Part shown: piece by piece, positions 1 through 64,000 of the stretch
How the letters are laid out: each line of letters begins with the position of its first letter
Position numbering within the stretch: position 1 is the stretch's first letter
Assembly: GCF_900187945.1 (NCBI RefSeq)
Contig: NZ_FYEH01000001.1
Location: forward strand, 186,001 to 250,000
Direction: 5' to 3'
Source: Arboricoccus pini
GTDB taxonomy: Bacteria; Pseudomonadota; Alphaproteobacteria; Geminicoccales; Geminicoccaceae
Length of the DNA: 64,000 nucleotides
Program-made: the position numbers and the translations under genes
The notes under the pieces: generated by a model
The model's input: only the letters and a program-made list of their open reading frames with translations
Databases searched by the model: none
What the model was told of the DNA's origin: nothing

Positions 1-1385
1 ATCGCGAGCTTGAGGTGGCTGACGAGGTCGAGGACTACGCGCGTCAAATCTCGGTCGAGGAGGCGCGCGAACGCAATCCAGCGGCGCAGACTGGTGACGT
101 TATCCTGGATCCGCTGCCGCCCATCGATCTCGGCCGCATCTCGGCGCAAAGCGCCAAGCAGGTGATCGTGCAGAAGGTGCGCGACGCGGAGCGCGAGCGC
201 CAGTATAACGAATATAAGGACCGGATCGGCGAGATCATCGTCGGCGAGGTCAAGCGCGTTGAGCATTCGGGCGTGCTGGTCGATCTAGGTCGTTCGGAAG
301 CAATCGTCCGCCGGGATGACCTGATCCCGCGTGAGAGCTTCCGCACCAAGGATCGCATCCGAGCCTATATCTACGATGTCCGCCAAGAGATGCGCGGCCC
401 ACAGATCTTCCTTTCGCGTACGCATCCCCAGTTCATGGTGAAGCTGTTCGAGCAGGAGGTGCCGGAGATTTATGACGGCATCATCGAGATCAAGGCTTGC
501 GCTCGCGATCCTGGCAGCCGGGCCAAAATTGCCGTCATCTCGAAGGACAGCTCGATCGATCCGGTCGGCGCCTGTGTCGGCATGCGCGGCTCGCGCGTGC
601 AGGCGGTGGTGGCCGAGCTCGGCGGCGAGAAGGTGGACATCATCCCCTGGGCCGCGGATCCGGCAACGTTCGTTGTCAACGCCCTGGCGCCGGCCGAGGT
701 GTCGCGCGTGGTGCTCGATCCCGACGCCCAGCGCATCGAAGTCGTCGTCCCTGATGACATGCAGCATATCGCAATCGGTCGTCGGGGGCAGAACGTGCGT
801 CTGGCCAGCCAGGCGACCGGCTGGGCGATCGACATCGTCTCAGAGACCGAGAATTCGGAACGACGCCAGCGGGAATTCCGCGAGGCGACGGCGATGTTCA
901 TCGATACCTTGAATGTCGAGGAAGTAATCGCCCAGCTTCTGGCGACGGAGGGTTTCACCTCGCCCGAGGAAGTGGCCTATTGCGAGCTTGAGGAACTAGC
1001 CTCAATTCAGGGCTTCGACGAGGAAGTCGCGGCGGCGCTCAAGGAGCGCGCGCAGAGTTATCTCGAGGAGCGCAACGAGGCCTTGGCGGCCGAGGCCAAG
1101 GAACTTGAGATCGCCGATGACCTGCTCACCTATGAGCGGCTTGATCTTCCGACTGTCGTTGCGCTTGGTCGCTCCGGGGTGAAGACACTGGAGGATCTGG
1201 CGGACCTGGCTGCGGACGAGCTCGTCGAGCAGAGCGGTGAGAGCGGCCTCGACGAGGCAGCGGCGGCGGAGATTATCATGGATGCGCGTGTGCATCTTGG
1301 TTGGATTGAGCCTCCGCCAGCAGCCGAAGACGAGGCACTCGAGGGAGACGCAATCGCGAACGCAGACGAGGCAACGAGGGCTTGA
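1..1385 (+). CDS. nusA: Transcription termination/antitermination protein NusA (5' end missing)
   Basis: The reading frame is open from the first bases of the window, so the N-terminal RNA-polymerase-binding domain start lies outside it; the GTG at 15 is internal, not a real start. Visible in order: the end of the N-terminal domain, an S1 domain (about nt 220-420, [18 protein letters not shown]), two KH domains (about nt 480-860, with [14 protein letters not shown] and [15 protein letters not shown] loops) and a C-terminal helix-hairpin-helix/acidic region ending in an Ala/Glu-rich tail. NusA binds RNA polymerase and nascent RNA and modulates pausing, termination and antitermination. It heads the visible part of the nusA-ylxR-infB operon; rimP is expected just upstream. 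The next gene's TTG start overlaps its stop codon. Confidence 0.97.
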
Positions 1386-2233
1386 GATCGGGCGCGCTGG
1401 CTGTGCGGGGGCAAAAATCTGCCTCGCCGTCCCGTCGGGGCGGCAAGCGTCGTCGGGACGTGGCAAGCCGGCAAAGCGCGTCGCGACAGGCCATGATACG
1501 CTTCGTGGTTGACCTGGAAGGTCGTCTTATCCCGGATTTGGCAGAGCGACTGCCGGGAAGAGGTATCTGGCTGACGGCGTCACGAAGTGCTATAGAGGCA
1601 TCGATAGATGGACGTGCCTTTGCGAGAGCGGCCCGACGGGCTGTTCGCGTGCCGCCGTGTTTTCTGAGCGAGATCGAGGCATTGATGCGCCGCCGCTGCG
1701 TCGATGGCCTGGGTCTGGCACGTCGTGCCGGGGCTCTTGTGGTAGGGTTCGACAAAGTGGTCGATGCCCTGCAGCACGGGCAGGTCGGGCTGTTGATCAT
1801 GGCGGCGGATTCGTCGGACGGTCAACGCCGGCGGCTCCTTCCTCTTGCGGAAGGCGTGTCCGTCGCCACCTGTCTGTCTCGCGACGAGGTCGGCGGTGCC
1901 GTTGGTCGTGAGGAAGCTACCTACGCCGCTGTGAGTGCTGGAACGCTGGCGCTGCGTCTCGAGAGAGATCTGCGTCGATTGGCCGGTATTCTTGGTGACG
2001 TGCCCTCGGAGGGGCCGGCCGAGCCGGTTGGCGAGGACGAGGATGCGGGCCTGTCTTCGGCGAAGCCCTTGGGGGCGGACGCGGAGGACGGGCATTTGCC
2101 GATGGCGTCGCAGCGGGTCGAGCCCGATGGGCAGCCGTTGGCAGGCGAAAGCGACGAGCCGGCGCAGTCGGCTAGGATGTTGACCGGGCCCGATGGGGCA
2201 AGGTCGGAAAATGAGGACGACGACGCAGCATGA
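1382..2233 (+). CDS. ylxR: YlxR (DUF448)/L7Ae-like RNA-binding fusion protein
   Basis: The N-terminal half (residues about 25-95) is a YlxR/DUF448 domain with the family motif GRGIWLT (usually GRGAYLC-like). Residues about 100-190 are an L7Ae/L30e-like RNA-binding domain ([17 protein letters not shown]). The C-terminal 80 residues are acidic, low-complexity and probably disordered. This YlxR-L7Ae fusion between nusA and infB is typical of Alphaproteobacteria; single-domain YlxR of other bacteria has been linked to RNA and RNase P binding. The TTG at 1382 overlaps the nusA stop (TTGA), which suggests coupling; a GTG at 1403 is an alternative start. The stop overlaps the infB start (ATGA). The canonical N-terminal Cys residues of many YlxR proteins are not visible. 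Confidence 0.88.
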
Positions 2234-5200
2234 GTGACGCCAAGGGACAAGACAGAAACGCTCGCATAGGGCTGTCTTCCCGGCCGTCCGCGCCCCGGAT
2301 TGAGCTCAAGAAGACGGTTGAGAGCGGTGTCGTCCGGCAGAGCTTCAGCCATGGGCGCAGCAAGGCCGTCGCGGTCGAGGTGAAGCGCAGTCGCGCCGCG
2401 CCATCGGCGCCGGCGCCTGTTGCGGCCAAGCCGGCCCCGGCCACGCCGGTGGCCCGTCAGCCGCAGGTGGCGCCGGCCACACCGGTGAGGACCGATGCGC
2501 CGGTGGCCGAGTCCTTCGCCGCTCGTCAGGCGGCGCTGGAGACGGCGCCGCCCGCGGCGCCCGTCATCGAGCCCGAGCCCGTCGAGGCCAAGGCCGTCGA
2601 ACCCGTTGTGGCACCGGCTCCTGCGCCGGTACCCGAATCAGTCGAGCCATTGGCTCCGGCCGTGGCCGAAGTGCCCGCAGCGCCGGCTTCTAAGGAATCA
2701 TCGTTGAGTGAAGCTCCGACCGCGCCCGCGGCACGGCCAGTGACAGCGGCGGCAGCGCCGATCGCCAATGCACCCCGCCCGAGCGTGGCGCCCGGTAGTT
2801 CCGGTCCCCGCCAGACGGCACCGCCGCCATCGCGGCCGGCGGGCGCGGCTCCGACGCGTCCTGGTGCGCGTCCGGCCGGCAATCAGCAGCGCCGGCCGAT
2901 GGTCCTCAAGGCCCTGACCGACGATGAAAAGGCGGGTCGTCTGCGGGCCCTGACCGAGGCTCGGCGTTCGGAAGACGATGCGAGGCGTCGCTCGGAAGAG
3001 AATTCGCGACGTGTGGCTGAGGAATCGGCCCGGCGTCGCGCGGAGGAAGAGGCTGCCCTCAAGCGCAAACAGGACGAGGAAGCTCGCCGCCGCGCCGAGG
3101 AAGAGGTGCGTCGCCGTGCCGAGGAGCAGGCGCGCAAGCTGCTTGAGGAAGGCGAGCGCCGTACCCAGCGTGCCGGCGCCGCGGCGCCGTCTGTGCGAGC
3201 CGACGCGGAGCCGGGCGTGCCGGTGGCCCCTCGTAATGAGGAAAAGATCGCCGCTGATCTGGCTCGCCGTGTGGGCAAGCAGCCGCGTGTGCTCGAGACC
3301 GACGAGGAGGCCGACGGCCGGCGTGGCAAGGTCGGTGCCAAGGCATCGCCTTCCAAGCGACCCGCATTGGCGCGCACCGATCGCGACACCAAGCGGCCGC
3401 TGCGCCCGGCCTTGATCGACGGTGACGAGCCCGAGGAGCGTCAGCGCAGTCTGGCGTCGCTGCGTCGGCACATGCAGAGAGGCCGTCAGACGCAGCAGGT
3501 GAGCAGCGAACCGATCCAGCGCGATGTCGTGCTGCCGGAGAGCATTACCGTGCAGGAACTGGCATCGCGTATGGCCGTTCGTGGCGTCGAGGTCGTCAAG
3601 GCCTTGATGAAGAACGGCATCATCGCGACGATCAACCAGATGATCGATGCCGACACGGCCGAACTGGTGGTGAGCGAGTTCGGTCACAAGGTCAGGCGCG
3701 TCAGCGAGGCCGATGTCGAGGAAGGCATTGACGGGCTCACCGACGAGGCGGGTGACCTGCAGCCGCGTTCGCCGATCGTCACGGTCATGGGCCATGTCGA
3801 CCACGGTAAGACGTCATTGCTCGATGCCCTCCGGCAGACGAATGTCGTCTCGGGCGAGGCCGGCGGCATCACGCAGCATATCGGCGCCTATCGGGTCGAT
3901 ATCGGTCGTGGCCTGCCGGTGGCGTTCATCGACACGCCGGGCCACGCGGCCTTCACGGCGATGCGGGCGCGCGGTGCTGCGGTCACGGACATCGTGGTCC
4001 TGGTGGTGGCGGCGGATGACGGCGTGATGCCGCAGACGGTCGAGGCCATCCAGCATGCCAAGGCTGCCAAGTCGCCGATCGTGGTGGCGATCAACAAGAT
4101 CGACAAGCCGGATGCCAATCCTGAGCGTGTGCGCACCGAGCTGCTCAGTCACGATGTCGTGCTGGAGCAGTTTGGCGGCGACGTACTGGCGGTCGAGGTG
4201 AGCGCGCTCAAGAAGCAGGGTCTGGATAAGCTTATCGAAGCCATTCAGCTGCAGGCCGAGGTGCTCGATCTGCGCGCCAATCCGGCGCGCGAAGCACAAG
4301 GTACGATCATTGAGGCGCAGCTCGATCGAGGACGCGGCGTCGCGGCGACGGTGCTGGTGCAAAACGGTACGCTTAAGGTCGGCGACATCGTCATAGCCGG
4401 CGCCCAATGGGGCCGTGCTCGGGCGTTGATCGACGATCACGGCGACAATGTGACCGAGGCTGGGCCCGCGACGCCGGTCGAGATCCTGGGCCTGGATGGC
4501 GTGCCCGAGGCGGGTGACCGCCTGCAGGTGGTCGACACGGAGAAGCGTGCGCGTGACATCGCCGAATACCGGCAGCGCAAGCGGCGGGAGCAGGCGCAGG
4601 TCATCACTGCGGGTAAGAACTCGCTTGAGGAGATGTTCAGCCAGCTCAAGAGCGGTGAGACCAGTGAGTTGCCGGTCGTCATCAAGTCTGATGTGCACGG
4701 GTCGCTCGAAGCGATCGTCACCGGCCTCACCAAGCTCTCGACCGACGAAGTCAGTGCCCGAGTGCTGGCTGGTGGCGTCGGTGCCATCACGGAGAGCGAC
4801 GTCACGCTGGCGATGGCCAGTCGGGGCGTCATCCTCGGCTTCAACGTCCGGGCCAATGCCCAGGCGCGGGAGATGGCCAAGCGCGAAGGAATCGAGATCC
4901 GCTACTACTCGATCATCTACGAGCTTCTGGACGAGGTGAAGGCGATCCTTTCGGGCATGTTGAAGCCTGAGGCCCGCGAGGCAATCCTCGGCCATGCCGA
5001 GATCCGCGAGGTCTATTCCATCACGAAGGTCGGCAAGATCGCTGGCTGTCGGGTGACGGACGGCATGGTCAAGCGCCATGCACGGGCCCGCCTCCTACGC
5101 GACGACGTGGTGGTTTTCGATGGCCAACTGGGCTCCCTCAAGCGCTTCAAGGACGATGTCCGCGAAGTGAAGGAGGGCTTCGAGTGCGGCATGTCGATCG

Positions 5201-5274
5201 AGAACTATAACGACATCCGGACGGGTGACGTCATCGAGGTCTATGAGGTCGAGCAGATTGCACGAACCCTCTGA
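2230..5274 (+). CDS. infB: Translation initiation factor IF-2
   Basis: GTPase that places initiator fMet-tRNA on the 30S subunit and promotes 50S joining. The 1014 residues comprise a long Ala/Pro-rich N-terminal region (about 1-215), a charged Arg/Glu-rich coiled-coil stretch (about 235-310), an IF2-N domain near 435-470, and the G domain from about 515 with G1 [10 protein letters not shown]3 DTPGH and G4 NKID, followed by domains II, III and the C-terminal fMet-tRNA-binding domain. The length fits alphaproteobacterial IF-2 with its extended N-terminus. The ATG overlaps the ylxR stop as ATGA. A terminator-like hairpin follows in the 125-bp gap before rbfA, so downstream genes may be partly uncoupled from infB. 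Confidence 0.98.
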
Positions 5275-5338
5275 CCGCGGGGCGATGGGAGCCCGGATTG
5301 GGAGCGAGATCGGACGTGCTGGATCTGCCGTAGGACAG

Positions 5339-5367
5339 CGAGGGACCGGTGTTGGTCCCTCGTTTTA
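5339..5367 (+). terminator. Terminator/attenuator hairpin between infB and rbfA
   Basis: A perfect 9-bp stem (CGAGGGACC, 5339-5347, with GGTCCCTCG, 5354-5362) closes a 6-nt loop and is followed directly by TTTTA. It has the form of an intrinsic terminator inside an otherwise co-directional operon. Partial termination or an RNA-processing site are both possible. Confidence 0.7.
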
Positions 5368-5399
5368 CCGCGCTCTGAAGTGCGGGCGGGAGATACGCC

Positions 5400-5843
5400 A
5401 TGGCTAGAGGGTCGGCGAGCAGCCACCAGATGGAGCCTTCCCAGCGTCAGCTTCGCGTTGCCGAGCAGATCCGACATCTGCTGGCCGAGGACTTGATGAT
5501 GGGCCACGTCCATGATCCAAGGCTGGAAGGGACTTCGGTGACCGTCGCCGAGGTGCGTATCAGCCGCGATTTGAAGCATGCGACGGTCTTTACCACCGAG
5601 CTCGGCCGCCCGCTCCGCCCGGAGACACTGGAGGCCCTGATCGAGCAGGCGCCGCGCCTGGCAGGCCGGATCGCCCGGCGCATGCATATTAAGTTTGCCC
5701 CAAGGCTGCACTTCGTCGCCGATGAGACTTTCGACGAGGCGTCACGAATGCAGAGGCTGATCGACGCCGACAAAGCGAGGCTCGGCCTTGCGCTTTGGCC
5801 GGTGGCGGATGCGATCGAGGACGAAGACGATGGCCGGGCGTAG
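5400..5843 (+). CDS. rbfA: 30S ribosome-binding factor RbfA
   Basis: 147-residue RbfA, a KH-like protein needed for late 30S maturation and 16S 5'-end processing. Family features: QRQLRVAEQIRHLLAEDLMMG near the N-terminus, the core TVAEVRISRDLKHATVF, and RMHIKFAPRLHFVADETFDEA towards the C-terminus. The start ATG has a purine-rich GGGAGA seven bases or so upstream. It sits in its usual place between infB and truB and overlaps truB by 14 bp, which implies translational coupling. The sequence looks complete and normal. Confidence 0.97.
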   Translation: MARGSASSHQMEPSQRQLRVAEQIRHLLAEDLMMGHVHDPRLEGTSVTVAEVRISRDLKHATVFTTELGRPLRPETLEALIEQAPRLAGRIARRMHIKFAPRLHFVADETFDEASRMQRLIDADKARLGLALWPVADAIEDEDDGRA

Positions 5844-6774
5844 GCGTCGTGGGCGCCCGATCGATGCCTGGCTGGTGATCGACAAGCCCGAGGGCATTAC
5901 CTCGACGCAGGTCGTGGGCAGGGTGAAGTGGATAACGGACGCCGCCAAGGTGGGCCATGGCGGCACGCTCGACCCGATGGCGACGGGAATTTTGCCGATC
6001 GCGATGGGGGAGGCGACCAAGACCGTTCCCTACATCATGGACGCGCGCAAGGCCTACAGCTTTACCGTGCGGTTCGGCGCGGCGACGGATACGGACGATG
6101 CCGAGGGGGAGGTGATCGCAACCTCGGCGGAACGACCGAGCGACGACGCGATCGAAGGAGCGCTGCCCCGCTTTATCGGCCTGATCATGCAAAGGCCGCC
6201 ACGCTATGCGGCGGTCAAGATACAGGGCGAGCGCGCCTATGACCTGGCTCGCAGGGGCGAGGACGTGGTGCTTGAGCCACGGCCGATCCTGGTCGAGAAA
6301 TTGAAATTCGTTCGGCGGGTCGATGACGACCACGCCGAATTCGAGATGATCAGCGGTAAGGGAGCCTATGTGCGCTCCCTGGCCCGCGATCTGGGCGAAG
6401 CGCTTGGTTGCTTTGCCCATGTATCGACCCTGCGGCGCACGTCCGTGGGGCCGTTTGGCCTGGCGCAGGCGATCTCCCTGGAAGCGCTCGATGCGCTCGT
6501 CCAGGAGGAGACCTTGCCCCAGGTGCTCGTCTCAGTGGCAACAGCGCTGGCCGGCATCCCGGCGTTTGCTGTCACTGAGCCGCAAGCGCTTCGGCTGCGT
6601 TCAGGGCAGTCCGTGCGCGTGGCGCCTCGCCTCGTCGGCGAGGAAGCTCAGGACGGCGTCACCTTGAAGGTGACGCAGGCCGGCGAGCTCGTGGCCATCG
6701 CGCGTCTGGACGGTGCGGAACTCAGTCCGGTGCGTGTCTTCAACCTCAAGGGCGCTATGGGCGCCCGGGCTTAG
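5830..6774 (+). CDS. truB: tRNA pseudouridine(55) synthase TruB
   Basis: Makes pseudouridine 55 in the T-loop of tRNAs. Starting at ATG 5830 (inside the end of rbfA) gives 314 residues. The frame is open further upstream to 5788, but the conserved start of the family ([14 protein letters not shown]) follows this ATG closely. The catalytic Asp is D48 in [27 protein letters not shown] and the [12 protein letters not shown] motif of TruB are also present, with a C-terminal PUA-like region (about 235-310). It is coupled to rbfA by overlap; rpsO follows after 13 bp. Confidence 0.97.
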
Positions 6775-6787
6775 AAAGGAAAGGCCG

Positions 6788-7057
6788 ATGTCGATTACCG
6801 CTACGCGCAAGAGCGAGCTCATCAAGGAACATGCCACGCATGAAGGCGACACGGGGTCGCCGGAAGTGCAGGTAGCGATCCTCTCCGAACGCATTACCAA
6901 CCTGACCGAACACCTAAAAGCGCATCACAAGGACTTCGCCAGCCGGCGCGGTCTCTTGATGATGGTCGGTCAGCGCCGTCGTCTGTTGGACTATGTCCGC
7001 AAGAACGACCAGAGCCGCTACCAGCAGATCATCGAGCGCTTCGGCCTCCGTCGCTGA
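6788..7057 (+). CDS. rpsO: 30S ribosomal protein S15
   Basis: 89-residue S15, a primary 16S rRNA-binding protein of the small-subunit platform. The conserved features [35 protein letters not shown] and RRRLLDYVR are all present, at the usual length. The ATG at 6788 is preceded by AGGAAAGG. It lies between truB and pnp as in most proteobacteria, where S15 synthesis and PNPase mRNA are both controlled through this intergenic RNA. No obvious autoregulatory pseudoknot could be assigned by eye here. Confidence 0.98.
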
Positions 7058-7138
7058 GCTGATGCGGGGCTTTCGGCTATCTGCCTTGAGACCTGCAAGC
7101 GATCATGCCCGACGGCACCGACCCGGAAAGGTTAAAAA

Positions 7139-9358
7139 ATGATGTTTGACATCACCCGAAAAGAAATGAACTGGGGCGGCAAGCCGTTGGTCCTGGAGAC
7201 CGGGCGCATGGCGCGCCAGGCGGACGGCGCGGTCCTGGCCTCGCTAGGCGACACGGTTGTCCTGGCGACGGTGGTTGGCGCCAAGAGCGTCAAGGCCGGC
7301 CAGGATTTCTTCCCGCTCACCGTGAACTACCAGGAAAAGGCCTTCGCGGCCGGCAAGATTCCGGGAGGCTTCTTCAAGCGCGAGGGCCGGCCTTCCGAGA
7401 AGGAAACGCTGGTTTCGCGCTTGATCGACCGGCCGATTCGCCCCCTCTTCATCGAGGGCTTTAAGAACGAGGTCCAGGTGGTCGCCACCGTCCTGGCGCA
7501 CGATGGCGAGACCGATAGCGACATTCTCTCGATCATCGCGGCCTCGGCTGCCTTGACGTTGAGCGGGCTGCCGTTCCTGGGCCCCATCGCCGCGGCCAAG
7601 GTCGGCCATATCGACGGTGCCTTCGTGCTCAATCCGTCGCGTGAGCAACTGGCCAAGAGCCGCCTCGACCTTGTCGTCGCTGGTACGCGTGATGCGGTGA
7701 TGATGGTCGAATCGGAAGCTAAGGAGCTCTCCGAGGAGACCATGCTCGAGGCCGTCATGTTCGGCATGAAGTCGTTCGAGCCCGTGATCGATCTCATCAT
7801 CGACCTCGCGGAGGTGGCCGCCAAGGCCCCTTGGGATGTCGACGTTCCGGATCACGACAAGCTCTTCAAGGCGCTCGAGAAGGCCTATGCCAAGCCGCTG
7901 AAGAAGGCTTACGGCGAACCCAAGAAGCAGCTGCGCTACGAGGCCGTGAAGGCCATCAAGGCCAAGGCGATCGAGGAGCTGAGCGGCGAAGGCAAGGAGG
8001 ATGCTCTCGTCGTCGGTGCGCAGTTCAAGGAACTGGAAGCCAAGATCGTGCGCGGCGCCATCCTCGATACGGGTCGCCGGATCGACGGGCGCGACACGAA
8101 GACCGTCCGGCCGATTGAGGCCGAGGTCGGCGTGCTGCCGCGCGTCCATGGTTCGGCGCTGTTTACCCGTGGCGAGACGCAGGCCCTCGTGGTCGCGACG
8201 CTGGGCACCGGCCAGGACGAGCAGGTGATCGACTCGCTGGAAGGGGATGTCCGCGAGCACTTCATGCTGCATTATAATTTCCCGCCTTACTCGGTGGGTG
8301 AGACGGGACGCATGGGCTCGCCCGGCCGGCGCGAGATCGGCCATGGCAAGCTCGCCTGGCGTGCGGTGCGGCCGCTTTTGCCGGCCAAGGATCAGTTCCC
8401 CTACACGATCCGCGTCGTCTCCGAGATCACCGAGAGCAATGGCTCGTCCTCCATGGCGACCGTCTGTGGCACCTCGCTGGCGCTTATGGATGCCGGCGTG
8501 CCGCTGCCCCGGCCGGTGGCCGGCATTGCCATGGGCCTGATCAAGGAGGGGGCGAAGTTTGCGATCCTCTCCGACATCCTGGGCGACGAGGACCATCTGG
8601 GCGACATGGACTTCAAGGTCGCCGGCACCGATCAGGGCGTCACCTCCCTGCAGATGGACATCAAGATCGCCGGCATCACCGAGGAGATCATGCAGGTCGC
8701 GCTCGAGCAGGCGCGGGATGGCCGGCTGCACATTCTAGGTGAGATGGCCAAGGGGCTGGGCCGGCCGCGCGGCGAGATGCGCGAGACGGTTCCACGCGTC
8801 ATCACGATCAGCATTCCCCAGGACAAGATCGGCGCGGTCATCGGACCGGGCGGCAAGATGATCCGCGAGATCACCGAGACGACCGGCTGCAAGATCGACA
8901 TCAACGACGACGGCACGGTGAAGATCTCCTCGGCCGATGGCGATGCGGCGCAAAAGGCGGTGGACTGGGTCCGCAGCCTGACTGCAACCCCTGAGATCGG
9001 CGTGATCTATACCGGCAAGGTTGTCCGCGTCGTCGACTTTGGCGCCTTCATCAATTTCCTTGGCGGCCAGGACGGACTTTGTCATATCTCCGAGTTGGCG
9101 AACGAACGCGTTGGCAAGGTTACCGACGTCGTCAATGAGGGTGATATCGTCAAGGTCAAGGTCCTGGCGATCGACGATCGCGGCAAGATCAAGCTGTCGA
9201 TGCGCGCGGTCGACCAGGACACAGGTGCCGAGGTGCCGAGGGCGCCCCGCGAGCCACGTTTCGATGATCGTGAACGTGGTAGCGAGCGGCGTGACCATGA
9301 TCGTCCTGAGCGTGGAGAGCGTCCCGAGGGGCGGCGTCGGCGCGAACGGGCGAGCTAG
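7139..9358 (+). CDS. pnp: Polyribonucleotide nucleotidyltransferase (PNPase)
   Basis: 3'-5' phosphorolytic exoribonuclease and degradosome component. The 739 residues hold two RNase PH domains (about 1-230 and 310-550) joined by a helical domain, then a KH domain (about 550-615, [20 protein letters not shown]) and an S1 domain (about 620-690). A charged Arg/Glu tail (about 695-739) may contact RNA or partners. The second PH domain carries the family sequence [15 protein letters not shown] lies seven bases before the first of two adjacent ATG codons (7139 and 7142). It is the last gene of the operon; a strong stem-loop follows. Confidence 0.98.
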
Positions 9359-9363
9359 GCGAG

Positions 9364-9393
9364 ATCACAAAAGGGGCGGACCCCTTTTGTGAT
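9364..9393. terminator. Perfect 13-bp inverted repeat after pnp
   Basis: ATCACAAAAGGGG (9364-9376) and its exact complement (9381-9393) enclose a 4-nt CGGA loop six bases after the pnp stop. There is no U-tract immediately 3', but the stem contains a run of four A/T pairs. It probably acts as the operon terminator and/or a 3'-end stabiliser. Confidence 0.7.
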
Positions 9394-9423
9394 GCGTGAT
9401 CGATCTCACATAGAAGATACTGA

Positions 9424-9457
9424 ACGCCCGTGGCGGGCAACTTCCAGCCACGGGCGT
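9424..9457. repeat. 11-bp inverted repeat upstream of the flavin oxidoreductase gene
   Basis: ACGCCCGTGGC (9424-9434) and GCCACGGGCGT (9447-9457) are perfect complements around a 12-nt spacer. The site is 35 bp before the start at 9493, in the would-be 5' leader. It could be a second terminator, an operator or an mRNA hairpin. No U-tract follows. Confidence 0.55.
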
Positions 9458-9492
9458 GGTAGACTTTCACCTTATCGAAGTGGACGACCGAT

Positions 9493-10902
9493 ATGAGCTG
9501 CGTGCAGCCCATGGTCATCTCGGGAGCCGAGGTTTGGCCTCTCGTGGAAGGTGGTAAGGGCGTCGCCGTCAGCGACGGCCGTTCGGCCGGAGCCTGGGCG
9601 GCGGCTGGTGGCGTCGGTACCTTCTCAGGCGTCAATGCCGATGTGGTCGATGCGAACGGCGAGTATGTGCCCCTTATCTTCAAGGGGCGTGACCGTCGGG
9701 AGCGGCATGAGGAATTGATCGACTACTCGATCAGGGGGGCGATCAGTCAGGCCCGGATCGCGCATGAGACGAGGCGCGGCGAAGGGCGGATCCATATTAA
9801 CGTGCTTTGGGAGATGGGTTCCTGCGAGCGCGTGCTGACCAGCGTGCTCGACGGTGCAAAGGACTTGATCCACGGCGTGACGTGCGGCGCTGGCATGCCC
9901 TATCGCCTGGCCGAGATCTGCGAGCGCTACGGTATCCACTATTACCCGATCGTCTCGTCGGGCCGTGCGTTCAATGCGCTTTGGAAGCGTGCCTATCACA
10001 AGGCAGCCGAGCTTCTAGGTGCTGTCGTCTACGAGGATCCATGGCGGGCCGGCGGCCATAACGGCCTCTCCAACGTCGAGGATCCCAAGGCGCCGCAATC
10101 GCCGCTGCCACGCGTCCTCGAACTCCGGCGACTGATGCGTTCCTTCGGCCTCGGCCACGTGCCGATCGTCATGGCCGGCGGTGTGTGGCACCTTAAGGAT
10201 TGGAAGGACTGGATCGGTAATCCCGAGCTCGGGCCCATCGCCTTTCAATTTGGCACGCGGCCGCTTTTGACCCAGGAAAGCCCTATTCCAGACAGCTGGA
10301 AACAGCGGATCGCCAATCTACTGCCGGGCGACGTGCTCCTGCACAAATTTAGCCCGACGGGCTTCTATTCATCGGCGGTGCGCAACGATTTTCTAAACGA
10401 GCTCGTGGAGCGCTCCGATCGCCAGGTCGAAATCGCCGAGGTGGCTGATCCGGCAAGCGGTAAGGATGCCTTTTTCGCCTATGGCCGCAGCGGCAGCGGC
10501 GTGTTCATGCGTGCAGACGATCTGGCGCGCGTGCAGGCTTGGCAGAGTGAAGGCTTTACCCAGCCGATGCGGACGCCCGATAGCACCATGATTTTCGTCA
10601 CGCCCGAGCGGGCGCGTAACATCCGTCGTGATCAGGCGGGGTGCATGGGCTGTCTTAGCCATTGCTCGTTCAGCAACTGGAAGGATCATGACGACATGAC
10701 GACCGGCCGCATGGCCGATCCGAGGTCGTTCTGCATCCAAAAGACCCTACAGGATATTGCCCATGGCGAGGGCGATCCCGTCGACAACCAGTTGATGTTT
10801 TCAGGCCACAATGTGTACCAGTTTAAGCAGGATCCATTTTACGCCAATGGATTCATTCCGTCGGTGAAGCAATTGGTCCAGCGCATCTTGACGGGTAATT
10901 GA
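9493..10902 (+). CDS. Nitronate monooxygenase-family flavin oxidoreductase with C-terminal Cys cluster
   Basis: 469 residues resembling the 2-nitropropane dioxygenase/nitronate monooxygenase TIM-barrel family (FMN-dependent). Visible: GGKGVAVSDG near the N-terminus, HGVTCGAGMPY (about 127-137), AGGHNG (about 186-191), a phosphate-binding MAGGVW (about 227-232) and QFGTRPLLTQESPIP. The C-terminal third has C384, C387 and C391 in a CxxCxxxC arrangement (CMGCLSHC), then another Cys near 413. Classical short enzymes of the family lack this cluster, so a metal or Fe-S site is possible. From memory, homologues with this tail often lie next to pnp in Alphaproteobacteria. The physiological substrate is unknown. 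No strong Shine-Dalgarno sequence precedes the ATG. Confidence 0.82.
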   Translation: MSCVQPMVISGAEVWPLVEGGKGVAVSDGRSAGAWAAAGGVGTFSGVNADVVDANGEYVPLIFKGRDRRERHEELIDYSIRGAISQARIAHETRRGEGRIHINVLWEMGSCERVLTSVLDGAKDLIHGVTCGAGMPYRLAEICERYGIHYYPIVSSGRAFNALWKRAYHKAAELLGAVVYEDPWRAGGHNGLSNVEDPKAPQSPLPRVLELRRLMRSFGLGHVPIVMAGGVWHLKDWKDWIGNPELGPIAFQFGTRPLLTQESPIPDSWKQRIANLLPGDVLLHKFSPTGFYSSAVRNDFLNELVERSDRQVEIAEVADPASGKDAFFAYGRSGSGVFMRADDLARVQAWQSEGFTQPMRTPDSTMIFVTPERARNIRRDQAGCMGCLSHCSFSNWKDHDDMTTGRMADPRSFCIQKTLQDIAHGEGDPVDNQLMFSGHNVYQFKQDPFYANGFIPSVKQLVQRILTGN

Positions 10903-10947
10903 CATCCTCGCCTACGCCTTGCCCGAGAGTCTGGAACGTTTCCGAAT

Positions 10948-10977
10948 TTGTCTTTATTGACAATACTGGACTATAAT
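10948..10977 (+). promoter_or_regulatory. Sigma-70-like promoter of irr
   Basis: A -35-like TTGTCT (10948-10953) and a perfect -10 TATAAT (10972-10977) are separated by 18 bp, in a locally AT-rich stretch about 120 bp before the irr start. The TTGACA at 10957-10962 is only 9 bp from the -10 box and cannot be its partner. Confidence 0.6.
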
Positions 10978-10987
10978 GGTCCTATAT
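10963..10987. promoter_or_regulatory. 25-bp dyad operator over the irr -10 box (IscR-like)
   Basis: Half-sites ATACTGGACTAT (10963-10974) and ATGGTCCTATAT (10976-10987) flank a central A; 9 of 12 positions are symmetric. The dyad covers the -10 hexamer, as a repressor site would. Its layout resembles the IscR type 1 site (half-site ATASYYGACTR, recalled from the E. coli literature). The regulator is not encoded nearby, so the assignment is inferred. Confidence 0.5.
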
Positions 10988-11098
10988 CCCCCATACCGCA
11001 GAGGCGGTCGGCATGCCATATGGCAATGTAGGGGCTCGGATGGAATGCCAGCCGAGCGAAGCCGAGCAAGCGCGTGGTGGAAGGGTTAGAGGTTTGAT

Positions 11099-11578
11099 AT
11101 GAGTCGAGCGTATGCCAATGCCCTCAGGCAACTCAAGGCGAGTGGTCTACGCCCAACCCGTCAGCGTCTGGCGCTGGCGAAGTTGCTGCTTGAGACGGGC
11201 CCCCGCCACGTAACGGCAGAGGAACTCTTCCAGGAGGCGCGCGTGGCCGGCATTCCAGTCTCCCTGGCGACCGTCTACAACACGCTCCACCAGTTCACCA
11301 GCGCCGGCTTGATGACCGAGGTCATTGTCGGCAGCGGGCAGAGCTATTTTGATACCAACCCTACCTCGCATTATCATTATTTCGACAAGTCGACGGGCGA
11401 GATCATCGATGTGCCCGACGACGCCGTCGAATTCACCCGGCTGCCGGAGCCTCCGGCTGGCAAGGTGATCGATCGGATCGATGTGGTGGTGCGTATTCGG
11501 GATGCCGATGACAGCGTCAGGCGCCGTCTTCCGCGGGTGGCTGAGACCCGCTGGGAAGAGATCGATACCGCCGAGTAG
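11099..11578 (+). CDS. irr: Fur-family iron response regulator Irr
   Basis: 159-residue Fur-superfamily DNA-binding protein, closest to Irr, the haem-dependent global iron regulator of Alphaproteobacteria. Visible: winged helix with LRPTRQRLALAKLLL and SLATVYNTLHQF (recognition helix, about residues 50-70), the metal/haem-binding region as SHYHYFDKSTGEIIDVP (about 90-105), and a C-terminal dimerisation part. Irr proteins commonly have an HHH motif in that segment; here it is HYH. There is no N-terminal Cys-Pro haem regulatory motif and no Cys at all. A promoter with an overlapping dyad lies upstream and a terminator follows. A peroxide-sensing PerR role is less likely given the sequence. Confidence 0.87.
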   Translation: MSRAYANALRQLKASGLRPTRQRLALAKLLLETGPRHVTAEELFQEARVAGIPVSLATVYNTLHQFTSAGLMTEVIVGSGQSYFDTNPTSHYHYFDKSTGEIIDVPDDAVEFTRLPEPPAGKVIDRIDVVVRIRDADDSVRRRLPRVAETRWEEIDTAE

Positions 11579-11606
11579 GTGCATTCTTTGCCGAGATCGA
11601 AACAGT

Positions 11607-11635
11607 AAAACCCGGCTCGCGAGCCGGGTTTTTTG
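11607..11635 (+). terminator. Intrinsic terminator of irr
   Basis: AAAACCCGGCTC (11607-11618) and GAGCCGGGTTTT (11621-11632) form a 12-bp stem with a 2-nt GC loop, merging into TTTTTT. The A-rich left side also makes it usable from the opposite strand, where the LysR gene converges. Confidence 0.88.
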
Positions 11636-11667
11636 TTGCCGGACGTCGGTATGGATGATGGTCGATT

Positions 11668-12552
11668 TCAGGGGGTAAGCGTGGCCTTGGCTTCGGCCAG
11701 CACGGCCCGGGTCGAGGGCGGCACGGGCTCCCGGTCAGGATAGACGATGCCGATCGTCTGGGCCCGTTCCTGGTCCCTGATCTGCATCGATTTGACCGCT
11801 AATCCGGCCGGCACGAAGGGCAGATAGCTGGCGGGAAAAATGCTGGCCCAGGCACCCGTCTGGAGAAAGGCCGCAAGTGTCACGAACGAGTCGGCCTCGA
11901 TGCGGGCGTTGACGCCGCTGCCCGCGGCTGAGAGCGCCGCGTCGACGATGCGGCGGTTTTGCATATGCGGGTTGAGCAGGCAGAGATTGGCGCTGGCAGC
12001 TTCGCTCCAGGTCACGCTGTTCCGGTCTGGCCACTCGTCGGCCGGGGCCAGGAAGATATAGGTCTCGCTATAGAGCGGCAACGAGCGGAAGGCCCGCAAG
12101 GGCTCGTTGTCGAGATAGGTAATGCCCAGATCGAGCTCGAAGCCTTCCAGGCCCTGCTGGATCTGCCCCGAGGTGGCTGACGAGACATCAAGCGATAATT
12201 GCGGGTGCTGCGCCAATAGGCGCGCCGTAAGCGGTGCCAGGACCGGAAGGGCCGTCGGCACGGCACCGATCCGCAATCGGCCGACCAGACCGTGTTTGAG
12301 GGCGAGGAGTTCCTGCTTCAGGCTTTCCAGATCCGCCAGCGACCGTTGGGCCCACTCAAGAACGCGCAGACCTTCGGGCGTCAGGCCGACGAAACGGTGC
12401 CCTCGCATGACGACAGCGACGCCAAGCTCGTTCTCGAGGCTGCGGATGCCGGCCGACAAGGTCGGCTGCGAGACGCTGCACCTGACCGCCGCGCGCGCGA
12501 AGTGACGCTCTCGCGCCAGCGCTGTCAGATAGGCCAGTTGGCGGATGAACAT
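11668..12552 (-). CDS. LysR-family regulator (FdsR-like)
   Basis: 294-residue LysR-type transcription factor: N-terminal winged HTH (about 1-60, ARERHFARAAVRCSVSQPTLSAGIRSLE) and a periplasmic-binding-protein-like effector domain (about 90-290). The N-terminal sequence resembles regulators usually found next to soluble NAD-dependent formate dehydrogenase (fds) operons. No fds gene is in this window, so the target is unknown. It is convergent with irr and next to the SH3-domain gene on the same strand. The start ATG at 12552 matches the normal beginning of the HTH. Confidence 0.85.
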   Translation of the reverse strand: MFIRQLAYLTALARERHFARAAVRCSVSQPTLSAGIRSLENELGVAVVMRGHRFVGLTPEGLRVLEWAQRSLADLESLKQELLALKHGLVGRLRIGAVPTALPVLAPLTARLLAQHPQLSLDVSSATSGQIQQGLEGFELDLGITYLDNEPLRAFRSLPLYSETYIFLAPADEWPDRNSVTWSEAASANLCLLNPHMQNRRIVDAALSAAGSGVNARIEADSFVTLAAFLQTGAWASIFPASYLPFVPAGLAVKSMQIRDQERAQTIGIVYPDREPVPPSTRAVLAEAKATLTP

Positions 12553-12557
12553 TGGCC

Positions 12558-13067
12558 TTAGCCTGTGGGCAAGGTGGCTTCGTCGGGCAATACACCCCAG
12601 AAATGCGTACGCTCGAGCCAGCCGCGGCGTTGCTCGATCTCGATCTCGCAGGCGCTGGGATTACAGGATATCAGCCTGCCGATGACCCCTGGTTCGGCGC
12701 GCAGAAGGACGCTGGCGTCGGGATCGGGTGTGCGGCGCAATTCGGCCACGGTCGCGAGGATGGAGACAGTCCGCCGCCCCGAAAGCAGGCTCACATGCAC
12801 CCAGCCATCGTCACCGTCCTGGTCCTGGATTTTCCGCCAAGTATCGAATTCCTCGACGATCTTCACCGGCAGGCCGTTGCGCGCGTAGATCCAGCGAATG
12901 GGGTATTGCTTGCCCGGTCCGGTGCGAACGTTGATGCGATCTGCAGCGAGCGAGGCAAAGCGCGGAAGCGGCAGGCCCGAGGGGCCGGTCTTCTGCTGCG
13001 CCACGGCCGGCAGGGCCGTGACGAGGAGGGCGATGAGAAGGATGAGACGACGAAGAAGGATCACCAC
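12558..13067 (-). CDS. Exported protein with two SH3-like domains
   Basis: Starting at the GTG at 13067 gives 169 residues with a clean signal peptide (VVILLRRLILLIALLVTALP, then AVAQQ). The frame is open to 13448, but that extension overlaps the divergent dehydrogenase gene and is not protein-like; an ATG at 13139 is a possible alternative start. The mature part holds a bacterial SH3 domain (NVRTGPGKQYPIRWIYARNGLPV) with GWVHVSLLSGRRTV, and a second SH3-like segment (VAELRRTPDPDASVLLRAEPGVIG). Such proteins usually bind peptidoglycan or act in the periplasm. It is divergent from the dehydrogenase at 13219. No enzymatic motif is seen. Confidence 0.8.
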   Translation of the reverse strand: MVILLRRLILLIALLVTALPAVAQQKTGPSGLPLPRFASLAADRINVRTGPGKQYPIRWIYARNGLPVKIVEEFDTWRKIQDQDGDDGWVHVSLLSGRRTVSILATVAELRRTPDPDASVLLRAEPGVIGRLISCNPSACEIEIEQRRGWLERTHFWGVLPDEATLPTG

Positions 13068-13218
13068 GGACGAGCTTTCGGGCAGAGGATAGACGGCGTG
13101 CCCCGCTGCCGTGCAGGCTGGGCACCTTCGACTGAGCATTGACCTTGCTAGCACGTTGCGTGGTTTGAGCCGAGATGGGGATTCTGATAGGCCAGACAAG
13201 ATCGTCAGGGGAGAGATC

Positions 13219-14205
13219 ATGCCTCGCTCACGCGCGCTCGTCGTCGTTACCCGCAAGCTGCCGGAGCCCATCGAGGCGCGGATGATGGAGCTGTTCGACG
13301 CCACGCTCAACCCGGATGACAAGCCGATGGGCAAGGCGGGCCTGATGGAGGCGGTGGCCCGGGCCGAGATCTTGGTACCCACTGTGACGGACCGGATCGA
13401 CGCAGCCCTCCTCGCCCATGCCGGCCCCCAGCTCAAGCTCATCGCCAATTATGGCAATGGCGTGGATAATATCGATGTCGAGGCCGCCTACAAGCGCGGT
13501 ATTACCGTCACCAACACGCCCGGTGTTCTGACCGAAGACACGGCCGATATGACCATGGCATTGATCCTGGCCGTCGCCCGGCGGGTGCCGGAGGGAGAGC
13601 GGCTGGCGCGCTCTGGCGAATGGGGCGGTTGGCGGCCGACTGCGATGCTCGGTCATCGCATAGGCGGCAAGCGGCTGGGCATCGTCGGCATGGGGCGGAT
13701 CGGCTCGGCCCTGGCGCGACGCGCCAAGGGCTTTGGATTGTCCATTCATTATCATAACCGCCGGAGGCTGGCGGAAGCCGTCGAGCACGAGCTCGAGGCG
13801 ACGTGGTGGCAGAGCCTCGATCAGATGTTGGCCCGCGTCGATATCATCAGCGTGAACTGTCCGCATACGCCAGCCACGTTCCATTTGCTCTCGGCCCGGC
13901 ATCTGGCCTTGCTGCAGCCGCATGCGATCCTGATCAACACCGCGCGTGGCGAGGTGATCGACGAGGCCGCACTGACGAGGCTGCTGAGGGAGCGGAAGAT
14001 TGCCGGTGCCGGCCTCGACGTGTTCGAGAACGAGCCCGCCATCAATCCGAAATTGCAGCAGCTCGAGAATGTCGTGCTCCTGCCGCATATGGGCTCCGCC
14101 ACGATCGAGGGCCGTCTCGACATGGGCGAGAAGGTGATCATCAACATCAAGACTTTCATCGACGGCCACAGGCCACCCGATCGGGTCTTGCCCAGCATGG
14201 TCTGA
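13219..14205 (+). CDS. D-2-hydroxyacid dehydrogenase (glyoxylate/hydroxypyruvate reductase type)
   Basis: 328 residues, NAD(P)-dependent D-isomer-specific 2-hydroxyacid dehydrogenase. Visible: Rossmann motif LGIVGMGRIGSALARRAKGFG (about 150-170), the substrate Arg region INTARGEVIDEAAL, the acidic residue in AGLDVFENEP, and the catalytic His in LPHMGSAT near the C-terminus. NYGNGVDNIDVEAA is typical of D-glycerate dehydrogenase/GhrB-like enzymes, so reduction of glyoxylate or hydroxypyruvate is likely. The ATG at 13219 has AGGGGAGAGA upstream; the frame extends to 13111 without support. It is convergent with rpoH and shares a bidirectional terminator. Confidence 0.9.
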   Translation: MPRSRALVVVTRKLPEPIEARMMELFDATLNPDDKPMGKAGLMEAVARAEILVPTVTDRIDAALLAHAGPQLKLIANYGNGVDNIDVEAAYKRGITVTNTPGVLTEDTADMTMALILAVARRVPEGERLARSGEWGGWRPTAMLGHRIGGKRLGIVGMGRIGSALARRAKGFGLSIHYHNRRRLAEAVEHELEATWWQSLDQMLARVDIISVNCPHTPATFHLLSARHLALLQPHAILINTARGEVIDEAALTRLLRERKIAGAGLDVFENEPAINPKLQQLENVVLLPHMGSATIEGRLDMGEKVIINIKTFIDGHRPPDRVLPSMV

Positions 14206-14217
14206 GGCGGCGTGCCC

Positions 14218-14250
14218 TAAAAAAATCCCCGGTCGAAAGCCGGGGATTTG
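14218..14250. terminator. Bidirectional terminator between the dehydrogenase gene and rpoH
   Basis: AAATCCCCGG (14223-14232) and CCGGGGATTT (14240-14249) form a 10-bp stem. Additional A residues at 14219-14222 become a U-tract on the minus strand, so it fits rpoH termination best and can also serve the plus-strand gene. Confidence 0.88.
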
Positions 14251-14277
14251 TCTCAAGAAGTGTGGTGTAGCGGCGCG

Positions 14278-15177
14278 TTAGGCTGGCAGCGCTGTCAGGA
14301 GCATGGCTTCTGAGGGGTCTTTCAGGCGCTTGAGCAAAGCATGCCGAAGCTTGGTGAGCGCACGATGCTCGATCTGCCGGACGCGTTCCTTGCTGATCCC
14401 GAGCTTCACGCCCAATTCCTCAAGCGTCCGGCCATCGTCGCGCAGACGGCGCTCGCGGATGATGACCTGCTCGCGATCGCTGAGCTCCGAGAGACAATCC
14501 ACCAGCCAGCGCGTGCGCTCGCGCGAATCGAGGCTCTCGCTGACCAGTTCCTCGGGATTGGGGCGCTCATCCGCCAGGAAGTCCTGCCAGGCGTCCTCGC
14601 CCGTGGGGCTGATCGACGCGTTAAGCGACTGATCGCCTCCCATAAGGCGCATTTCCATCGATTCGACATCATCGACGGTTACCGACAACGCTTCGGCGAT
14701 GTAGGAGCGGCCTGCCTGATTGAGGGTCGCGCCCCGGCCATCGTCGATCTTGGCGCGCAGGCGGCGAAGATTGAAGAAGAGCGATTTCTGCGCAGCCGTC
14801 GTACCGGTACGCACCACCGACCAGTTGCGCAGGATGTAATCCTGCATCGCCGAGCGGATCCACCATGCGGCATAGGTCGAGAATCTTACATCCCGCTCAG
14901 GCTCGAAGCGGGCGGCTGCCTGCATGAGGCCAACGACACCTTCCTGCACGAGGTCGCCCATTGGCAGCCCATAATTCTTGAACCGGCTTGCCGTACTGAT
15001 CACGAGACGCATATAGGCCTGAACAAGCTCGTGCAGCGCCTCCTGGTCATCGCTGTTGCGCCAGCGGCGGGCGAGATTGAGTTCATGCTCCCGCGTCAGG
15101 AGCGGGGCGTTCATTGATTCGCGAATAAAGCGCCGATTGGCTCGCTGACTGTCGAGTGTCTCGGAGATTGCTGCCAT
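14278..15177 (-). CDS. rpoH: RNA polymerase heat-shock sigma factor RpoH (sigma-32)
   Basis: 299-residue group 3 sigma factor. Region 2 is evident (LVQAYMRLVISTASRFKNYGLPMGDLVQEG, then the aromatic FSTYAAWWIRSAMQDYILRNW of 2.3-2.4). The RpoH-box-type sequence QKSLFFNLRRLRAK follows, and region 4 carries LGISKERVRQIEHRALTKLR at the C-terminus. These features separate it from RpoD and match alphaproteobacterial RpoH, which directs transcription of chaperone and protease genes. It is monocistronic with a terminator after it. No heat-shock promoter could be assigned confidently in the 428-bp upstream gap. Confidence 0.93.
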   Translation of the reverse strand: MAAISETLDSQRANRRFIRESMNAPLLTREHELNLARRWRNSDDQEALHELVQAYMRLVISTASRFKNYGLPMGDLVQEGVVGLMQAAARFEPERDVRFSTYAAWWIRSAMQDYILRNWSVVRTGTTAAQKSLFFNLRRLRAKIDDGRGATLNQAGRSYIAEALSVTVDDVESMEMRLMGGDQSLNASISPTGEDAWQDFLADERPNPEELVSESLDSRERTRWLVDCLSELSDREQVIIRERRLRDDGRTLEELGVKLGISKERVRQIEHRALTKLRHALLKRLKDPSEAMLLTALPA

Positions 15178-15605
15178 GTTCCCTCCGTCCGTCGTGGATC
15201 AGGCGGCTCCGACCAAAGGGCCGTCGCGGACCTCAATGTCGCTGCACTTATCATCCATCGACACTTCCTACTCTAACGCTCGAACGCATGCCGCGTCGCC
15301 GCATGGGGCGATCAAGAAAACGTGAGCGCTCAAATCCTACCCTAATCTTTACTGCTCGGAAGTTCGGTAAATCTGGTCGCGGTGGTAGCTGGCTTGCAGA
15401 GCGCAAGTCGGCGCAACTCTATTTACGCAGGCAGCCGGATAGTAAATGATCGTTCATGTGACTTGGGCCGAACTGGCTGATGTACTGGTATTGTAGCTGT
15501 TATGGCTGTGATCACGAGTATTTATCAGATACCTAGTCGACGAACGCAGTTCTCGCTACCGATCTCCGGTTGCGCGACCAGACTCCGGGGCGAGGGACGG
15601 CAGGC
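15178..15605. other. 428-bp divergent intergenic region (rpoH / lysR)
   Basis: No convincing gene. This relatively AT-rich stretch must hold the divergent promoters of rpoH and the LysR gene. No -35/-10 pair, RNA gene or repeat could be assigned with confidence. Confidence 0.5.
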
Positions 15606-16541
15606 TTGGATCGATTAGATGGCATGCAGGCTTTCGTGGCCGTCGGTGAGACGGGTAGTTTTACGACTGCGGCCGCTAGGCTGAAGGTGGCGCGTGCGCT
15701 GGTTAGCAAGCGTGTCGCCAAGCTCGAACGGACGATGGGTGTCCGGCTCTTGAATCGAACAACGCGCCGGGTCGGCCTGACCGAGCCGGGTCAGGCGTTT
15801 CTCGGGCGGGCCCAGCGAATTCTGGCGGAGTTCGAGCGGGCGAGCGCGGAGTTGACCAACCTGCACGGCGAACCTGCTGGAACGCTCAATGTTTCGGCCC
15901 CGATGAGCTTCGGCATCAAGCATCTGGCCCCCCTTCTGCCCGGCTTCATGCGGACATATCCCAGCCTCAAGATTAATCTCGTCTTGAATGACCGCCAGGT
16001 TGATTTGATCGACGATGGTTTCGATCTCGCCGTTCGCATTGGCAGGTTGGCGGACTCGTCACTGGTTGCTCGAAGGCTGGCCACGGTGCGTATGATCCTT
16101 TGCGCCTCGCCGGCTTATCTGGCCGCAGCGGGCCGGCTTGAAAGGCCCGCGGATCTAGCCCACCATAAAGGCCTGATCTATGGACAAGGCATCGCCGTCA
16201 CGCGGTGGACGTTGACGCGCGGCAAGGAGACGGTCGTCGTCGAGCCGATGCCGCAGATGACGGCCAATAACGGCGACATGCTGTTAGCGGCGGCGATCGC
16301 CGGGGAGGGGATCGTCATGCAGCCCACGTTCCTCGCCGGTGACGCCTTGCGTGCCGGCGACGTCGTTCGCGTGCTCAAGGATTACAGCCCGGGGACTTTC
16401 AACCTCTACGCGGTATGGCCGGCCAATAGATTATTGCCGGCCAAAGTGCGGCTCTTCGTCGATTATCTCGGCCGTCAAATCGGCGATCCGCCCGCCTGGG
16501 ACGCGGGACTGGACGAAATCGACGCTATCGGCTCAGGCTGA
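15606..16541 (+). CDS. LysR-family transcriptional regulator (AaeR/CrgA-like group)
   Basis: 311 residues from the TTG at 15606, chosen because GAGGGA lies eight bases upstream and the HTH begins directly after (LDRLDGMQAFVAVGETGSF). The recognition region is AAARLKVARALVSKRVAKLE, followed by LLNRTTRRVGLTEPG. The substrate-binding domain (about 90-295) contains DGFDLAVRIGRLADSSLVARRL, as in the large LysR group that includes AaeR, DsdC-like and CrgA proteins. The effector and targets are unknown. No divergently paired target gene is present except rpoH, which is an unlikely partner. A terminator shared with tatA follows. Confidence 0.87.
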   Translation: MDRLDGMQAFVAVGETGSFTTAAARLKVARALVSKRVAKLERTMGVRLLNRTTRRVGLTEPGQAFLGRAQRILAEFERASAELTNLHGEPAGTLNVSAPMSFGIKHLAPLLPGFMRTYPSLKINLVLNDRQVDLIDDGFDLAVRIGRLADSSLVARRLATVRMILCASPAYLAAAGRLERPADLAHHKGLIYGQGIAVTRWTLTRGKETVVVEPMPQMTANNGDMLLAAAIAGEGIVMQPTFLAGDALRAGDVVRVLKDYSPGTFNLYAVWPANRLLPAKVRLFVDYLGRQIGDPPAWDAGLDEIDAIGSG

Positions 16542-16542
16542 G

Positions 16543-16578
16543 ACAAAAAAATACCCCATCCGATGGGACGGGGCATTT
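16543..16578. terminator. Terminator between lysR and tatA
   Basis: CCCCATCC and GGGACGGGG pair around GAT with one A/C mismatch. The run of seven A residues at about 16545-16551 becomes a U-tract on the minus strand, so it mainly terminates tatA. Confidence 0.7.
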
Positions 16579-16599
16579 CGTTTACGATCGAGCCGACGT

Positions 16600-16830
16600 T
16601 CAGGCGGCGCGATTCTCTTCCTTGTTGTAGGTCGAGCTGGTCGCGGCGGGCTTCGTCTCGTCGCGGGTCAGGACTGGCTTCTGCTCGTCTTCCCCCTCCT
16701 GCATGCCGGACTTGAAATTCTTGATGCCCTTGGCGAGGTCACCCATCACATTGGGCAGCTTGCCGGCGCCGAAGATGATCAAGACGACCGCGAGGACGAT
16801 GAACCAGTGCCAAAAACTGAAGGTACCCAT
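16600..16830 (-). CDS. tatA: Sec-independent protein translocase TatA
   Basis: 76 residues starting at the ATG at 16830; a TTG immediately before it is in frame, but AGGAG is spaced for the ATG. One N-terminal membrane helix ([20 protein letters not shown]) is followed by the amphipathic helix [20 protein letters not shown] with the conserved FG-KLP hinge, then an acidic C-terminal tail. TatA oligomers form the pore for folded, twin-arginine-signal proteins. tatB and tatC are not adjacent, so the operon is split in this genome or this is an additional copy. Confidence 0.95.
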
Positions 16831-16991
16831 CAAGGGACTCCTGGAGCGCAGTGACGCGTTTTATTGAACCTAGACCCTAGCACTGCATCTGCCAAGCGTG
16901 ACTGGAATTAGAAAGTACGACCAGCCACCTCGCGGATGAGCGCTTCAGCCGCTAAACTTGGCCTTATACAGCATTCTTGAAGATCGGCCTC

Positions 16992-17597
16992 ATGAAACTT
17001 CACACCAGTGTCACATCGCCATTTGGGCGCAAGGTCAAGGTCGTCGCCATCGAGCTTGGCCTGTTCGACAGGCTGGAACTCCTGCAGGAGCAGCTAACAC
17101 CGGTCCAGGCGAACGAGCGGGTCAACGCCGCCAATCCGTTGGGCAAGATCCCGGTACTGGTGACGGATGAAGGCCAGGCGATCTACGATTCGGTCGTGAT
17201 CGCCGAATATCTGGATGACATGGCAGGTGGTCACCGCCTGTTTCCGGCCGCCGGCGCCGAGCGCTACGCTGCTTTGACCCTGCAGGCCCTTGGCGATGGC
17301 ATCATGGATGCCGCGATCGGTGTGCGCTACGAGTTGTCGCTGCGACCCGAGCAATACCGTTGGCAGCCCTGGATTGACGGGCTGATGGCGAAGGTCACGC
17401 GGGCGTTGGCTACCGCCGCTGCGGTCGAGCGCCAGCCACTGCCGCTCGATATCGGCAAGATCACGCTTGGCTGCGCGCTGGCCTTTCTCGAATTCCGCTT
17501 CCCGGAACTCACGTGGCGGCAGGATCACCCGAGCCTGGCCAGCTTCATGGATGAGTTGGCCGAACGGCCATCCTTCGCGAAGACCAAGCCCGCCTGA
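16992..17597 (+). CDS. Glutathione S-transferase family protein
   Basis: 201 residues from the ATG at 16992 (a TTG at 16977 is in frame but would add residues ahead of the usual start). The thioredoxin-like N-terminal domain begins MKLHTSVTSPFGRKVKVVAIE, with the Ser in the catalytic position and the cis-Pro/glutathione-binding sequence NPLGKIPVLVTDEGQAIYDS (about 50-70) and SVVIAEYLDD. The C-terminal helical domain ends LASFMDELAERPSF. It probably conjugates or reduces electrophiles with glutathione; the substrate is unknown. It stands alone with no obvious operon partner. Confidence 0.88.
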   Translation: MKLHTSVTSPFGRKVKVVAIELGLFDRLELLQEQLTPVQANERVNAANPLGKIPVLVTDEGQAIYDSVVIAEYLDDMAGGHRLFPAAGAERYAALTLQALGDGIMDAAIGVRYELSLRPEQYRWQPWIDGLMAKVTRALATAAAVERQPLPLDIGKITLGCALAFLEFRFPELTWRQDHPSLASFMDELAERPSFAKTKPA

Positions 17598-17671
17598 ACA
17601 GCCAGCCGTCGGCCTCGGACCGCGTCCTTCGTTGACGGTAAGCGACCTCGATCAGTCCCCTGGGGGAAGGA

Positions 17672-18010
17672 TCAGGGCCGGCGGGGCCCCCAGCCCGTGC
17701 CGGCTGCGGGTTTGGCGGATGAGTCGATCACCTCGAACTGACCTTCGATCAGTTCGGGGGAGGCCGGACGGGCGCGTGGTCGTTTTTGCTTGCCACCAAG
17801 GAAGAGGCGTGCAACCAGCCCGACGATCAGCAGGACCGGCAGGACCAGCAGAAAGACGCTGGCGGCGGCCACGAAGATCGCGATCGCCAGGGCCGCGGCC
17901 AGCGCCAGCATGAGCACGCCGCGCCAGCTCAACAGCTGAAAGAGGCTCTTCCAGCCAAGCGGACGGCCTGCTGCGAGGCGCTCGAAGCGATAATCCATCG
18001 ACGAAGACAT
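17672..18010 (-). CDS. Small membrane protein of unknown function
   Basis: 112 residues. A basic N-terminal segment is followed by a hydrophobic region of about 45 residues (roughly 30-72), enough for two closely spaced membrane helices, then a basic KQKRPRARP patch and a C-terminal tail with IEGQFEVIDSS, a pattern seen in small alphaproteobacterial membrane proteins. Two starts compete: ATG at 18010, where AGAAGGA abuts the codon, and ATG at 17998, with about 12 bases between. A longer minus-strand frame over the same region (17652-18140) has no protein-like features. Function is not recognised. Confidence 0.65.
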   Translation of the reverse strand: MSSSMDYRFERLAAGRPLGWKSLFQLLSWRGVLMLALAAALAIAIFVAAASVFLLVLPVLLIVGLVARLFLGGKQKRPRARPASPELIEGQFEVIDSSAKPAAGTGWGPRRP

Positions 18011-18203
18011 TCCTTCTGGGACTTATTCGGTCAGGCTGTCGATCAAGCGACCAGAGGCTTGAAAAGGTCAGATCGCGCGGCCTGCTCGCGGCTTGGCCGC
18101 TATGCCGGCCGACGCTTATCGGCCCTCGCACTATGTCCAATGTGGCGCGTCTGGCCTAAAACCCAAGACGCCACCCCCGCCGTGAATCGTTAAATTCCGG
18201 GGC

Positions 18204-19007
18204 ATGTTCGCCACCACTAGACGACGAGTCCGCATGCGACCCTTTCCTTTGTCAGCCACCGTGCGCGCCGCCTACGCAGCCGTCCTGGGTGAGCTGGATA
18301 CGCTTCTGCGCGCGGCCGGCGTCTGGCTTCTCCTGCTGATGGCGATCTCGGCCGCCGCTCGTTTGTTGCCCGAGGGCAATGTCGAGGCGTCACCAGCTCT
18401 TTTGGCATTCTTCGCCGTCGCCAATCTCGTGTGGGCCTTCAGCCTGAACGCGGTGGCGGTCTTTTGGCATCGCCATATCCTGCTGGGCGAGCCGGCGCCG
18501 GAACTGCTCGCGCCCGTTAATGGCCGCGTCCTTCGCTATGTCGGCGTCAGCCTGCTTTTGGGCCTCATGATCGCCATCCCATTCGTGCTCCTCCTCTTTG
18601 TCGTATCGACAATCGTGGCGGGCCCGGGCGGGTCCATCTCGCCCGTGATTGATCCGGCATTGTCCCGCCTTCTCACGAGTGTGAGCATCGCGCTCGTGAT
18701 GGCGCGTATCCATCTTCTGCTGCCGGCCGTGGCCATCGGCGACCGCCGCATGACGCCGCCTCGCGCCTGGAAGTTGACAGCTGGCTACACGCTGCCTCTC
18801 CTCTGCGGGATCTTCGCCTGTGCCCTGCCCATCACCCTTCTTGGTGCGCTTTTGCAGGAATTGCTGGCGAATCTGGGAAGCAGCGGCAGTCTGACCGGCC
18901 TCGCGGTGGCCACGATCATGGATTTCATTCAGGCGACCATCGTCGCCAGCTTCATGGCGATGAGCTATCGCTTCTTTTCAGCCCATGTGGCGGCACCCGC
19001 CCCCTGA
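18204..19007 (+). CDS. Integral membrane protein, unknown function
   Basis: 267 residues with five or six predicted membrane helices (about 40-60, 68-90, 112-140, 160-178, 198-222, 235-255). There is a basic N-terminus and no signal peptide. The loop LGEPAPELLAPVNGRVLRYVG and the hydrophobicity pattern are consistent with DUF-type inner-membrane proteins, but no named family is recognised. The start may be the ATG at 18204 or the ATG at 18234 (MRPFPLSATV); neither has a strong ribosome-binding site. It is a single-gene unit between divergent and convergent neighbours. Confidence 0.72.
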   Translation: MFATTRRRVRMRPFPLSATVRAAYAAVLGELDTLLRAAGVWLLLLMAISAAARLLPEGNVEASPALLAFFAVANLVWAFSLNAVAVFWHRHILLGEPAPELLAPVNGRVLRYVGVSLLLGLMIAIPFVLLLFVVSTIVAGPGGSISPVIDPALSRLLTSVSIALVMARIHLLLPAVAIGDRRMTPPRAWKLTAGYTLPLLCGIFACALPITLLGALLQELLANLGSSGSLTGLAVATIMDFIQATIVASFMAMSYRFFSAHVAAPAP

Positions 19008-19070
19008 GCCGTGGGACGATTAGGTGTCTGGTGATCCTGTCGGGCTAATGCGGCGGGGGTCGCCGCCGTC

Positions 19071-19304
19071 TCAGCCGACGCAAAGCTTGGCCTGAAAGCA
19101 GCGCAGATCCTCCGCCAAGCGCCTCGGGTCGGATGCGAGGCGAAGCATCTGGCAATAGGTTGCTGTCTCGTCCTCGGTCTCCGGCACGAGGAAGGGTCCG
19201 AGTATGTCTTGATAACCGCCCGCAGGCTCGGCGACCCGGCGGCGCGGGCCTGGCCTGCCGCTGCTGCGATTATTATTGGCGCAGACGAAATAGGTGACTG
19301 GCAT
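19071..19304 (-). CDS. Small Cys-containing hypothetical protein
   Basis: 77 residues from the ATG at 19304. Codon use has the high third-position GC of neighbouring genes, which supports coding, but there is no convincing ribosome-binding site. Four Cys residues (VCANNN, TYCQML, LRCFQ, KLCVG) are spread through it. No family is recognised. An in-frame TTG at 19337 is an alternative start. The surrounding gap (19008-19450) otherwise shows nothing assignable. Confidence 0.4.
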   Translation of the reverse strand: MPVTYFVCANNNRSSGRPGPRRRVAEPAGGYQDILGPFLVPETEDETATYCQMLRLASDPRRLAEDLRCFQAKLCVG

Positions 19305-19450
19305 AGATTGGCGTCCGGGCTCGTTGGCGACTGCCAATGTCGCAGCCGGAGGTTAACGAAAGCCTGACGTGTTTGCAGAATCTCGCGCGGGACCGAGCCG
19401 ACAAAGTGCGTCGGAGGCATCCCATGATGCGCACCCGCCGGGTCCACAAG

Positions 19451-20401
19451 CTATGAAGGGCGGCCGGGGAAGGGCGCGAGGCGTCCCGTTTCGAGAAAGA
19501 AAAGTCCGCCGCGTGCACCGGCCGCCATGCCGAGCAGTGCCAGGATCGCCGGTGTTGCCAGGACCGAGAAGCCGGCCAGGCCCATGCCGATGGTGCAGCC
19601 GCCCAGGAGGGGGAGGGCCAGCCCCATGAGGACGGCGCCACCCAGCATGCGGCGAAGGTCGGGGCCGGTCAGCTTCTCCAACCGGAACCGACCTTGCAGG
19701 CGCGAACCGAGATGGGCGCCCAGGACCGCGCCAAGGGCGAGCAGAAAGGCGAAGGCGGCAATGGGCCGGCTTGGCGCCATCGTCGCTACCGCGAAGTTGA
19801 GGCCGGCTTCCAGGCCGGGGGGGGCGCCCAGCCAGGCGGCGGCGACAAGAAGCCCGAGGCTGAAACTGACCCAAAGGGCAGTACGGTCGCTTCGCAGTTG
19901 CCGATCGCCAAGGCTCCATGACATTCCGGCAATGGCCAGAATGAGGCCGGCGGGCAAGCCTAGGTCCGCCGGCAAGGCTGGCAAGGGGAGCAGCATAGGC
20001 AAGGGTATCTTCGTGGTGATCAGCGCCACGACGATCATGATCAGGAGAACGAGGCCGGCCTTCAGGCTGCCGCCGCCCAGCCTGACGAGATTGCGGGACG
20101 GGCAGCCGCCGGCCAGCACCATGCCGTAGCCGAGCAGACAGCCGCCCAGGAGAGCCGTTGGCAGCCCGGGCGCGGGCAAGGCCAGATAGGTCGTCTGGCC
20201 GGGTGCCAGGGCGCCTGCCGCCACCAGCAACTGGGTCAGCAGAAGCCCGGTCGCGGCCGCCAGCACCCAGCCGCGCAGCCGTCGCCGGCTGCCGAAGAGG
20301 AAGAGATCACTGAGCGCGCCCATCGTGCAAAAATGGACGCGTTGCGCCAGGAGGCCGTAGGCAATGCCGATGGCCGGGGCCGCCAGCAGATAAAGGGGCA
20401 C
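19451..20401 (-). CDS. YeeE/YedE family sulfur-compound transporter (TsuA-like)
   Basis: 316 residues, about nine membrane helices, of the YeeE/YedE family; characterised members (TsuA) import thiosulfate through a relay of conserved Cys residues. The matching Cys motifs are HFCTMGALSD (about 22-31), LAGGCPSRNLVRLGGGSLKAG (about 97-117) and LGGCTIGMGLAG (about 270-281). The GTG start at 20401 is supported by AAAGGAG seven bases upstream. No TusA-like sulfur-carrier gene or sulfurtransferase is adjacent, so the exact substrate (thiosulfate or another sulfur oxyanion) is inferred. Confidence 0.85.
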   Translation of the reverse strand: MPLYLLAAPAIGIAYGLLAQRVHFCTMGALSDLFLFGSRRRLRGWVLAAATGLLLTQLLVAAGALAPGQTTYLALPAPGLPTALLGGCLLGYGMVLAGGCPSRNLVRLGGGSLKAGLVLLIMIVVALITTKIPLPMLLPLPALPADLGLPAGLILAIAGMSWSLGDRQLRSDRTALWVSFSLGLLVAAAWLGAPPGLEAGLNFAVATMAPSRPIAAFAFLLALGAVLGAHLGSRLQGRFRLEKLTGPDLRRMLGGAVLMGLALPLLGGCTIGMGLAGFSVLATPAILALLGMAAGARGGLFFLETGRLAPFPGRPS

Positions 20402-20595
20402 GAGGCCGCTCCTTTCATGACCGCCCGCTGCCGGGCCTCACCTTATGTGGCGCAGCACCTCCTCGATGTTAAGCGGCCGCCTCCAGGCCGCCGCCGTCGG
20501 ACGGCAGCCTGAGCCGCCGGCCATCGGCGGCGGCGAACAGCCTGGCTTGCCTCGCATCGACCCCCTGGAGTCGTCCGAGCTGCTCCATGCGGCCC

Positions 20596-20946
20596 TCAGC
20601 TCGCCTTCTTCTTCAGCTGGGCGATCAGCTTGTCGGCATCGCCCTGGGCGCGCTCCTTGCCCCAGGGCGTTTCCAGATAGGGAACGGCCGCCACGCATTC
20701 ATAGGTGGCGCGGGTCTTGAAGGTTTCGGCCAGGACCGCGTCGATGAGGGGTTGGACGGCCGGCCCAAGCATGGTCAGGAGCATCCCTTCGGGGGTGCCT
20801 TCAAGCTTTGCCTGCATCGCCGTTTCAACCTTCTGGCGATAGGAGGCCGCCGCTGCCTGGCAGGGGTCGAACGTGCCGTAGGCCAGCCTGGTGAAGGCCA
20901 GAAAGCCGCCGACGATGAGGATGAGAATGACGATAAGCGTGCGCAT
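20596..20946 (-). CDS. Small membrane-anchored hypothetical protein
   Basis: 116 residues starting at the ATG at 20946, which has GGAAGGA a few bases upstream. An N-terminal hydrophobic helix (TLIVILILIVGGFLAFTRLAYG) acts as a signal anchor. The remainder is predicted extracytoplasmic, with two Cys (DPCQAAA and YECVAA) that could form a disulfide and a Lys-rich C-terminus. No family is recognised. The stretch between it and the transporter gene (20402-20595) has no supportable gene. Confidence 0.68.
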   Translation of the reverse strand: MRTLIVILILIVGGFLAFTRLAYGTFDPCQAAAASYRQKVETAMQAKLEGTPEGMLLTMLGPAVQPLIDAVLAETFKTRATYECVAAVPYLETPWGKERAQGDADKLIAQLKKKAS

Positions 20947-21405
20947 GCGTCCTTCCGGAGTGTTTCAATCGCGACCTGCGTCGGCACAGGCATTCTAGAC
21001 CATCTGGGCGCTTATTGCTCGCTGTCGACCAGACCTTTGACGAAGCGACGTCTGCCCGATGAGCCGTCGTTGCAGACCTTGTGAATATGGATGGTGGCGG
21101 CCTTGGCGCGGCCTCCCGGTGTTATCGTGTAGATCATCGACGCGGCCTCAAAGAAGCACTGAAGGCGGAGACCAACGAAGGAGCTCCGCGCCATCGTACC
21201 GCCGAGGTCAGGTGCCAGTTCTGCATGCCATCCTGGCAAGCCTCCACGCCCGTAGGCGTGCCGTTGCCAGAACCGGCTTGAGTGAGCCTCGGATAACGCA
21301 AGCGATGATGATGCATTTCCCTAGGGGTATGGTCGAACGGTGGCAAGGCGCTATGAATGGGCAGCCGTGGGTTGAAAGTCCCTGCGGCGTCCGAAACATT
21401 TAGTC
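20947..21405. other. 459-bp intergenic region with no assignable gene
   Basis: Only short, poorly supported open frames occur here. The best is a 60-residue minus-strand frame (21012-21194) containing SFVGLRLQCFFEAASMIYTI, without a ribosome-binding site. No RNA gene or strong hairpin was recognised. Confidence 0.45.
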
Positions 21406-22251
21406 TTGTTAACCGTCGGTGATGGGCTGCGCGTGGTCGAAGCTAGTGTCGTCAAAGATGTCTGTAATGCCGTCATCCAATGGTTTCGAGCGGAGCCCGA
21501 GCGGGTGCCGTCGGTAGACGGGCGACCCGCGACCTTGCCGCCCGGACGTCGCGTCTATGCGGTTGGCGACATTCATGGCCGCTACGATCTGCTCCTCGAG
21601 ATCGAGCGGCTGATCCAGTCTGATCTGCGCGACCATCCGCCCGAGGGTTTCGTCGACCTCGTCTATCTGGGCGACTTCATCGACCGCGGGCCGGCCAGCC
21701 GGCAGGTGATCGAGCATATGGTGCACCATCCCCTTCAAGGGGTTACCACGCATTACCTCCTGGGCAATCACGATGCCTGGTTTCGCGAGCTGCTGGTCGA
21801 GCCCGGGCCCGAGGCCGAATGGTGGCGCTACGGCGGTCGGGAGACCGCAGCCAGCTATGAGATGCAAGGCGAATTGCCACCGCCCGGACCGGAGCGCGAG
21901 GCGTGGCGCACACGGCTTCGGCGGCGGGTGCCCGCCAGCCATCGCCGATTCCTGAACGAGCTTTGTACTTCCTGGCGGCTTGGCGACTATTTCTTCTGTC
22001 ATGCGGGCGTCCGCCCAGGCGTGGCTCTCGACTTGCAGGGACAAAACGACCTGATCTGGATCAGGCGGGGATTTCTCGAGCATGAAGGCGATCTGGGCGC
22101 GGTCGTGGTGCACGGCCACACGATCGTCGAGCGCCCGGTCGTCAAGGCCAATCGCATCGGCATCGACACAGGTGCGTTCCGCAGTGACAGGCTGACGGGA
22201 TTGGTGCTGGAAGGCGCAGCGCAGCGCTTTCTCGTCACCGGGTGGGCTTGA
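21406..22251 (+). CDS. Calcineurin-like metallophosphoesterase (PPP family)
   Basis: 281 residues with the full di-metal phosphoesterase signature: GDIHGRYD (about 54-61), GDFIDRG (89-95), GNHD (120-123), a later His in FCHAGVRPG, and VVHGHTIVE near 235. The order GDxHG-GDxxDRG-GNHE/D places it in the PPP group, which includes bacterial Ser/Thr protein phosphatases and diadenosine-tetraphosphatase (ApaH-like). Which activity applies cannot be decided. The start is uncertain: TTG 21406 gives the longest frame and GTG 21433 is also plausible. It lies 52 bp before the mscS gene on the same strand and may be co-transcribed. Confidence 0.85.
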   Translation: MLTVGDGLRVVEASVVKDVCNAVIQWFRAEPERVPSVDGRPATLPPGRRVYAVGDIHGRYDLLLEIERLIQSDLRDHPPEGFVDLVYLGDFIDRGPASRQVIEHMVHHPLQGVTTHYLLGNHDAWFRELLVEPGPEAEWWRYGGRETAASYEMQGELPPPGPEREAWRTRLRRRVPASHRRFLNELCTSWRLGDYFFCHAGVRPGVALDLQGQNDLIWIRRGFLEHEGDLGAVVVHGHTIVERPVVKANRIGIDTGAFRSDRLTGLVLEGAAQRFLVTGWA

Positions 22252-22303
22252 GCGGATAATCGTAGCGGTTGCCCTTCGGTTGGGGTTTCCTTAATAGGCG
22301 GGC

Positions 22304-24739
22304 ATGATTCCGGGCCGCCTCATCCTGCCTCGCCACACAAGAGCGCTGGCGCTAGCTATCGTCCTCATCCTTGGCGTCTGGACAATTCTTTCGGGCGGAA
22401 TCGTCAGCCTACAAGCGTTGGCGCAGGGTGCGCCGGATGCCTCCGTCAACGACACGGGCAAGCCTGGCGCCGATTCGCTGAAGCCTGAGGCGCCGCCGGC
22501 CGACGCCGCGGCACCGGCCGCGACGCAAGACCAGGGCGCGCCGGCGACGACCTCGCCCCGCCCGTCGCTGGCGGCAGCGTCGGCGACGGGCAAGGCGGCG
22601 TTGGACGAAGCCGAGCTCACGGCGACCATCAAGCTCCTTGAGGATCCCGCCGCACGCGAGCAGTTCCTGGGCCAGCTTAAGGCGCTGCAGGCGGGCATGA
22701 AGACTGTCGGCGCCACATCGTCAACCAGGGCCGAGACCCTGGTCGACAAGGTGACGGGCAAGGTCAATCTCCAGGTGCAGGCCGTGGTGGATACGGCCAA
22801 GGCCGTCCTGGCCTCGATCGCGACGCTCCCGAATCTCGCCGACTGGCTGGCGTTCCAGGCCAGCAACGAGTATCGGCGGGCCTTCTGGTTCTCGGTCTTC
22901 GAGGGCGTGGGCCTGACGTTGGTCGGCGGGCTCGTCCTCGTGATGCTCCTAACGCACTTCGTCCGCCGATATACGAGCCGCGTGCGGTTGAATCCCGCGC
23001 ATGGCTCGTTCAGGCGCGGGCTGCGTCGCCTCTGGGTCCTGCTCTTGGATGTCCTGCCCGCCATCGGCTTCTTCATCGCCGGCAGCATCGTCCTGCGCGT
23101 CCTGCCGCTGGCCGACGTCACGATCGATGTCGGTACGCTGGGCGTCCTCTGCTTTGCTATCGGCCATCTCCTGTGGATGTCCAGCCATCACGTGTTCGCG
23201 CCAAGGGACAAGGACTGGCGCTGGCTGAAGCTGTCGGACGAGGACGCGCTGGCCTTGCGTCGATTCTCTCGTGGCATCGGTCTTTTGAGCCTTGATGGCT
23301 ATTTCCTGCTCGTCGCGGCCGACCGCTTGGGCCTGCCCGCCAGCCTCCACACCGTACTCTCCCATATCCTCTTCATCATTATCTGCGGCTGGATGTCGGT
23401 CTGGCTGGTCCGTCACCGAGCGGCGATCGCGAAAGCTGTTCGACGGCTCGGTGCCAGCCGCCTGGCGCTGCTGCGCGACGTGCTGCCTTGGGAGGCCCTG
23501 GCGGCGCGGGGCCATCTCCTGCTCATCGGCCTCGTCTGGCTCTATTACCTGGTCTGGGCGATCGATGTGCCGGGCGGCTTCAGCTACCTCTTCATCGCTA
23601 CTCTGGCGACTGCGGCCATCGCGGTGGTCTTCCAACTGGGCATGCTGGTGCTCCACCGCCTGCAGCGCCGCGCCGACCGCTCGAGTCCGCTGGAAGAGAC
23701 CGACACGCTCGATCCGGCGCCGCGGCGGGCCGGCGATGCCATCGTCTTCGGCATCCTGGCCATGGCTCTTCGCGCCCTTGCCATCTTGGCGCTTTTGCAG
23801 GTGTGGGGGCTGAACATACTGGGCTGGCTGCATTCGCCCACCGGTGCGCGCGTTTTGGAGCGCGGCCTGCGCATCGGCATCATCATTCTCATCGCGATTG
23901 CCCTCTGGCTGGCCCTGGATCGCGCCATCACGCGCTATCTGACGGCGATGGACGCGCACGGCAACATCAAGCATTCGAACCGTTCGAGGACATTGGCCAA
24001 TATCGGCCGCAACGTCGTCCTCGTCGTCATCTGCCTGTTCGCCGCCGCAACCGTCCTCTCCGAGGTCGGTGTTGATACCGGTCCGCTCCTGGCCGGTGCC
24101 GGCGTCGTCGGTCTCGCGATCGGCTTTGGCAGCCAGGCCCTGGTCAAGGACATCATCACCGGCCTCTTCATCCTCCTGGGCGATACGATGCGGGTAGGCG
24201 ACGTGGTCGATCTCGGCGGCCAGTCGGGCGCTGTCGAGACCATGTCGATGCGCGCCGTGGTGCTTCGTGCCTATAACGGCAGCGTCATGACGATTCCCTA
24301 TGGCTCGATCACCACGATCACCAACCTGACCAAGGATTTCTCATTCGCCGTCTTCAACGTCGCCCTTACCTATCGAGCCAACATCGATGCGGTTTACGAC
24401 ATGCTGCGCGAGCTCGATGAGCAGATCCGTGGCGAATGGCCTTATCGTCGGATCATCCTGGCGCCGCTCGAGATCGCGGGTGTGGACAAATTCCTCGATT
24501 CCTCGGTCGTCATCCTGGCAAGGCTCAAGACCAGACCAGGCGATCAGTGGCGTGTGCAGCGCGAATTCAACAAGCGTATCAACCAGGCGCTGAACGAGCG
24601 GGGTATCGAGATACCCTATCCGCATCAGACAGTTTACTTCCGCGACGGCTCGCCTATGGGTGCTAGAGAGGCCGCACTGGCCGGCGAGGCAACACTTTCG
24701 AATGGGGACGAGGCAGCGACGATGACGACGCGCGCATGA
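22304..24739 (+). CDS. Large MscS-family mechanosensitive channel
   Basis: 811 residues. An N-terminal signal/anchor (LALAIVLILGVWTILSGGIV) is followed by an Ala/Pro-rich periplasmic segment (about 40-190), then about eight to ten membrane helices. The MscS core (about 555-780) has the pore-lining helix sequence AGVVGLAIGFGSQALVKDII, then GLFILLGDTMRVGDVVDL of the beta domain and a C-terminal cytoplasmic domain (IEIPYPHQTVYFRDG). The architecture resembles the YnaI/YbdG/MscK-like extended channels that open under hypo-osmotic stress. Its stop overlaps the tamA start (ATGA), so it is translationally coupled with the TAM genes. Confidence 0.9.
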   Translation: MIPGRLILPRHTRALALAIVLILGVWTILSGGIVSLQALAQGAPDASVNDTGKPGADSLKPEAPPADAAAPAATQDQGAPATTSPRPSLAAASATGKAALDEAELTATIKLLEDPAAREQFLGQLKALQAGMKTVGATSSTRAETLVDKVTGKVNLQVQAVVDTAKAVLASIATLPNLADWLAFQASNEYRRAFWFSVFEGVGLTLVGGLVLVMLLTHFVRRYTSRVRLNPAHGSFRRGLRRLWVLLLDVLPAIGFFIAGSIVLRVLPLADVTIDVGTLGVLCFAIGHLLWMSSHHVFAPRDKDWRWLKLSDEDALALRRFSRGIGLLSLDGYFLLVAADRLGLPASLHTVLSHILFIIICGWMSVWLVRHRAAIAKAVRRLGASRLALLRDVLPWEALAARGHLLLIGLVWLYYLVWAIDVPGGFSYLFIATLATAAIAVVFQLGMLVLHRLQRRADRSSPLEETDTLDPAPRRAGDAIVFGILAMALRALAILALLQVWGLNILGWLHSPTGARVLERGLRIGIIILIAIALWLALDRAITRYLTAMDAHGNIKHSNRSRTLANIGRNVVLVVICLFAAATVLSEVGVDTGPLLAGAGVVGLAIGFGSQALVKDIITGLFILLGDTMRVGDVVDLGGQSGAVETMSMRAVVLRAYNGSVMTIPYGSITTITNLTKDFSFAVFNVALTYRANIDAVYDMLRELDEQIRGEWPYRRIILAPLEIAGVDKFLDSSVVILARLKTRPGDQWRVQREFNKRINQALNERGIEIPYPHQTVYFRDGSPMGAREAALAGEATLSNGDEAATMTTRA

Positions 24740-26640
24740 GGCTTTCGTTCGAACTGGGTAAATGGGCTTTTTGCCTCCTTCTCCTCGGCGCGACCTTGAG
24801 TGGTTGTTCCTATTTTCGCAGCAAGGACGATCCAGAGGGGGTTCCGCCGCCGACTGAGAGCGGCATTCGCTACGGTGTCGAGATCGGTGGCCTGAGCAAG
24901 GAGGACGAAGCGTTGCGGGCGACGCTCTTGAGCTCGTCCGATGCCGCCAATGCCGTGAGCCGTCCCCCCGCCAGCACCTTCGTGCTCGAACGGCGGGCGG
25001 AGGCGGATCTGCCCAACATCGTGAATGGCATGCACTCGGCTGGCTATTACGATGGCACGGTCAGTTATCGCGTGACCCAGGTGCGCGAGGACGACAAGGC
25101 CGACAGCAGCACCACCGGTGGTGTGCTCGACACGATCACCGACGCGACCAAGGGACCGCCGGTTATCCTCAGTTATGACGTCAAGCCAGGCCAACGCTAC
25201 CGGCTCAGATCCATCAAGACGGTGACCAGCGACCCGGCCAACGGGTTTTTGGCGCCCAGTCCCGAGAAGCTTGGGCTGAACGCCGATCAGCCGGCCGAAG
25301 CGCAGCAGGTCCTCAATGCCCAGTCGGCCATGGTCAGCGAGGCCAAGGATCTTGGCTATGCCTTTGCCAAGGCCGATCCGCTCCAGGCAGAGATCGACAA
25401 GGACGGCAAGACCATGGACGTCGTCCTCTCGGTGACGACGGGGCCGATCGTCCATATGGGCGAGTTCACGATCGAAGGGGCGGACGGCATCGATTCGCGC
25501 TTTTTGCGCCGTCGCGTGCTCTGGCGGCCGGGCGATCGCTACAGCCCGACGGTCATGGAAAAAACTCGACTGTCGCTCGTCAATACCAACCTGTTCTCGG
25601 TCGTCCAGGTCGTGCAGCCGGACCAGCTGGATGCGACCGGGCGGCTGCCCATCACCTACAAGATGACTCAGCGCAAGTCGCGCTCCATCGGCGCCGGGCT
25701 CGGCTATGCGACCGACGAGGGGCCGAACGTCTCCTTCTTCTGGGAGAACCGCAATTTCCTGGGGGCTGGCGAGAAATTCAGGAGCGACCTCTATCTCTCG
25801 CCGCTGCGTCGCGAGCTCTCGGCAAACTTCGTCAAGCCGGATTTCGGCGCCAGGCAGCAGAATCTCTTGGCCAATGGCTCGATGAAGCAGGAGGACACGG
25901 ATGCCTATTCCTCCGAGAGCATCGGTGCCGGCCTTGCCATTGAGCGGCCGCTCTGGGCCGAGAATGTGACGGGCTCGGCCGGCATCGCCTACAGGCTGGC
26001 CAGCATCGAGCCCAAGGACGAGGAGGAGGAAACCTACGGTCTGCTCTCCCTGCCGACCTCGATTCGCATGGACTATTCCAACAATCTGCTGGACCCAACC
26101 CGGGGTTGGCGCCTCAACCTCTATGCAACCCCCTATACCGACACGATCCAGACCGGGACGAACTTCTTCAAAGGGCAGGCGATCGGCACGGCCTATGTCC
26201 CGATCGCCGGCAATGAGCGCTACGTCATGGCCTTTCGCGGCAATGTCGGCACGATCGTCGGCGCCGACCGCGACCAGATCCCGGCGGACGAGCGCTTCTA
26301 TTCCGGTGGCGGCGGCTCGATCCGCGGCTATGGCTATCAGTTGGCGGGACCGCTCAATGGCAAGGACGATCCGGTGGGCGGCCGTTCGGTCATCGAGTTG
26401 AACAGCGAGTTCCGTTATCGCGCCACGGAATCGATCGGCCTTGTCTATTTCGTCGACAGCGGCACCGTGGCCGACAGCTCGGCCCCGAGCTTCTCCGAAG
26501 ACCTCTTCGTCGGCACGGGCGTGGGCCTGCGCTATTTGACGCCGATCGGACCGCTGCGCCTGGATGTCGGCGTGCCGCTCGACCGGCGCTCGGTCGACGA
26601 CGTGGTCCAGATCTATGTCAGTATCGGCCAGGCGTTCTAA
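24736..26640 (+). CDS. tamA: TamA-like outer-membrane beta-barrel protein with lipobox
   Basis: 634 residues of the Omp85/BamA superfamily: POTRA-type repeats (about 60-320) and a 16-strand barrel domain (about 330-634) with GGGGSIRGYGYQLAGPL (the conserved RGY motif of strand 12/loop 6), ending in a C-terminal Phe as is typical of outer-membrane barrels. With TamB it forms the translocation and assembly module. The N-terminus is a lipoprotein signal (LLLLGATLSGC, Cys24) rather than a standard signal peptide. TamA of E. coli is not lipidated, whereas lipidated TamL is known from Bacteroidota. It is coupled to mscS and followed after 101 bp by tamB. Confidence 0.9.
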   Translation: MRLSFELGKWAFCLLLLGATLSGCSYFRSKDDPEGVPPPTESGIRYGVEIGGLSKEDEALRATLLSSSDAANAVSRPPASTFVLERRAEADLPNIVNGMHSAGYYDGTVSYRVTQVREDDKADSSTTGGVLDTITDATKGPPVILSYDVKPGQRYRLRSIKTVTSDPANGFLAPSPEKLGLNADQPAEAQQVLNAQSAMVSEAKDLGYAFAKADPLQAEIDKDGKTMDVVLSVTTGPIVHMGEFTIEGADGIDSRFLRRRVLWRPGDRYSPTVMEKTRLSLVNTNLFSVVQVVQPDQLDATGRLPITYKMTQRKSRSIGAGLGYATDEGPNVSFFWENRNFLGAGEKFRSDLYLSPLRRELSANFVKPDFGARQQNLLANGSMKQEDTDAYSSESIGAGLAIERPLWAENVTGSAGIAYRLASIEPKDEEEETYGLLSLPTSIRMDYSNNLLDPTRGWRLNLYATPYTDTIQTGTNFFKGQAIGTAYVPIAGNERYVMAFRGNVGTIVGADRDQIPADERFYSGGGGSIRGYGYQLAGPLNGKDDPVGGRSVIELNSEFRYRATESIGLVYFVDSGTVADSSAPSFSEDLFVGTGVGLRYLTPIGPLRLDVGVPLDRRSVDDVVQIYVSIGQAF

Positions 26641-26741
26641 CTTGTCCCTTTGAGGATGCCTGACCCCGCCAGCCGGTCATGCTGCTGGCACATGAGGAGA
26701 ACGGACCGCATCCCGAGCGGTCGTTTGCGTAGGACGGTTTG

Positions 26742-29700
26742 ATGAACGAGGCGACGCCCAAGCCGCCAAGACGAGGTGTGATCGGCAAGATCGCGCGATT
26801 TGTTGGTTGGAGCATCCTGGTCCTGGTGGTCCTGGTCGTCGTCCTGGTGGGCGGTGCCTTCGGACTCCTGCAGACGGGCTGGGGCAAGCAGGAAGTAGCC
26901 AGCCTCGCCAGTTCCAGCCTCTCGGGGCCGGGGCAGAGCTTCGAGATCGCCGACATCGAGGGCCTCGTACCCTTCGACATGACCCTGGGTCGCCTCCGGA
27001 TGGGCGATGCCTCGGGGCCGTGGCTGGAGGTCGATAAGGCAAGACTGCATCTGGTCCTCTCGGATCTCCTGCATCTCAAGGTCAATCTGGCCGAGGTCGG
27101 TGCCCAGCGCGTTGCCCTCAATCGCCTGCCACCCGCCACCAGTCCGCCGCCCGAGCCGCAGCCCTTCAGCATGCCGAGCCTGCCGCAGCTCCCGCGCTCC
27201 CTCCCGGTGGCCGTCGAGGTGCAGCGGCTTTATGTGGACCAGCTCGAGCTCGGCCAACCCGTTCTGGGGCAGGCGGCCCGTTTCGGCATCGAGGGCAAGG
27301 TTGGCAGCAACGATGCCGCCACCAGCCTGAATGCCCTGCTCGATCTCAACCGGCAGGACCAGCAGACCGCCAGTCTGCATCTGGGCCTGGGTGCTGATCT
27401 GGCCGCGCAGTCGCTCGACCTGAAGCTCAAGGCCGACGAGACTGGCGGCCTTCTGGCGGCGCTCTCGGGCCGCCCGAATGCGGGCCAGCTGCATATGAAC
27501 CTCGAAGGCAGCGGCCCGCTCGCCGACTGGCGGGGCAAGCTTGCCCTGGAGGCGCAGAACCTGGCCAGCGTCCAGGCCGACCTCGCCCTCGGTCTTGCCG
27601 ACCTGCCGCGCCTGGGCCTCGATGGCAAGATCGACGTGGCGGCCGGCGTGCTGCCGCCGACGATCGAGCCCTTGACCGGCCGGGCGATCGACCTCGCCGT
27701 CCAGTTGCAGCCAACCTCGTCTCAGCGTGTGGCCCTGCAGCGCCTGCATGTGGGAGCCGCGGGATTCGGCATCGAGGGTGGTGGGGCGGCCGATCTCGCG
27801 GCGAACCGGCTGGATGGCAAGGTGAGCCTGACCGTGCCTGACCTCGCGGTCGCGAGCGGCCTTGCCGGCCAGCCCTTGAAGGGCAGCGCCACGCTCGATC
27901 TCCTGGCGCAGGGTGCTCTCCGCCAGCCCGAGATCGACCTCGATGTCAATGCCGGCGATATCGCCTATCCACCCTATGCCGTCCGCGACGTCGCCTTGGC
28001 GCTGAAGGCAAACCTTCTCGGGCCTTTCGAGACGACCTTTCCTGGTGCAGACCTCAACGGCCGCCTCAGCGTCAAGGGGCTGGCCCAGAATGGCCGGCAA
28101 CTCGGTGACGACGAGGCGGCCAGCCTCGACCTCGCCTTGAGCTATCCGAGCGCTGGACCGGTCGATCTGAAGACGGTTCTGCTCAAGGCTTTGGGGGCCA
28201 CGGCGACGCTCAAGGGGGCGATCGATCCGGCCAGCCTTGCGGGCAAGTTGCGCCTCGATCTGGGCATACCCAGCTTGCAGCCTTTGATGGCAGCCGCCAT
28301 GCCTGATCCGAATGGCCGGCCCGGCATTGACGGCAAGATTGACCTCGGCGCGGATGTGACGCTGGGCGATCAGGCAAAGCAGATCGATGCGGTCCTGGCC
28401 CTTCGCACGGACGGGCTGGCGGGCCTGCCGCCCGGTGCCATGGAGCTCTTGGGCGCCGCACCCAAGCTGGATGCCACCGCAAGCTTCGAGGCGGGCAAGG
28501 CCGCCACGGTCCAGTCCCTCGACTTCGAGGGTGCGGCCGTGAGCCTGAAGGGCAAGGCCGGCATGGGGCTGGACGATCAGCTGGTCTCGACCGACCTCGT
28601 TCTCGATCTCCCCGACTTCAGCGTGCTTCGCCCGGTGACGCAGCAGCCGACGACGGGACGCGCCAGCTTGACCTTGAAGGGGCAGGGCTCGCTGCGGGAT
28701 CGTATCGATGCGGTCCTGGCCCTTCGCGCGGAAGATTTGGCGGGGCTGCCGGCCGGTACGAGCGACCTGCTCGGCGCCACGCCCAGCCTGGATGCGAATC
28801 TGGCCTACGTGAACGGCAAGTCGCTGGATGTCACGGATCTCGCCTTCAAGGCGAAGGAGGCCTCTCTCCAGGGCAAGGCCAGCGTGGAAATGAGCGGTGA
28901 CCAGACCTTGGCTGCGGATCTCGATCTGGCTTTGCCGCGTCTGGCGGCCCTCTCGGGTCTGGCCGGTCAGCCGCTGGCCGGCAGCTTTGCCGCCAACCTC
29001 AAGGCCCGCGGCAAGACGACCGAGCCCGACATCGAACTCGCCTCCGCGATCGACAACCTGCAGGCAGCGGGTTTCGCCTTCAGCAAGATCACGCTGAACG
29101 CGGATGCGGCCGGTCCGATCGACAAGATCGCCGGCAAGCTGAACCTCGATGCCCGCGAACGGCGCGGGCCGATAGCGCTTACCAGCGCCTACGCGCGCGA
29201 CGGCCAGATCTTCACGGTGCGCGACCTGACCCTCACGGCCCCCGGGACGAAGCTTGAGGGGCAGGCGGCCTTGAATCTCGCCACGCAGCTGGCCGATGGC
29301 CGGATCGAGGGCGGGGTCAGCAATCTTGCGGCGCTGGCGCCATTCATCGGCCAGCCGCTCAAGGGCAGCGTCGCCCTGAAGGCCGACTTTGACGGCCAGG
29401 ACGGCAAGCAGAATGCCCGGGCCGACATCCGTGCGGCCGATATCGGTGGCGCGTTCGGTGCGCTGCAATCGGCCAGCGTGACCGCGCGGGCGAACGATGT
29501 GCGCGGCAAGCTCGGCCTGGATGCGGCGATCAATGCGGCGGGCTTTGCTCAGCCGGGCCTGTCCTTGAAGCAGGCGCGGGTCACGGCCACGGGCGACCTT
29601 GCGGCACTCAAGATCGCCGCCGCATTGGATGGCGGAATGCAGGGAGCGAATCCCTTCGACCTTGCGACCAGCCTTCAGGCCGGGTTGGCCGGGGACACCA

Positions 29701-31484
29701 GGCGCATCGATCTGCAGAGCCTGACCGGCAGCTTCGCCCGCCAGCCAATTCGCCTCCAACGGCCGGCCCAGATGGAGATGGTCGGGGCCGCCATGAAGCT
29801 TGCCGGGTTCGATCTGCTCTTCGGGCAGGCGCGGTTGAAGGCCGATGCGGCACTGGGCAATGGGCGCGTGGATGCCAAGGCGTCGCTCGACCCGACGCCG
29901 CTTGCGATGTTCAAGCCGTTCGGCGCACCGGACCTAGCCGGCACGGTCGGCTTCACCTTGAACGCCTCGGGCAGCAGCGCTGCGCCGCGCATCGTCTTTT
30001 CCCTCGATGCGCCCGGGGTAAAGGCTAAGGCCGACAATCTTCGCAATGTGCCGCCTGCGCATCTGACGGCCGATGCCACGATCGGCGGCGGCCAGGTACA
30101 GGCGAATGCCGGCTTGGCGGGGGTCACGAGCGAGCCCTTGCGCGTGCAGGCGAACCTGCCCCTTCGGCTGGGCCTGGAACCTTTCGCCTTCGACCTGCCG
30201 CAGAACAAGCCGATCAATGGCAGCCTGACCGGCCGTGCCGATCTCGCCCGGATCGCCGACATCCTTGTTCTGGACGGGCAACGAATCCAGGGCATCCTCA
30301 ATATCGATGCCCGCTTCGGCGGGACGCTCTCAGCACCGCAGGCTGCGGGCGACATCGCGATCCAAAACGGCCTGATCGAGGATTCGTTGACCGGCGTCAT
30401 GCTGCGCGATTTGAATGTGAGGGTCGTCGGCAACCAGAACCGGATCGACTTGCAGACCCTGAGTGCCAGGGATCGCAAGGATGGCACGATCAATGGCAGT
30501 GGCAGCGTCACCCTGAACGGCACGGCGCTGACAGGCCTGGGGGTCAAGGTGCAGCTGGCGAACATGCAGGTCTATAATGCCGAGTTCGGCCAAGTCTGGC
30601 TCTCGGGCGATACCGATGTCAGCGGCTCGCTCAGCGACATGAACGTCAAGAGCCGGCTGAAGGTTAACGAGGCGGAGATTCGTCTGCCCAATCCGCCGCC
30701 CAGCAAGCCGCCCACTTTGCCGGTCAACGTAGCCGGCGAGAAGAAGCCGGCGGCAACGACGACGCCACCGTCACCGCCGATGCGCATCGGCCTCGACGTC
30801 GTGGTCGACATGCCCGAGAAATTCTTCGTGCGCGGCCGTGGGTTGGAGAGTGAATGGGGCGGCAACGTCAAGGTCACGCAGACGGCCGACAATCCCCTTG
30901 TTATCGGCACGATCAATTACCGCCGAGGCTATCTGAACCTCTTGGACCGGCGCTTTGATATCGACACGGGGACGATCACCTTCTCGGGAGCCCAACCGCC
31001 CATTCCCGAGCTGAACATCAAGGCGACGTCCGAGACCGCGGGAGGTTTTACTGGCATCGTCACCGTGACCGGCGCGGCGACCAATCCGACGCTGGCTCTC
31101 ACAAGCGATCCGATAGCGCCCCAGGACGAGGTCGTCTCGCGTATCATGTTCAACCGCTCCTCGGCCGACATCAGCCCTGTCCAAGGTCTGAAACTGGCAG
31201 CCGCGATCCAGCAACTGCAGAGCGGCGGCGACGGGCTCATGGGTATCGGGCGGGATGCATTGGGCGTGGACACGTTCGACGTCTCGGGGTCGGGGGGCTC
31301 GGATACGACGGCCAGTGCCGGCAAATACATTTCCGACGACGTTTTCTTGCAGGTGCAGCAGGGAGCGACGGCGGACAGTACGAAGGCCAAGGTGACGATC
31401 GAGCTGACGCCCAATCTGTCCGCCGATACGACGGTGGGACAGACCGGCACGAGTGCCGGACTCAGCTGGACGCACGATTATTGA
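26742..31484 (+). CDS. tamB: Translocation and assembly module protein TamB (DUF490)
   Basis: About 1580 residues starting at the ATG at 26742 with AGGACGG upstream; a TTG just before is in frame. One N-terminal membrane anchor (ILVLVVLVVVLVGGAFG, about 25-45) leads into a very long repetitive beta-helical/AsmA-like region rich in Leu-Asp-Gly turns (about 60-1230). The conserved DUF490 C-terminal domain (about 1270-1580) includes LVIGTINYRRGYLNLLDRRF and PNLSADTTVGQTGTSAGLSW at the end. TamB spans the periplasm and is implicated in phospholipid transport and barrel assembly with TamA. The usual family length is 1200-1600. Confidence 0.93.
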   Translation: MNEATPKPPRRGVIGKIARFVGWSILVLVVLVVVLVGGAFGLLQTGWGKQEVASLASSSLSGPGQSFEIADIEGLVPFDMTLGRLRMGDASGPWLEVDKARLHLVLSDLLHLKVNLAEVGAQRVALNRLPPATSPPPEPQPFSMPSLPQLPRSLPVAVEVQRLYVDQLELGQPVLGQAARFGIEGKVGSNDAATSLNALLDLNRQDQQTASLHLGLGADLAAQSLDLKLKADETGGLLAALSGRPNAGQLHMNLEGSGPLADWRGKLALEAQNLASVQADLALGLADLPRLGLDGKIDVAAGVLPPTIEPLTGRAIDLAVQLQPTSSQRVALQRLHVGAAGFGIEGGGAADLAANRLDGKVSLTVPDLAVASGLAGQPLKGSATLDLLAQGALRQPEIDLDVNAGDIAYPPYAVRDVALALKANLLGPFETTFPGADLNGRLSVKGLAQNGRQLGDDEAASLDLALSYPSAGPVDLKTVLLKALGATATLKGAIDPASLAGKLRLDLGIPSLQPLMAAAMPDPNGRPGIDGKIDLGADVTLGDQAKQIDAVLALRTDGLAGLPPGAMELLGAAPKLDATASFEAGKAATVQSLDFEGAAVSLKGKAGMGLDDQLVSTDLVLDLPDFSVLRPVTQQPTTGRASLTLKGQGSLRDRIDAVLALRAEDLAGLPAGTSDLLGATPSLDANLAYVNGKSLDVTDLAFKAKEASLQGKASVEMSGDQTLAADLDLALPRLAALSGLAGQPLAGSFAANLKARGKTTEPDIELASAIDNLQAAGFAFSKITLNADAAGPIDKIAGKLNLDARERRGPIALTSAYARDGQIFTVRDLTLTAPGTKLEGQAALNLATQLADGRIEGGVSNLAALAPFIGQPLKGSVALKADFDGQDGKQNARADIRAADIGGAFGALQSASVTARANDVRGKLGLDAAINAAGFAQPGLSLKQARVTATGDLAALKIAAALDGGMQGANPFDLATSLQAGLAGDTRRIDLQSLTGSFARQPIRLQRPAQMEMVGAAMKLAGFDLLFGQARLKADAALGNGRVDAKASLDPTPLAMFKPFGAPDLAGTVGFTLNASGSSAAPRIVFSLDAPGVKAKADNLRNVPPAHLTADATIGGGQVQANAGLAGVTSEPLRVQANLPLRLGLEPFAFDLPQNKPINGSLTGRADLARIADILVLDGQRIQGILNIDARFGGTLSAPQAAGDIAIQNGLIEDSLTGVMLRDLNVRVVGNQNRIDLQTLSARDRKDGTINGSGSVTLNGTALTGLGVKVQLANMQVYNAEFGQVWLSGDTDVSGSLSDMNVKSRLKVNEAEIRLPNPPPSKPPTLPVNVAGEKKPAATTTPPSPPMRIGLDVVVDMPEKFFVRGRGLESEWGGNVKVTQTADNPLVIGTINYRRGYLNLLDRRFDIDTGTITFSGAQPPIPELNIKATSETAGGFTGIVTVTGAATNPTLALTSDPIAPQDEVVSRIMFNRSSADISPVQGLKLAAAIQQLQSGGDGLMGIGRDALGVDTFDVSGSGGSDTTASAGKYISDDVFLQVQQGATADSTKAKVTIELTPNLSADTTVGQTGTSAGLSWTHDY

Positions 31485-31594
31485 GGCCTGTTGTCGGCGA
31501 AATCGGCGGCTTGTGCGTGCAAACCTCGCGGCGCGTCGCTATGTGAAGCCCGGCTATGAGCAGCGGGCGGTGAGTTTTGCAAAATAGGCATGAA

Positions 31595-32431
31595 ATGATG
31601 AAGAGCGTGGTCGTGGCGCCGCCTGCCTATCCGCGCGAAGGCGACCGCACGTTCGCCAATTTCGCCGACATCAACCTGATCGGCGTGAGCACCCTCTATC
31701 ACAAGGAAGTGCGCCGCTTCTTCAAGGTGTTCGGCCAGACGCTGCTGGCGCCCGTCATCACGACCCTGGTCTTCCTCGCGGTCTTCGCGCTGGCCCTGGG
31801 CGGGAACGCCCGGCACATTGGCGAACTCTCCTTTCTCGAGTTCCTGGTCCCGGGCCTGGTCATGATGGGCATTACCCAAAATGCCTTTGCCAACACCTCC
31901 TCTTCATTGATGATCGCCAAGATCCAAGGGACGATCATCGACTATCTGATGCCGCCCTTGCGCCCTGCGGAGCTCGTGGTCGGCATCTCGATGGGCGGGG
32001 TGACGCGTGGCGTCCTGGTAGGCGCCGTCATCACGATCGCGGCCCTGGTCTTCGTCCGGCTGCCGATGAGCCATCCCTGGCTCATCCTCTATTTCTTCCT
32101 GGTATCGTCCCTGATGCTGTCGCTTCTGGGCATGCTCGCAGCGCTCTGGGCCGAGAAATTCGACCAGATGGCGATGGTGACGAACTTCGTCATCACGCCG
32201 CTCTCGTTCCTCTCGGGCACCTTCTATTCGATCAACGACCTCCCTTATGGCTTCCACCTCGCGGCGCTGGCCAACCCCTTCTTCTACATGATCGACGGGT
32301 TGCGCTTTGCCATGAGCGGCCATGCCGACGGCAATGTCTGGGTCGGCGCGCTCGTCGTGCTCCTGGTCGACATCCTGCTCTGGTGGCTGACGCTCAGGTT
32401 CTTTCGCACGGGCCACCGCCTGAAGGCTTGA
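31595..32431 (+). CDS. ABC-2 type transporter permease
   Basis: 278 residues from the ATG at 31595 (a second ATG follows; the frame extends to a TTG at 31577). Six membrane helices in the ABC-2 pattern: VFGQTLLAPVITTLVFLAVFALALG, then FLEFLVPGLVMMGI, and the conserved SFLSGTFYSINDLPYGFHLAALANPFFYMIDGLRF near the C-terminus. Such permeases export polysaccharides, lipids or drugs with a separate ATPase. No ATP-binding subunit is adjacent on either side, which is unusual: in many alphaproteobacteria the ATPase gene lies elsewhere. A hairpin follows before argD. Confidence 0.85.
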   Translation: MMKSVVVAPPAYPREGDRTFANFADINLIGVSTLYHKEVRRFFKVFGQTLLAPVITTLVFLAVFALALGGNARHIGELSFLEFLVPGLVMMGITQNAFANTSSSLMIAKIQGTIIDYLMPPLRPAELVVGISMGGVTRGVLVGAVITIAALVFVRLPMSHPWLILYFFLVSSLMLSLLGMLAALWAEKFDQMAMVTNFVITPLSFLSGTFYSINDLPYGFHLAALANPFFYMIDGLRFAMSGHADGNVWVGALVVLLVDILLWWLTLRFFRTGHRLKA

Positions 32432-32504
32432 GGGAGCCCGTCGCGCCGCTTCATCTTTCTGCGCTTGTTCCGCGAGCGGATCTGTGCAACGCCCTATATC
32501 CTTC

Positions 32505-32535
32505 AAAGCCGGCATGTCGCCGGCTTTGTCTTTTG
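32505..32535 (+). terminator. Hairpin before argD
   Basis: AAAGCCGGC (32505-32513) and GCCGGCTTT (32519-32527) form a 9-bp stem with a 5-nt loop, followed by GTCTTTT. It probably terminates the upstream permease transcript. It lies only 39 bp before the argD start, so an attenuator role cannot be excluded. Confidence 0.65.
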
Positions 32536-32573
32536 GATGTTATAAATCTGGAGGGGTGCTCGCACCTGCCGTC

Positions 32574-33761
32574 ATGCTGAATTCGTCCGTTCCAACCTTG
32601 CTTCCCGTCTACAAACGCATGGATGTCGCCTTCGAGCGCGGCCTGGGTGCGCAATTGTGGGACGACCGGGGCCGACGATATCTGGACTTCGGCAGCGGGA
32701 TCGCGGTGACGGGACTTGGCCATTGCCATCCACATCTGGTCGAGGCCTTGACGAGCCAGGCCAATGCGCTCTGGCATACCTCCAATCTCTACGAGATCCC
32801 GGCTTTGCAGAAGCTGGCCGACCGGCTGGTCGCCAACAGCTTCGCCGAGACCGTCTTCGTCTGTAATTCGGGTGCCGAGGCGATCGAGATCACGGTCAAG
32901 ATGGCGCGGCGCCACTTCTTCGCCCGTGGCCTTCCCGGGAGGCATCGGGTCATCACCTTCGAGGGCGCCTTTCACGGGCGGACGATGACCGGCATCTCGG
33001 CAGTGCCCACGCCCAAGATGGCCGAGGGATTCGCGCCGCTCCTGGAGGGCTTCGACGTCGTGCCGTTCGGGGATCTTGCGGCCGTCCAGGCGGCGATCGG
33101 GCCCTCGACCGCCGCCATCCTGATCGAGCCGATCCAGGGTGAGGGCGGCATCCGCGCGGCCGAACCCGGGTTCCTGGCGGCACTTCGTCAGCTTTGCGAC
33201 GAGCATGACATGCTGCTGCTCTTCGACGAAGTGCAATGCGGGCTTGGCCGGACGGGCAACATGTTCGCCTATGAGGGGATGGGCGTGGTGCCGGACATCA
33301 TGGCCCTGGCCAAGGGGCTGGGCGGCGGCTTTCCCATCGGCGCCTGCCTCGCCACGGCGCGTGCTGCGGCCGGCATGACCTATGGCACGCACGGCTCGAC
33401 CTTCGGTGGCAATCCGCTGGGCTCCGCGGTCGCCAACGCCGTGCTCGACGTCATGCTGAAGGAAGGCTTCATGGCCGATGCCGCAAGGCGTGCCGGCGTC
33501 CTGAGAGAACGACTCCAGGGCATGGCCGCGCGGCATCCGGAGATGATCGCCGAAGTGCGCGGCAAGGGCTTCATTCTCGGGCTGAGGACCGTCCAGCCCG
33601 CAGGGGACGTCGTCGCGCGCTTCATGGAACTGGGCCTGGTCACGATTCCGGCCTCCGACAATGTCGTCCGCCTCCTGCCGCCTTTGACCGTCACCCTGGA
33701 CGAGATCGAGGAAGGAGTCGGCATTATCGAACAGGCTGCCAGCCGGGCCGAGGCCGCATGA
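32574..33761 (+). CDS. argD: Acetylornithine aminotransferase
   Basis: 395-residue class III PLP-dependent aminotransferase. In arginine synthesis it converts N-acetylglutamate semialdehyde to N-acetylornithine, and often also acts as succinyldiaminopimelate transaminase. Visible: cofactor region [31 protein letters not shown] (Asp of the pyridine contact), and the Schiff-base Lys in [13 protein letters not shown]. The ATG at 32574 was chosen over the upstream in-frame GTG 32556 because the GGAGGGG there directly abuts the GTG. Its stop overlaps argF (ATGA). Confidence 0.94.
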
Positions 33762-34657
33762 CCCGCCATTTTCTCGACCTCGACCTCGTCGAAGGCCAGG
33801 ATCTTCGTCGCATCATCGACGATGCCCGGGCCTTCAAGGATGGAGCATTGGCGCTCAAGCCCATGACCGGCAAGACGCTGGCCATGATCTTCGACAAGCC
33901 CTCGACCCGCACGCGCGTCTCCTTCGAGGTGGCGGCCAGGCAGTTGGGGGGCGATCCGATCGTGCTCTATTCGCGCGACATGCAGCTCGGCCGCGGCGAG
34001 ACGATCGAGGATACCGCCAAGGTGCTCTCGCGCTATGTCGACGCGATCATGATCCGTACCGACGAGCACGAGAAGCTCAACCAGCTGGCCCGATACGCCA
34101 CCATACCGGTGATCAACGGGCTGACCGATCGCTCGCATCCCTGCCAGGTGATGGCGGATGTCATGACGATCGAGCAGCATCGGGGGCCGATCCGGGGCAA
34201 GAAGCTCGCCTGGACGGGCGACGGCAACAATATGGTCACCTCGTTCATCCAGGCGGCGGTCCGCTTCGATTTCGAGCTGGCCGTTGCCTGTCCGCCCGAG
34301 TTGATGCCGGAGCCGGAGGTGCTGGCCTGGGCCGGGGAGCGCCAGGGGCGCGTCTCCGTCACCCATGACCCGGCGGTCGCCGCGAGTGACGCCGACGTCG
34401 TCTTGACGGATACCTGGGTCTCCATGGGCGATGCCGACGCGGAGCGGCGGCACCGGCTCCTGGCGCCCTTCAGGGTCGATGGGGCGCTCATGGCCAAGGC
34501 GCGCGGCGATGCGATCTTCCTCCATTGCCTGCCCGCCCATCGCGGCGAGGAGGTGACGGCGGAGGTCATCGATGGTCCGCAATCCGTCGTCTTCGACGAG
34601 GCCGAGAATCGCCTTCATGCGCAAAAGGCTATTCTCGCCTGGTGTCTTGCTTCCTAA
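33758..34657 (+). CDS. argF: Ornithine carbamoyltransferase
   Basis: 299 residues. Transfers carbamoyl phosphate to ornithine to form citrulline. Signature motifs: carbamoyl-phosphate binding [12 protein letters not shown] (about 46-57), [17 protein letters not shown] (HPCQ), and ornithine binding [12 protein letters not shown] with Cys-Leu-Pro near 255-265. The ATG overlaps the argD stop, so production of the two consecutive arginine enzymes is probably coupled. hslO follows after only 9 bp, an order common in Alphaproteobacteria. Nothing unusual is seen. Confidence 0.96.
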
Positions 34658-34666
34658 GTAAGCGCT

Positions 34667-35581
34667 ATGAGCGCAACCATCCCTGCCATCGACGTCCTCA
34701 GGCCGTTCCAGCTTGAGGCTTCGGAAATCCGTGGGCGGTTCGTCCGGCTGGGCCAGTCGGTCGACCGCGTCTTGAAGGCGCACGCCTATCCGCAACCGGT
34801 CTGCCGCGTGCTGGGCGAATTGCTGGTGTTGGCCAGCGGCCTTGCCGGCGGCTTGAAGTTCGACGGCAAGTTCTCGCTGCAGATCCGAGGGCAGGGAGCC
34901 ATCCGGCTCATGGTCGCGGACTGCACCAATGACGGCTTCCTGCGGGGCTATGCGAGCTTCGATGCGGCGGGGGTAGCCGCATTGAGCGCCGATGAGGATC
35001 CGGTCAGCCTGCTGGGCCAGGGGCTTTTGGCCCTCACCGTTGATCAGGCGGCATCGGGCGGCGAGACCTATCAGGGCATCGTCGAGCTCGAGGGCCGCTC
35101 GCTGGCTGATTCGATGCTGGCTTATTTCCGTCGCTCGGAGCAGGTGCCGACCGGCATTCGCATGGCGCTCGAGCAAGATACCAATGGCGCCTGGCGCGGG
35201 GGAGCCATCATCGTCCAGGCCCTGGCCGTCACCGATCCGGCGGCCAAGGAGGCGCAGGCGCTGGACTGGCAGGAAGCCATGGTGCTTCTGGGCACGGCCA
35301 CCGACGATGAGATCACCAATCCCGGTCTACCGCTCGACACCTTGCTCTTCCGACTCTTTCATGAGACGGGCGTACGCGTCTTCGAGCCTCAGGCGCTGGC
35401 GCATGGCTGTTCTTGCGACGAGGAGCGCGTCGAGCGCGTGCTCCTCAGCTTTTCCGCCGAGGAGGTGGAGGAAATGCGCCTGCCCGACGGGAGCATCGAC
35501 GTCACCTGCCAGTTCTGCAACCAGAGCTACCACTATGAACCGGCCAGGCTGGTTGAACTGTTCAATACACGGAGGCATTGA
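34667..35581 (+). CDS. hslO: Redox-regulated chaperone Hsp33
   Basis: 304 residues. A holdase activated by oxidation and unfolding. The N-terminal core has SVDRVLKAHAYPQPV, LGELLVLASGLAGGLKFDGKFSLQI and the YFRRSEQVPTGIR stretch. The C-terminal redox switch has four zinc-binding Cys as C248-x-C250 (GCSCDEE) and C281-x-x-C284 (CQFCN), the CxC/CxxC arrangement needed for function. It is likely in the same transcript as argD-argF. Its stop overlaps the TTG start of the downstream lipoprotein gene. Confidence 0.95.
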   Translation: MSATIPAIDVLRPFQLEASEIRGRFVRLGQSVDRVLKAHAYPQPVCRVLGELLVLASGLAGGLKFDGKFSLQIRGQGAIRLMVADCTNDGFLRGYASFDAAGVAALSADEDPVSLLGQGLLALTVDQAASGGETYQGIVELEGRSLADSMLAYFRRSEQVPTGIRMALEQDTNGAWRGGAIIVQALAVTDPAAKEAQALDWQEAMVLLGTATDDEITNPGLPLDTLLFRLFHETGVRVFEPQALAHGCSCDEERVERVLLSFSAEEVEEMRLPDGSIDVTCQFCNQSYHYEPARLVELFNTRRH

Positions 35582-36345
35582 CGAACTTGGTCCTGCATCG
35601 ACGGCGCGTCCTTCTGGCCTCGCTTGGTACCGTGGCCCTCCTCGGCCTCGCCGGCTGCGAGACCGACGAGATCGACTATCGACCAAACTACAGCGCTCAG
35701 CCCAGCGTGACGCTGGCCGTCGGCAACGTGCAGATCGTCGACCAGCGCCAAGCGCCGGCGCAGACCAATTTCGTCGACGCACGACGCAGCAACGAACTCA
35801 CCGATGAGACGAAGCGCTGGCTGGCGGTCAGGGTTCGAGCCGGCGGCGGTAGCGGTTCGGCCAAGGCTGTGGTCGAGCAGGCCAGCGTCACCGAGCGCCT
35901 CATCCCCGATCGTAGCAGTGGCTTCTTCGGCTGGATGGGCAATGCGCCCACCTACGCCCTCGAGGGCAATCTCGCGATCCGGATCATCATTCTGGACGAG
36001 GCGGGGCAGGAGCGTGTCTCGGCTACGGCGCATGTCGGCCGTTCCCGCTCGGTCGGGCAGCGGGCCTCGGTGGTCGAGCGGGACAATGAGGCGCGCCGTC
36101 TGATGGCCGACCTAATCCAGGACATGGAGCCCAATCTCAAGCAGACCGCCCGCCAAAATCTGGGCCAGTTCGCGACGGTGAGCAACGATCCGACGCCTTC
36201 GGCCCCGACATCGGCTACAGCTACGCCCTCGGCGCCGGCTTCGGGCACGTCGGCCGCGGGCGGAACGTCCTCGATTGGCGGCCAGCCTTATCCGCCCGCG
36301 GCCGGTAGCGATACCATCCAGTCGCAGTCTCTGCCGTCACTTTAG
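35578..36345 (+). CDS. Putative lipoprotein, unknown function
   Basis: 255 residues from a TTG that overlaps the hslO stop (TTGA). The N-terminus has basic residues, a hydrophobic stretch and the lipobox LLGLAGC (Cys at about 27), so it is probably lipidated. The middle (about 45-200) has mixed alpha/beta character with RSNELTDETKRWLAVRVRA and repeated Arg/Glu pairs. The last 60 residues are Ala/Ser/Thr/Pro-rich and low-complexity, likely disordered. No named family is recognised. Conserved-looking placement after hslO suggests a stable operon member rather than chance. Confidence 0.78.
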   Translation: MTNLVLHRRRVLLASLGTVALLGLAGCETDEIDYRPNYSAQPSVTLAVGNVQIVDQRQAPAQTNFVDARRSNELTDETKRWLAVRVRAGGGSGSAKAVVEQASVTERLIPDRSSGFFGWMGNAPTYALEGNLAIRIIILDEAGQERVSATAHVGRSRSVGQRASVVERDNEARRLMADLIQDMEPNLKQTARQNLGQFATVSNDPTPSAPTSATATPSAPASGTSAAGGTSSIGGQPYPPAAGSDTIQSQSLPSL

Positions 36346-36493
36346 CGGCGGCTCTGAGATCGAGGGCGTGGTCGCCGCCTTGTGCGAGATCGCGCCGTGA
36401 CCCGGATCGCGGCCTGAAGGCAGCCCTGGGAGGCGGGGTAGTGTCCGTTCAACGAGGCCGACCGGCGTACTGGTCCGCCGATGGAGGCTCCGC

Positions 36494-37798
36494 GTGACCC
36501 GACGCCAGATGCATCTCGGTGCTTTTCTTTTCAATCTCGGCAATCACGTGGCGGGCTGGCGCCATCCAAGCGTCGATCCGCGCGATCTGATGCGGCTCGA
36601 TTTCTATGCCGGGCTGGCTGACATCGCGGAGCGCGGCCTCTTCGATTTCGTCTTCCTTTCCGATGGACTGGGCTTGAACGACACCCACGACGCGGTGCTG
36701 CGACACAGCATCGTCGTGCGGCCGGAGCCCCTTACGCTCCTGGGGGCGTTGGCTGCCCGCACCCGGCATATCGGCCTCGCCGCCACCGTATCGACGACCT
36801 ACAACGAGCCCTACGCCGTGGCGCGCAAGCTGGCGACGCTGGACTTCCTCAGCGAGGGGCGTGTTGCGGTCAATATCGTCACCTCCAGCACATGGCAGGA
36901 AGCGCGGAATTTTGGCGCCGAGGCACATATGGCGCACGACGCGCGCTACCGGCGCGCGGCCGAATTCGTCCGTGTCATGGAGGCGCTCTGGCTGAGTTGG
37001 GGGCCGGATGCCGTCCTGGCCGATCAGGCGAGCGGCGACTTCGCCCGGCCCGACCAGATTCGGCCGATCGAGCATAACGGCGAGTTCTTCGCCGTGCGGG
37101 GGCCCTTGAACGTGCCCCGTCCGCCGCAAGGCCGGCCGGTCGTCATTCAGGCCGGCATCTCGCCTGCGGGCCAGGACCTGGCGGCCCATCTGGCGGATGT
37201 CGTCTTCACGTTGAACGAGGGGCTGGCGGACGCGACCGCGCGCAGCCTGGCCCTGAAGGCCGCCGCGAGGGCGGCCGGCCGCGATCCGGCGATGCTCAAG
37301 GTAATGCCCGGCATCATGCCGATCCTGGGCGACACGGCGGCGGAGGCGGCCGCGAACGAGGCCATGCTTGAAGAGCTCGTGCCGCCGCCTTTGGCCATGG
37401 CCTATCTCTCGGACATGGTGGGCCAGGATCTGACCAACCACGATCCAGCGGGCCGCCTGCCGGATCTGCGGGGTGGCGAGGGCGAGCGCGGCCGGCTGGC
37501 GATGGTCGAAAAGCTCGCCCGTGAGGGCCTGTCGCTGGGGGGGATCGCGCGGCGAATGGTGCTCGCGCGCGGTCACAAGCTGGTTCGCGGCACGCCTTCG
37601 CAGGTGGCGGACACCTTGCAGCTCTGGTTCGAATCCGGCGCCTGCGATGGTTTCAACATCCTTGCCCCCTGGCATCCGGGAGGTCTTCAGGCCTTCGTCA
37701 CGGGCGTGGTGCCGGAGCTGCAGCGGCGTGGCCTGTTTCGCCGGGCCTATGGGACCGGCAATCTGCGCGATCGGCTGGGATTGCCGGTCGTAACCTAG
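36494..37798 (+). CDS. NtaA/SnaA/DszA-type flavin-dependent monooxygenase
   Basis: 434-residue luciferase-like monooxygenase of the FMNH2-dependent group acting on nitrilotriacetate, EDTA, dibenzothiophene sulfone or similar compounds. Visible: MHLGAFLFNLGNHVAGWRHP at the start, LDFLSEGRVAVNIVTSS, FGAEAHMAHDARYRRAAEFVRVMEALW, VVIQAGISPAGQDLAA and a C-terminal CDGFNILAPWHPGG. The GTG start at 36494 is preceded by GATGGAGG. No partner flavin reductase gene is adjacent, so reduced FMN must come from elsewhere. The substrate cannot be told from sequence. It is convergent with the RlpA-like gene, only 13 bp apart. Confidence 0.87.
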   Translation: MTRRQMHLGAFLFNLGNHVAGWRHPSVDPRDLMRLDFYAGLADIAERGLFDFVFLSDGLGLNDTHDAVLRHSIVVRPEPLTLLGALAARTRHIGLAATVSTTYNEPYAVARKLATLDFLSEGRVAVNIVTSSTWQEARNFGAEAHMAHDARYRRAAEFVRVMEALWLSWGPDAVLADQASGDFARPDQIRPIEHNGEFFAVRGPLNVPRPPQGRPVVIQAGISPAGQDLAAHLADVVFTLNEGLADATARSLALKAAARAAGRDPAMLKVMPGIMPILGDTAAEAAANEAMLEELVPPPLAMAYLSDMVGQDLTNHDPAGRLPDLRGGEGERGRLAMVEKLAREGLSLGGIARRMVLARGHKLVRGTPSQVADTLQLWFESGACDGFNILAPWHPGGLQAFVTGVVPELQRRGLFRRAYGTGNLRDRLGLPVVT

Positions 37799-37811
37799 GC
37801 CGTCTTGGCCA

Positions 37812-38240
37812 TCACTTGCCGGCGCAGACCGTCTTTTTATTGCCGTCCTTCGCGGCGACGACGGTCTCCTTGGGCACAATCTTTACCTTGGCCACACCAT
37901 CGCCGTCGTTCAGGTCGATCTTCTTGGCCGCACCCTCGGCCAGATCCAGGGAGCGCCCTTTGGTATAGGGCCCCCGGTCGTTGATCTTGACGTCGACTTT
38001 CTTGCCATTTTCGAGATTGGTCACTGTGGCCTTCGTACCGAGCGGCAGGGTTTTGTGCGCGGCGGTCATGGCATTCTTGTTGAAGCGTTCGCCCGTGGCA
38101 GTCTTCTTGCCGTGCATCCCTTGGCCATAATAGGAGGCCAATCCGGTGGTCGTCGGGCAGGTTTCAGTGGCCATGGCGGGCGCGCTTACGAGGCAGGCCA
38201 CGAGGCCGCCAATCACGATATCGCGATGCCAGTTCATCAT
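37812..38240 (-). CDS. RlpA-like secreted double-psi beta-barrel protein
   Basis: 142 residues with a signal peptide (DIVIGGLVACLVSAPAMA) and an RlpA-type double-psi beta-barrel domain: GLASYYGQGMHGKKTATGERFN, AHKTLPLGTKATVTNLENGK and VKINDRGPYTKGRSLDLAEGAA. The family includes septal lytic transglycosylases. This short protein lacks the SPOR domain of full RlpA and ends in a Lys/Val-rich tail with a Cys that may pair with the one at the mature N-terminus. It probably acts on peptidoglycan or is a vestigial DPBB protein. Start ATG at 38240; the next ATG is one codon in. Confidence 0.85.
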   Translation of the reverse strand: MMNWHRDIVIGGLVACLVSAPAMATETCPTTTGLASYYGQGMHGKKTATGERFNKNAMTAAHKTLPLGTKATVTNLENGKKVDVKINDRGPYTKGRSLDLAEGAAKKIDLNDGDGVAKVKIVPKETVVAAKDGNKKTVCAGK

Positions 38241-38619
38241 GTATCTCCCCCAGCGAATGGGGATAATAATCCTTCAGAGCTGACGCGGTTCCGACCAATC
38301 TTTTGGTGGATGGCTAAAAGTTCTGGGAAGATTGTTCGATAAGTATATTTGTGTTTGCTGCACTCTAATCCTTATGACGCCGGGCGTGATGACTCTGTTG
38401 CACGATGCCATACTGTGGGGGCCGGAACGCAAGAATGCTTTCTTGCTTGTCAAAATAGATCGTCTCCAGGTGGAGTTCTTGGGCTAAAGCCTGGGTTTTA
38501 GCCTCTTGTCCCGCCGGCGAATGGCTCCATGCGCCGTCTCAAGGGGGGATTTCACGCTCCTGGCCGTGCTTCTGCTGGGCTTGTTTCGACTTTGCCGCTG
38601 AGCATTGGGTGGAGGGATC
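38241..38619. other. 379-bp AT-richer intergenic region
   Basis: No gene is supported. The region holds the divergent upstream sequences of the RlpA-like and PKS genes and is noticeably more AT-rich than its surroundings. A 7-bp hairpin (GGCTAAA 38482-38488 with TTTAGCC 38497-38503) lies about 120 bp before the PKS start. Confidence 0.45.
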
Positions 38620-39686
38620 ATGGCGGGCAGCGTTGGTGTGGAAGGGGAGCCCGTTCGGCTGCGGGCCTTGGCGACGGCCGTCCCGTCCCATGAACTCGAG
38701 CAGTCGGCCGTGACCTCGGCGGCCTTGGGGATTTTCGAGGGGGCGCTTGAGAACCTTGCGCGGCTGGCGCCGCTTTTTGCGCATGCGGGCATCGAGCGGC
38801 GCTATTCGTGCCTGCCCATCGAAGCACACCTCGTGGAGCGGGGGATGGGTGCGCGCAACCAGCTGTTCATCGAGCAGGCGACCGAGTTGCTGGTAACGGC
38901 GACCGAGCGGGCACTGGACGAGGCCGGATTGGCGCCGGACGTCATCGACGCCGTCGTCCTGGTGTCGTCGACGGGCATCGCGACGCCCAGTCTGGATGCG
39001 CTGGTAGCGGAGCGTCTGGGCATGCGGCCGGACGTCGAGCGCACGCCGATTTTTGGGCTCGGATGTGCTGGCGGCGTGCTCGGATTGGCGCGGGCGGCGG
39101 ATCTGGCGCGGGTCAGGCCGGGTCGGCACGTACTGCTGCTGGTCGTGGAACTGTGTACGCTGGCTTTGCGGCTGCGTGACAAGAGCAAGGCCAATCTGGT
39201 GGCGTGCGCCTTGTTCGGCGACGGGGCATCGGCCGCCATTTTGAGCACGGGTGGCGAGGGTCCCTGGATCGGCGTCTCGGGCGAGCATCGATGGCCGGAC
39301 ACGCTGGATGTGATGGGCTGGCGGGTCGAGGATGACGGGCTGGGCGTGGTTTTTTCGATCAACGTGCCGGAGATCGCACGTCGGCGCATGGGGGAGGCCA
39401 CGGCCGACTTTCTCTTGCGACATGGGAGGAGCGGGCGGCGATCGATCGCTGGATCTGCCATCCTGGTGGGGCCAAGGTCCTGAGCGGGCTGCGGGAGGCG
39501 CTTGATCTGGAAAACGACGCCCTGGATGACGCTCGCGCGGTTTTGCGCGACTATGGCAACATGTCGTCGGCCACGGTGCTCTTCGTCCTGCAGCGGGCCC
39601 TGCGCGATGACGCCTGGCGGCGCGCCTTGATGATGGCGATGGGTCCAGGTTTCACGGCGGGGTTCCTCATGATCGGCAGGGGGTGA
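38620..39686 (+). pseudogene. Type III polyketide synthase, frameshifted
   Basis: Start ATG 38620 with GGTGGAGGG upstream. The first frame encodes the N-terminal thiolase half with catalytic Cys149 (FGLGCAGGVLG, codon at 39064) and would stop at 39481-39483. The conserved C-terminal half continues in the -1 frame: IDRWICHPGG (His codon 39459) and YGNMSSATV (Asn codon 39558), ending at TGA 39684-39686. One base is missing at or near the GGG run at 39424-39426; restoring it gives about 355 residues, the normal family length. Family members make alkylresorcinols or alkylpyrones. The lesion splits the Cys-His-Asn triad. It may be a real inactivation or a sequencing error. The stop overlaps the methyltransferase start (TGATG). 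Confidence 0.88.
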
Positions 39687-40219
39687 TGACGGTCCCGGTG
39701 ATCCTGGCGCTCGTGGCGCTGCAGCGGCTCCTCGAGCTGGTCCTCGCCAGGCGCAACACGGCGCGCCTCATGGCAAGCGGGGGCGTGGAGGTCGGGGCCG
39801 GGCATTATCCGCTCTTCGTCATCCTGCATGGTGGCTGGCTGCTGGCGATGCTGGCCTTTATCCCCTGGTCGGCGCCGATCGATTGGCGTTTCTTCCTCGT
39901 CTATTTGCTGCTGCAGCCTCTACGCGTCTGGGTCGTGGCCTCGCTGGGCGGCCGATGGACGACGCGCATCATCGTTCTGCCCGGTCAAAGGCTGGTGCGG
40001 CAGGGGCCTTATCGGTGGCTACGCCATCCCAACTACTTGATCGTCGCCCTGGAGCTGCCGCTTCTGCCGCTGAGCTTTGGCAGCCTGCGCCTCGCCTTGA
40101 TCTTCGGCGCTCTCAATCTGATGCTGCTTGCTTGGCGGTGCCGTGTCGAGGACCGCGCCTTGCGCGCGCTTTGTCCTCGGGACGATGAGGCGGAATATGG
40201 TCGGAGCGCCGGGATTTGA
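39686..40219 (+). CDS. Isoprenylcysteine carboxyl methyltransferase (ICMT)-like membrane protein
   Basis: 177 residues, four or five membrane helices, ICMT family. The conserved C-terminal motif is GPYRWLRHPNYLIVALELPLLPL (about 105-127), followed by RVEDRALRAL, matching the SAM-binding part of ICMT and the BpsB-like partners of bacterial type III PKSs, which methylate alkylpyrones or resorcinols. The ATG overlaps the PKS stop (TGATG); the in-frame GTG at 39683 is an alternative. The last codons and the TGA stop lie in the 3' end of the oppositely oriented tRNA-Pro gene (overlap 40201-40219). Confidence 0.85.
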   Translation: MTVPVILALVALQRLLELVLARRNTARLMASGGVEVGAGHYPLFVILHGGWLLAMLAFIPWSAPIDWRFFLVYLLLQPLRVWVVASLGGRWTTRIIVLPGQRLVRQGPYRWLRHPNYLIVALELPLLPLSFGSLRLALIFGALNLMLLAWRCRVEDRALRALCPRDDEAEYGRSAGI

Positions 40220-40274
40220 ACCCGGGACCCCCAGTCCCCCAGACTGATGCGCTACCAGGCTGCGCTACGCTCCG
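40201..40274 (-). tRNA. tRNA-Pro (anticodon GGG)
   Basis: On the minus strand the cloverleaf is complete: acceptor stem CGGAGCG/CGCTCCG with discriminator A, D-arm GCGC/GCGC, anticodon stem TCAGT/ACTGG around loop CTGGGGG (anticodon GGG), and T-arm CCGGG-TTCAAAT-CCCGG. CCA is not encoded. It reads CCC and CCU proline codons by standard wobble. Its position beside merR and ihfA is common in Alphaproteobacteria. Confidence 0.97.
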
Positions 40275-40333
40275 ACTTGCAAGAGTGGCGTCGCTATAGC
40301 CGCTGGAAGCGGCGGACGCAACAGGGCCAAGGA

Positions 40334-40945
40334 TCATCCATCCAGGGCGGCGCGCAGCAGCGCATGCAACTCGCCGAGTTCGGCCCGCAACTGGCGGGCG
40401 AGCCGTCGCCGTTCGTTCAGGACCGGCGTCGAGACCGTCTCCGCCGGCGGTGTGACCAGTGGCGCAGGCTGCGGAGCCGCAATGAGTTCGGGGGCGGGTG
40501 CCGTGGCCGTCAGCGGTGGTGCCGGCTCCGACACGCCAGGCGGGGAGTGGGGGGCCGGTTGCGGGGTGGTGCGTCGCCCGGCCGGCGGCTCGACCGCTGT
40601 CGTGCGGCGTGTGCGCAGCAGCCGTTGCGCCCCCTTGATCGTATAGCCCTCGTCATAGAGGAGGACTCGGATGCGGCGCAGCGTGTCCACGTCCTCGGGC
40701 CGGTAATAGCGCCGGCCGCCGCCGCGTTTTAAAGGCCGGACTTGAGGGAACTTGCTTTCCCAGAAGCGCAGGACGTGCTGGGCCACGTCCAGATCGTCGG
40801 CGACCTCGCTAATCGTGCGGAAGGCGCTTAGCGACTTGGCGGTTCGGCCCTGGACGCGGCCGCCGGCGCCTTCCTCGTCCGGCGACGGCAGGCCGTTGCT
40901 CTCTCCTCCTGCATCGCCGCCGGGCAACGCCACGCTCACGCTCAT
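40334..40945 (-). CDS. MerR-family transcriptional regulator
   Basis: 203 residues. Residues about 40-110 form the MerR winged helix: [45 protein letters not shown], then [15 protein letters not shown]. The N-terminal 38 residues and the central Ala/Pro-rich linker (about 115-170) are low-complexity. The C-terminal helix [19 protein letters not shown] probably dimerises. There are no metal-binding Cys residues, so this is not a classical mercury or metal sensor. The group is conserved next to ihfA in Alphaproteobacteria but its targets are not established. It lies 37 bp after ihfA on the same strand. Confidence 0.9.
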
Positions 40946-40982
40946 CTGGCCGCGCCGGACGCCATCGCAGGTGCCATGGAAG

Positions 40983-41288
40983 TCATGGCGGCGAGGCCTC
41001 GCCGTTGATGCGATCCTTCAACATCTGCGAGGCACGAAAGACGAGGACGCGGCGCGGCAGGATCGGCACCTCTTCGCCCGTCTTCGGATTGCGTCCCACG
41101 CGTTCACCCTTCTCGCGCACCATGAATGTGCCGAATGAGGATATCTTGACCATCCCGTCACCGAGCAGCGAGTTCGCCATCTCTTCAAGGATGAAATCGA
41201 CGAGTTGCGCGGATTCGGTACGCGAGAGGCCTACTTCCTGGTAGACGGCTTCCGCGAGGTGTGCCCGCGTGACGGTAAGTCCCGCCAC
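40983..41288 (-). CDS. ihfA: Integration host factor subunit alpha
   Basis: 101 residues from the GTG at 41288, selected because AAGGGAG lies a few bases upstream and the family sequence ([22 protein letters not shown]) begins right after; the frame is open to 41531 but that part is not protein-like. Signature DNA-binding arm: [25 protein letters not shown], then [21 protein letters not shown] bends DNA in replication, recombination and transcription. It lies 103 bp downstream of fabH on the same strand. Confidence 0.95.
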
Positions 41289-41391
41289 AAATTCTCCCTT
41301 CCGACAGCTGGATGACGAAAAAATTAAGCTGCTAGAAGAGTTTCCGTCAACAAGCAGAAAGGCTTCCTGAACTGGTTCGTCGCCTTGGCGA

Positions 41392-42366
41392 TCACCAGCG
41401 CAGGCACACAGCACCCCAACTGAAGCCGCCGCCCAGTGCGTTCGCGACCAGGGTGTGGCCCCGCTGCAACCGGCCATCCTCGAAGATGGCATTGATCGCC
41501 AGAGGAATCGAGGCGGCCGAGGTATTGGCATGGTCGCCCACCGTCAGGACGACGCGCTCGGCGGGGAAACCGAGCTTCTTGCCGACCCCATCAATGATGC
41601 GGGCATTCGCCTGGTGCGGCACCATCCAGTCGATGTCGGCAAGCGGGATGCCGGCCAGGGCGGCGGCCTGCTCGGCGGCCTCGGCCAGCTTGACCACGGC
41701 GAAGCGGAAGACTTCGCGGCCATTCATCTTGAGCACGCCCACGCGTCCGCCGCCCCGCGAGGGGCCGCCATCGACGAAAAGATCGTCGTAATTGCGGCCA
41801 TCCGCGCCGAGCGTGATCCCTAGAAGGCCGCGATCGCTGGTATCGCCCTTCTGCTCCTGTGCCTCGAGCACCATGGCGCCGGCACCGTCACCGAAGAGAA
41901 CGCAGGTGCCGCGGTCGTTCCAGTCCAGGATCCGCGAGAAGGTCTCGGCACCGATCACGAGGGCGCGGCGCGAGAGACCCGTGCGCAGGAAGCCGTCCGC
42001 CGTCGCCAGCGCATAGGGGAATCCGGCGCAGACGGCCTGCACGTCGAAGGCGATGCCGGGCTGCAGCTCGAGCTTGCGCTGCACCGCCGTCGCGGTGGCG
42101 GGAAAGGTATTGTCCGGCGTCGAGGTGGCGACGATGACGGTGTCGATCGAGCGCGGATCGATGTCGGCCCTGAGGATGGCCTGCCTGGCGGCGGCCACTG
42201 CCAGGTCCGAGGTCAGCTCGCCCTCGGCTGCCAGATGGCGCTGGCGGATGCCCGTCCGGCTCTGGATCCAGTCATCGGACGTCCCTAGCGCAGCAGGCAA
42301 CTCGTCGTTGCGCATGACCTTGGCTGGCAGGTAGGCCCCGATACCGCGGATCGTCGATCGAATCAT
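41392..42366 (-). CDS. fabH: 3-oxoacyl-ACP synthase III (KAS III)
   Basis: 324 residues. Condenses acetyl-CoA with malonyl-ACP to start fatty-acid synthesis. The catalytic triad is complete: Cys113 ([15 protein letters not shown]), His251 ([11 protein letters not shown]) and Asn281 ([14 protein letters not shown]). GTRSG-type sequence [12 protein letters not shown] lies near the N-terminus. It lies 54 bp downstream of plsX, the usual plsX-fabH pairing that links phospholipid and fatty-acid initiation. Confidence 0.97.
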
Positions 42367-42420
42367 CTGCGCTCTAATCTCGTGCTGGAAAAATCCATGA
42401 CGGCAGGTGCGTGCCCGCCC

Positions 42421-43464
42421 TCAAGAGGCGGCGACCTCCGAAGCGGGCTCGAGCATGGCGCCCAACTGGCTCATCGCCTGGATGATATGCTCGTTCGTGC
42501 CATTACGCACGAGCTCGGCCGCCACCAGCACCGCCTGGCCGAAACCAAACCCGTCCGTGCCGCCATGACTTTTCACGACGACGCCGCCCAGACCCAGGAA
42601 CATGGCACCGTTATGGACGCGCGGATCGAAGCGCTCGCGCAGCTGGCCCAAAGCCGGTCGCGATACCAGATAGCCGAGCTTGCCGCGCATGCTGGAAGAA
42701 AAGGCGCCCTTGAGCTCGTCCATGAGCATCTTGGCGGTCCCCTCGGCAACCTTGAGGGCGACGTTGCCGGTGAACCCGTCCGTCACGATCACATCCACAT
42801 CGCCCTTGAAGATGTCGGTGCCCTCGACGAAGCCCTGAAAGTCGATCGGCGGCGGCAGCTGCCGGAGAATGGCCGCCGTGTTGCGCACGATATCGTCGCC
42901 CTTGAGTTCCTCCACGCCGACATTGACGAGCCCCACGCGCGGCCGCTCGATCTTCAAGATCGCCTGGGCGAACACCGTGCCCATCACCGCGAACTGAACG
43001 AGATGCGTCGCGTCGCAGTCGATATTCGCCCCGAGGTCCAAAAGGACGATGGGCCGTCGCCGCGAGGGCAGGATGCCGCAGATCGCCGGTCGGTCGATGC
43101 CGGGCAGTGTGCGCAGCACGAGCTTGCCCATGCCCATGAGGGCGCCTGTGTTGCCCGCCGAGACGGCGGCCGAGGCCTCCTTCTCCTTCACCGCGTTGAT
43201 CGCCAGCCGCATGCTGGACGTGCGCCCCTGGCGGACGGCGACCGAGGGCTTGGCATCGCCGGCGATGAAGGCATCCGTGTGGCGGATCGTCAGGGCGGCG
43301 GCCAGCGCCGGCCTGGCCGCCACGAGCGGCGCCAGCTTCGCCTCGTCGCCGAAAAGCAGGAAATGCAGCTCGGGCAACTGCTCCAGAGCCCTGGCGGCCC
43401 CATCGACGACGATCTCGGGAGCCTTGTCCCCGCCCATGCCATCGAGGGCGATCGTCAATGTCAC
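42421..43464 (-). CDS. plsX: Phosphate acyltransferase PlsX
   Basis: 347 residues. Makes acyl-phosphate from acyl-ACP for PlsY-dependent phosphatidic acid synthesis. Family features: IALDGMGGDKAPEIVVDGA at the start, VSAGNTGALMGMGKLVLRTLPGIDRPAI (about 100-130), VGLVNVGVEELKGDD and VIVTDGFTGNVALKVAEGTA. It is a peripheral membrane enzyme. DUF177 is upstream, but the 130-bp interval between them contains no rpmF gene, unlike the yceD-rpmF-plsX order of many bacteria. Confidence 0.97.
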   Translation of the reverse strand: MTLTIALDGMGGDKAPEIVVDGAARALEQLPELHFLLFGDEAKLAPLVAARPALAAALTIRHTDAFIAGDAKPSVAVRQGRTSSMRLAINAVKEKEASAAVSAGNTGALMGMGKLVLRTLPGIDRPAICGILPSRRRPIVLLDLGANIDCDATHLVQFAVMGTVFAQAILKIERPRVGLVNVGVEELKGDDIVRNTAAILRQLPPPIDFQGFVEGTDIFKGDVDVIVTDGFTGNVALKVAEGTAKMLMDELKGAFSSSMRGKLGYLVSRPALGQLRERFDPRVHNGAMFLGLGGVVVKSHGGTDGFGFGQAVLVAAELVRNGTNEHIIQAMSQLGAMLEPASEVAAS

Positions 43465-43594
43465 GATGGTTGATCCCTACCTGCCGCGATAGGCGGCGTC
43501 ATCCGATCCATGTCCTTGCCGTCACCGGGAAGACCTAAGATCCTCCGATGGTTTCCGCCGCCCTCATAGCGAAAAGGATCGCGCAGCACGAGCC

Positions 43595-44140
43595 TCATCG
43601 GCCATCTTCCTTCTGGCCCTTGAGGGCGCTGAGGACGGCGAACGGCCCATCTCGCGGCGGCTCGCTCACGACGTCCTGGCCGGGCTCGAAGCCAGGCGCA
43701 TGCGGATAGGGGTCCAGATTGACCGCCAGCTCCTCGACGACGATCTCGCCCACGTCCAGCTTATCGCCCTCGAGTGGCTCAAGGTCCAAAAGGTCCGGAT
43801 CGATCGTGATCTCGGTCTCGTCGGGCACCTCGCCCGTCGTGAACAAGCGCTGAAAGGGCAGCCACGTCACGCTCTCGAAGGGCTCGAGCGAGACGACGCA
43901 GGTCTGGATCACCCGCGCCTCCAATTCGCCATCGACGGCGAAGACCTCGGCGCTGCCATGCCGCGCCACCCGGAGGGTCGCCTTCAACGACCGCAGCGCG
44001 ACTAGGTCCAGCCTGCTGGCCAGCGCGTCGCATTCGGCCTTATCCGCCTCGATCTCGAGATTGAGCCCGTCCTCGGGCAAGCGGTGGATCGATACCGGCC
44101 GCGACATTTCGGGGACAGGTAATACCGACGGGTCGCTCAC
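43595..44140 (-). CDS. DUF177 (YceD-like) protein
   Basis: 181 residues from the GTG at 44140, which overlaps the stop of the upstream chaperone gene (GTGA); ATG 44107 is a shorter alternative. The frame extends to 44785 over the chaperone gene without protein-like content. DUF177 features: LRVARHGSAEVFAVDGELEARVIQTCVVSLEPFESV with the single Cys-Val-Val-Ser-Leu-Glu-Pro motif, and the acidic EPLEGDKLDVGEIVVEELAVNLDPYPHAPG. YceD proteins have been tied to 23S rRNA accumulation and ribosome biogenesis. It is in its usual place upstream of plsX. Confidence 0.9.
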   Translation of the reverse strand: MSDPSVLPVPEMSRPVSIHRLPEDGLNLEIEADKAECDALASRLDLVALRSLKATLRVARHGSAEVFAVDGELEARVIQTCVVSLEPFESVTWLPFQRLFTTGEVPDETEITIDPDLLDLEPLEGDKLDVGEIVVEELAVNLDPYPHAPGFEPGQDVVSEPPRDGPFAVLSALKGQKEDGR

Positions 44141-44742
44141 GAGACCCTCTCCATTCCGTCTAGACGACCGGCCAGCAGCTCGTCGCCGGGAGCGGCGCGC
44201 AGCAAGCGTGCCTCGTCCAGGACGGCATCCCAGAGAGCCGGCGCCTTTGCCGCCGCCGGATCCCCATAGACGTTCTTGCCCAAGATCTCGATCATGGGGC
44301 GGACATCGCCCGTCGCCAGCGCCCGATCCAGGTGCTGCAAGCGGAAATAGAAGCTCTGCGCCATGCGCTTCACATATTTGCCAATCGAGAGGTCGCCGAT
44401 CGCCAGCTCGCGCAACGACCGGTCCATATCCTTCATCATGCAGTCGAACAGAACCTGCGCCAGTTCCTTGCCGGCCGGCCCTGCCTCGTCCAGGCGCAAT
44501 GCCAAAAGACCCGCGTGGAGCTGGATCATCTCCCAGCGCCCCTCGGTCGTGTCCGGCACGCCTAACCCGGCAAAGAGATAGGGCCGCCGTGCGCGAGCGA
44601 CAACCGCCCCATAGAGCGCCCACGCCCGCGTCTCCAGCTCGCGCTGGCGCGGGCTCAACCCCGAGCGGCGACCAACCCAGCTGACCAGCCGCCCAACTCT
44701 GTTTCTTTGCCTGACCTCGTCCACCTGTCGCCGCGCGTCCAT
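44137..44742 (-). CDS. Ubiquinol-cytochrome c chaperone (CBP3-like)
   Basis: 201 residues from the ATG at 44742. The frame is open to 45081, but further upstream it overlaps divergent bamE and looks non-coding; ATG 44793 is a less likely start. The Ubiq_cyt_C_chap domain is seen as ALYGAVVARARRPYLFAGLGVPDTTEGRWEMIQLHAGLLALRL, then LFDCMMKDMDRSLRELAIGDLSIGKYVKRMAQSFYFRL. The family (Cbp3) assists assembly of the cytochrome bc1 complex, so aerobic respiration through bc1 is implied. Coupled to DUF177 by overlap and divergent from bamE. Confidence 0.9.
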   Translation of the reverse strand: MDARRQVDEVRQRNRVGRLVSWVGRRSGLSPRQRELETRAWALYGAVVARARRPYLFAGLGVPDTTEGRWEMIQLHAGLLALRLDEAGPAGKELAQVLFDCMMKDMDRSLRELAIGDLSIGKYVKRMAQSFYFRLQHLDRALATGDVRPMIEILGKNVYGDPAAAKAPALWDAVLDEARLLRAAPGDELLAGRLDGMERVS

Positions 44743-44805
44743 TCGTGGTACCGGAACTCGGACCGTTCGTCCCTCGAGGTGACATATAGCCATGGTGCCC
44801 AGCAA

Positions 44806-45324
44806 GTGACCCTTTCGCGCCCGTCCGGCAAGGCCCTGTGTTTCAAGCCCTTGTCCCTGGCGAGCAGCCTCGCGGCCATCGCCCTGCTCGCCGCCTGCTC
44901 GCCCACCATCGACAGCCGCGGCTACCAGTTCGACCAGGGCCGGATCGACCAGATCACGCCCGGCGTCACCAGCCGCGAGGAGGTGGCCCGCATCCTGGGC
45001 ACGCCGTCGACCACGGCCACCTTCAATGACAGCAATTGGTATTATATCAGCCAGCGTTACGAACGGCGAAGCTTCTTTCAAGACAATCTCGTGAAGCAGG
45101 ACGTAGTCGACGTCGTCTTCAACGACAATGGCATCGTCTCCTCGGTGAACAAATCCGGCCTCGACAACGCCACCGCCGTCAAGCCGATGGCCCAGACCAC
45201 GCCTACGGGCGGTGCCGAAATGAGTGCCGTTGCTCAGTTCATCAGCAATATCGGCCGCTTCAACCCGACAGGCGGCGGCGCCACGCCCGGCCAGCGGCCA
45301 GGCGGTACCTACGGCGGCGGCTGA
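44806..45324 (+). CDS. bamE: Outer membrane assembly lipoprotein BamE
   Basis: 172 residues from the GTG at 44806; the start is uncertain because the frame is open to 44707 and no ribosome-binding site stands out. Lipoprotein signal with lipobox ALLAAC, then the SmpA/OmlA (BamE) fold: FDQGRIDQITPGVTSREEVARILGTPSTTATFNDSNWYYISQRYE and VVDVVFNDNGIV. The C-terminal 50 residues are Gly/Pro/Thr-rich. BamE supports the BAM complex in beta-barrel insertion and, with tamA/tamB elsewhere in the window, belongs to the envelope machinery. It is divergent from the chaperone gene. Confidence 0.9.
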   Translation: MTLSRPSGKALCFKPLSLASSLAAIALLAACSPTIDSRGYQFDQGRIDQITPGVTSREEVARILGTPSTTATFNDSNWYYISQRYERRSFFQDNLVKQDVVDVVFNDNGIVSSVNKSGLDNATAVKPMAQTTPTGGAEMSAVAQFISNIGRFNPTGGGATPGQRPGGTYGGG

Positions 45325-45399
45325 TCGGTCCGGCCTTCGGACACAGCATCGTCTTCAGCCGGCCTAGGGCCACGGCGCTTCGCCGGCTGCGGACTCGTC

Positions 45400-47517
45400 T
45401 CACTGCAAGGCGGCGATCGATGCCAGGATCAAGAGTGCCACGATATTGGTGATCTTGATCATCGGATTGATCGCAGGCCCCGCCGTATCCTTATAGGGAT
45501 CGCCCACCGTGTCGCCGGTGATCGCGGCCTTGTGAGCCTCGGAGCCTTTGCCGCCGAAATTCCCCTCCTCGATATATTTCTTGGCATTGTCCCAGGCGCC
45601 GCCGCCCGAGGTCATCGACAACGCAACGAAGATGCCCGTGACGATCGTGCCGAGAAGCAGGGCGCCAAGGGTCTCCAGCGCCGCCGCCCGCCCGGCTATC
45701 GCCGCAATCAGCAGATAGACGATGATCGGTGCCAGCACCGGCAGCATCGAGGGGATGATCATCTCGCGGATGCCAGCCCGCGTCAGCATGTCGACCGCCC
45801 GGCCATAATCCGGCTTCGACGTGCCGGCCATGATGCCCGGATCCTCGCGAAATTGCCGCCGCACCTCCTCGACGATGGCACTGGCCGCGCGCCCGACGGC
45901 CTGCATGCCCAGGGCACCGAAGAGATAAGGCAGCATGCCGCCCAGGAAGAGGCCGACCACGGTAAAGGGGTTGGCCAGATCGAAGCTGACCTTGAGGTCG
46001 GGGAAATAATAGTGAATGTCCTCGACGAAGGCCGCGAAGAGGACCAGGGCCGCCAGGGCCGCCGAGCCGATGGCATAGCCCTTCGTTACCGCCTTTGTCG
46101 TGTTGCCGACGGCATCCAGCGCGTCGGTATGTAACCGTACCTCCGGCGGCAGTCCCGCCATCTCGGCGATGCCGCCGGCATTGTCGGTCACCGGCCCGTA
46201 GGCATCGAGGGAGACGACCAGCCCCGTCAGTGCCAGCATCGTCGTCGCGGCGACGCCGATGCCATAGAGCCCGGCATTGTGGTGGGCGACCAGGATGCCG
46301 GCACAGATCACGATCACCGGCAGGGCCGTGGCCTCCATCGAGATCGCCAGGCCCTGGATGACATTCGTCCCATGACCCGTGGTCGAGCTCCGGGCTATGC
46401 TCTTGACCGGCCGGTGGCTCGTGCCCGTGTAGTATTCGGTCACCAGGATCAAGAGCCCCGTCACTGCAATGCCCGTCAGCGCGCAGAGCCAGACGTTGAA
46501 GCCGCCGAACAACACCGTCGTGTAGCCGCCCGAGCGCGCATCGTAGGTCGTGCCGAAACCGAGCACGATCCAGGTGACGGGCAGGAGGGCAATCGCGGAA
46601 ATCCCGGCCGCCCCCCAAAATCCCTTATAGAGCGCGCCCATGATGTTGTTGCTGGCTCCCAGCTTCACGAGATAGGTGCCGGCGATGGAGGCCAGGAGGC
46701 AGATGCCGCCCACCACCAGCGGATAGAGCATCAAGGCCGAGGTAAAGGGCGAATATTCGAAGAAGATGGCACCCAGGAGCATCGTCGCCGAGACGGTGAC
46801 CACATAGGTCTCGAAAAGATCGGCCGCCATGCCGGCGCAGTCGCCGACATTGTCGCCCACATTGTCGGCGATCACCGCCGGGTTGCGCGGATCGTCCTCG
46901 GGAATGCCCGCCTCGACTTTGCCCACCAGGTCGGCGCCCACATCCGCACCCTTGGTGAAGATGCCGCCACCCAGACGGGCGAAGATCGAAATCAGCGAGG
47001 CGCCGAATGAAAGGCCCAGGAGTGCTTCCAGGATCGTGCGCGTCGAGGCCCCGAAGATCAACAGCAGGCCATAATAGATGGCCACACCAAGGAGACCCAA
47101 TGCCACCACCAGCATGCCGGTGACCGCACCAGACCTGAACGCCACGTCCAGGCCGCCGGCCAGCCCCGACGTCGCCGCAGCCTGCGCCGTCCTGACATTC
47201 GCCCGCACCGACACGTTCATGCCGATGAAACCAGCACAGGCTGAAAGGACGGCACCCAGAAGATAGCCGATGCCGACGGCGAAACCCAGAAACAAGGTCA
47301 GGATGACAAAGACGATCACGCCGACGATCGCGATCGTCCGATATTGCCGGTTGAGATAGGCGCTGGCCCCTTCCTGAATGGCGGCCGCGATCTCCTGCAT
47401 CGTCGCATTGCCCGCCGGCATCGCCAGGATCTGCGCCCGAGTAAGATAGCCATAGGCCAGCCCTGCGCCGCCACAAGCGAGCACGAGGACAAAGTAGAAC
47501 CACTCGAGTCCCGTCAT
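45400..47517 (-). CDS. hppA: K+-insensitive H+-translocating membrane pyrophosphatase
   Basis: 705 residues from the ATG at 47517 with GAGG seven bases upstream (a GTG two codons earlier is in frame). About 16 membrane helices. The pyrophosphate-binding segment is [20 protein letters not shown] continuing with [18 protein letters not shown] (about 190-238). Pumping and hydrolysis motifs recur near the C-terminus ([25 protein letters not shown]). The K+-sensitivity site is GNTTKA with Lys at about position 475, the mark of the K+-independent, proton-pumping subfamily. It conserves energy from biosynthetic PPi. Convergent with bamE. Confidence 0.97.
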
Positions 47518-47733
47518 GGGCACCTCAATGATTATGAGTTCGTTATTCTTGCGCGCGAGCGGTGATCCTCATCTCGTCCTTTAGCCTTCCCTGACGCGCG
47601 TCTCGTACGTGAAGCGTTCGAATTCGCAGGTCGATGCAGCCCCTTGGCCGGAGCCGTCACCACGAGCAGTAGTCCCGCAGTTAATGAGTGTCCATGAAAG
47701 AAGGGGAGAAGAATAAACCTCCGCCTCCGGACA

Positions 47734-47833
47734 GCGATCCGATGATCGCCGTCTCATTATGCGGACGTGAGGAGGAAGCCTTCGGCGACCAGGAGGCACC
47801 GCCTCCTGGACCTGGGGCGATGGGGTGGGTCGG
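47734..47833 (+). repeat. Left copy of a ~100-bp inverted repeat element
   Basis: Begins GCGATCCGATGATCGCCG and contains the hairpin CCAGGAGGC (47789-47797) / GCCTCCTGG (47801-47809) with a 3-nt loop. It matches the reverse complement of 48699-48797 over nearly its whole length (about three quarters identical by eye), including compensatory changes in the hairpin. The companion copy lies beyond the next gene. Confidence 0.75.
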
Positions 47834-47863
47834 ACAGCGGGCGGCGCATGAGATCTGTTATAT

Positions 47864-47879
47864 AAGGACTATATTCCTT
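47864..47879. promoter_or_regulatory. 16-bp near-perfect palindrome before the 47894 gene
   Basis: AAGGACTA (47864-47871) and TATTCCTT (47872-47879) are symmetric at 7 of 8 positions, and weaker symmetry extends outward to 26 bp. It is 15 bp upstream of the ATG and shares GGACTATA with the irr dyad. It is placed like an operator; the regulator is unknown. Confidence 0.45.
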
Positions 47880-47893
47880 GTACAGTGGGCCCC

Positions 47894-48664
47894 ATGGACT
47901 GGACCGATCGTCTCGCCCCCAAGCCGCCACGGCGCCGCTACCCCTTCTGGGCCAGGCGCGACCGCAGGCGCACGGCCCAGGCCATGGCGGCCGGACGTAC
48001 CGCCCAGGAGATGGCGCTCGTCAATCGCGTTCCCGTCATGGAAGTCGAGAAGCTGCTCCGGGACGAGGAGTTCCAGGAACTGCTTCGGCATTACAGCGCG
48101 GTGGCATCGCTCCCTTATGAGGAGCGCATCGCCCGGCTGGCACCCCTGGCGCTCTCCATCCTGGAGATGGGTCTGGAGACGGGCGACATGCGGGTCGCCA
48201 TGTTCGTCCTCCATGAGCAGAACCGGGGCCGCGATCCGGCCCGGAGCATGGCCCAGCGCTTCGTCGCCCGGGCCGAGGCCGCCGCACGGGAGGTGCACCC
48301 CAGGCCCGAGCGTCGCCCACCCGTACCGCCGGCCGAACCGCGCCAGCCGCCGGGCGACTGGAGCCATTGCGCGGCGATACCCGAGCACCAGGAGGAGGCG
48401 GAAGCGCTGGCCCTGGCCGATCTGCGCCGGGTGGCGCGGGACAACCGGGCTGAGCTGAACCGGCTGGCGGACAAGCTGGCGTCGGAAGCGGAGCGGATGG
48501 GTACGGGCCTTGGTCCGAACGCCTTGCCCTCGCTTCGCCTTGAGGCGGTGGCGCGTGGTGTGGCGCGGTACTGGCACGAGCGGCCGGCCGAGAGCATGCA
48601 GGCGGCGATACGCTTGCAGGGTGCGAGGAAGATCGGCCGCTACGGGACCGGCCCGCCCTCGTGA
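47894..48664 (+). CDS. Hypothetical protein with HTH-like N-terminal half, flanked by inverted repeats
   Basis: 256 residues from the ATG at 47894 (GTG 47885 is in frame). A very basic N-terminus (PKPPRRRYPFWARRDRRRTAQ) leads into a helical segment TAQEMALVNRVPVMEVEKLLRDEEFQELL that looks like a helix-turn-helix. Next comes ERIARLAPLALSILEMGLETGDMRVAMFVLHEQNRGRDPA, then an Ala/Arg/Pro-rich linker and a C-terminal helical region with Cys-His in WSHCAAIPEH. It resembles hypothetical proteins seen in other Rhodospirillales but belongs to no named family I recognise. No DDE or tyrosine recombinase motif is visible. Confidence 0.68.
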   Translation: MDWTDRLAPKPPRRRYPFWARRDRRRTAQAMAAGRTAQEMALVNRVPVMEVEKLLRDEEFQELLRHYSAVASLPYEERIARLAPLALSILEMGLETGDMRVAMFVLHEQNRGRDPARSMAQRFVARAEAAAREVHPRPERRPPVPPAEPRQPPGDWSHCAAIPEHQEEAEALALADLRRVARDNRAELNRLADKLASEAERMGTGLGPNALPSLRLEAVARGVARYWHERPAESMQAAIRLQGARKIGRYGTGPPS

Positions 48665-48698
48665 TCCTGGCCGGCTGAGACTCGATCCTCACCCGCGA

Positions 48699-48797
48699 CC
48701 GACAACCCCACCCCAACCCGGGTCCAGGGGGCGGTGCCCCCTGGCCGCCGGAGGCATCCCTACTTTCTCGCAGCGAGACGGCGATCATCAGATCGCC
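48699..48797 (-). repeat. Right copy of the ~100-bp inverted repeat element
   Basis: Read on the minus strand it starts GCGATCTGATGATCGCCGTC, as in the left copy. It contains the hairpin CCAGGGGGC (48724-48732) / GCCCCCTGG (48736-48744), where A/T pairs of the left copy are replaced by G/C pairs on both arms. The two copies face each other across the hypothetical gene. Confidence 0.75.
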
Positions 48798-48819
48798 GAG
48801 GGCAGCGGGAGGCTGCTTC

Positions 48820-49323
48820 CTACTGCAAGAATCCCCATCTCGGCACGGCAGGTTCGGCTTGGGCCCAGTGCCATTGGCCGTTGGCCTGGCAGGCTGTGGT
48901 GAGGAAGAAGGATTTGGTTTTTTTATCAACGACGGTGAAGGCGACTTCCTTGCAGGGTGCGATGGGGTTGTTGATGAGTCGGGTAACCTGCATGCGGCCT
49001 TCGGCGTTGCCGATAGGAATTGAGTGCTCGACTTTCCATGCGCGGGTTTCGCCGACCTGCATGAGGCCGACTTCATGGATGATGGCTTCCTGTTCCGTGC
49101 CCTGGCGGGTTCGCATGATGTAGTTGAGTGAGGCGTCGGTGGCAGCTCGGGTACCGACGGCGACGCCGTAGCCTACATAGGGGTTGGCCGTGAGGGCGCC
49201 TGCGGTGCCGCCGGCGGCTAGGCCGACCAGGTCGGGGGCGGCAGCGCAGCCTGAGACGATCGTGGCGAGGAGGAGGAGGGCTGCGGTCTGCCATCTGGTG
49301 CGAAGGACGGCCAGGGCCCTCAT
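48820..49323 (-). CDS. Putative lipoprotein (paralogue B of a tandem pair)
   Basis: 167 residues from the ATG at 49323, which overlaps the stop of the upstream paralogue (ATGA). Signal with lipobox ATIVSGC. A Gly/Ala-rich stretch (VGLAAGGTAGALTANPYVGYGVAVG) looks like a glycine-zipper segment. The C-terminal half has WKVEHSIPI, CKEVAFTVVDKKTKSFFLTTAC and ends WHWAQAEPAVPRWGFLQ, sharing pattern and end with the neighbour. The two Cys may form a disulfide. Function unknown; probably an envelope lipoprotein. Confidence 0.78.
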   Translation of the reverse strand: MRALAVLRTRWQTAALLLLATIVSGCAAAPDLVGLAAGGTAGALTANPYVGYGVAVGTRAATDASLNYIMRTRQGTEQEAIIHEVGLMQVGETRAWKVEHSIPIGNAEGRMQVTRLINNPIAPCKEVAFTVVDKKTKSFFLTTACQANGQWHWAQAEPAVPRWGFLQ

Positions 49324-49835
49324 TGCAGGGAGCCCCAACGGGCGGTCGAGGGCTCGGCTGCTGCCCATTGCCAGCCATCGGCTTCCTGGCAGATCGTCGT
49401 TGTATAGACGCCGTTGCTTGGTTTCTTGTCCATTTTGTCGACGGAGAAGACGAGTTCCTTGCAGTTCAGGCCCGGTCCCTGGATGACTCGGCTGACGGCG
49501 ACGCGTCCTTCCTTGTCTTCCTCGATCGGCACGCTATGGCTGATCGACCAGGGGGCAACTTGGCCGGCTGCCAAGGGCCCGCCCGCCTTGGCGATGGCTG
49601 CCTGTTCGTTCGCGTGTAGGCTACGCTCGCCATATTGCAGGCCCGCATTGGCGATCGAGCGAACGCCCAGGCCGATGCCGGTCGCCAGCATGGCATTGTC
49701 GGTCAAGGCCGTCGCGGCGGCGGCGCCGCCGACGCCGGCGACGTCGGCTGTCGTTTCGGTCAAAACGGATCCGCAGGCGCTGAGCAAGAGTGCCTGCGGC
49801 AGCAAAATGAGTAAGGCCAGCTTGCGCCAAGCCAT
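49320..49835 (-). CDS. Putative lipoprotein (paralogue A of a tandem pair)
   Basis: 171 residues from the ATG at 49835, fixed by GGAGGAG six bases upstream. Lipoprotein signal with lipobox ALLLSAC. Gly/Ala zipper-like segment (GVGGAAAATALTDNAMLATGIGLGV), then WSISHSVPIEEDKEGRVAVSRVI, CKELVFSVDKMDKKPSNGVYTTTIC and the end WQWAAAEPSTARWGSLQ. Side by side with the downstream gene, it shares the SIPI/SVPI, CKE-F-V, TT-C and W-WA-AEP-RWG-LQ patterns, which shows tandem duplication and divergence. Function unknown. Confidence 0.82.
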   Translation of the reverse strand: MAWRKLALLILLPQALLLSACGSVLTETTADVAGVGGAAAATALTDNAMLATGIGLGVRSIANAGLQYGERSLHANEQAAIAKAGGPLAAGQVAPWSISHSVPIEEDKEGRVAVSRVIQGPGLNCKELVFSVDKMDKKPSNGVYTTTICQEADGWQWAAAEPSTARWGSLQ

Positions 49836-49868
49836 CACCAACTCCTCCAACATCGTCTTATTGAAACT

Positions 49869-49898
49869 TTATTGGTCGCAACCGAGAGGATCAGTCAA
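49869..49898 (-). promoter_or_regulatory. Candidate promoter of the lipoprotein pair
   Basis: On the minus strand TTGACT (49893-49898) is followed after 18 bp by CAATAA (49869-49874), 33 bp before the start codon. The -35 is good and the -10 is weak. Confidence 0.4.
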
Positions 49899-50057
49899 GG
49901 TGACAACTTATTACTTATAGGTTGAAAACCTTCGCCCCGACGGGTTGACTACGATTGAACAAAGCCTGGATCGGGGTAGCTTTTGTCATGATCTTGTCTT
50001 TCGTCGACAGCCGGGCAGCGCTAGCGTTTTGACAATAAGCGTCGAAGCGGGGGAGCG

Positions 50058-50828
50058 ATGAACGCGTGGGCGCAAAGGGGGCCGCTGAGCGGCCTGACCG
50101 TCCTGGTGACCGGTGGTTCGGGCGGGATCGGCCGCTGCATCGTGCTCAGTCTTGCTGAGGCGGGCGCGCGCCCGATTGTCCATTATGGGCGGGATGCTGC
50201 CGGAGCCGAGCTGTTGCTGGCCGAGATCGGCGGCATGGGCTGGACGATCCAGGCCGATCTAAGCGATCCTGCAGGCGCCTCGGCGCTGTTCGCGCAGGCT
50301 CTTGCCCGGGCCGGGCGCATTCATGGCCTGGTCAATAATGCCGGGAGTCGCAAGACCGCGGCGCTTGGGGGATCGCTCGAGGCCTGGCAGTCGGCGTGGG
50401 ATGCGGATCTGCGCCTCAATCTCCTGGCGCCGGCCGATCTCTGTCGTGCGGCGATCCTGCATTTCCAGACGGCCGGAGGCGGCCGGATCGTCAACATCGC
50501 CAGCCGGGCAGCGCAGCGCGGCTATGCCGCCGACTTCATGCCCTACGGGGCAGCCAAGGCCGGCCTGATCAATCTCACCAAGTCGATCGCGCGTGAATTT
50601 GGCGGCCAGGGCATCGAGGCCGTGACGATCGCGCCGGGCTTCGTGCGCACGGCGATGGCGGATGAGTATGTGCGGCTGCATGGCGAGGCGGCGGTGGGCG
50701 ACATTCCGATCGGCGCCATGGTGGAGCCGGCCGAAATCGGCCAGTTGGTGGCCTTCGTCCTGCAGCCGGGCCAGCGCAGCCTGAACGGCGCCACCCTGGA
50801 CGTGAATGGCGGCAGCTACCTGCGATAG
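50058..50828 (+). CDS. Short-chain dehydrogenase/reductase (SDR)
   Basis: 256-residue classical SDR. Cofactor motif TGGSGGIG (about 19-26), NNAG (about 93-96), and the catalytic set with Ser in NIASRAA and Tyr-x3-Lys in YGAAKAGL (about 160-166). The C-terminal GATLDVNGGSYLR is typical of FabG-like/SDR family enzymes. It is probably an NAD(P)H-dependent oxidoreductase of unknown substrate. ATG 50058 has GGGGGAG upstream. It stands alone between the lipoprotein pair and the transglutaminase gene. Confidence 0.9.
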   Translation: MNAWAQRGPLSGLTVLVTGGSGGIGRCIVLSLAEAGARPIVHYGRDAAGAELLLAEIGGMGWTIQADLSDPAGASALFAQALARAGRIHGLVNNAGSRKTAALGGSLEAWQSAWDADLRLNLLAPADLCRAAILHFQTAGGGRIVNIASRAAQRGYAADFMPYGAAKAGLINLTKSIAREFGGQGIEAVTIAPGFVRTAMADEYVRLHGEAAVGDIPIGAMVEPAEIGQLVAFVLQPGQRSLNGATLDVNGGSYLR

Positions 50829-50860
50829 CCGCTACCGCGCATGGCGCTTTTTGAGCGGGG

Positions 50861-51742
50861 TCATGGGCCATTCAGGGGGATGACGTCGACGGCGACGGCG
50901 ATCTTGTGGCGGCCGCCACCGTAGATGATGCCCGAGACCGGCGCGACATCGCTATAGTCGCGCCCATAGGCCAAGGTTACGTGATGGTCGCCGACGACGA
51001 CGTCGTTGGTAGGATCGAGGTCGACCCAGCCCTCGGGACCGACCCAGACCGAGACCCAGGCATGGCTGGCATCGGCGCCGACGAGTCGCTCCTTGCCCGG
51101 CGGCGGGCGGGTCATCAGATAGCCGCTCACGTAGCGGGCGGGTAATCCCAGGGAGTGGAAGCAGGCCAGGGCCACGTGGGTGAAATCCTGGCAGACGCCG
51201 CGGCGCATCGCGAAGGCCTGGGCGGTTGGCGTATGCGTGTGCGTGGCACCCGGGTCGTAGCGGAAATCCTCGAAGATGCGGTGATTGAGCTCCAGCGCCG
51301 CGTCCAGGATCGGCCGCCCGGGCGTGAAGCTCTCCCTTGCATAGGCCAGGCACTCGGGCAGTATGGGGGTTCTTGGCGTCGGATAGGATTGCTCGACGGC
51401 GGCAAGAAGCGCCGGCCGGTCCGGCTGTTCGAGCGAATCCAGCACTGTTTCCCATGAGGGTGTGGCGGCCGCCGCGGGCGGCGGGCGCCTGTTCACCTCG
51501 ACCCGGCTCGAGGCTTCGACCACGAACTCGCCGTGCTGGCGTTCGATGGTCAAAAATAGGGTGTGATTGCCGAAATAATCCTGATCCGGCAGGCGTCGCT
51601 GCGGCTGCGGCGTGATTACGACCTCGCCCTTCAGCCGCTGCTGTCCCGGCATGTCGCGCGGCTCGACGCGCAGCAGATGGTAGGCCACCGAGACGGGGCT
51701 GCCATAGCTGTAGCTGGTCTTGTGGCGGACGTCGAAGATCAT
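50861..51742 (-). CDS. Transglutaminase-family protein with N-terminal beta domain
   Basis: 293 residues. N-terminal bacterial transglutaminase-associated domain (FDVRHKTSYSYGSPVSVAYHLLRVEPR, about 1-85), then the transglutaminase-like core with catalytic Cys in RRGVCQDFTHVALACFHSLGLPARYVSGYL, His in DASHAWVSVWV and Asp in WVDLDPTND. It may act as a protease or amide-bond enzyme rather than a true crosslinker. The start overlaps the end of the ATP-grasp/alpha-E gene (ATGA). This pairing is a recurrent operon that comparative genomics has linked to a predicted peptide-modification or synthesis system. Confidence 0.92.
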   Translation of the reverse strand: MIFDVRHKTSYSYGSPVSVAYHLLRVEPRDMPGQQRLKGEVVITPQPQRRLPDQDYFGNHTLFLTIERQHGEFVVEASSRVEVNRRPPPAAAATPSWETVLDSLEQPDRPALLAAVEQSYPTPRTPILPECLAYARESFTPGRPILDAALELNHRIFEDFRYDPGATHTHTPTAQAFAMRRGVCQDFTHVALACFHSLGLPARYVSGYLMTRPPPGKERLVGADASHAWVSVWVGPEGWVDLDPTNDVVVGDHHVTLAYGRDYSDVAPVSGIIYGGGRHKIAVAVDVIPLNGP

Positions 51743-54327
51743 GCGCCGGCAGCCGGCAGGCTTCGGCCCTGCATGCTCATGGCCAGGATCGATACCGGCA
51801 TCTCGGCGTGGGCGAAATGGCTGTGCATGACGAGATCGGAGAGGGCCGGGAGGTCGACCAGGAGCCCGTCCACCAGTCCGTCCAGCACCGGCCGCCGCCG
51901 GTCCGCGCCCTGACGGGCTAGTTCGCCCACCTCGACCAGGCGAAGTCCCGTCAAGATCTTGAGGATCATGCGGTGCTCAGCCGTCCGATGCGGCCCCTCG
52001 CTCGGCAGGGCCGCCAGATGCGCCTCGATCTGCACTAGCTGGTAGGCGATGCTGCGCGGATTGGTTTCGTCCAGGACCAGGAGGTCGAGGACGGGGATCA
52101 AAAGCGGCGTCATCAGATAGCGCGACCGATAGGTCATGAAGCTGTCGCCCAGCTCAAGGAGCAATCTTAGCGCATGATCGCCTTCTTCCAGGGCCGGCTG
52201 GCCGTGGCGCGTCAGCCGCTTGATCAACAGCGCCATCTCGGCCGCGCGCTCGATCCGCCGCCCGAGCTCCAGGAAGCGCCAGGCGAAGTTGCGGGTCATG
52301 TTCTCGGCCTCGGTGCCGGCAAAGGCATTGAGCGAACGGATGCCGCCATCCAGGAGTTCCAGCGTTGCCCGGCTGAGCACGGGCCGCTTCTCGTCACGCC
52401 AGCCGCGCTCGAGCCAAAGCCCGCTCAATATCCGCCAGGCGTCATGGCTGATCTGGTCACGGACCAGGGTCGCCGTGCGGTGCAGATGGTCGAGGCTGGC
52501 CTTTAGCGCATAGGGCCCGACGAGGAGCGCCTTGCCGGCCTGGCTCGCAATATCGGCCGTGGGATCGACGACCGGGGGGGCTTCGCCATCGACATCCGGC
52601 GGGGCCAATAACCGCTCGGCCAAAGCGGGCTCGGCCTCGTCATGGCGATCCTCGAGGACGCGCGAGAGGAGGCTGCGCAAGACGCGCATCCTTCCCTCTG
52701 CCCGCTCGGCATAGCGCCCCAGCCAGAAGAGATTATCGGCCGTGCGGCTCAGCAGGTCGGCGCCGGTGCGGCGCAGATGGACAGCACCGATGGAGGCCCG
52801 CAGGAGCGACAATTGGTGCATCTCCGGCACCGAGCCGGTGATCCAGAGATCCTTGCTGCCAAAGCCGTTCGGCAAGGCCGGCGCGGCCGGGGCGCCGGCC
52901 ATCCGCACGAGTCCGCCCGGCAGCACGTTCCAGTCGTCGCCGATCCGGGTGAGGTAGCAGCGAATGGCAAAGGGGCGGGGCTGCAAACGGCCGTTCTCGA
53001 AGCTGGGTGCTGTCGCCAAGTCGACCGGCGGGACCGCGACATTGCTCCAGCCATCCATGGCCAGGCTGCGCACCAGGCTCTGATGCTCCTGGCGTGAGAG
53101 CGAGCGCGGATCGATCGTGCCGACCGGCGCGCCCGGATCGTTCCGGCCACGCAGCGGCATCAGGCGCAGATCGGGCCATTCTGCCATTGCCTGCTCCAGC
53201 GCCTCCTCGGTCCCGAGCCAGTGGCAGGGCGCGTCCCCGAGGAGAAGATCCTCGTCCAAAAGCAGGCGTGCCGCCGCCTCGCTCCAGGGAGCAAGTGCCC
53301 GATTCTGCATAAGGGCGGCACCAGGCCCATTGGCGACGATCACGCCTTCCGAGCGGATGGCCTGCATGAGCCCGGCTACGCCGCTCCTGCCCGTCGTGAA
53401 CAAGGGATCGATGCCGGCGCCCCCGACCCGACGAAGCAGAAGGTCGATCCTTTGCAACCCGTCCAGGGTCTTGAGATAGAGGTGACCGTCGCGGACAGTG
53501 AGGTCGGCCGCCTCCGTCAGCGTGTAACCGAGATAGCGGGCCAGATAGGCGTGGCTGAAATAGCAGGGATCCTCGGGCCCGGGGCTGAGCACGGCGATGC
53601 GCCCGTCATCCTTCCTGAGCTGCGCCTGCAGCGCCTCCTGCATGGCCCGATAAAAGCCGGCGAGGCGGCGTGCATGCGTGGCGCGAAAGAGGCCGGGCAT
53701 GCCGTGGCTAAGCGCCACCCGGCTGGCGATGACATAGCCAGCGCCGATATCGGTATCCGTCTGGTCGCCCAGGACGACCCAGTTGCCGGCGCGCGTCCGG
53801 GCGATGTCGCAGGCATAGGTATGAAGGAAGCGATGATTGGCCAGACCGGCTTCCGCGTGGACGAATTCGGCAGCGCCAAGGAAGGGCCGGGCCGGCAGGA
53901 TCCCCTCGGTCAAGAGCCGCTTCGGCCCGTAGAGATCGCCGAGTGCCGCTTCCATCAGCCGGGCGCGCTGCCGCAGCCCGGCCGAGATCCGCGCCCATTC
54001 GCCATCCGTCAGCAGCAAGGGAGCCAGATCGAGTCGCCACGTGTGACGCCGGTCGTCCGGATCGGCGTAGACGTTGAAGGCGATGCCGCTCTCGCGCACA
54101 TGCCTGCTGGTGGAATCCAGCGCCGCCTGTCGCCCGTCGGCCCCGAGCGTGGCGAAGCCGTCCAGGAAGGCGCGCCAGTGCGGGCGGATTTGTCCACGCG
54201 CATCCACCATCTCGTCATAGCCGCCACGCTCGGCGGCGTAACCCTCGAGCACCGCGCCCAGATCAGCGTCCAGGCCCGGTTGCCCGGCGGCAGCGCTTAG
54301 CGCCTCGTTGGCGGGTGAAAACGACAT
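51739..54327 (-). CDS. Circularly permuted ATP-grasp / alpha-E domain fusion protein
   Basis: 862 residues from the ATG at 54327 (the frame runs to 54417). The N-terminal part (about 1-470) is a circularly permuted type 2 ATP-grasp (DUF404/DUF407-like): FNVYADPDDRRHTWRLDLAPLLL, RPFLGAAEFVHAEAGLANHRF, VVLGDQTDTDIGAGYVIASRVALSH and ATP-site sequences through LLGDAPCHW. The C-terminal 320 residues are an alpha-E (DUF403) helical domain (LLSRTADNLFWLGRYAERAEGRMR). The two domains are often separate genes; here they are fused. It is coupled to the transglutaminase. The predicted activity is ATP-dependent amide-bond formation; the product is unknown. Confidence 0.92.
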   Translation of the reverse strand: MSFSPANEALSAAAGQPGLDADLGAVLEGYAAERGGYDEMVDARGQIRPHWRAFLDGFATLGADGRQAALDSTSRHVRESGIAFNVYADPDDRRHTWRLDLAPLLLTDGEWARISAGLRQRARLMEAALGDLYGPKRLLTEGILPARPFLGAAEFVHAEAGLANHRFLHTYACDIARTRAGNWVVLGDQTDTDIGAGYVIASRVALSHGMPGLFRATHARRLAGFYRAMQEALQAQLRKDDGRIAVLSPGPEDPCYFSHAYLARYLGYTLTEAADLTVRDGHLYLKTLDGLQRIDLLLRRVGGAGIDPLFTTGRSGVAGLMQAIRSEGVIVANGPGAALMQNRALAPWSEAAARLLLDEDLLLGDAPCHWLGTEEALEQAMAEWPDLRLMPLRGRNDPGAPVGTIDPRSLSRQEHQSLVRSLAMDGWSNVAVPPVDLATAPSFENGRLQPRPFAIRCYLTRIGDDWNVLPGGLVRMAGAPAAPALPNGFGSKDLWITGSVPEMHQLSLLRASIGAVHLRRTGADLLSRTADNLFWLGRYAERAEGRMRVLRSLLSRVLEDRHDEAEPALAERLLAPPDVDGEAPPVVDPTADIASQAGKALLVGPYALKASLDHLHRTATLVRDQISHDAWRILSGLWLERGWRDEKRPVLSRATLELLDGGIRSLNAFAGTEAENMTRNFAWRFLELGRRIERAAEMALLIKRLTRHGQPALEEGDHALRLLLELGDSFMTYRSRYLMTPLLIPVLDLLVLDETNPRSIAYQLVQIEAHLAALPSEGPHRTAEHRMILKILTGLRLVEVGELARQGADRRRPVLDGLVDGLLVDLPALSDLVMHSHFAHAEMPVSILAMSMQGRSLPAAGA

Positions 54328-54443
54328 GGCGGCTGGTGATCGATCATCATTGGAGGAGCGGGTGGCGGAAGGGATGCGCCAAAGCGCTGCTCCTGTCCAT
54401 GTGGGAGCTTGTAGCACCCTAAGGCCTCATGCCCCTAACGATC

Positions 54444-54812
54444 CTATGCCGCGCCTGGCGGCGGCCCGGGCCGCGAGAGGATGAAGCCAGCCACCGCCAG
54501 GAGTACCGCCAACTGGACGAGGAGGATCCAGCCGGGCAGCCGTAAGAGCAGGGTGATGAGAAAGGCCACTCCCATCGCGACCAAGGTCAGGCTCTTGGCC
54601 CTGGTCGAGATGCTGCCATGCATTTGCCAGTCCAAGATGGGCGGTCCCAGGCGCGGATGGGCCAGGAGCCAGACATGCAGGCGCGGGGAGCCGCGCGCGA
54701 ACAGGGCAGCCGCTAGAAGGAGGAAAGGGGTCGTCGGCAAAAGCGGCAGGAAGATACCAAGGATTGCCAAGGTTACCGCCGCCCATCCAGCGCCGAGCCA
54801 GATCCATCGCAT
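54444..54812 (-). CDS. DUF454 (YbaN-like) inner-membrane protein
   Basis: 122 residues with the YbaN/DUF454 signature at the start: RWIWLGAGWAAVTLAILGIFLPLLPTTPFLLLAAALFARGSPRLHVWLL, followed by HPRLGPPILDWQMHGSISTRAK and two further membrane helices (about 70-112). Three or four helices in total. The function of the family is not established. ATG 54812 has AAGGCG upstream. It is divergent from the TPP riboswitch-thi operon. Confidence 0.9.
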   Translation of the reverse strand: MRWIWLGAGWAAVTLAILGIFLPLLPTTPFLLLAAALFARGSPRLHVWLLAHPRLGPPILDWQMHGSISTRAKSLTLVAMGVAFLITLLLRLPGWILLVQLAVLLAVAGFILSRPGPPPGAA

Positions 54813-54904
54813 CGTCGATCAACGCCTTACTCGTTGCCAAGCGCTAATGCCGTCGTGAGGGCGCCCTCTTGTTTGCCGGCGGGCAAGGACCTAACCTTAC
54901 CTGG

Positions 54905-55032
54905 ATCTCAACGGGGTGTTCCTTAAACATAATCGACCGCGCAGGCGGCCGGGTTTTTAAGGAGCTGAGAGGTGCGGCTTGGCACGACCCGTCGAACCTG
55001 ATCCGGCTCATACCGGCGAAGGGATTTGAGAT
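54905..55032 (+). promoter_or_regulatory. TPP (thiamine pyrophosphate) riboswitch
   Basis: Closing stem P1 is ATCTCAA (54905-54911) with TTGAGAT (55026-55032), a perfect 7-bp pairing. Conserved TPP elements are present in order: GGGGTG after P1, CTGAGA (54965-54970), GAACCTGATC (54994-55003) and GCGAAGGGA (55016-55024). The 3' P1 strand reaches ATG 55031. It should reduce thiM-operon expression when TPP is plentiful. Confidence 0.95.
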
Positions 55033-55066
55033 GCGCCAGCCCGGGCACGCCCCGAGGCTCCCACGC

Positions 55067-55936
55067 ATGTCATGTCCCGATCCGGCGGCCGACTATGTGT
55101 GGAATGACGCTTTGTCAGACTTCTCGCCCGTTTCGCTGCCCTCGAATGTCAGCCGCACCTCCCTTGTAGCGGCCACGGCCAAGTCCCTCGACAAATTGAG
55201 GGATGCCCGGCCCCGCGTCCATGCGCTCACCAATTTCGTCGCCATGAACGTCTCGGCCAACGTCATGCTGGCCTCGGGTGCAGTGCCCAGCATGACGTTT
55301 CGCGCCGAATCAATGCCAGATTTCGTCGCGAGCACGGCCTCGCTCCTCGTCAATCTGGGGCAGCTCGAGCCGGAGCGCGAGGCCGCCATCAAGCGGGCCG
55401 TGCCGCTGGCGCTCGAACTTAATCGACCCTGGGTCCTGGATCCGGTCAAGGTCGAGCGAAGCGGCATGCGCCAGGATCTGGCAGCCGGCCTCCTGCGGTT
55501 GCACCCGGCCGTGCTGCGCGCCAATCGCGACGAGGTCCTGGCTCTTCTCGGCACGACCGGTTCGGCCGAGCCGGACCTCGAGGGGGCGACCGACACGGCC
55601 CGGCTCCTGGCCCAGTCGAGCAACATCGTGGTTGCCGCCACCGGTGCCGTCGACATTATCACGGATGGTAAGCGGACGATCCGGCTGGCCAATGGCAGCC
55701 TGCTCATGGACCGCGTCACCGCCATGGGATGCGCCAGCTCCGCGCTTCTCGCCTGCTTCCTCGCCGTCGAGCCCGACCCCCTCCTGGCCGCCGCCCAGGC
55801 GCTCTTCCTCTTCGGCGTCGCCGGCGAGGTTGCGGCCGAGCGGGCGGCTGGCCCCGGCACGTTCGAGCCGCATCTGATCGATGCCATCTTCGCCATGGAT
55901 GCCGCCACCCTGGATGCCCGCGGGAAGCTCTTATGA
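55067..55936 (+). CDS. thiM: Hydroxyethylthiazole kinase ThiM
   Basis: 289 residues from the ATG at 55067, which has GAGG about ten bases upstream; ATG 55031 lies inside the riboswitch P1 strand and is less likely. Phosphorylates 4-methyl-5-(2-hydroxyethyl)thiazole in thiamine salvage. Family sequences: HALTNFVAMNVSANVMLASGAVPSMT, PWVLDPVKVERSGMR, LRANRDEVLAL and MGCASSALLACFLAVE with the nucleotide-site Gly-Cys. It is the first gene of the operon under the TPP riboswitch. Its stop overlaps the thiE start (ATGA). Confidence 0.95.
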   Translation: MSCPDPAADYVWNDALSDFSPVSLPSNVSRTSLVAATAKSLDKLRDARPRVHALTNFVAMNVSANVMLASGAVPSMTFRAESMPDFVASTASLLVNLGQLEPEREAAIKRAVPLALELNRPWVLDPVKVERSGMRQDLAAGLLRLHPAVLRANRDEVLALLGTTGSAEPDLEGATDTARLLAQSSNIVVAATGAVDIITDGKRTIRLANGSLLMDRVTAMGCASSALLACFLAVEPDPLLAAAQALFLFGVAGEVAAERAAGPGTFEPHLIDAIFAMDAATLDARGKLL

Positions 55937-56613
55937 AACCGACGCTCGATCTTCGCTGCTATGCCATTCTCGACCCCGAGCGCTGCCGGGCGCGCGATCC
56001 GCTCCCCCTCCTGGCCGCCGCCGCGAAGGGCGGCATCACCTTCGTCCAGCTGCGCTGCAAGCATCTGGATACCGGCGCGTTCGTCAGCCTTGCCAAGGGT
56101 GCCCGCGCGATCCTTGAGCCGCACGGCATTCCCTGCGTCGTCAATGATCGTGTCGACGTGGCGCTGGCGGCCGGCATTCCGGGCGTCCATGTCGGGCAGT
56201 TCGACATGTCTCCCGCCGACGCCCGCCGTCTGTTGGGCAAGGATGCCCTGATCGGTCTTTCCGTGCATCACCCGCATGAGGCCGACCTGCTCGACCCGAC
56301 CCTTATCGATTATGCCGGCATGGGGCCCGTCTACCAGACCGCCAGCAAGAACCCCAAGGACCCGCCAACCGGCCCCGCCGGGCTCGGCAGGCTGATGGCG
56401 CATCTCCGCGGTCGTCTGCCGGGCTTTCCCATTTGCGGCATTGCCGGGATCACGGCGGAGAATGCCGGCCCGGTCATCGCCGCCGGCGCCGATGGCGTGG
56501 CCGTCATCTCCGATCTCTTTATGGCAGACGACCCCGAGCAGGCCGCCATGCGACTGCGCCTTGCCGTCGACACCGCGCTGACGGCAAGGGCGGCCGGGCA
56601 GGCGCCTGCATGA
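55933..56613 (+). CDS. thiE: Thiamine phosphate synthase ThiE
   Basis: 226 residues from the ATG at 55933. Couples HMP-PP with thiazole phosphate to form thiamine phosphate. TIM-barrel features: [43 protein letters not shown], the phosphate loop [10 protein letters not shown] (about 138-147) and [27 protein letters not shown]. The usual length is about 210-220. It overlaps both neighbours by 4 bp (ATGA), so thiM, thiE and thiD are translationally coupled. Confidence 0.95.
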
Positions 56614-57419
56614 CGACGCCAATCGCCCTTTCGATCGCCGGCTCAGACAGCAGCGGCGGCGCCGGCATCCAGGCGGACCTCAAGACCTTTTCCGCCCTCG
56701 GCGTCTACGGTGCCACGGCAATCGCCGCCCTGACGGCACAGAACACCCTGGGCGTTCAAGCCGTCCTTGGCATCGAGCCCGGCTTCGTGCGCCAGCAGAT
56801 GGACAGCGTATTCGCCGATCTTCGCGTCGATGCCGTCAAGATCGGCATGCTCGGCACGCGCGAGGTCATCGAGGCGGTGGCAGCCGGGCTCGATGCCTGG
56901 CAGCCTCGCTACGTCGTCGTCGATCCCGTCATGGTCGCCAAAGGCGGGGCCAGGCTGCTCGACGAGGCGGCGATCGGCGCCATGCGCGAGCTTCTCCTGC
57001 CGCGCGCGACGCTCCTGACCCCGAACCTGCCCGAGGCCGCCGTCCTGACGGGCCTGGTCCCGCCCGGCGATCGCGACGGCATGATCGTCCTGGGGCGGCG
57101 CCTCCAGGAAGCCGGAGCCGCCAACGTTCTTGTCAAAGGCGGCCATCTGGAGGCGCCGGACGCGCCGGACCTTCTGCTGATGGGCGGCACTCACCAGTGG
57201 TTCGAGGGGCAAAGGCTGGCCACGGCGCACACGCACGGCACGGGCTGCTCCTATGCGGCCGCCATCGCGGCCCTCCTGGCGCGCGGCCGCCCGCTGGAGG
57301 CAGCCGTGGCCGAGGCCAAGGCCTGGCTGCTGGCGGCGATCGAGGCCGGGATGGAACTCGGCATCGGCCACGGCCGGGGGCCCGTCCATCATTTCCATGC
57401 CTGGTGGCCCAAAACTTGA
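56610..57419 (+). CDS. thiD: Hydroxymethylpyrimidine/phosphomethylpyrimidine kinase ThiD
   Basis: 269 residues from the ATG at 56610. Two-step kinase converting HMP to HMP-P and HMP-PP. Visible: [25 protein letters not shown] at the start, [26 protein letters not shown] and the anion-hole [20 protein letters not shown]. With thiM and thiE it completes the salvage and coupling steps. Its stop overlaps the TTG start of the transporter ATPase gene. Confidence 0.96.
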
Positions 57420-58177
57420 GCGCGCGGCCCCCCGGATTCCGCATCGAAGTGCCCGAACTGGCCTTCGGCAACGACGTGCTGCTGCAGAATTTCGACGCCA
57501 GCTTCACAGGCGGCGGCTGGACCTGTCTCCTTGGCCCCTCGGGCTCCGGCAAGACGACGCTTCTTCGCCTCGCCGCCGACCTGCAGCAAGGCGGCCGGGC
57601 GATCGCCGATGACGGAATGCCGCTCGCGGGCCGCGTCGCCTACATGGCCCAGACCGACTTGCTCCTGCCCTGGCTCTCGGCCGAGGCCAATGTCCTTTTG
57701 GGCTGGCGGCTGCGTGGCCATGGCAGGGTCGGGGCGGCGGCGCGCGCGCGGGCTCGGGCTCTCCTGGCGGAGGTGGGGCTGGGCGATCAGGCAGGCCTCC
57801 TGCCGCAAGCGCTCTCGGGCGGCATGCGGCAGCGCGTGGCGCTGGCGCGTACGCTTATGGAAGACCGCCCGGTCGTCCTGATGGACGAGCCCTTCAGTGC
57901 ACTCGATGCCATCACCCGCTACCGCCTGCAGGATCTGGCGGCCGGGCTGCTGGCCGGCCGGACTGTGCTGCAGGTGACGCACGATCCGCTGGAAGCACTG
58001 CGCCTGGGCCAGGAAATCCTGGTCCTCAAGGGCCGTCCGGCCAGACTTGCCGAGCGCATCCACCTTTCAAGCCCGCCGCCAAGGCCCGCGGACGCGCCGG
58101 AACTGACCGGCCTGCATGCAAAGCTGCTGGCAGCGCTCGCCGGCAGCCCGGCGCCCGAACGGAGGGCCGCCGCATGA
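57416..58177 (+). CDS. thiZ: Thiamine-precursor ABC transporter ATPase (ThiZ-like)
   Basis: 253 residues from the TTG at 57416 (TTGA overlap with thiD); the longer frame to 57197 runs through thiD and is not used. Walker A GPSGSGKTT (about 41-49), signature LSGGMRQRVALARTL, Walker B VVLMDEPFSALD and H-loop TH (QVTHDPLEALRLG). It belongs to the nitrate/taurine/pyrimidine importer ATPase group. Linked to a ThiX-like permease and ThiY-like binding protein, the likely cargo is hydroxymethylpyrimidine or a formylaminopyrimidine. The gene name rests mainly on context. Confidence 0.88.
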   Translation: MSARPPGFRIEVPELAFGNDVLLQNFDASFTGGGWTCLLGPSGSGKTTLLRLAADLQQGGRAIADDGMPLAGRVAYMAQTDLLLPWLSAEANVLLGWRLRGHGRVGAAARARARALLAEVGLGDQAGLLPQALSGGMRQRVALARTLMEDRPVVLMDEPFSALDAITRYRLQDLAAGLLAGRTVLQVTHDPLEALRLGQEILVLKGRPARLAERIHLSSPPPRPADAPELTGLHAKLLAALAGSPAPERRAAA

Positions 58178-58932
58178 TGGCCAGCCTCGTCCGTGGCCTG
58201 GCCGTGATGCTGGGCCTTCTCCTTCTCTGGCAGCTCCTGGTCTGGGGTACGGGCGTGCCGCGTTATCTGCTGCCCGAGCCGCTGGCCGTCTTTGAAGCCC
58301 TCTGGCTGCAAGGGCCGCTCATCCTCCACCACGCCCTCTTGACGCTGGCCGAGATCGTCCTGGGCCTCGTCCTGGGCCTGCTTCTGGGCGGCCTCATGGC
58401 CCTGGTTCTGGCGAGCTCGTCCCTGCTCAGCCGCTGGCTCCTGCCCCTCGTGATCGCCAGCCAGGCCGTGCCGGTCTTCGCCCTTGCCCCCTTGCTCGTC
58501 CTCTGGCTGGGCTACGGCATGGCCTCCAAGGTGGCGATGGCCGTCCTCGTCATCTTCTTTCCCGTCACCGTCAGCTTCCATGAGGGATTGCGGCGGGTCG
58601 AGCGGGGCTGGATCGAACAGGCCAGGGTCATGGATGCGGGTGCCGCCAGCATCCTCTGGCATATCCGACTGCCGGCGGCCCTGCCGGCCTTCGGTGCCGG
58701 TGCCCGTATCGCCGCCGTCGTGGCGCCGATCGGCGCCGTCATCGGCGAGTGGGTCGGCTCGGCGGGCGGCCTTGGCTATCTCATGCTGCACGCCAATGCC
58801 CGCATGCAGACCGATCTGCTCTTCGCGGCCCTTCTCGTCCTCTGCCTGATGGCGATGGCACTCTGGCTCATCGTCGACCGCCTGCTGCGCCGTCTGATCT
58901 TCTGGCAGCCCGACACGCTCCATGCGGCCTGA
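58174..58932 (+). CDS. thiX: Thiamine-precursor ABC transporter permease (ThiX-like)
   Basis: 252 residues, six membrane helices, with the binding-protein-dependent permease signature around 145-185: FHEGLRRVERGWIEQARVMDAGAASILWHIRLPAALPAFGAG (EAA motif variant). Start ATG 58174 overlaps the ATPase gene stop (ATGA). It belongs to the same importer family as the SsuC/TauC/ThiX permeases. Substrate specificity is inferred from the thi genes and riboswitch upstream. Confidence 0.88.
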   Translation: MMASLVRGLAVMLGLLLLWQLLVWGTGVPRYLLPEPLAVFEALWLQGPLILHHALLTLAEIVLGLVLGLLLGGLMALVLASSSLLSRWLLPLVIASQAVPVFALAPLLVLWLGYGMASKVAMAVLVIFFPVTVSFHEGLRRVERGWIEQARVMDAGAASILWHIRLPAALPAFGAGARIAAVVAPIGAVIGEWVGSAGGLGYLMLHANARMQTDLLFAALLVLCLMAMALWLIVDRLLRRLIFWQPDTLHAA

Positions 58933-59011
58933 GGCATGCGCGCTCGGCTGCCGGCAATATTTCCTTCCTGGGACCGGGCAAGCCTGCGCGGTCCGGATCG
59001 GCCCCCTCAAG

Positions 59012-59980
59012 ATGGACAAACCCATGCGACGCCTGGCCCTAGCCCTTCTGCTCTGTCTTCTGGCCAGCCCGGCCCTGGCCGACGACAAGCTCCGCGTCGT
59101 CCTCGACTGGTTCGTCAATCCTGATCACGGGCCGCTCATCGTCGCCAAGCAGAAGGGCTTCTTCAAGGCCGAGGGCCTCGATGTCGAACTCATCGCTCCC
59201 TCCGATCCCAACGACGCCTCGAAGCTCACCGCCGCCAAGCAGGCAGATATCGGCCTCTCCTACCAGCCGCAGCTGCAGCTGCAGGTGGATGGCGGGCTGC
59301 CGCTAATGCGGATCGGCACGCTGATCGCCACGCCCTTGAACTGCCTGTTGGTGCGGGAGGATTCCGGCATTCGCCAGATCGCCGATCTCAAGGGTAAGAA
59401 GATCGGTTATTCGGTGGCCGGTCTCGAGGACGGACTGATCGCGACGATCCTTAAGAAGAATGGCCTGGCGCCTGGCGACGTGACGCTCGTCAATGTCAAT
59501 TTCTCGCTCTCGCCGGCTCTCATCAGCGGGCAGGTGGACGCCGTGATCGGCGCCTATCGCAATTTCGAGTTGACCCAGATGCAGATCGAGGGCGCCAAGG
59601 GCCGCTGCTTTCCCGTCGAGGAGGAGGGCATTCCCGCCTATGACGAGCTGATCTACGTCACCAATCCCGACAATGTGGGACGGCCTGAGCTCAAGCGCTT
59701 CATGCAGGCCGTCGAGGCCGCCACCATGTGGATCGACAATCATCCAGAAGAGGCTTTCGACGTCTTCAAGGGCTACGCACCCGAACTCGACGACGCCTTG
59801 AATCGCGCCGCCTGGCCTTTGACCTGGCCGCGCTTCGCGCCCAGCCCGGCCGCTCTCGACTGGGGCCGCTACGCGCGCTTTGCCGACTATCTGAAGGCGG
59901 TGGGTCTGATCAAACAGGCGGCACCGGTACCTCGTTATGCGGTCGATCTCTGGAGCCCCGCTGCCACCAGCGCTCGCTGA
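59012..59980 (+). CDS. thiY: Pyrimidine-precursor substrate-binding protein (ThiY/NMT1-like)
   Basis: 322 residues from the ATG at 59012 (ATG 59024 is a close alternative; the frame extends to 58922). Signal peptide MRRLALALLLCLLASPALA, then an NMT1/THI5-like periplasmic-binding fold: LDWFVNPDHGPLIVAKQKGFFKAEGLDVELI, the KLTAAKQADIGLSYQP ligand region and GVE-type sequence EEGIPAYDELIYVT. It delivers an HMP-type pyrimidine to the ABC transporter. tenA is absent here, so intact HMP or an amino-pyrimidine could both be the cargo. It converges with the SDR locus; the 3' ends overlap by about 70 bp. Confidence 0.88.
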   Translation: MDKPMRRLALALLLCLLASPALADDKLRVVLDWFVNPDHGPLIVAKQKGFFKAEGLDVELIAPSDPNDASKLTAAKQADIGLSYQPQLQLQVDGGLPLMRIGTLIATPLNCLLVREDSGIRQIADLKGKKIGYSVAGLEDGLIATILKKNGLAPGDVTLVNVNFSLSPALISGQVDAVIGAYRNFELTQMQIEGAKGRCFPVEEEGIPAYDELIYVTNPDNVGRPELKRFMQAVEAATMWIDNHPEEAFDVFKGYAPELDDALNRAAWPLTWPRFAPSPAALDWGRYARFADYLKAVGLIKQAAPVPRYAVDLWSPAATSAR

Positions 59981-60769
59981 GGTCAAATCCCAGGCGCAGG
60001 GTCCTGGCCACCGCCGCACGGGCCAGGGTCACTGGCTTGAGGGCCGCTTCGCTCAGGGGATCAGTGAAGATGATGCCATGACCGCCGATCCGCTCGAGCG
60101 CCAGCCTTGCTACCGTCTGCGGCTCGATCGTGCCTGGCAGGGACCGCCCGGCATAGCCGGCCCGCTCGGCAAACGCGGTGCGCACCGGTCCCGGGCAAAG
60201 CGTGGCGATATCGATTAGCTGCTCGGCCAGCTCGGCCTTCAGACTTTCGCCGAAGGAGAGGAGGAAGGCTTTGCTCGCGGCGTAGACCGCCATCTGCGGC
60301 ACCGGCACGAAGGCAATCGTGCTGGCGACGTTGATGAGCCCCGCCCGGCGCCCGGTCAGGGCGGCCCTTGCCAGCATTGCCGGCAGGAGGGCACGAGCCA
60401 GGCCGACACAGGCCATGACGTTGACCTCGATCACGGCCTCGCTCGCCAGGGGCGGGGTGGCAAGAAACGGCCCCACATGGCCCAGCCCCGCATTGTTGAT
60501 CAGCAGATCGACCTCCATGGCCATCGGCGATGGCCGCCACCTTCTCCCGGCCCTCGGCGGTGGCGAGATCGGCCACGATCGTGCGCACGCTTCGCGGCGG
60601 CGCCGACAGGGAACTTTCGAGTGCCGCCAGGACGGCGGCATTCCCTGCCGGTGAGAAGAAGGTCGGTCGTGGGCGGCAGCGCCATGGCGAAGGCCTGGCC
60701 GATGCCGCTCGTGGCCCCGGTTACCAGGGCCGCGTGAAATGACGTCGCGGGCAGTCGGCGTTCGAACAT
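59910..60769 (-). pseudogene. SDR-family oxidoreductase with two frameshifts
   Basis: Reading from ATG 60769 (GGGAGCC upstream), the cofactor motif ALVTGATSGIGQAFA and LLLTGR are in one frame. The next segment (NAAVLAALESSLS, VRTIVADLATAEGREKVAAIADG) is in a second frame. The rest (VDLLINNAGLGHVGPF, catalytic NVASTIAF and YAASKAF, ending near 59910) is in a third. Removing one base at the CCC run 60643-60645 and one near 60511-60516 restores a normal SDR of 285 residues. As written, no intact product is made. Both changes lie in or next to G/C runs, so base-calling error is a real alternative to inactivation. Confidence 0.85.
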
Positions 60770-60858
60770 GGTCGGCTCCCAAGTGCGCCGCCGGCCAATC
60801 TGTGCGAGGATGCCGGTATGGGCTGGGTCGAATGAATGACGCGAACGAGGAGAACGAC

Positions 60859-61167
60859 GTGTCGAAAGCGATGACGTGGACGACCGACGGTTTGCGTCTT
60901 TGGTCGGACTGGGTCGAGACATGCGCCAACACGGCCATCACCATCACCAGTCGCGTCGTGCTCGTGAACGCGGCCATCCTCGGCGGCCGGGGCCTGCCCT
61001 TGGCAGAGATGTCGCGCATGGTCCTGGAAAAGCAGAAGGCGGCCTTCGAGGCATCGAGCGGTGTCCTGCTGGCGGAACCGGGGTTGGCTGCGGCCTCGGC
61101 CCTCCTTGCCCCCTATCACCAGGCGACTCGCCAGAATGCCCGCCGACTGACGCGTCGTCGCGGCTAG
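60859..61167 (+). CDS. Small helical hypothetical protein
   Basis: 102 residues from the GTG at 60859, chosen for the GAGGAGAA seven bases upstream; ATG 60832 is in frame without such a site. Mostly amphipathic helix: WTTDGLRLWSDWVETCANTAITITSRVVLV, then GLPLAEMSRMVLEKQKAAFEASSGVLLA and a basic end TRQNARRLTRRRG. The composition is loosely like phasin-type or helical adaptor proteins, but no family can be assigned. It is divergent from the broken SDR gene. Confidence 0.65.
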   Translation: MSKAMTWTTDGLRLWSDWVETCANTAITITSRVVLVNAAILGGRGLPLAEMSRMVLEKQKAAFEASSGVLLAEPGLAAASALLAPYHQATRQNARRLTRRRG

Positions 61168-61215
61168 GGAGCTGCTGCACGAGCGGACCGATCGCCCAGC
61201 CCCCCGCTGTCCGCA

Positions 61216-61719
61216 TCAGAGCTTTTGGTTCTCGCCCATATCGGGCTCGTGATGGCCGGCCTTGGCTTCGACAAGACGCCAGAGCTGTATCATCTTGCTG
61301 GCCGGACCGTCCCAATATTCGGCCTGCTCGACATCGATGCAAAGCAGAGCCAGGTCGGGATCATCCTTGCCTTCCGGAAACCAGGCGCTGACGAAGGGAT
61401 TCCAGAGCTCGTCGACCTTGACCCGGTCATAGACCAGCCGTGCCCGCCCGCTGACCGAGACGAAGGATTGCAACTTAGGGTCGGCATAGGCGACGTTGAC
61501 CTCGCGGGAGGCTTCGATCTCGCCAGCTTTGTGCGAACTTGATCGGGTAAAGAACCAGATCTCCCCCTCCTTGGGGGCGGCATGCCCGGTCATCGGCCTG
61601 GATCGCAGGCTCTGGCCATCCACCGTGGTCATCATGCCGGTGCGGATATCCTTGACCAACGCCCAGAGCTTTTCCCAGGCCTGGCCCCGCGCCACCGTGT
61701 CGCCCGATTCCGCATTCAT
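61216..61719 (-). CDS. Pyridoxamine 5'-phosphate oxidase-fold (general stress protein) family
   Basis: 167 residues of the split-barrel flavin-binding fold related to the B. subtilis general stress protein 26 group: RTGMMTTVDGQSLRSRPMT at the start, GEIWFFTRSSSHKAGEIEASREVNVAYADPKLQSFVSVSGRARLVYD in the core, and VDELWNPFVSAWFPEGKDDPDLALLCIDVEQAEYWD towards the end. Members bind FMN or F420 and are usually stress-related; the substrate is unknown. ATG 61719 has GAGAGG upstream. Confidence 0.88.
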   Translation of the reverse strand: MNAESGDTVARGQAWEKLWALVKDIRTGMMTTVDGQSLRSRPMTGHAAPKEGEIWFFTRSSSHKAGEIEASREVNVAYADPKLQSFVSVSGRARLVYDRVKVDELWNPFVSAWFPEGKDDPDLALLCIDVEQAEYWDGPASKMIQLWRLVEAKAGHHEPDMGENQKL

Positions 61720-62009
61720 CGTTCAACCTCTCGTCCACTCGCACAATCGACCAACGAGAAGACGGGTCGGCCGGTTCCTGAGGCGCGGCATCGTGATCGG
61801 CGCCGGACCGGGCGAACGGGCCATGAATACAAGCTGAAATGCTTATCTTGCATTCGCTTGGCGGCTCGTGATTGATTTTTCCCATAAAGCTCTTGTCTGC
61901 CATGTCTGCCGCCTCTATATGAGCCATCCCCAACGGCACGCGTCTGCCGTGGCTGCCAAGCGGCAGCCGGCGGCGCTGGTGATGCGGGGAGGTAAAGGAA
62001 GAGAGCTTG

Positions 62010-62318
62010 ATGGCGAAGAAGGCGAAACGGACGCTGAAGCCGGGGATGGAGAGCGCGTCGCGCTGGACCGTCCGTGGCGTCGCGGTACCGTTGCAGCGGG
62101 CCGCCAGCGAGACCGCGCGCGCGGAAGGCAAGACGCTTGGCCAATGGTTGAGCGAGGTGGTTGAGGCCGCCCTTGCCGATGCGCCGTCGCGGCTGCCGGC
62201 TGCCACCGCCGCCGGATGGCGAGAGGCGATTGAGGCCAGGCTCGAGCGGCTGGAGGGCGTGGTCGGCATCGATGCACAGCGCGCCGCCGCAGAGTCGACG
62301 GCCGCGGTGGCGAACTGA
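62010..62318 (+). CDS. Small ribbon-helix-helix-like protein
   Basis: 102 residues from the ATG at 62010 with GGAAGAGAG upstream (an in-frame TTG lies one codon earlier). Sequence RWTVRGVAVPLQRAASETARAEGKTLGQWLSEVVEAALAD resembles the RWT-RGV-A--AA-A-G---G-WL pattern of RHH/CopG-like helical proteins common in Rhodospirillales. A basic N-terminus and an Ala/Glu-rich C-terminal helix (IEARLERLEGVVG) complete it. It may bind DNA. Homospermidine synthase lies 221 bp downstream, but no functional link is evident. Confidence 0.68.
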   Translation: MAKKAKRTLKPGMESASRWTVRGVAVPLQRAASETARAEGKTLGQWLSEVVEAALADAPSRLPAATAAGWREAIEARLERLEGVVGIDAQRAAAESTAAVAN

Positions 62319-62539
62319 GGATGGACCAGGGCATCCGCGTCTGCCCGCATCCCTCGAGTCCGACATAGCCCGACGGCGTGTCGGGGCGGCTCCGTGCTCG
62401 AAAGGCACGCGCGGCTCCGGGCTCGCCATGAAACGATGATATTTTCCAGGTACGGATCGACCTGATGACGTGCCCGCCGGTAGGCGGGACATCTTGAAGC
62501 GAACGCCAGAGGCCGCAGCGGCCGCACGAGGACTGATTG

Positions 62540-63970
62540 ATGAGCCAAGCGACGACCCGGCACGAGACATTCGCCCAGTTGAAGGGCAAGTTGCTGCTGG
62601 TCGGCTGTGGCAGTATCGGCCAGGCGGTCCTCCCGCTGATCCTTCGTCATCTGGACGTCTCGCCCGATCGGATCACCATCGTCACCGCCGACAGCCGTGG
62701 CCGCGATGTCGCAGCCGAGCTTGGCATCACCTTCATCGAGCAGGCGGTCACGCGCGAGAATTATCGCGACCTCCTAGGTTCCCATCTTTCGGCCGGCGAC
62801 TTCTTCCTCAATCTTTCGGTCGACGTCTCGTCGGTCGACATGATGCTGCTCGCCCGCGAGAAGGGTGCCCTCTACCTGGACACGGTGGTCGAGCCTTGGG
62901 GCGGGGCCTATTTCGACCCCAGCCTCACGCCGTCCGAGCGTTCCAATTACGCACTTCGTGAGAGCATGCTGGCGCTGCGCCGCGAGCTCGGCAAAGGCCC
63001 GACGGCGGTCAGTGCACAGGGTGCCAATCCCGGCATGGTGAGCCAGCTTCTCAAAGAGGCCCTTCTCATCGTCGCCCGCGATACCGGCACCTCGCACACG
63101 CAGCCCACCACCCGCGAGGGCTGGGCGGACCTCGCGCGCGCGCTCGGGCTCAAGGCGGTCCACATCGCCGAGCGCGACACCCAGGTCAGCAACACGCCCA
63201 AGCGCGTGGGCGAGTTCGTCAACACCTGGTCGATCGACGGCTTCGTCTCGGAGGGCTGCCAGCCGGCCGAGATGGGCTGGGGCACGCACGAGAAGGGTCT
63301 GCCGCACGACGGTGCCCGCCACCCGATGGGCTGCGACGCGGCCATCTATTTAAATCGCCCGGGGGCCAGCACGCGGGTGCGCACCTGGACGCCCAAGGCC
63401 GGTCCCATTATCGGCTTCCTCATCACGCATAACGAGGCGATCTCGATCGCTGATTACTACACGGTGCGCGAAGGGGAGAAGGTGGTCTACCGGCCGACCT
63501 CGCATTATGCCTACCACCCTTGCGACGCGGCCGTGCTCTCGGTGCACGAACTACAGGGCAATGGCTGGCAGCAGCAGCCCGAACAGCGCCTGATGATGGA
63601 AGAGATCGTCTCCGGCATCGACGAGCTGGGCGTGCTTTTGATGGGCCACGCCAAGGGCGCTTTTTGGTATGGCTCGCAGCTTTCCATCGAGGAAGCCCGC
63701 GAACTCGCACCGCATAACAGCGCCACCTCGCTCCAGGTCGCGGCCGGGGTGCTGGGCGGCATGGTCTGGGCGATCGAAAATCCGGCCGAAGGCATTGTCG
63801 AAGCGGATGAGCTCGACCATGTCCGTGTTCTCGAGGTGATGCGGAACTATCTAGGGCCCGTCACGGGGGCCTATAGCGACTGGACGCCGCTTGACCGACG
63901 CGGCGTCCTCTTCAGCGAGGACATCGACCAGGACGATCCCTGGCAGTTCAAGAATATACGGGTTCTTTAG
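62540..63970 (+). CDS. hss: Homospermidine synthase
   Basis: 476 residues from the ATG at 62540 (GAGGA upstream; an in-frame TTG is one codon before). NAD-dependent enzyme that makes sym-homospermidine from putrescine or spermidine. Rossmann motif LLVGCGSIGQAVLPLI near the N-terminus. The family core includes YLDTVVEPWGGAYFDP, SAQGANPGMVSQLLKEAL and YHPCDAAVLSVHEL. The C-terminus SEDIDQDDPWQFKNIRVL is typical of the bacterial enzyme. Homospermidine is a characteristic polyamine of many Alphaproteobacteria. The gene is complete and stops 30 bp before the window end. Confidence 0.95.
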   Translation: MSQATTRHETFAQLKGKLLLVGCGSIGQAVLPLILRHLDVSPDRITIVTADSRGRDVAAELGITFIEQAVTRENYRDLLGSHLSAGDFFLNLSVDVSSVDMMLLAREKGALYLDTVVEPWGGAYFDPSLTPSERSNYALRESMLALRRELGKGPTAVSAQGANPGMVSQLLKEALLIVARDTGTSHTQPTTREGWADLARALGLKAVHIAERDTQVSNTPKRVGEFVNTWSIDGFVSEGCQPAEMGWGTHEKGLPHDGARHPMGCDAAIYLNRPGASTRVRTWTPKAGPIIGFLITHNEAISIADYYTVREGEKVVYRPTSHYAYHPCDAAVLSVHELQGNGWQQQPEQRLMMEEIVSGIDELGVLLMGHAKGAFWYGSQLSIEEARELAPHNSATSLQVAAGVLGGMVWAIENPAEGIVEADELDHVRVLEVMRNYLGPVTGAYSDWTPLDRRGVLFSEDIDQDDPWQFKNIRVL

Positions 63971-64000
63971 ACCTTCTCCCTAAGAACTCCTTCCCTGGTA

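Follow-up and report, generated by a model that had tools for sequence, protein, structure and literature searches.

The window analysed here is a stretch of 64,000 nt corresponding to positions 186001-250000 of contig C23 in the genome of Arboricoccus pini (4.07 Mb, 28 contigs). Within it, a unit of about 1.0-1.1 kb is located between hppA (45400-47523, minus strand) and a small lipoprotein-like gene (48820-49368, minus strand), both named by eye. The unit contains a gene of 256 codons on the plus strand, which extends from the ATG at 47894 to the stop codon at 48662-48664. This gene, followed through the ORF list, protein searches, alignments and structural models, codes for a helical protein of a family without a name; a second frame of 256 amino acids, starting at 47688, is not the gene of the unit. 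In agreement with the first-pass annotation, which had described a single gene enclosed by inverted ends, two inverted arms (47774-47816 and 48717-48759) of 43 nt, 86% complementary and 900 nt apart, were found to be the longest and best of the 23 inverted pairs in 46500-50000, the next one being 30 nt in length (73%). The adjoining minus-strand genes at 48820-49368 and 49320-49853 are both lipoprotein-like and resemble tandem paralogs (26-nt repeat, 88%). An Rfam search of 47400-49000 gave 0 matches at E values up to 1, and the RNA family reading was rejected.

The core left end, composed of GCCTTCGGCGACC and a hairpin, occupies 47778-47816 and was recognised by the inverted-pair search and by alignment, 16 left ends being present in the genome. 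The core right end (48717-48755), a hairpin followed by CCGCCGGAGGC, was recovered in the inverted-pair, signature-site and genome searches. Both hairpins (47789-47809 on the left, 48724-48744 on the right), detected by a pattern scan and included in a covariation test, are 21 nt long with a stem of 8 bp; no strand is assigned to any of the end features. Outside the right core lies an optional module (48756-48820) with two small palindromes, which terminates in GCGGGAGGCTGCTTCC and adjoins the stop codon of the next gene. Its inverted counterpart on the left (47723-47777), read from the sequence and the aligned copies, is diverged in the window. As read from the aligned copies, the terminal consensus GGAAGNNGCCTYCGGC is common to both sides. 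Beyond the core, some copies carry the second module, with its two small palindromes and a similar terminus, and others end with the core or are truncated inside the module. Since the module may be present, absent or cut at different points, the length of the ends is variable.

The hairpin pattern scan, which left the right ends at the contig ends of C2 and C21 outside its reach, yielded 33 hairpins, 32 of them within or beside units of the family and one unrelated. Comparison of the two hairpins of the window revealed that a single stem pair differs, being A-T in one and G-C in the other. Over nine distinct end strings (7 distinct hairpins), which include the C26 paralog (67% identical protein) and a second subfamily (C13, C24) and leave out five ends without the full stem, all 72 of 72 stem cells are paired. 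Changes on both sides affect three of the eight stem pairs (8 cells; shuffled mean 2.6), the covariation score was reached by 0 of 500 shuffles, and slid controls gave 0; the count of changed pairs by itself was equalled by 31 of 500 shuffles. The remaining five stem pairs are invariant. These data support a constraint on hairpin pairing, with which RNA and DNA structure are alike compatible. The compensatory changes proposed in the first-pass annotation are thus found in one pair within the window and in three pairs among the copies, but they do not extend to the five ends in which the full stem is missing: four of the 16 left ends (C3, C5, C10, C26), where a longer module takes the place of the outer arm, and one of the 20 right ends (C5), where the stem is shifted by one base.

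The search for further copies, suggested at the outset, revealed at least 27 matches of the left end (40 of 52 candidates scored) and at least 26 of the right end (40 of 54 scored), mostly beside the gene, while the 256-aa protein gave 38 matches in the same genome. Among the left-end matches, 25 of 27 have a gene match no more than 300 nt away; the two exceptions (C13, C24) are near contig ends, where they adjoin, by eye, the C-terminus of the second subfamily. On the right, 24 of 26 matches lie within the same distance, and the other two (C2, C21) reach contig ends. Because 49 of the 53 end matches adjoin the gene and the other four are near a contig end, two chance landings are unlikely. 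An exact 16-nt signature of the right end occurs at 20 sites, 17 beside the gene and three near contig ends (C2, C13, C21), and its left-end form at 12 sites, 12/12 beside the gene; in total, the signature scan gave 76 sites and the reversed control 15, the remaining sites carrying 1-2 mismatches and not being inspected one by one. Among the scored candidates (40/52 left, 40/54 right), in which a weak solo end may escape, 0 solo ends were found in this genome, and neither other genes bordered by these ends nor gene-less pairs of ends came to light.

Altogether there are at least 18 five-prime ends, comprising the 16 left ends and two further gene starts, near-identical but lacking the left hairpin (C27, C6), and at least 20 three-prime ends, 19 of which show at least 87% identity and one 77%, the gene part of the latter being 94% identical. 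One more right end, decayed and accompanied by a remnant of the gene (C14:175762-176147), comes on top of these 20. The copy number of the unit is therefore about 18-20, these counts being lower bounds. Seven genes are complete, six of them flanked by a hairpin end on either side, and 24 of the 56 contig ends are located inside the unit. Hence the initial description of a repeat-bounded structure of IS-like size with no transposase motif holds, with ends and gene recurring together about 18-20 times.

Two kinds of copies depart from this arrangement. In C27 (L029) and C6 (L054), near-identical gene bodies are preceded by another upstream region, with the operator layout described below kept and the left hairpin absent; this reads as a swap close to the start codon, perhaps by gene conversion into an older paralog. 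The second subfamily, situated at both ends of contigs C13 and C24 (L024, L025, L113, L114), has a related end hairpin and a different version of the gene; it is split by the contig ends, and its C-terminal part was read by eye.

All seven complete genes are intact (7/7, 0 stops). Their pairwise dS ranges from 0.08 to 0.15, the pooled pN/pS is 0.16, and 48 of the 74 variable columns fall at third positions. The four-gamete test was failed by 397 of 741 pairs of two-state informative sites. In view of this low pN/pS and of the incompatible site pairs, purifying selection keeps the protein working while the copies recombine and exchange sequence. The dS values, together with little decay (the one remnant in C14), point to old copies homogenised by conversion more than to recent transposition.

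Upstream of the gene, a palindrome AAGGA-N6-TCCTT (47864-47879, plus strand) is situated between promoter-like hexamers, the -10-like one being TACAGT (47881-47886, plus strand, as read from the sequence). The general form, AAGGA or TAGGA, a short spacer, and TCCTT or TCCTA, recurs in a similar layout upstream of diverged paralogs in the same genome and of the copies in a second genus (G003), making it a probable operator; autoregulation via the palindrome would be the simplest reading. A scan with the paralog form at up to two mismatches gave 26 sites and the reversed pattern 24, that is, no excess, in what is a weak test, the pattern having been built from diverged paralogs and the main copies, at three mismatches, lying beyond its reach. 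Six sites have 0-1 mismatch, and three of these precede genes of the family; beside the other three, tblastn revealed no credible family member.

The ends are often found shortly after a stop codon. Of the 16 left and 20 right ends whose flanks could be read, 13 of 36 have a facing stop codon within 35 nt, or 14 when the right end of the window, missed by the script owing to its outer module, is counted. In the window, 8.4% of the intergenic positions qualify, so that the binomial chance is 4e-6 for 13/36 and 6e-7 for 14/36, with genes called by codon composition, a single window as control and the two ends of a unit not being independent. In the search for target-site duplications, made as a follow-up to the first-pass annotation, no direct repeats of 6 nt or more were found in the flanking 25 nt of the six units with both ends; 5-nt matches occur in two of the six, at unequal offsets and with exact ends uncertain. 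The relatives searched comprised no genome of the same genus. In the hppA neighbourhood of 80 relatives, the lipoprotein genes adjoining the element gave no match, and no empty site was seen; omlA, named by eye, is retained near hppA in many of them.

Searches of Pfam, NCBIfam and PHROGs with the window protein and ten family members returned no significant transposase match, the best chance matches being to a sigma factor (E 0.0086) and UvrB (E 0.019), for one member each. PADLOC gave 0 matches, the reading as a defence system being rejected, and a sequence search of the PDB produced nothing significant (best E 0.008). Structure prediction, also proposed at the outset, did not lead to a fold: models from one sequence of the full protein (pLDDT 58.6) and of its N-terminal part (125 residues, pLDDT 77.3) are both helical and of modest confidence, and Foldseek searches with an E threshold of 0.001 brought no hit in the PDB for either model or in BFVD for the N-terminal one. 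A second structure comparison gave a best Z of 5.4, to a cytochrome P450. A likeness to the small subunit of phage terminase, noted by eye, found no support, with no match in PHROGs, Pfam, BFVD or the PDB and with models of modest quality. The residues invariant in ten members are mostly arginine, small and hydrophobic ones, E198 and E200 being the only invariant acidic residues, and neither an acidic triad nor an HUH motif is conserved among them. When two remote members replaced two others in a second set, invariance was restricted to R25, G34 and P136. The N-terminal part, which is basic, is probably DNA-binding.

The family is narrowly distributed. In the order, represented here by one family, its profile has matches in 6 of 31 genomes; class-wide, 2 of 385 genomes have one, both from that same family (five candidates scored per genome). 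With the window protein as query no relatives were found in plasmids and phages, viral contigs contained none (6 and 2 peptide patterns), and a named genome collection gave none in a weak test with one peptide pattern only; one weak hit in G013 (E 9e-4, with one stop) was attributed to chance and left out. Other genera possess one or two homologs each, three of which lie next to a gene that by eye is NAD-synthetase-like. The latter (L090, L091, L092 in G030, G005, G027) are single homologs from three species of one genus and possibly represent the ancestral chromosomal form.

In G003 (second genus, g4) there are six family matches. Three are near-identical over the regions they share, two of these along about 2 kb, the third being truncated. 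The flanking sequences differ from those in A. pini. A 291-nt left-hand stretch from G003 has at least 23 matches at 17 places in that genome (40 of 121 candidates scored) and no match in the genome of A. pini. Among the scored matches, 13 of the 17 places are without the gene and four have it (one truncated). Both flanks are retained at two gene-less places, with most of the gene gone. Ten ORFs chosen at nine of the 13 gene-less places comprised nine from ordinary metabolic or regulatory Pfam families and one with no match; by Pfam, none was a transposase. The repeat, of about 290 nt on C1 of G003, is exemplified by L129:1000-1290 (1860044-1860334), and several places have two matches in line. 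Two gene copies of G003 (L097:1477-2982 and L105:1003-2436) differ by an in-frame 63-nt stretch of the palindromic-repeat type, which reads as a repeat entering the coding sequence. In addition, a 20-nt palindrome located beside the second subfamily, CGCGCTTCGCGCTGCTTGAG, occurs in 2 of the 31 genomes of the family (reversed control: 0 in 31), at eight sites in A. pini (C10, C13, C23:100394, C24) and 31 in G003. A repeat that went undetected in the remaining 29 genomes is thus common to the two with the strongest multiplication of the gene.

Bacterial elements with such an anatomy usually encode a recognisable transposase. The unit is like an insertion sequence, as these are generally described, in its size, single gene, many copies and inverted terminal repeats (16 left and 20 right ends), yet no transposase of a known family was recognised, although the protein may be a transposase of a new kind; in further contrast, six units showed no target duplication of at least 6 nt, and the length of the ends varies. 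MITEs, which by definition contain no coding gene, and TIMEs, as commonly described, are similar in their inverted ends and dispersal, and gene-less derivatives do occur in G003, but in A. pini the unit bears a selected gene (7 intact) and no parent transposon with the same ends was seen. A REPtron, as described in PMC8266576 and PMC3733652, combines a RAYT/TnpA-REP gene with REP palindromes and thereby likewise has a gene bordered by palindromes. In contrast, the unit has no Y1/HUH domain, its hairpins are not preceded by GTAG, and no solo palindromes were found in its own genome (40/52 and 40/54 candidates scored), G003 having a different dispersed repeat. The Y1/HUH transposase PF01797 (IS200/RAYT) was found in 0 of 2 genomes, the control having detected it in 5 of 14 known genomes, and the RAYT/IS200 identity was rejected on this absence. 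Moreover, in PMC8266576 the REP enzyme gene is described as mostly single-copy and without evidence of mobility, with REPs genome-wide, whereas the gene and ends of the unit are dispersed together. The placement of the unit soon after stop codons is similar to that of E. coli REPs: according to PMC12306157, an earlier study cited there found a significant share of them 1-20 nt behind the nearest ORF, though the count made in PMC12306157 itself is 446 of 4,072 within 15 nt. CGTC-tagged palindromic repeats, which PMC3733652 describes as 20-40 bp long, mostly alphaproteobacterial and not associated with transposase genes, resemble the unit as palindromes without an assigned transposase, but the palindromes of the unit border one particular gene and have the flanks GGTCC...CCTGG[TC]CGCCG. 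The literature search brought up no such element. In its anatomy the unit works like an IS or a REPtron, but it differs from both in having no recognised transposase, and from the REPtron also in that its genome yielded no solo palindromes among the scored candidates.

The unit is dispersed as a whole, its hairpins and protein are under constraint, its copies recombine and are frequently placed behind stop codons. We tentatively read it as an IS- or REPtron-like one-gene mobile element spreading under the drive or direction of the protein it encodes, with a probability of roughly 0.43. In such an element the protein would bind its own operator and thereby limit expression as copies increase; the same protein would recognise the end hairpins and drive or direct a transposition-like spread, the strand chemistry being provided either by the protein itself through an undescribed activity or by another enzyme that it recruits. 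This reading is favoured by the at least 18 five-prime and 20 three-prime ends beside the gene, the multiple copies in G003 as well, the hairpin pairing, the pN/pS of 0.16, the stop-codon placement and the operator layout in both genera. Against it count the lack of a transposase or nuclease signature, of a target duplication of at least 6 nt and of any empty site seen, the variable ends (5/36 without the full stem, C27 and C6 without the left hairpin), the little decay among copies, and the different, mostly gene-less flanking repeats of G003. That the 256-aa family constitutes a new class of DNA mobility protein, binding hairpin ends, targeting the 3' ends of genes, restraining itself via a palindromic operator and moving its gene without known transposase chemistry, in a lineage where two or more families of such elements, each with ends of its own, have evolved, is an improbable extension.

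The signature missing from the 256-aa protein would be accounted for if a transposase encoded elsewhere moved the unit in trans via its hairpin ends and the protein were autoregulated cargo. The gene-less flanking repeat of G003 (13/17 places) and the two places there with both flanks and most of the gene missing look as trans-mobilised derivatives do. Such a passenger unit is nevertheless rather unlikely: in A. pini no other gene with these ends and no gene-less pair of ends was found among the partly scored candidates, the HUH enzyme responsible for moving REPs was detected in 0 of 2 genomes (the transposase survey of the own genome being PF01797 only), 9 of 10 ORFs at the gene-less places of G003 belong to ordinary metabolic or regulatory families, and selection on the protein is strong. 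The intact genes (7/7), the same pN/pS, the 397/741 failed site pairs and the little decay would fit a host gene family, that is, a lineage-specific DNA-binding regulator of benefit in many copies, multiplied by rare duplication and homogenised by gene conversion, with the hairpins as terminators or recombination borders. The hairpins often lie close behind stop codons, a typical position of terminators, and other genera have one or two homologs, three of them beside the NAD-synthetase-like gene (by eye). However, copies on many contigs share inverted-end borders in different surroundings, with 24/56 contig ends inside them, and duplication and conversion alone do not readily make new loci with both ends, so that we consider a host family unlikely. 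Two independent insertions of a dispersed palindromic repeat beside a resident gene, an option raised in the first-pass annotation, could draw on the left-hand repeat of G003, which is mostly without the gene; in A. pini this option finds no support, as both ends repeatedly accompany the gene, the scored candidates contained no solo end, and the same pair surrounds the same gene at unrelated loci, which makes it highly improbable.

About twenty copies with a selected gene and no recognisable transposase are unusual compared with normal elements of such anatomy, and the unit is small enough to be synthesised and tested directly. It also bears on the question of what moves palindromic repeats without an assigned enzyme, such as the CGTC repeats of PMC3733652. 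If the mobile element reading holds and the enzyme is its own, the unit would hide a new class of recombinase; otherwise, it would represent a cargo gene whose function is preserved through trans-mobilisation and gene conversion.
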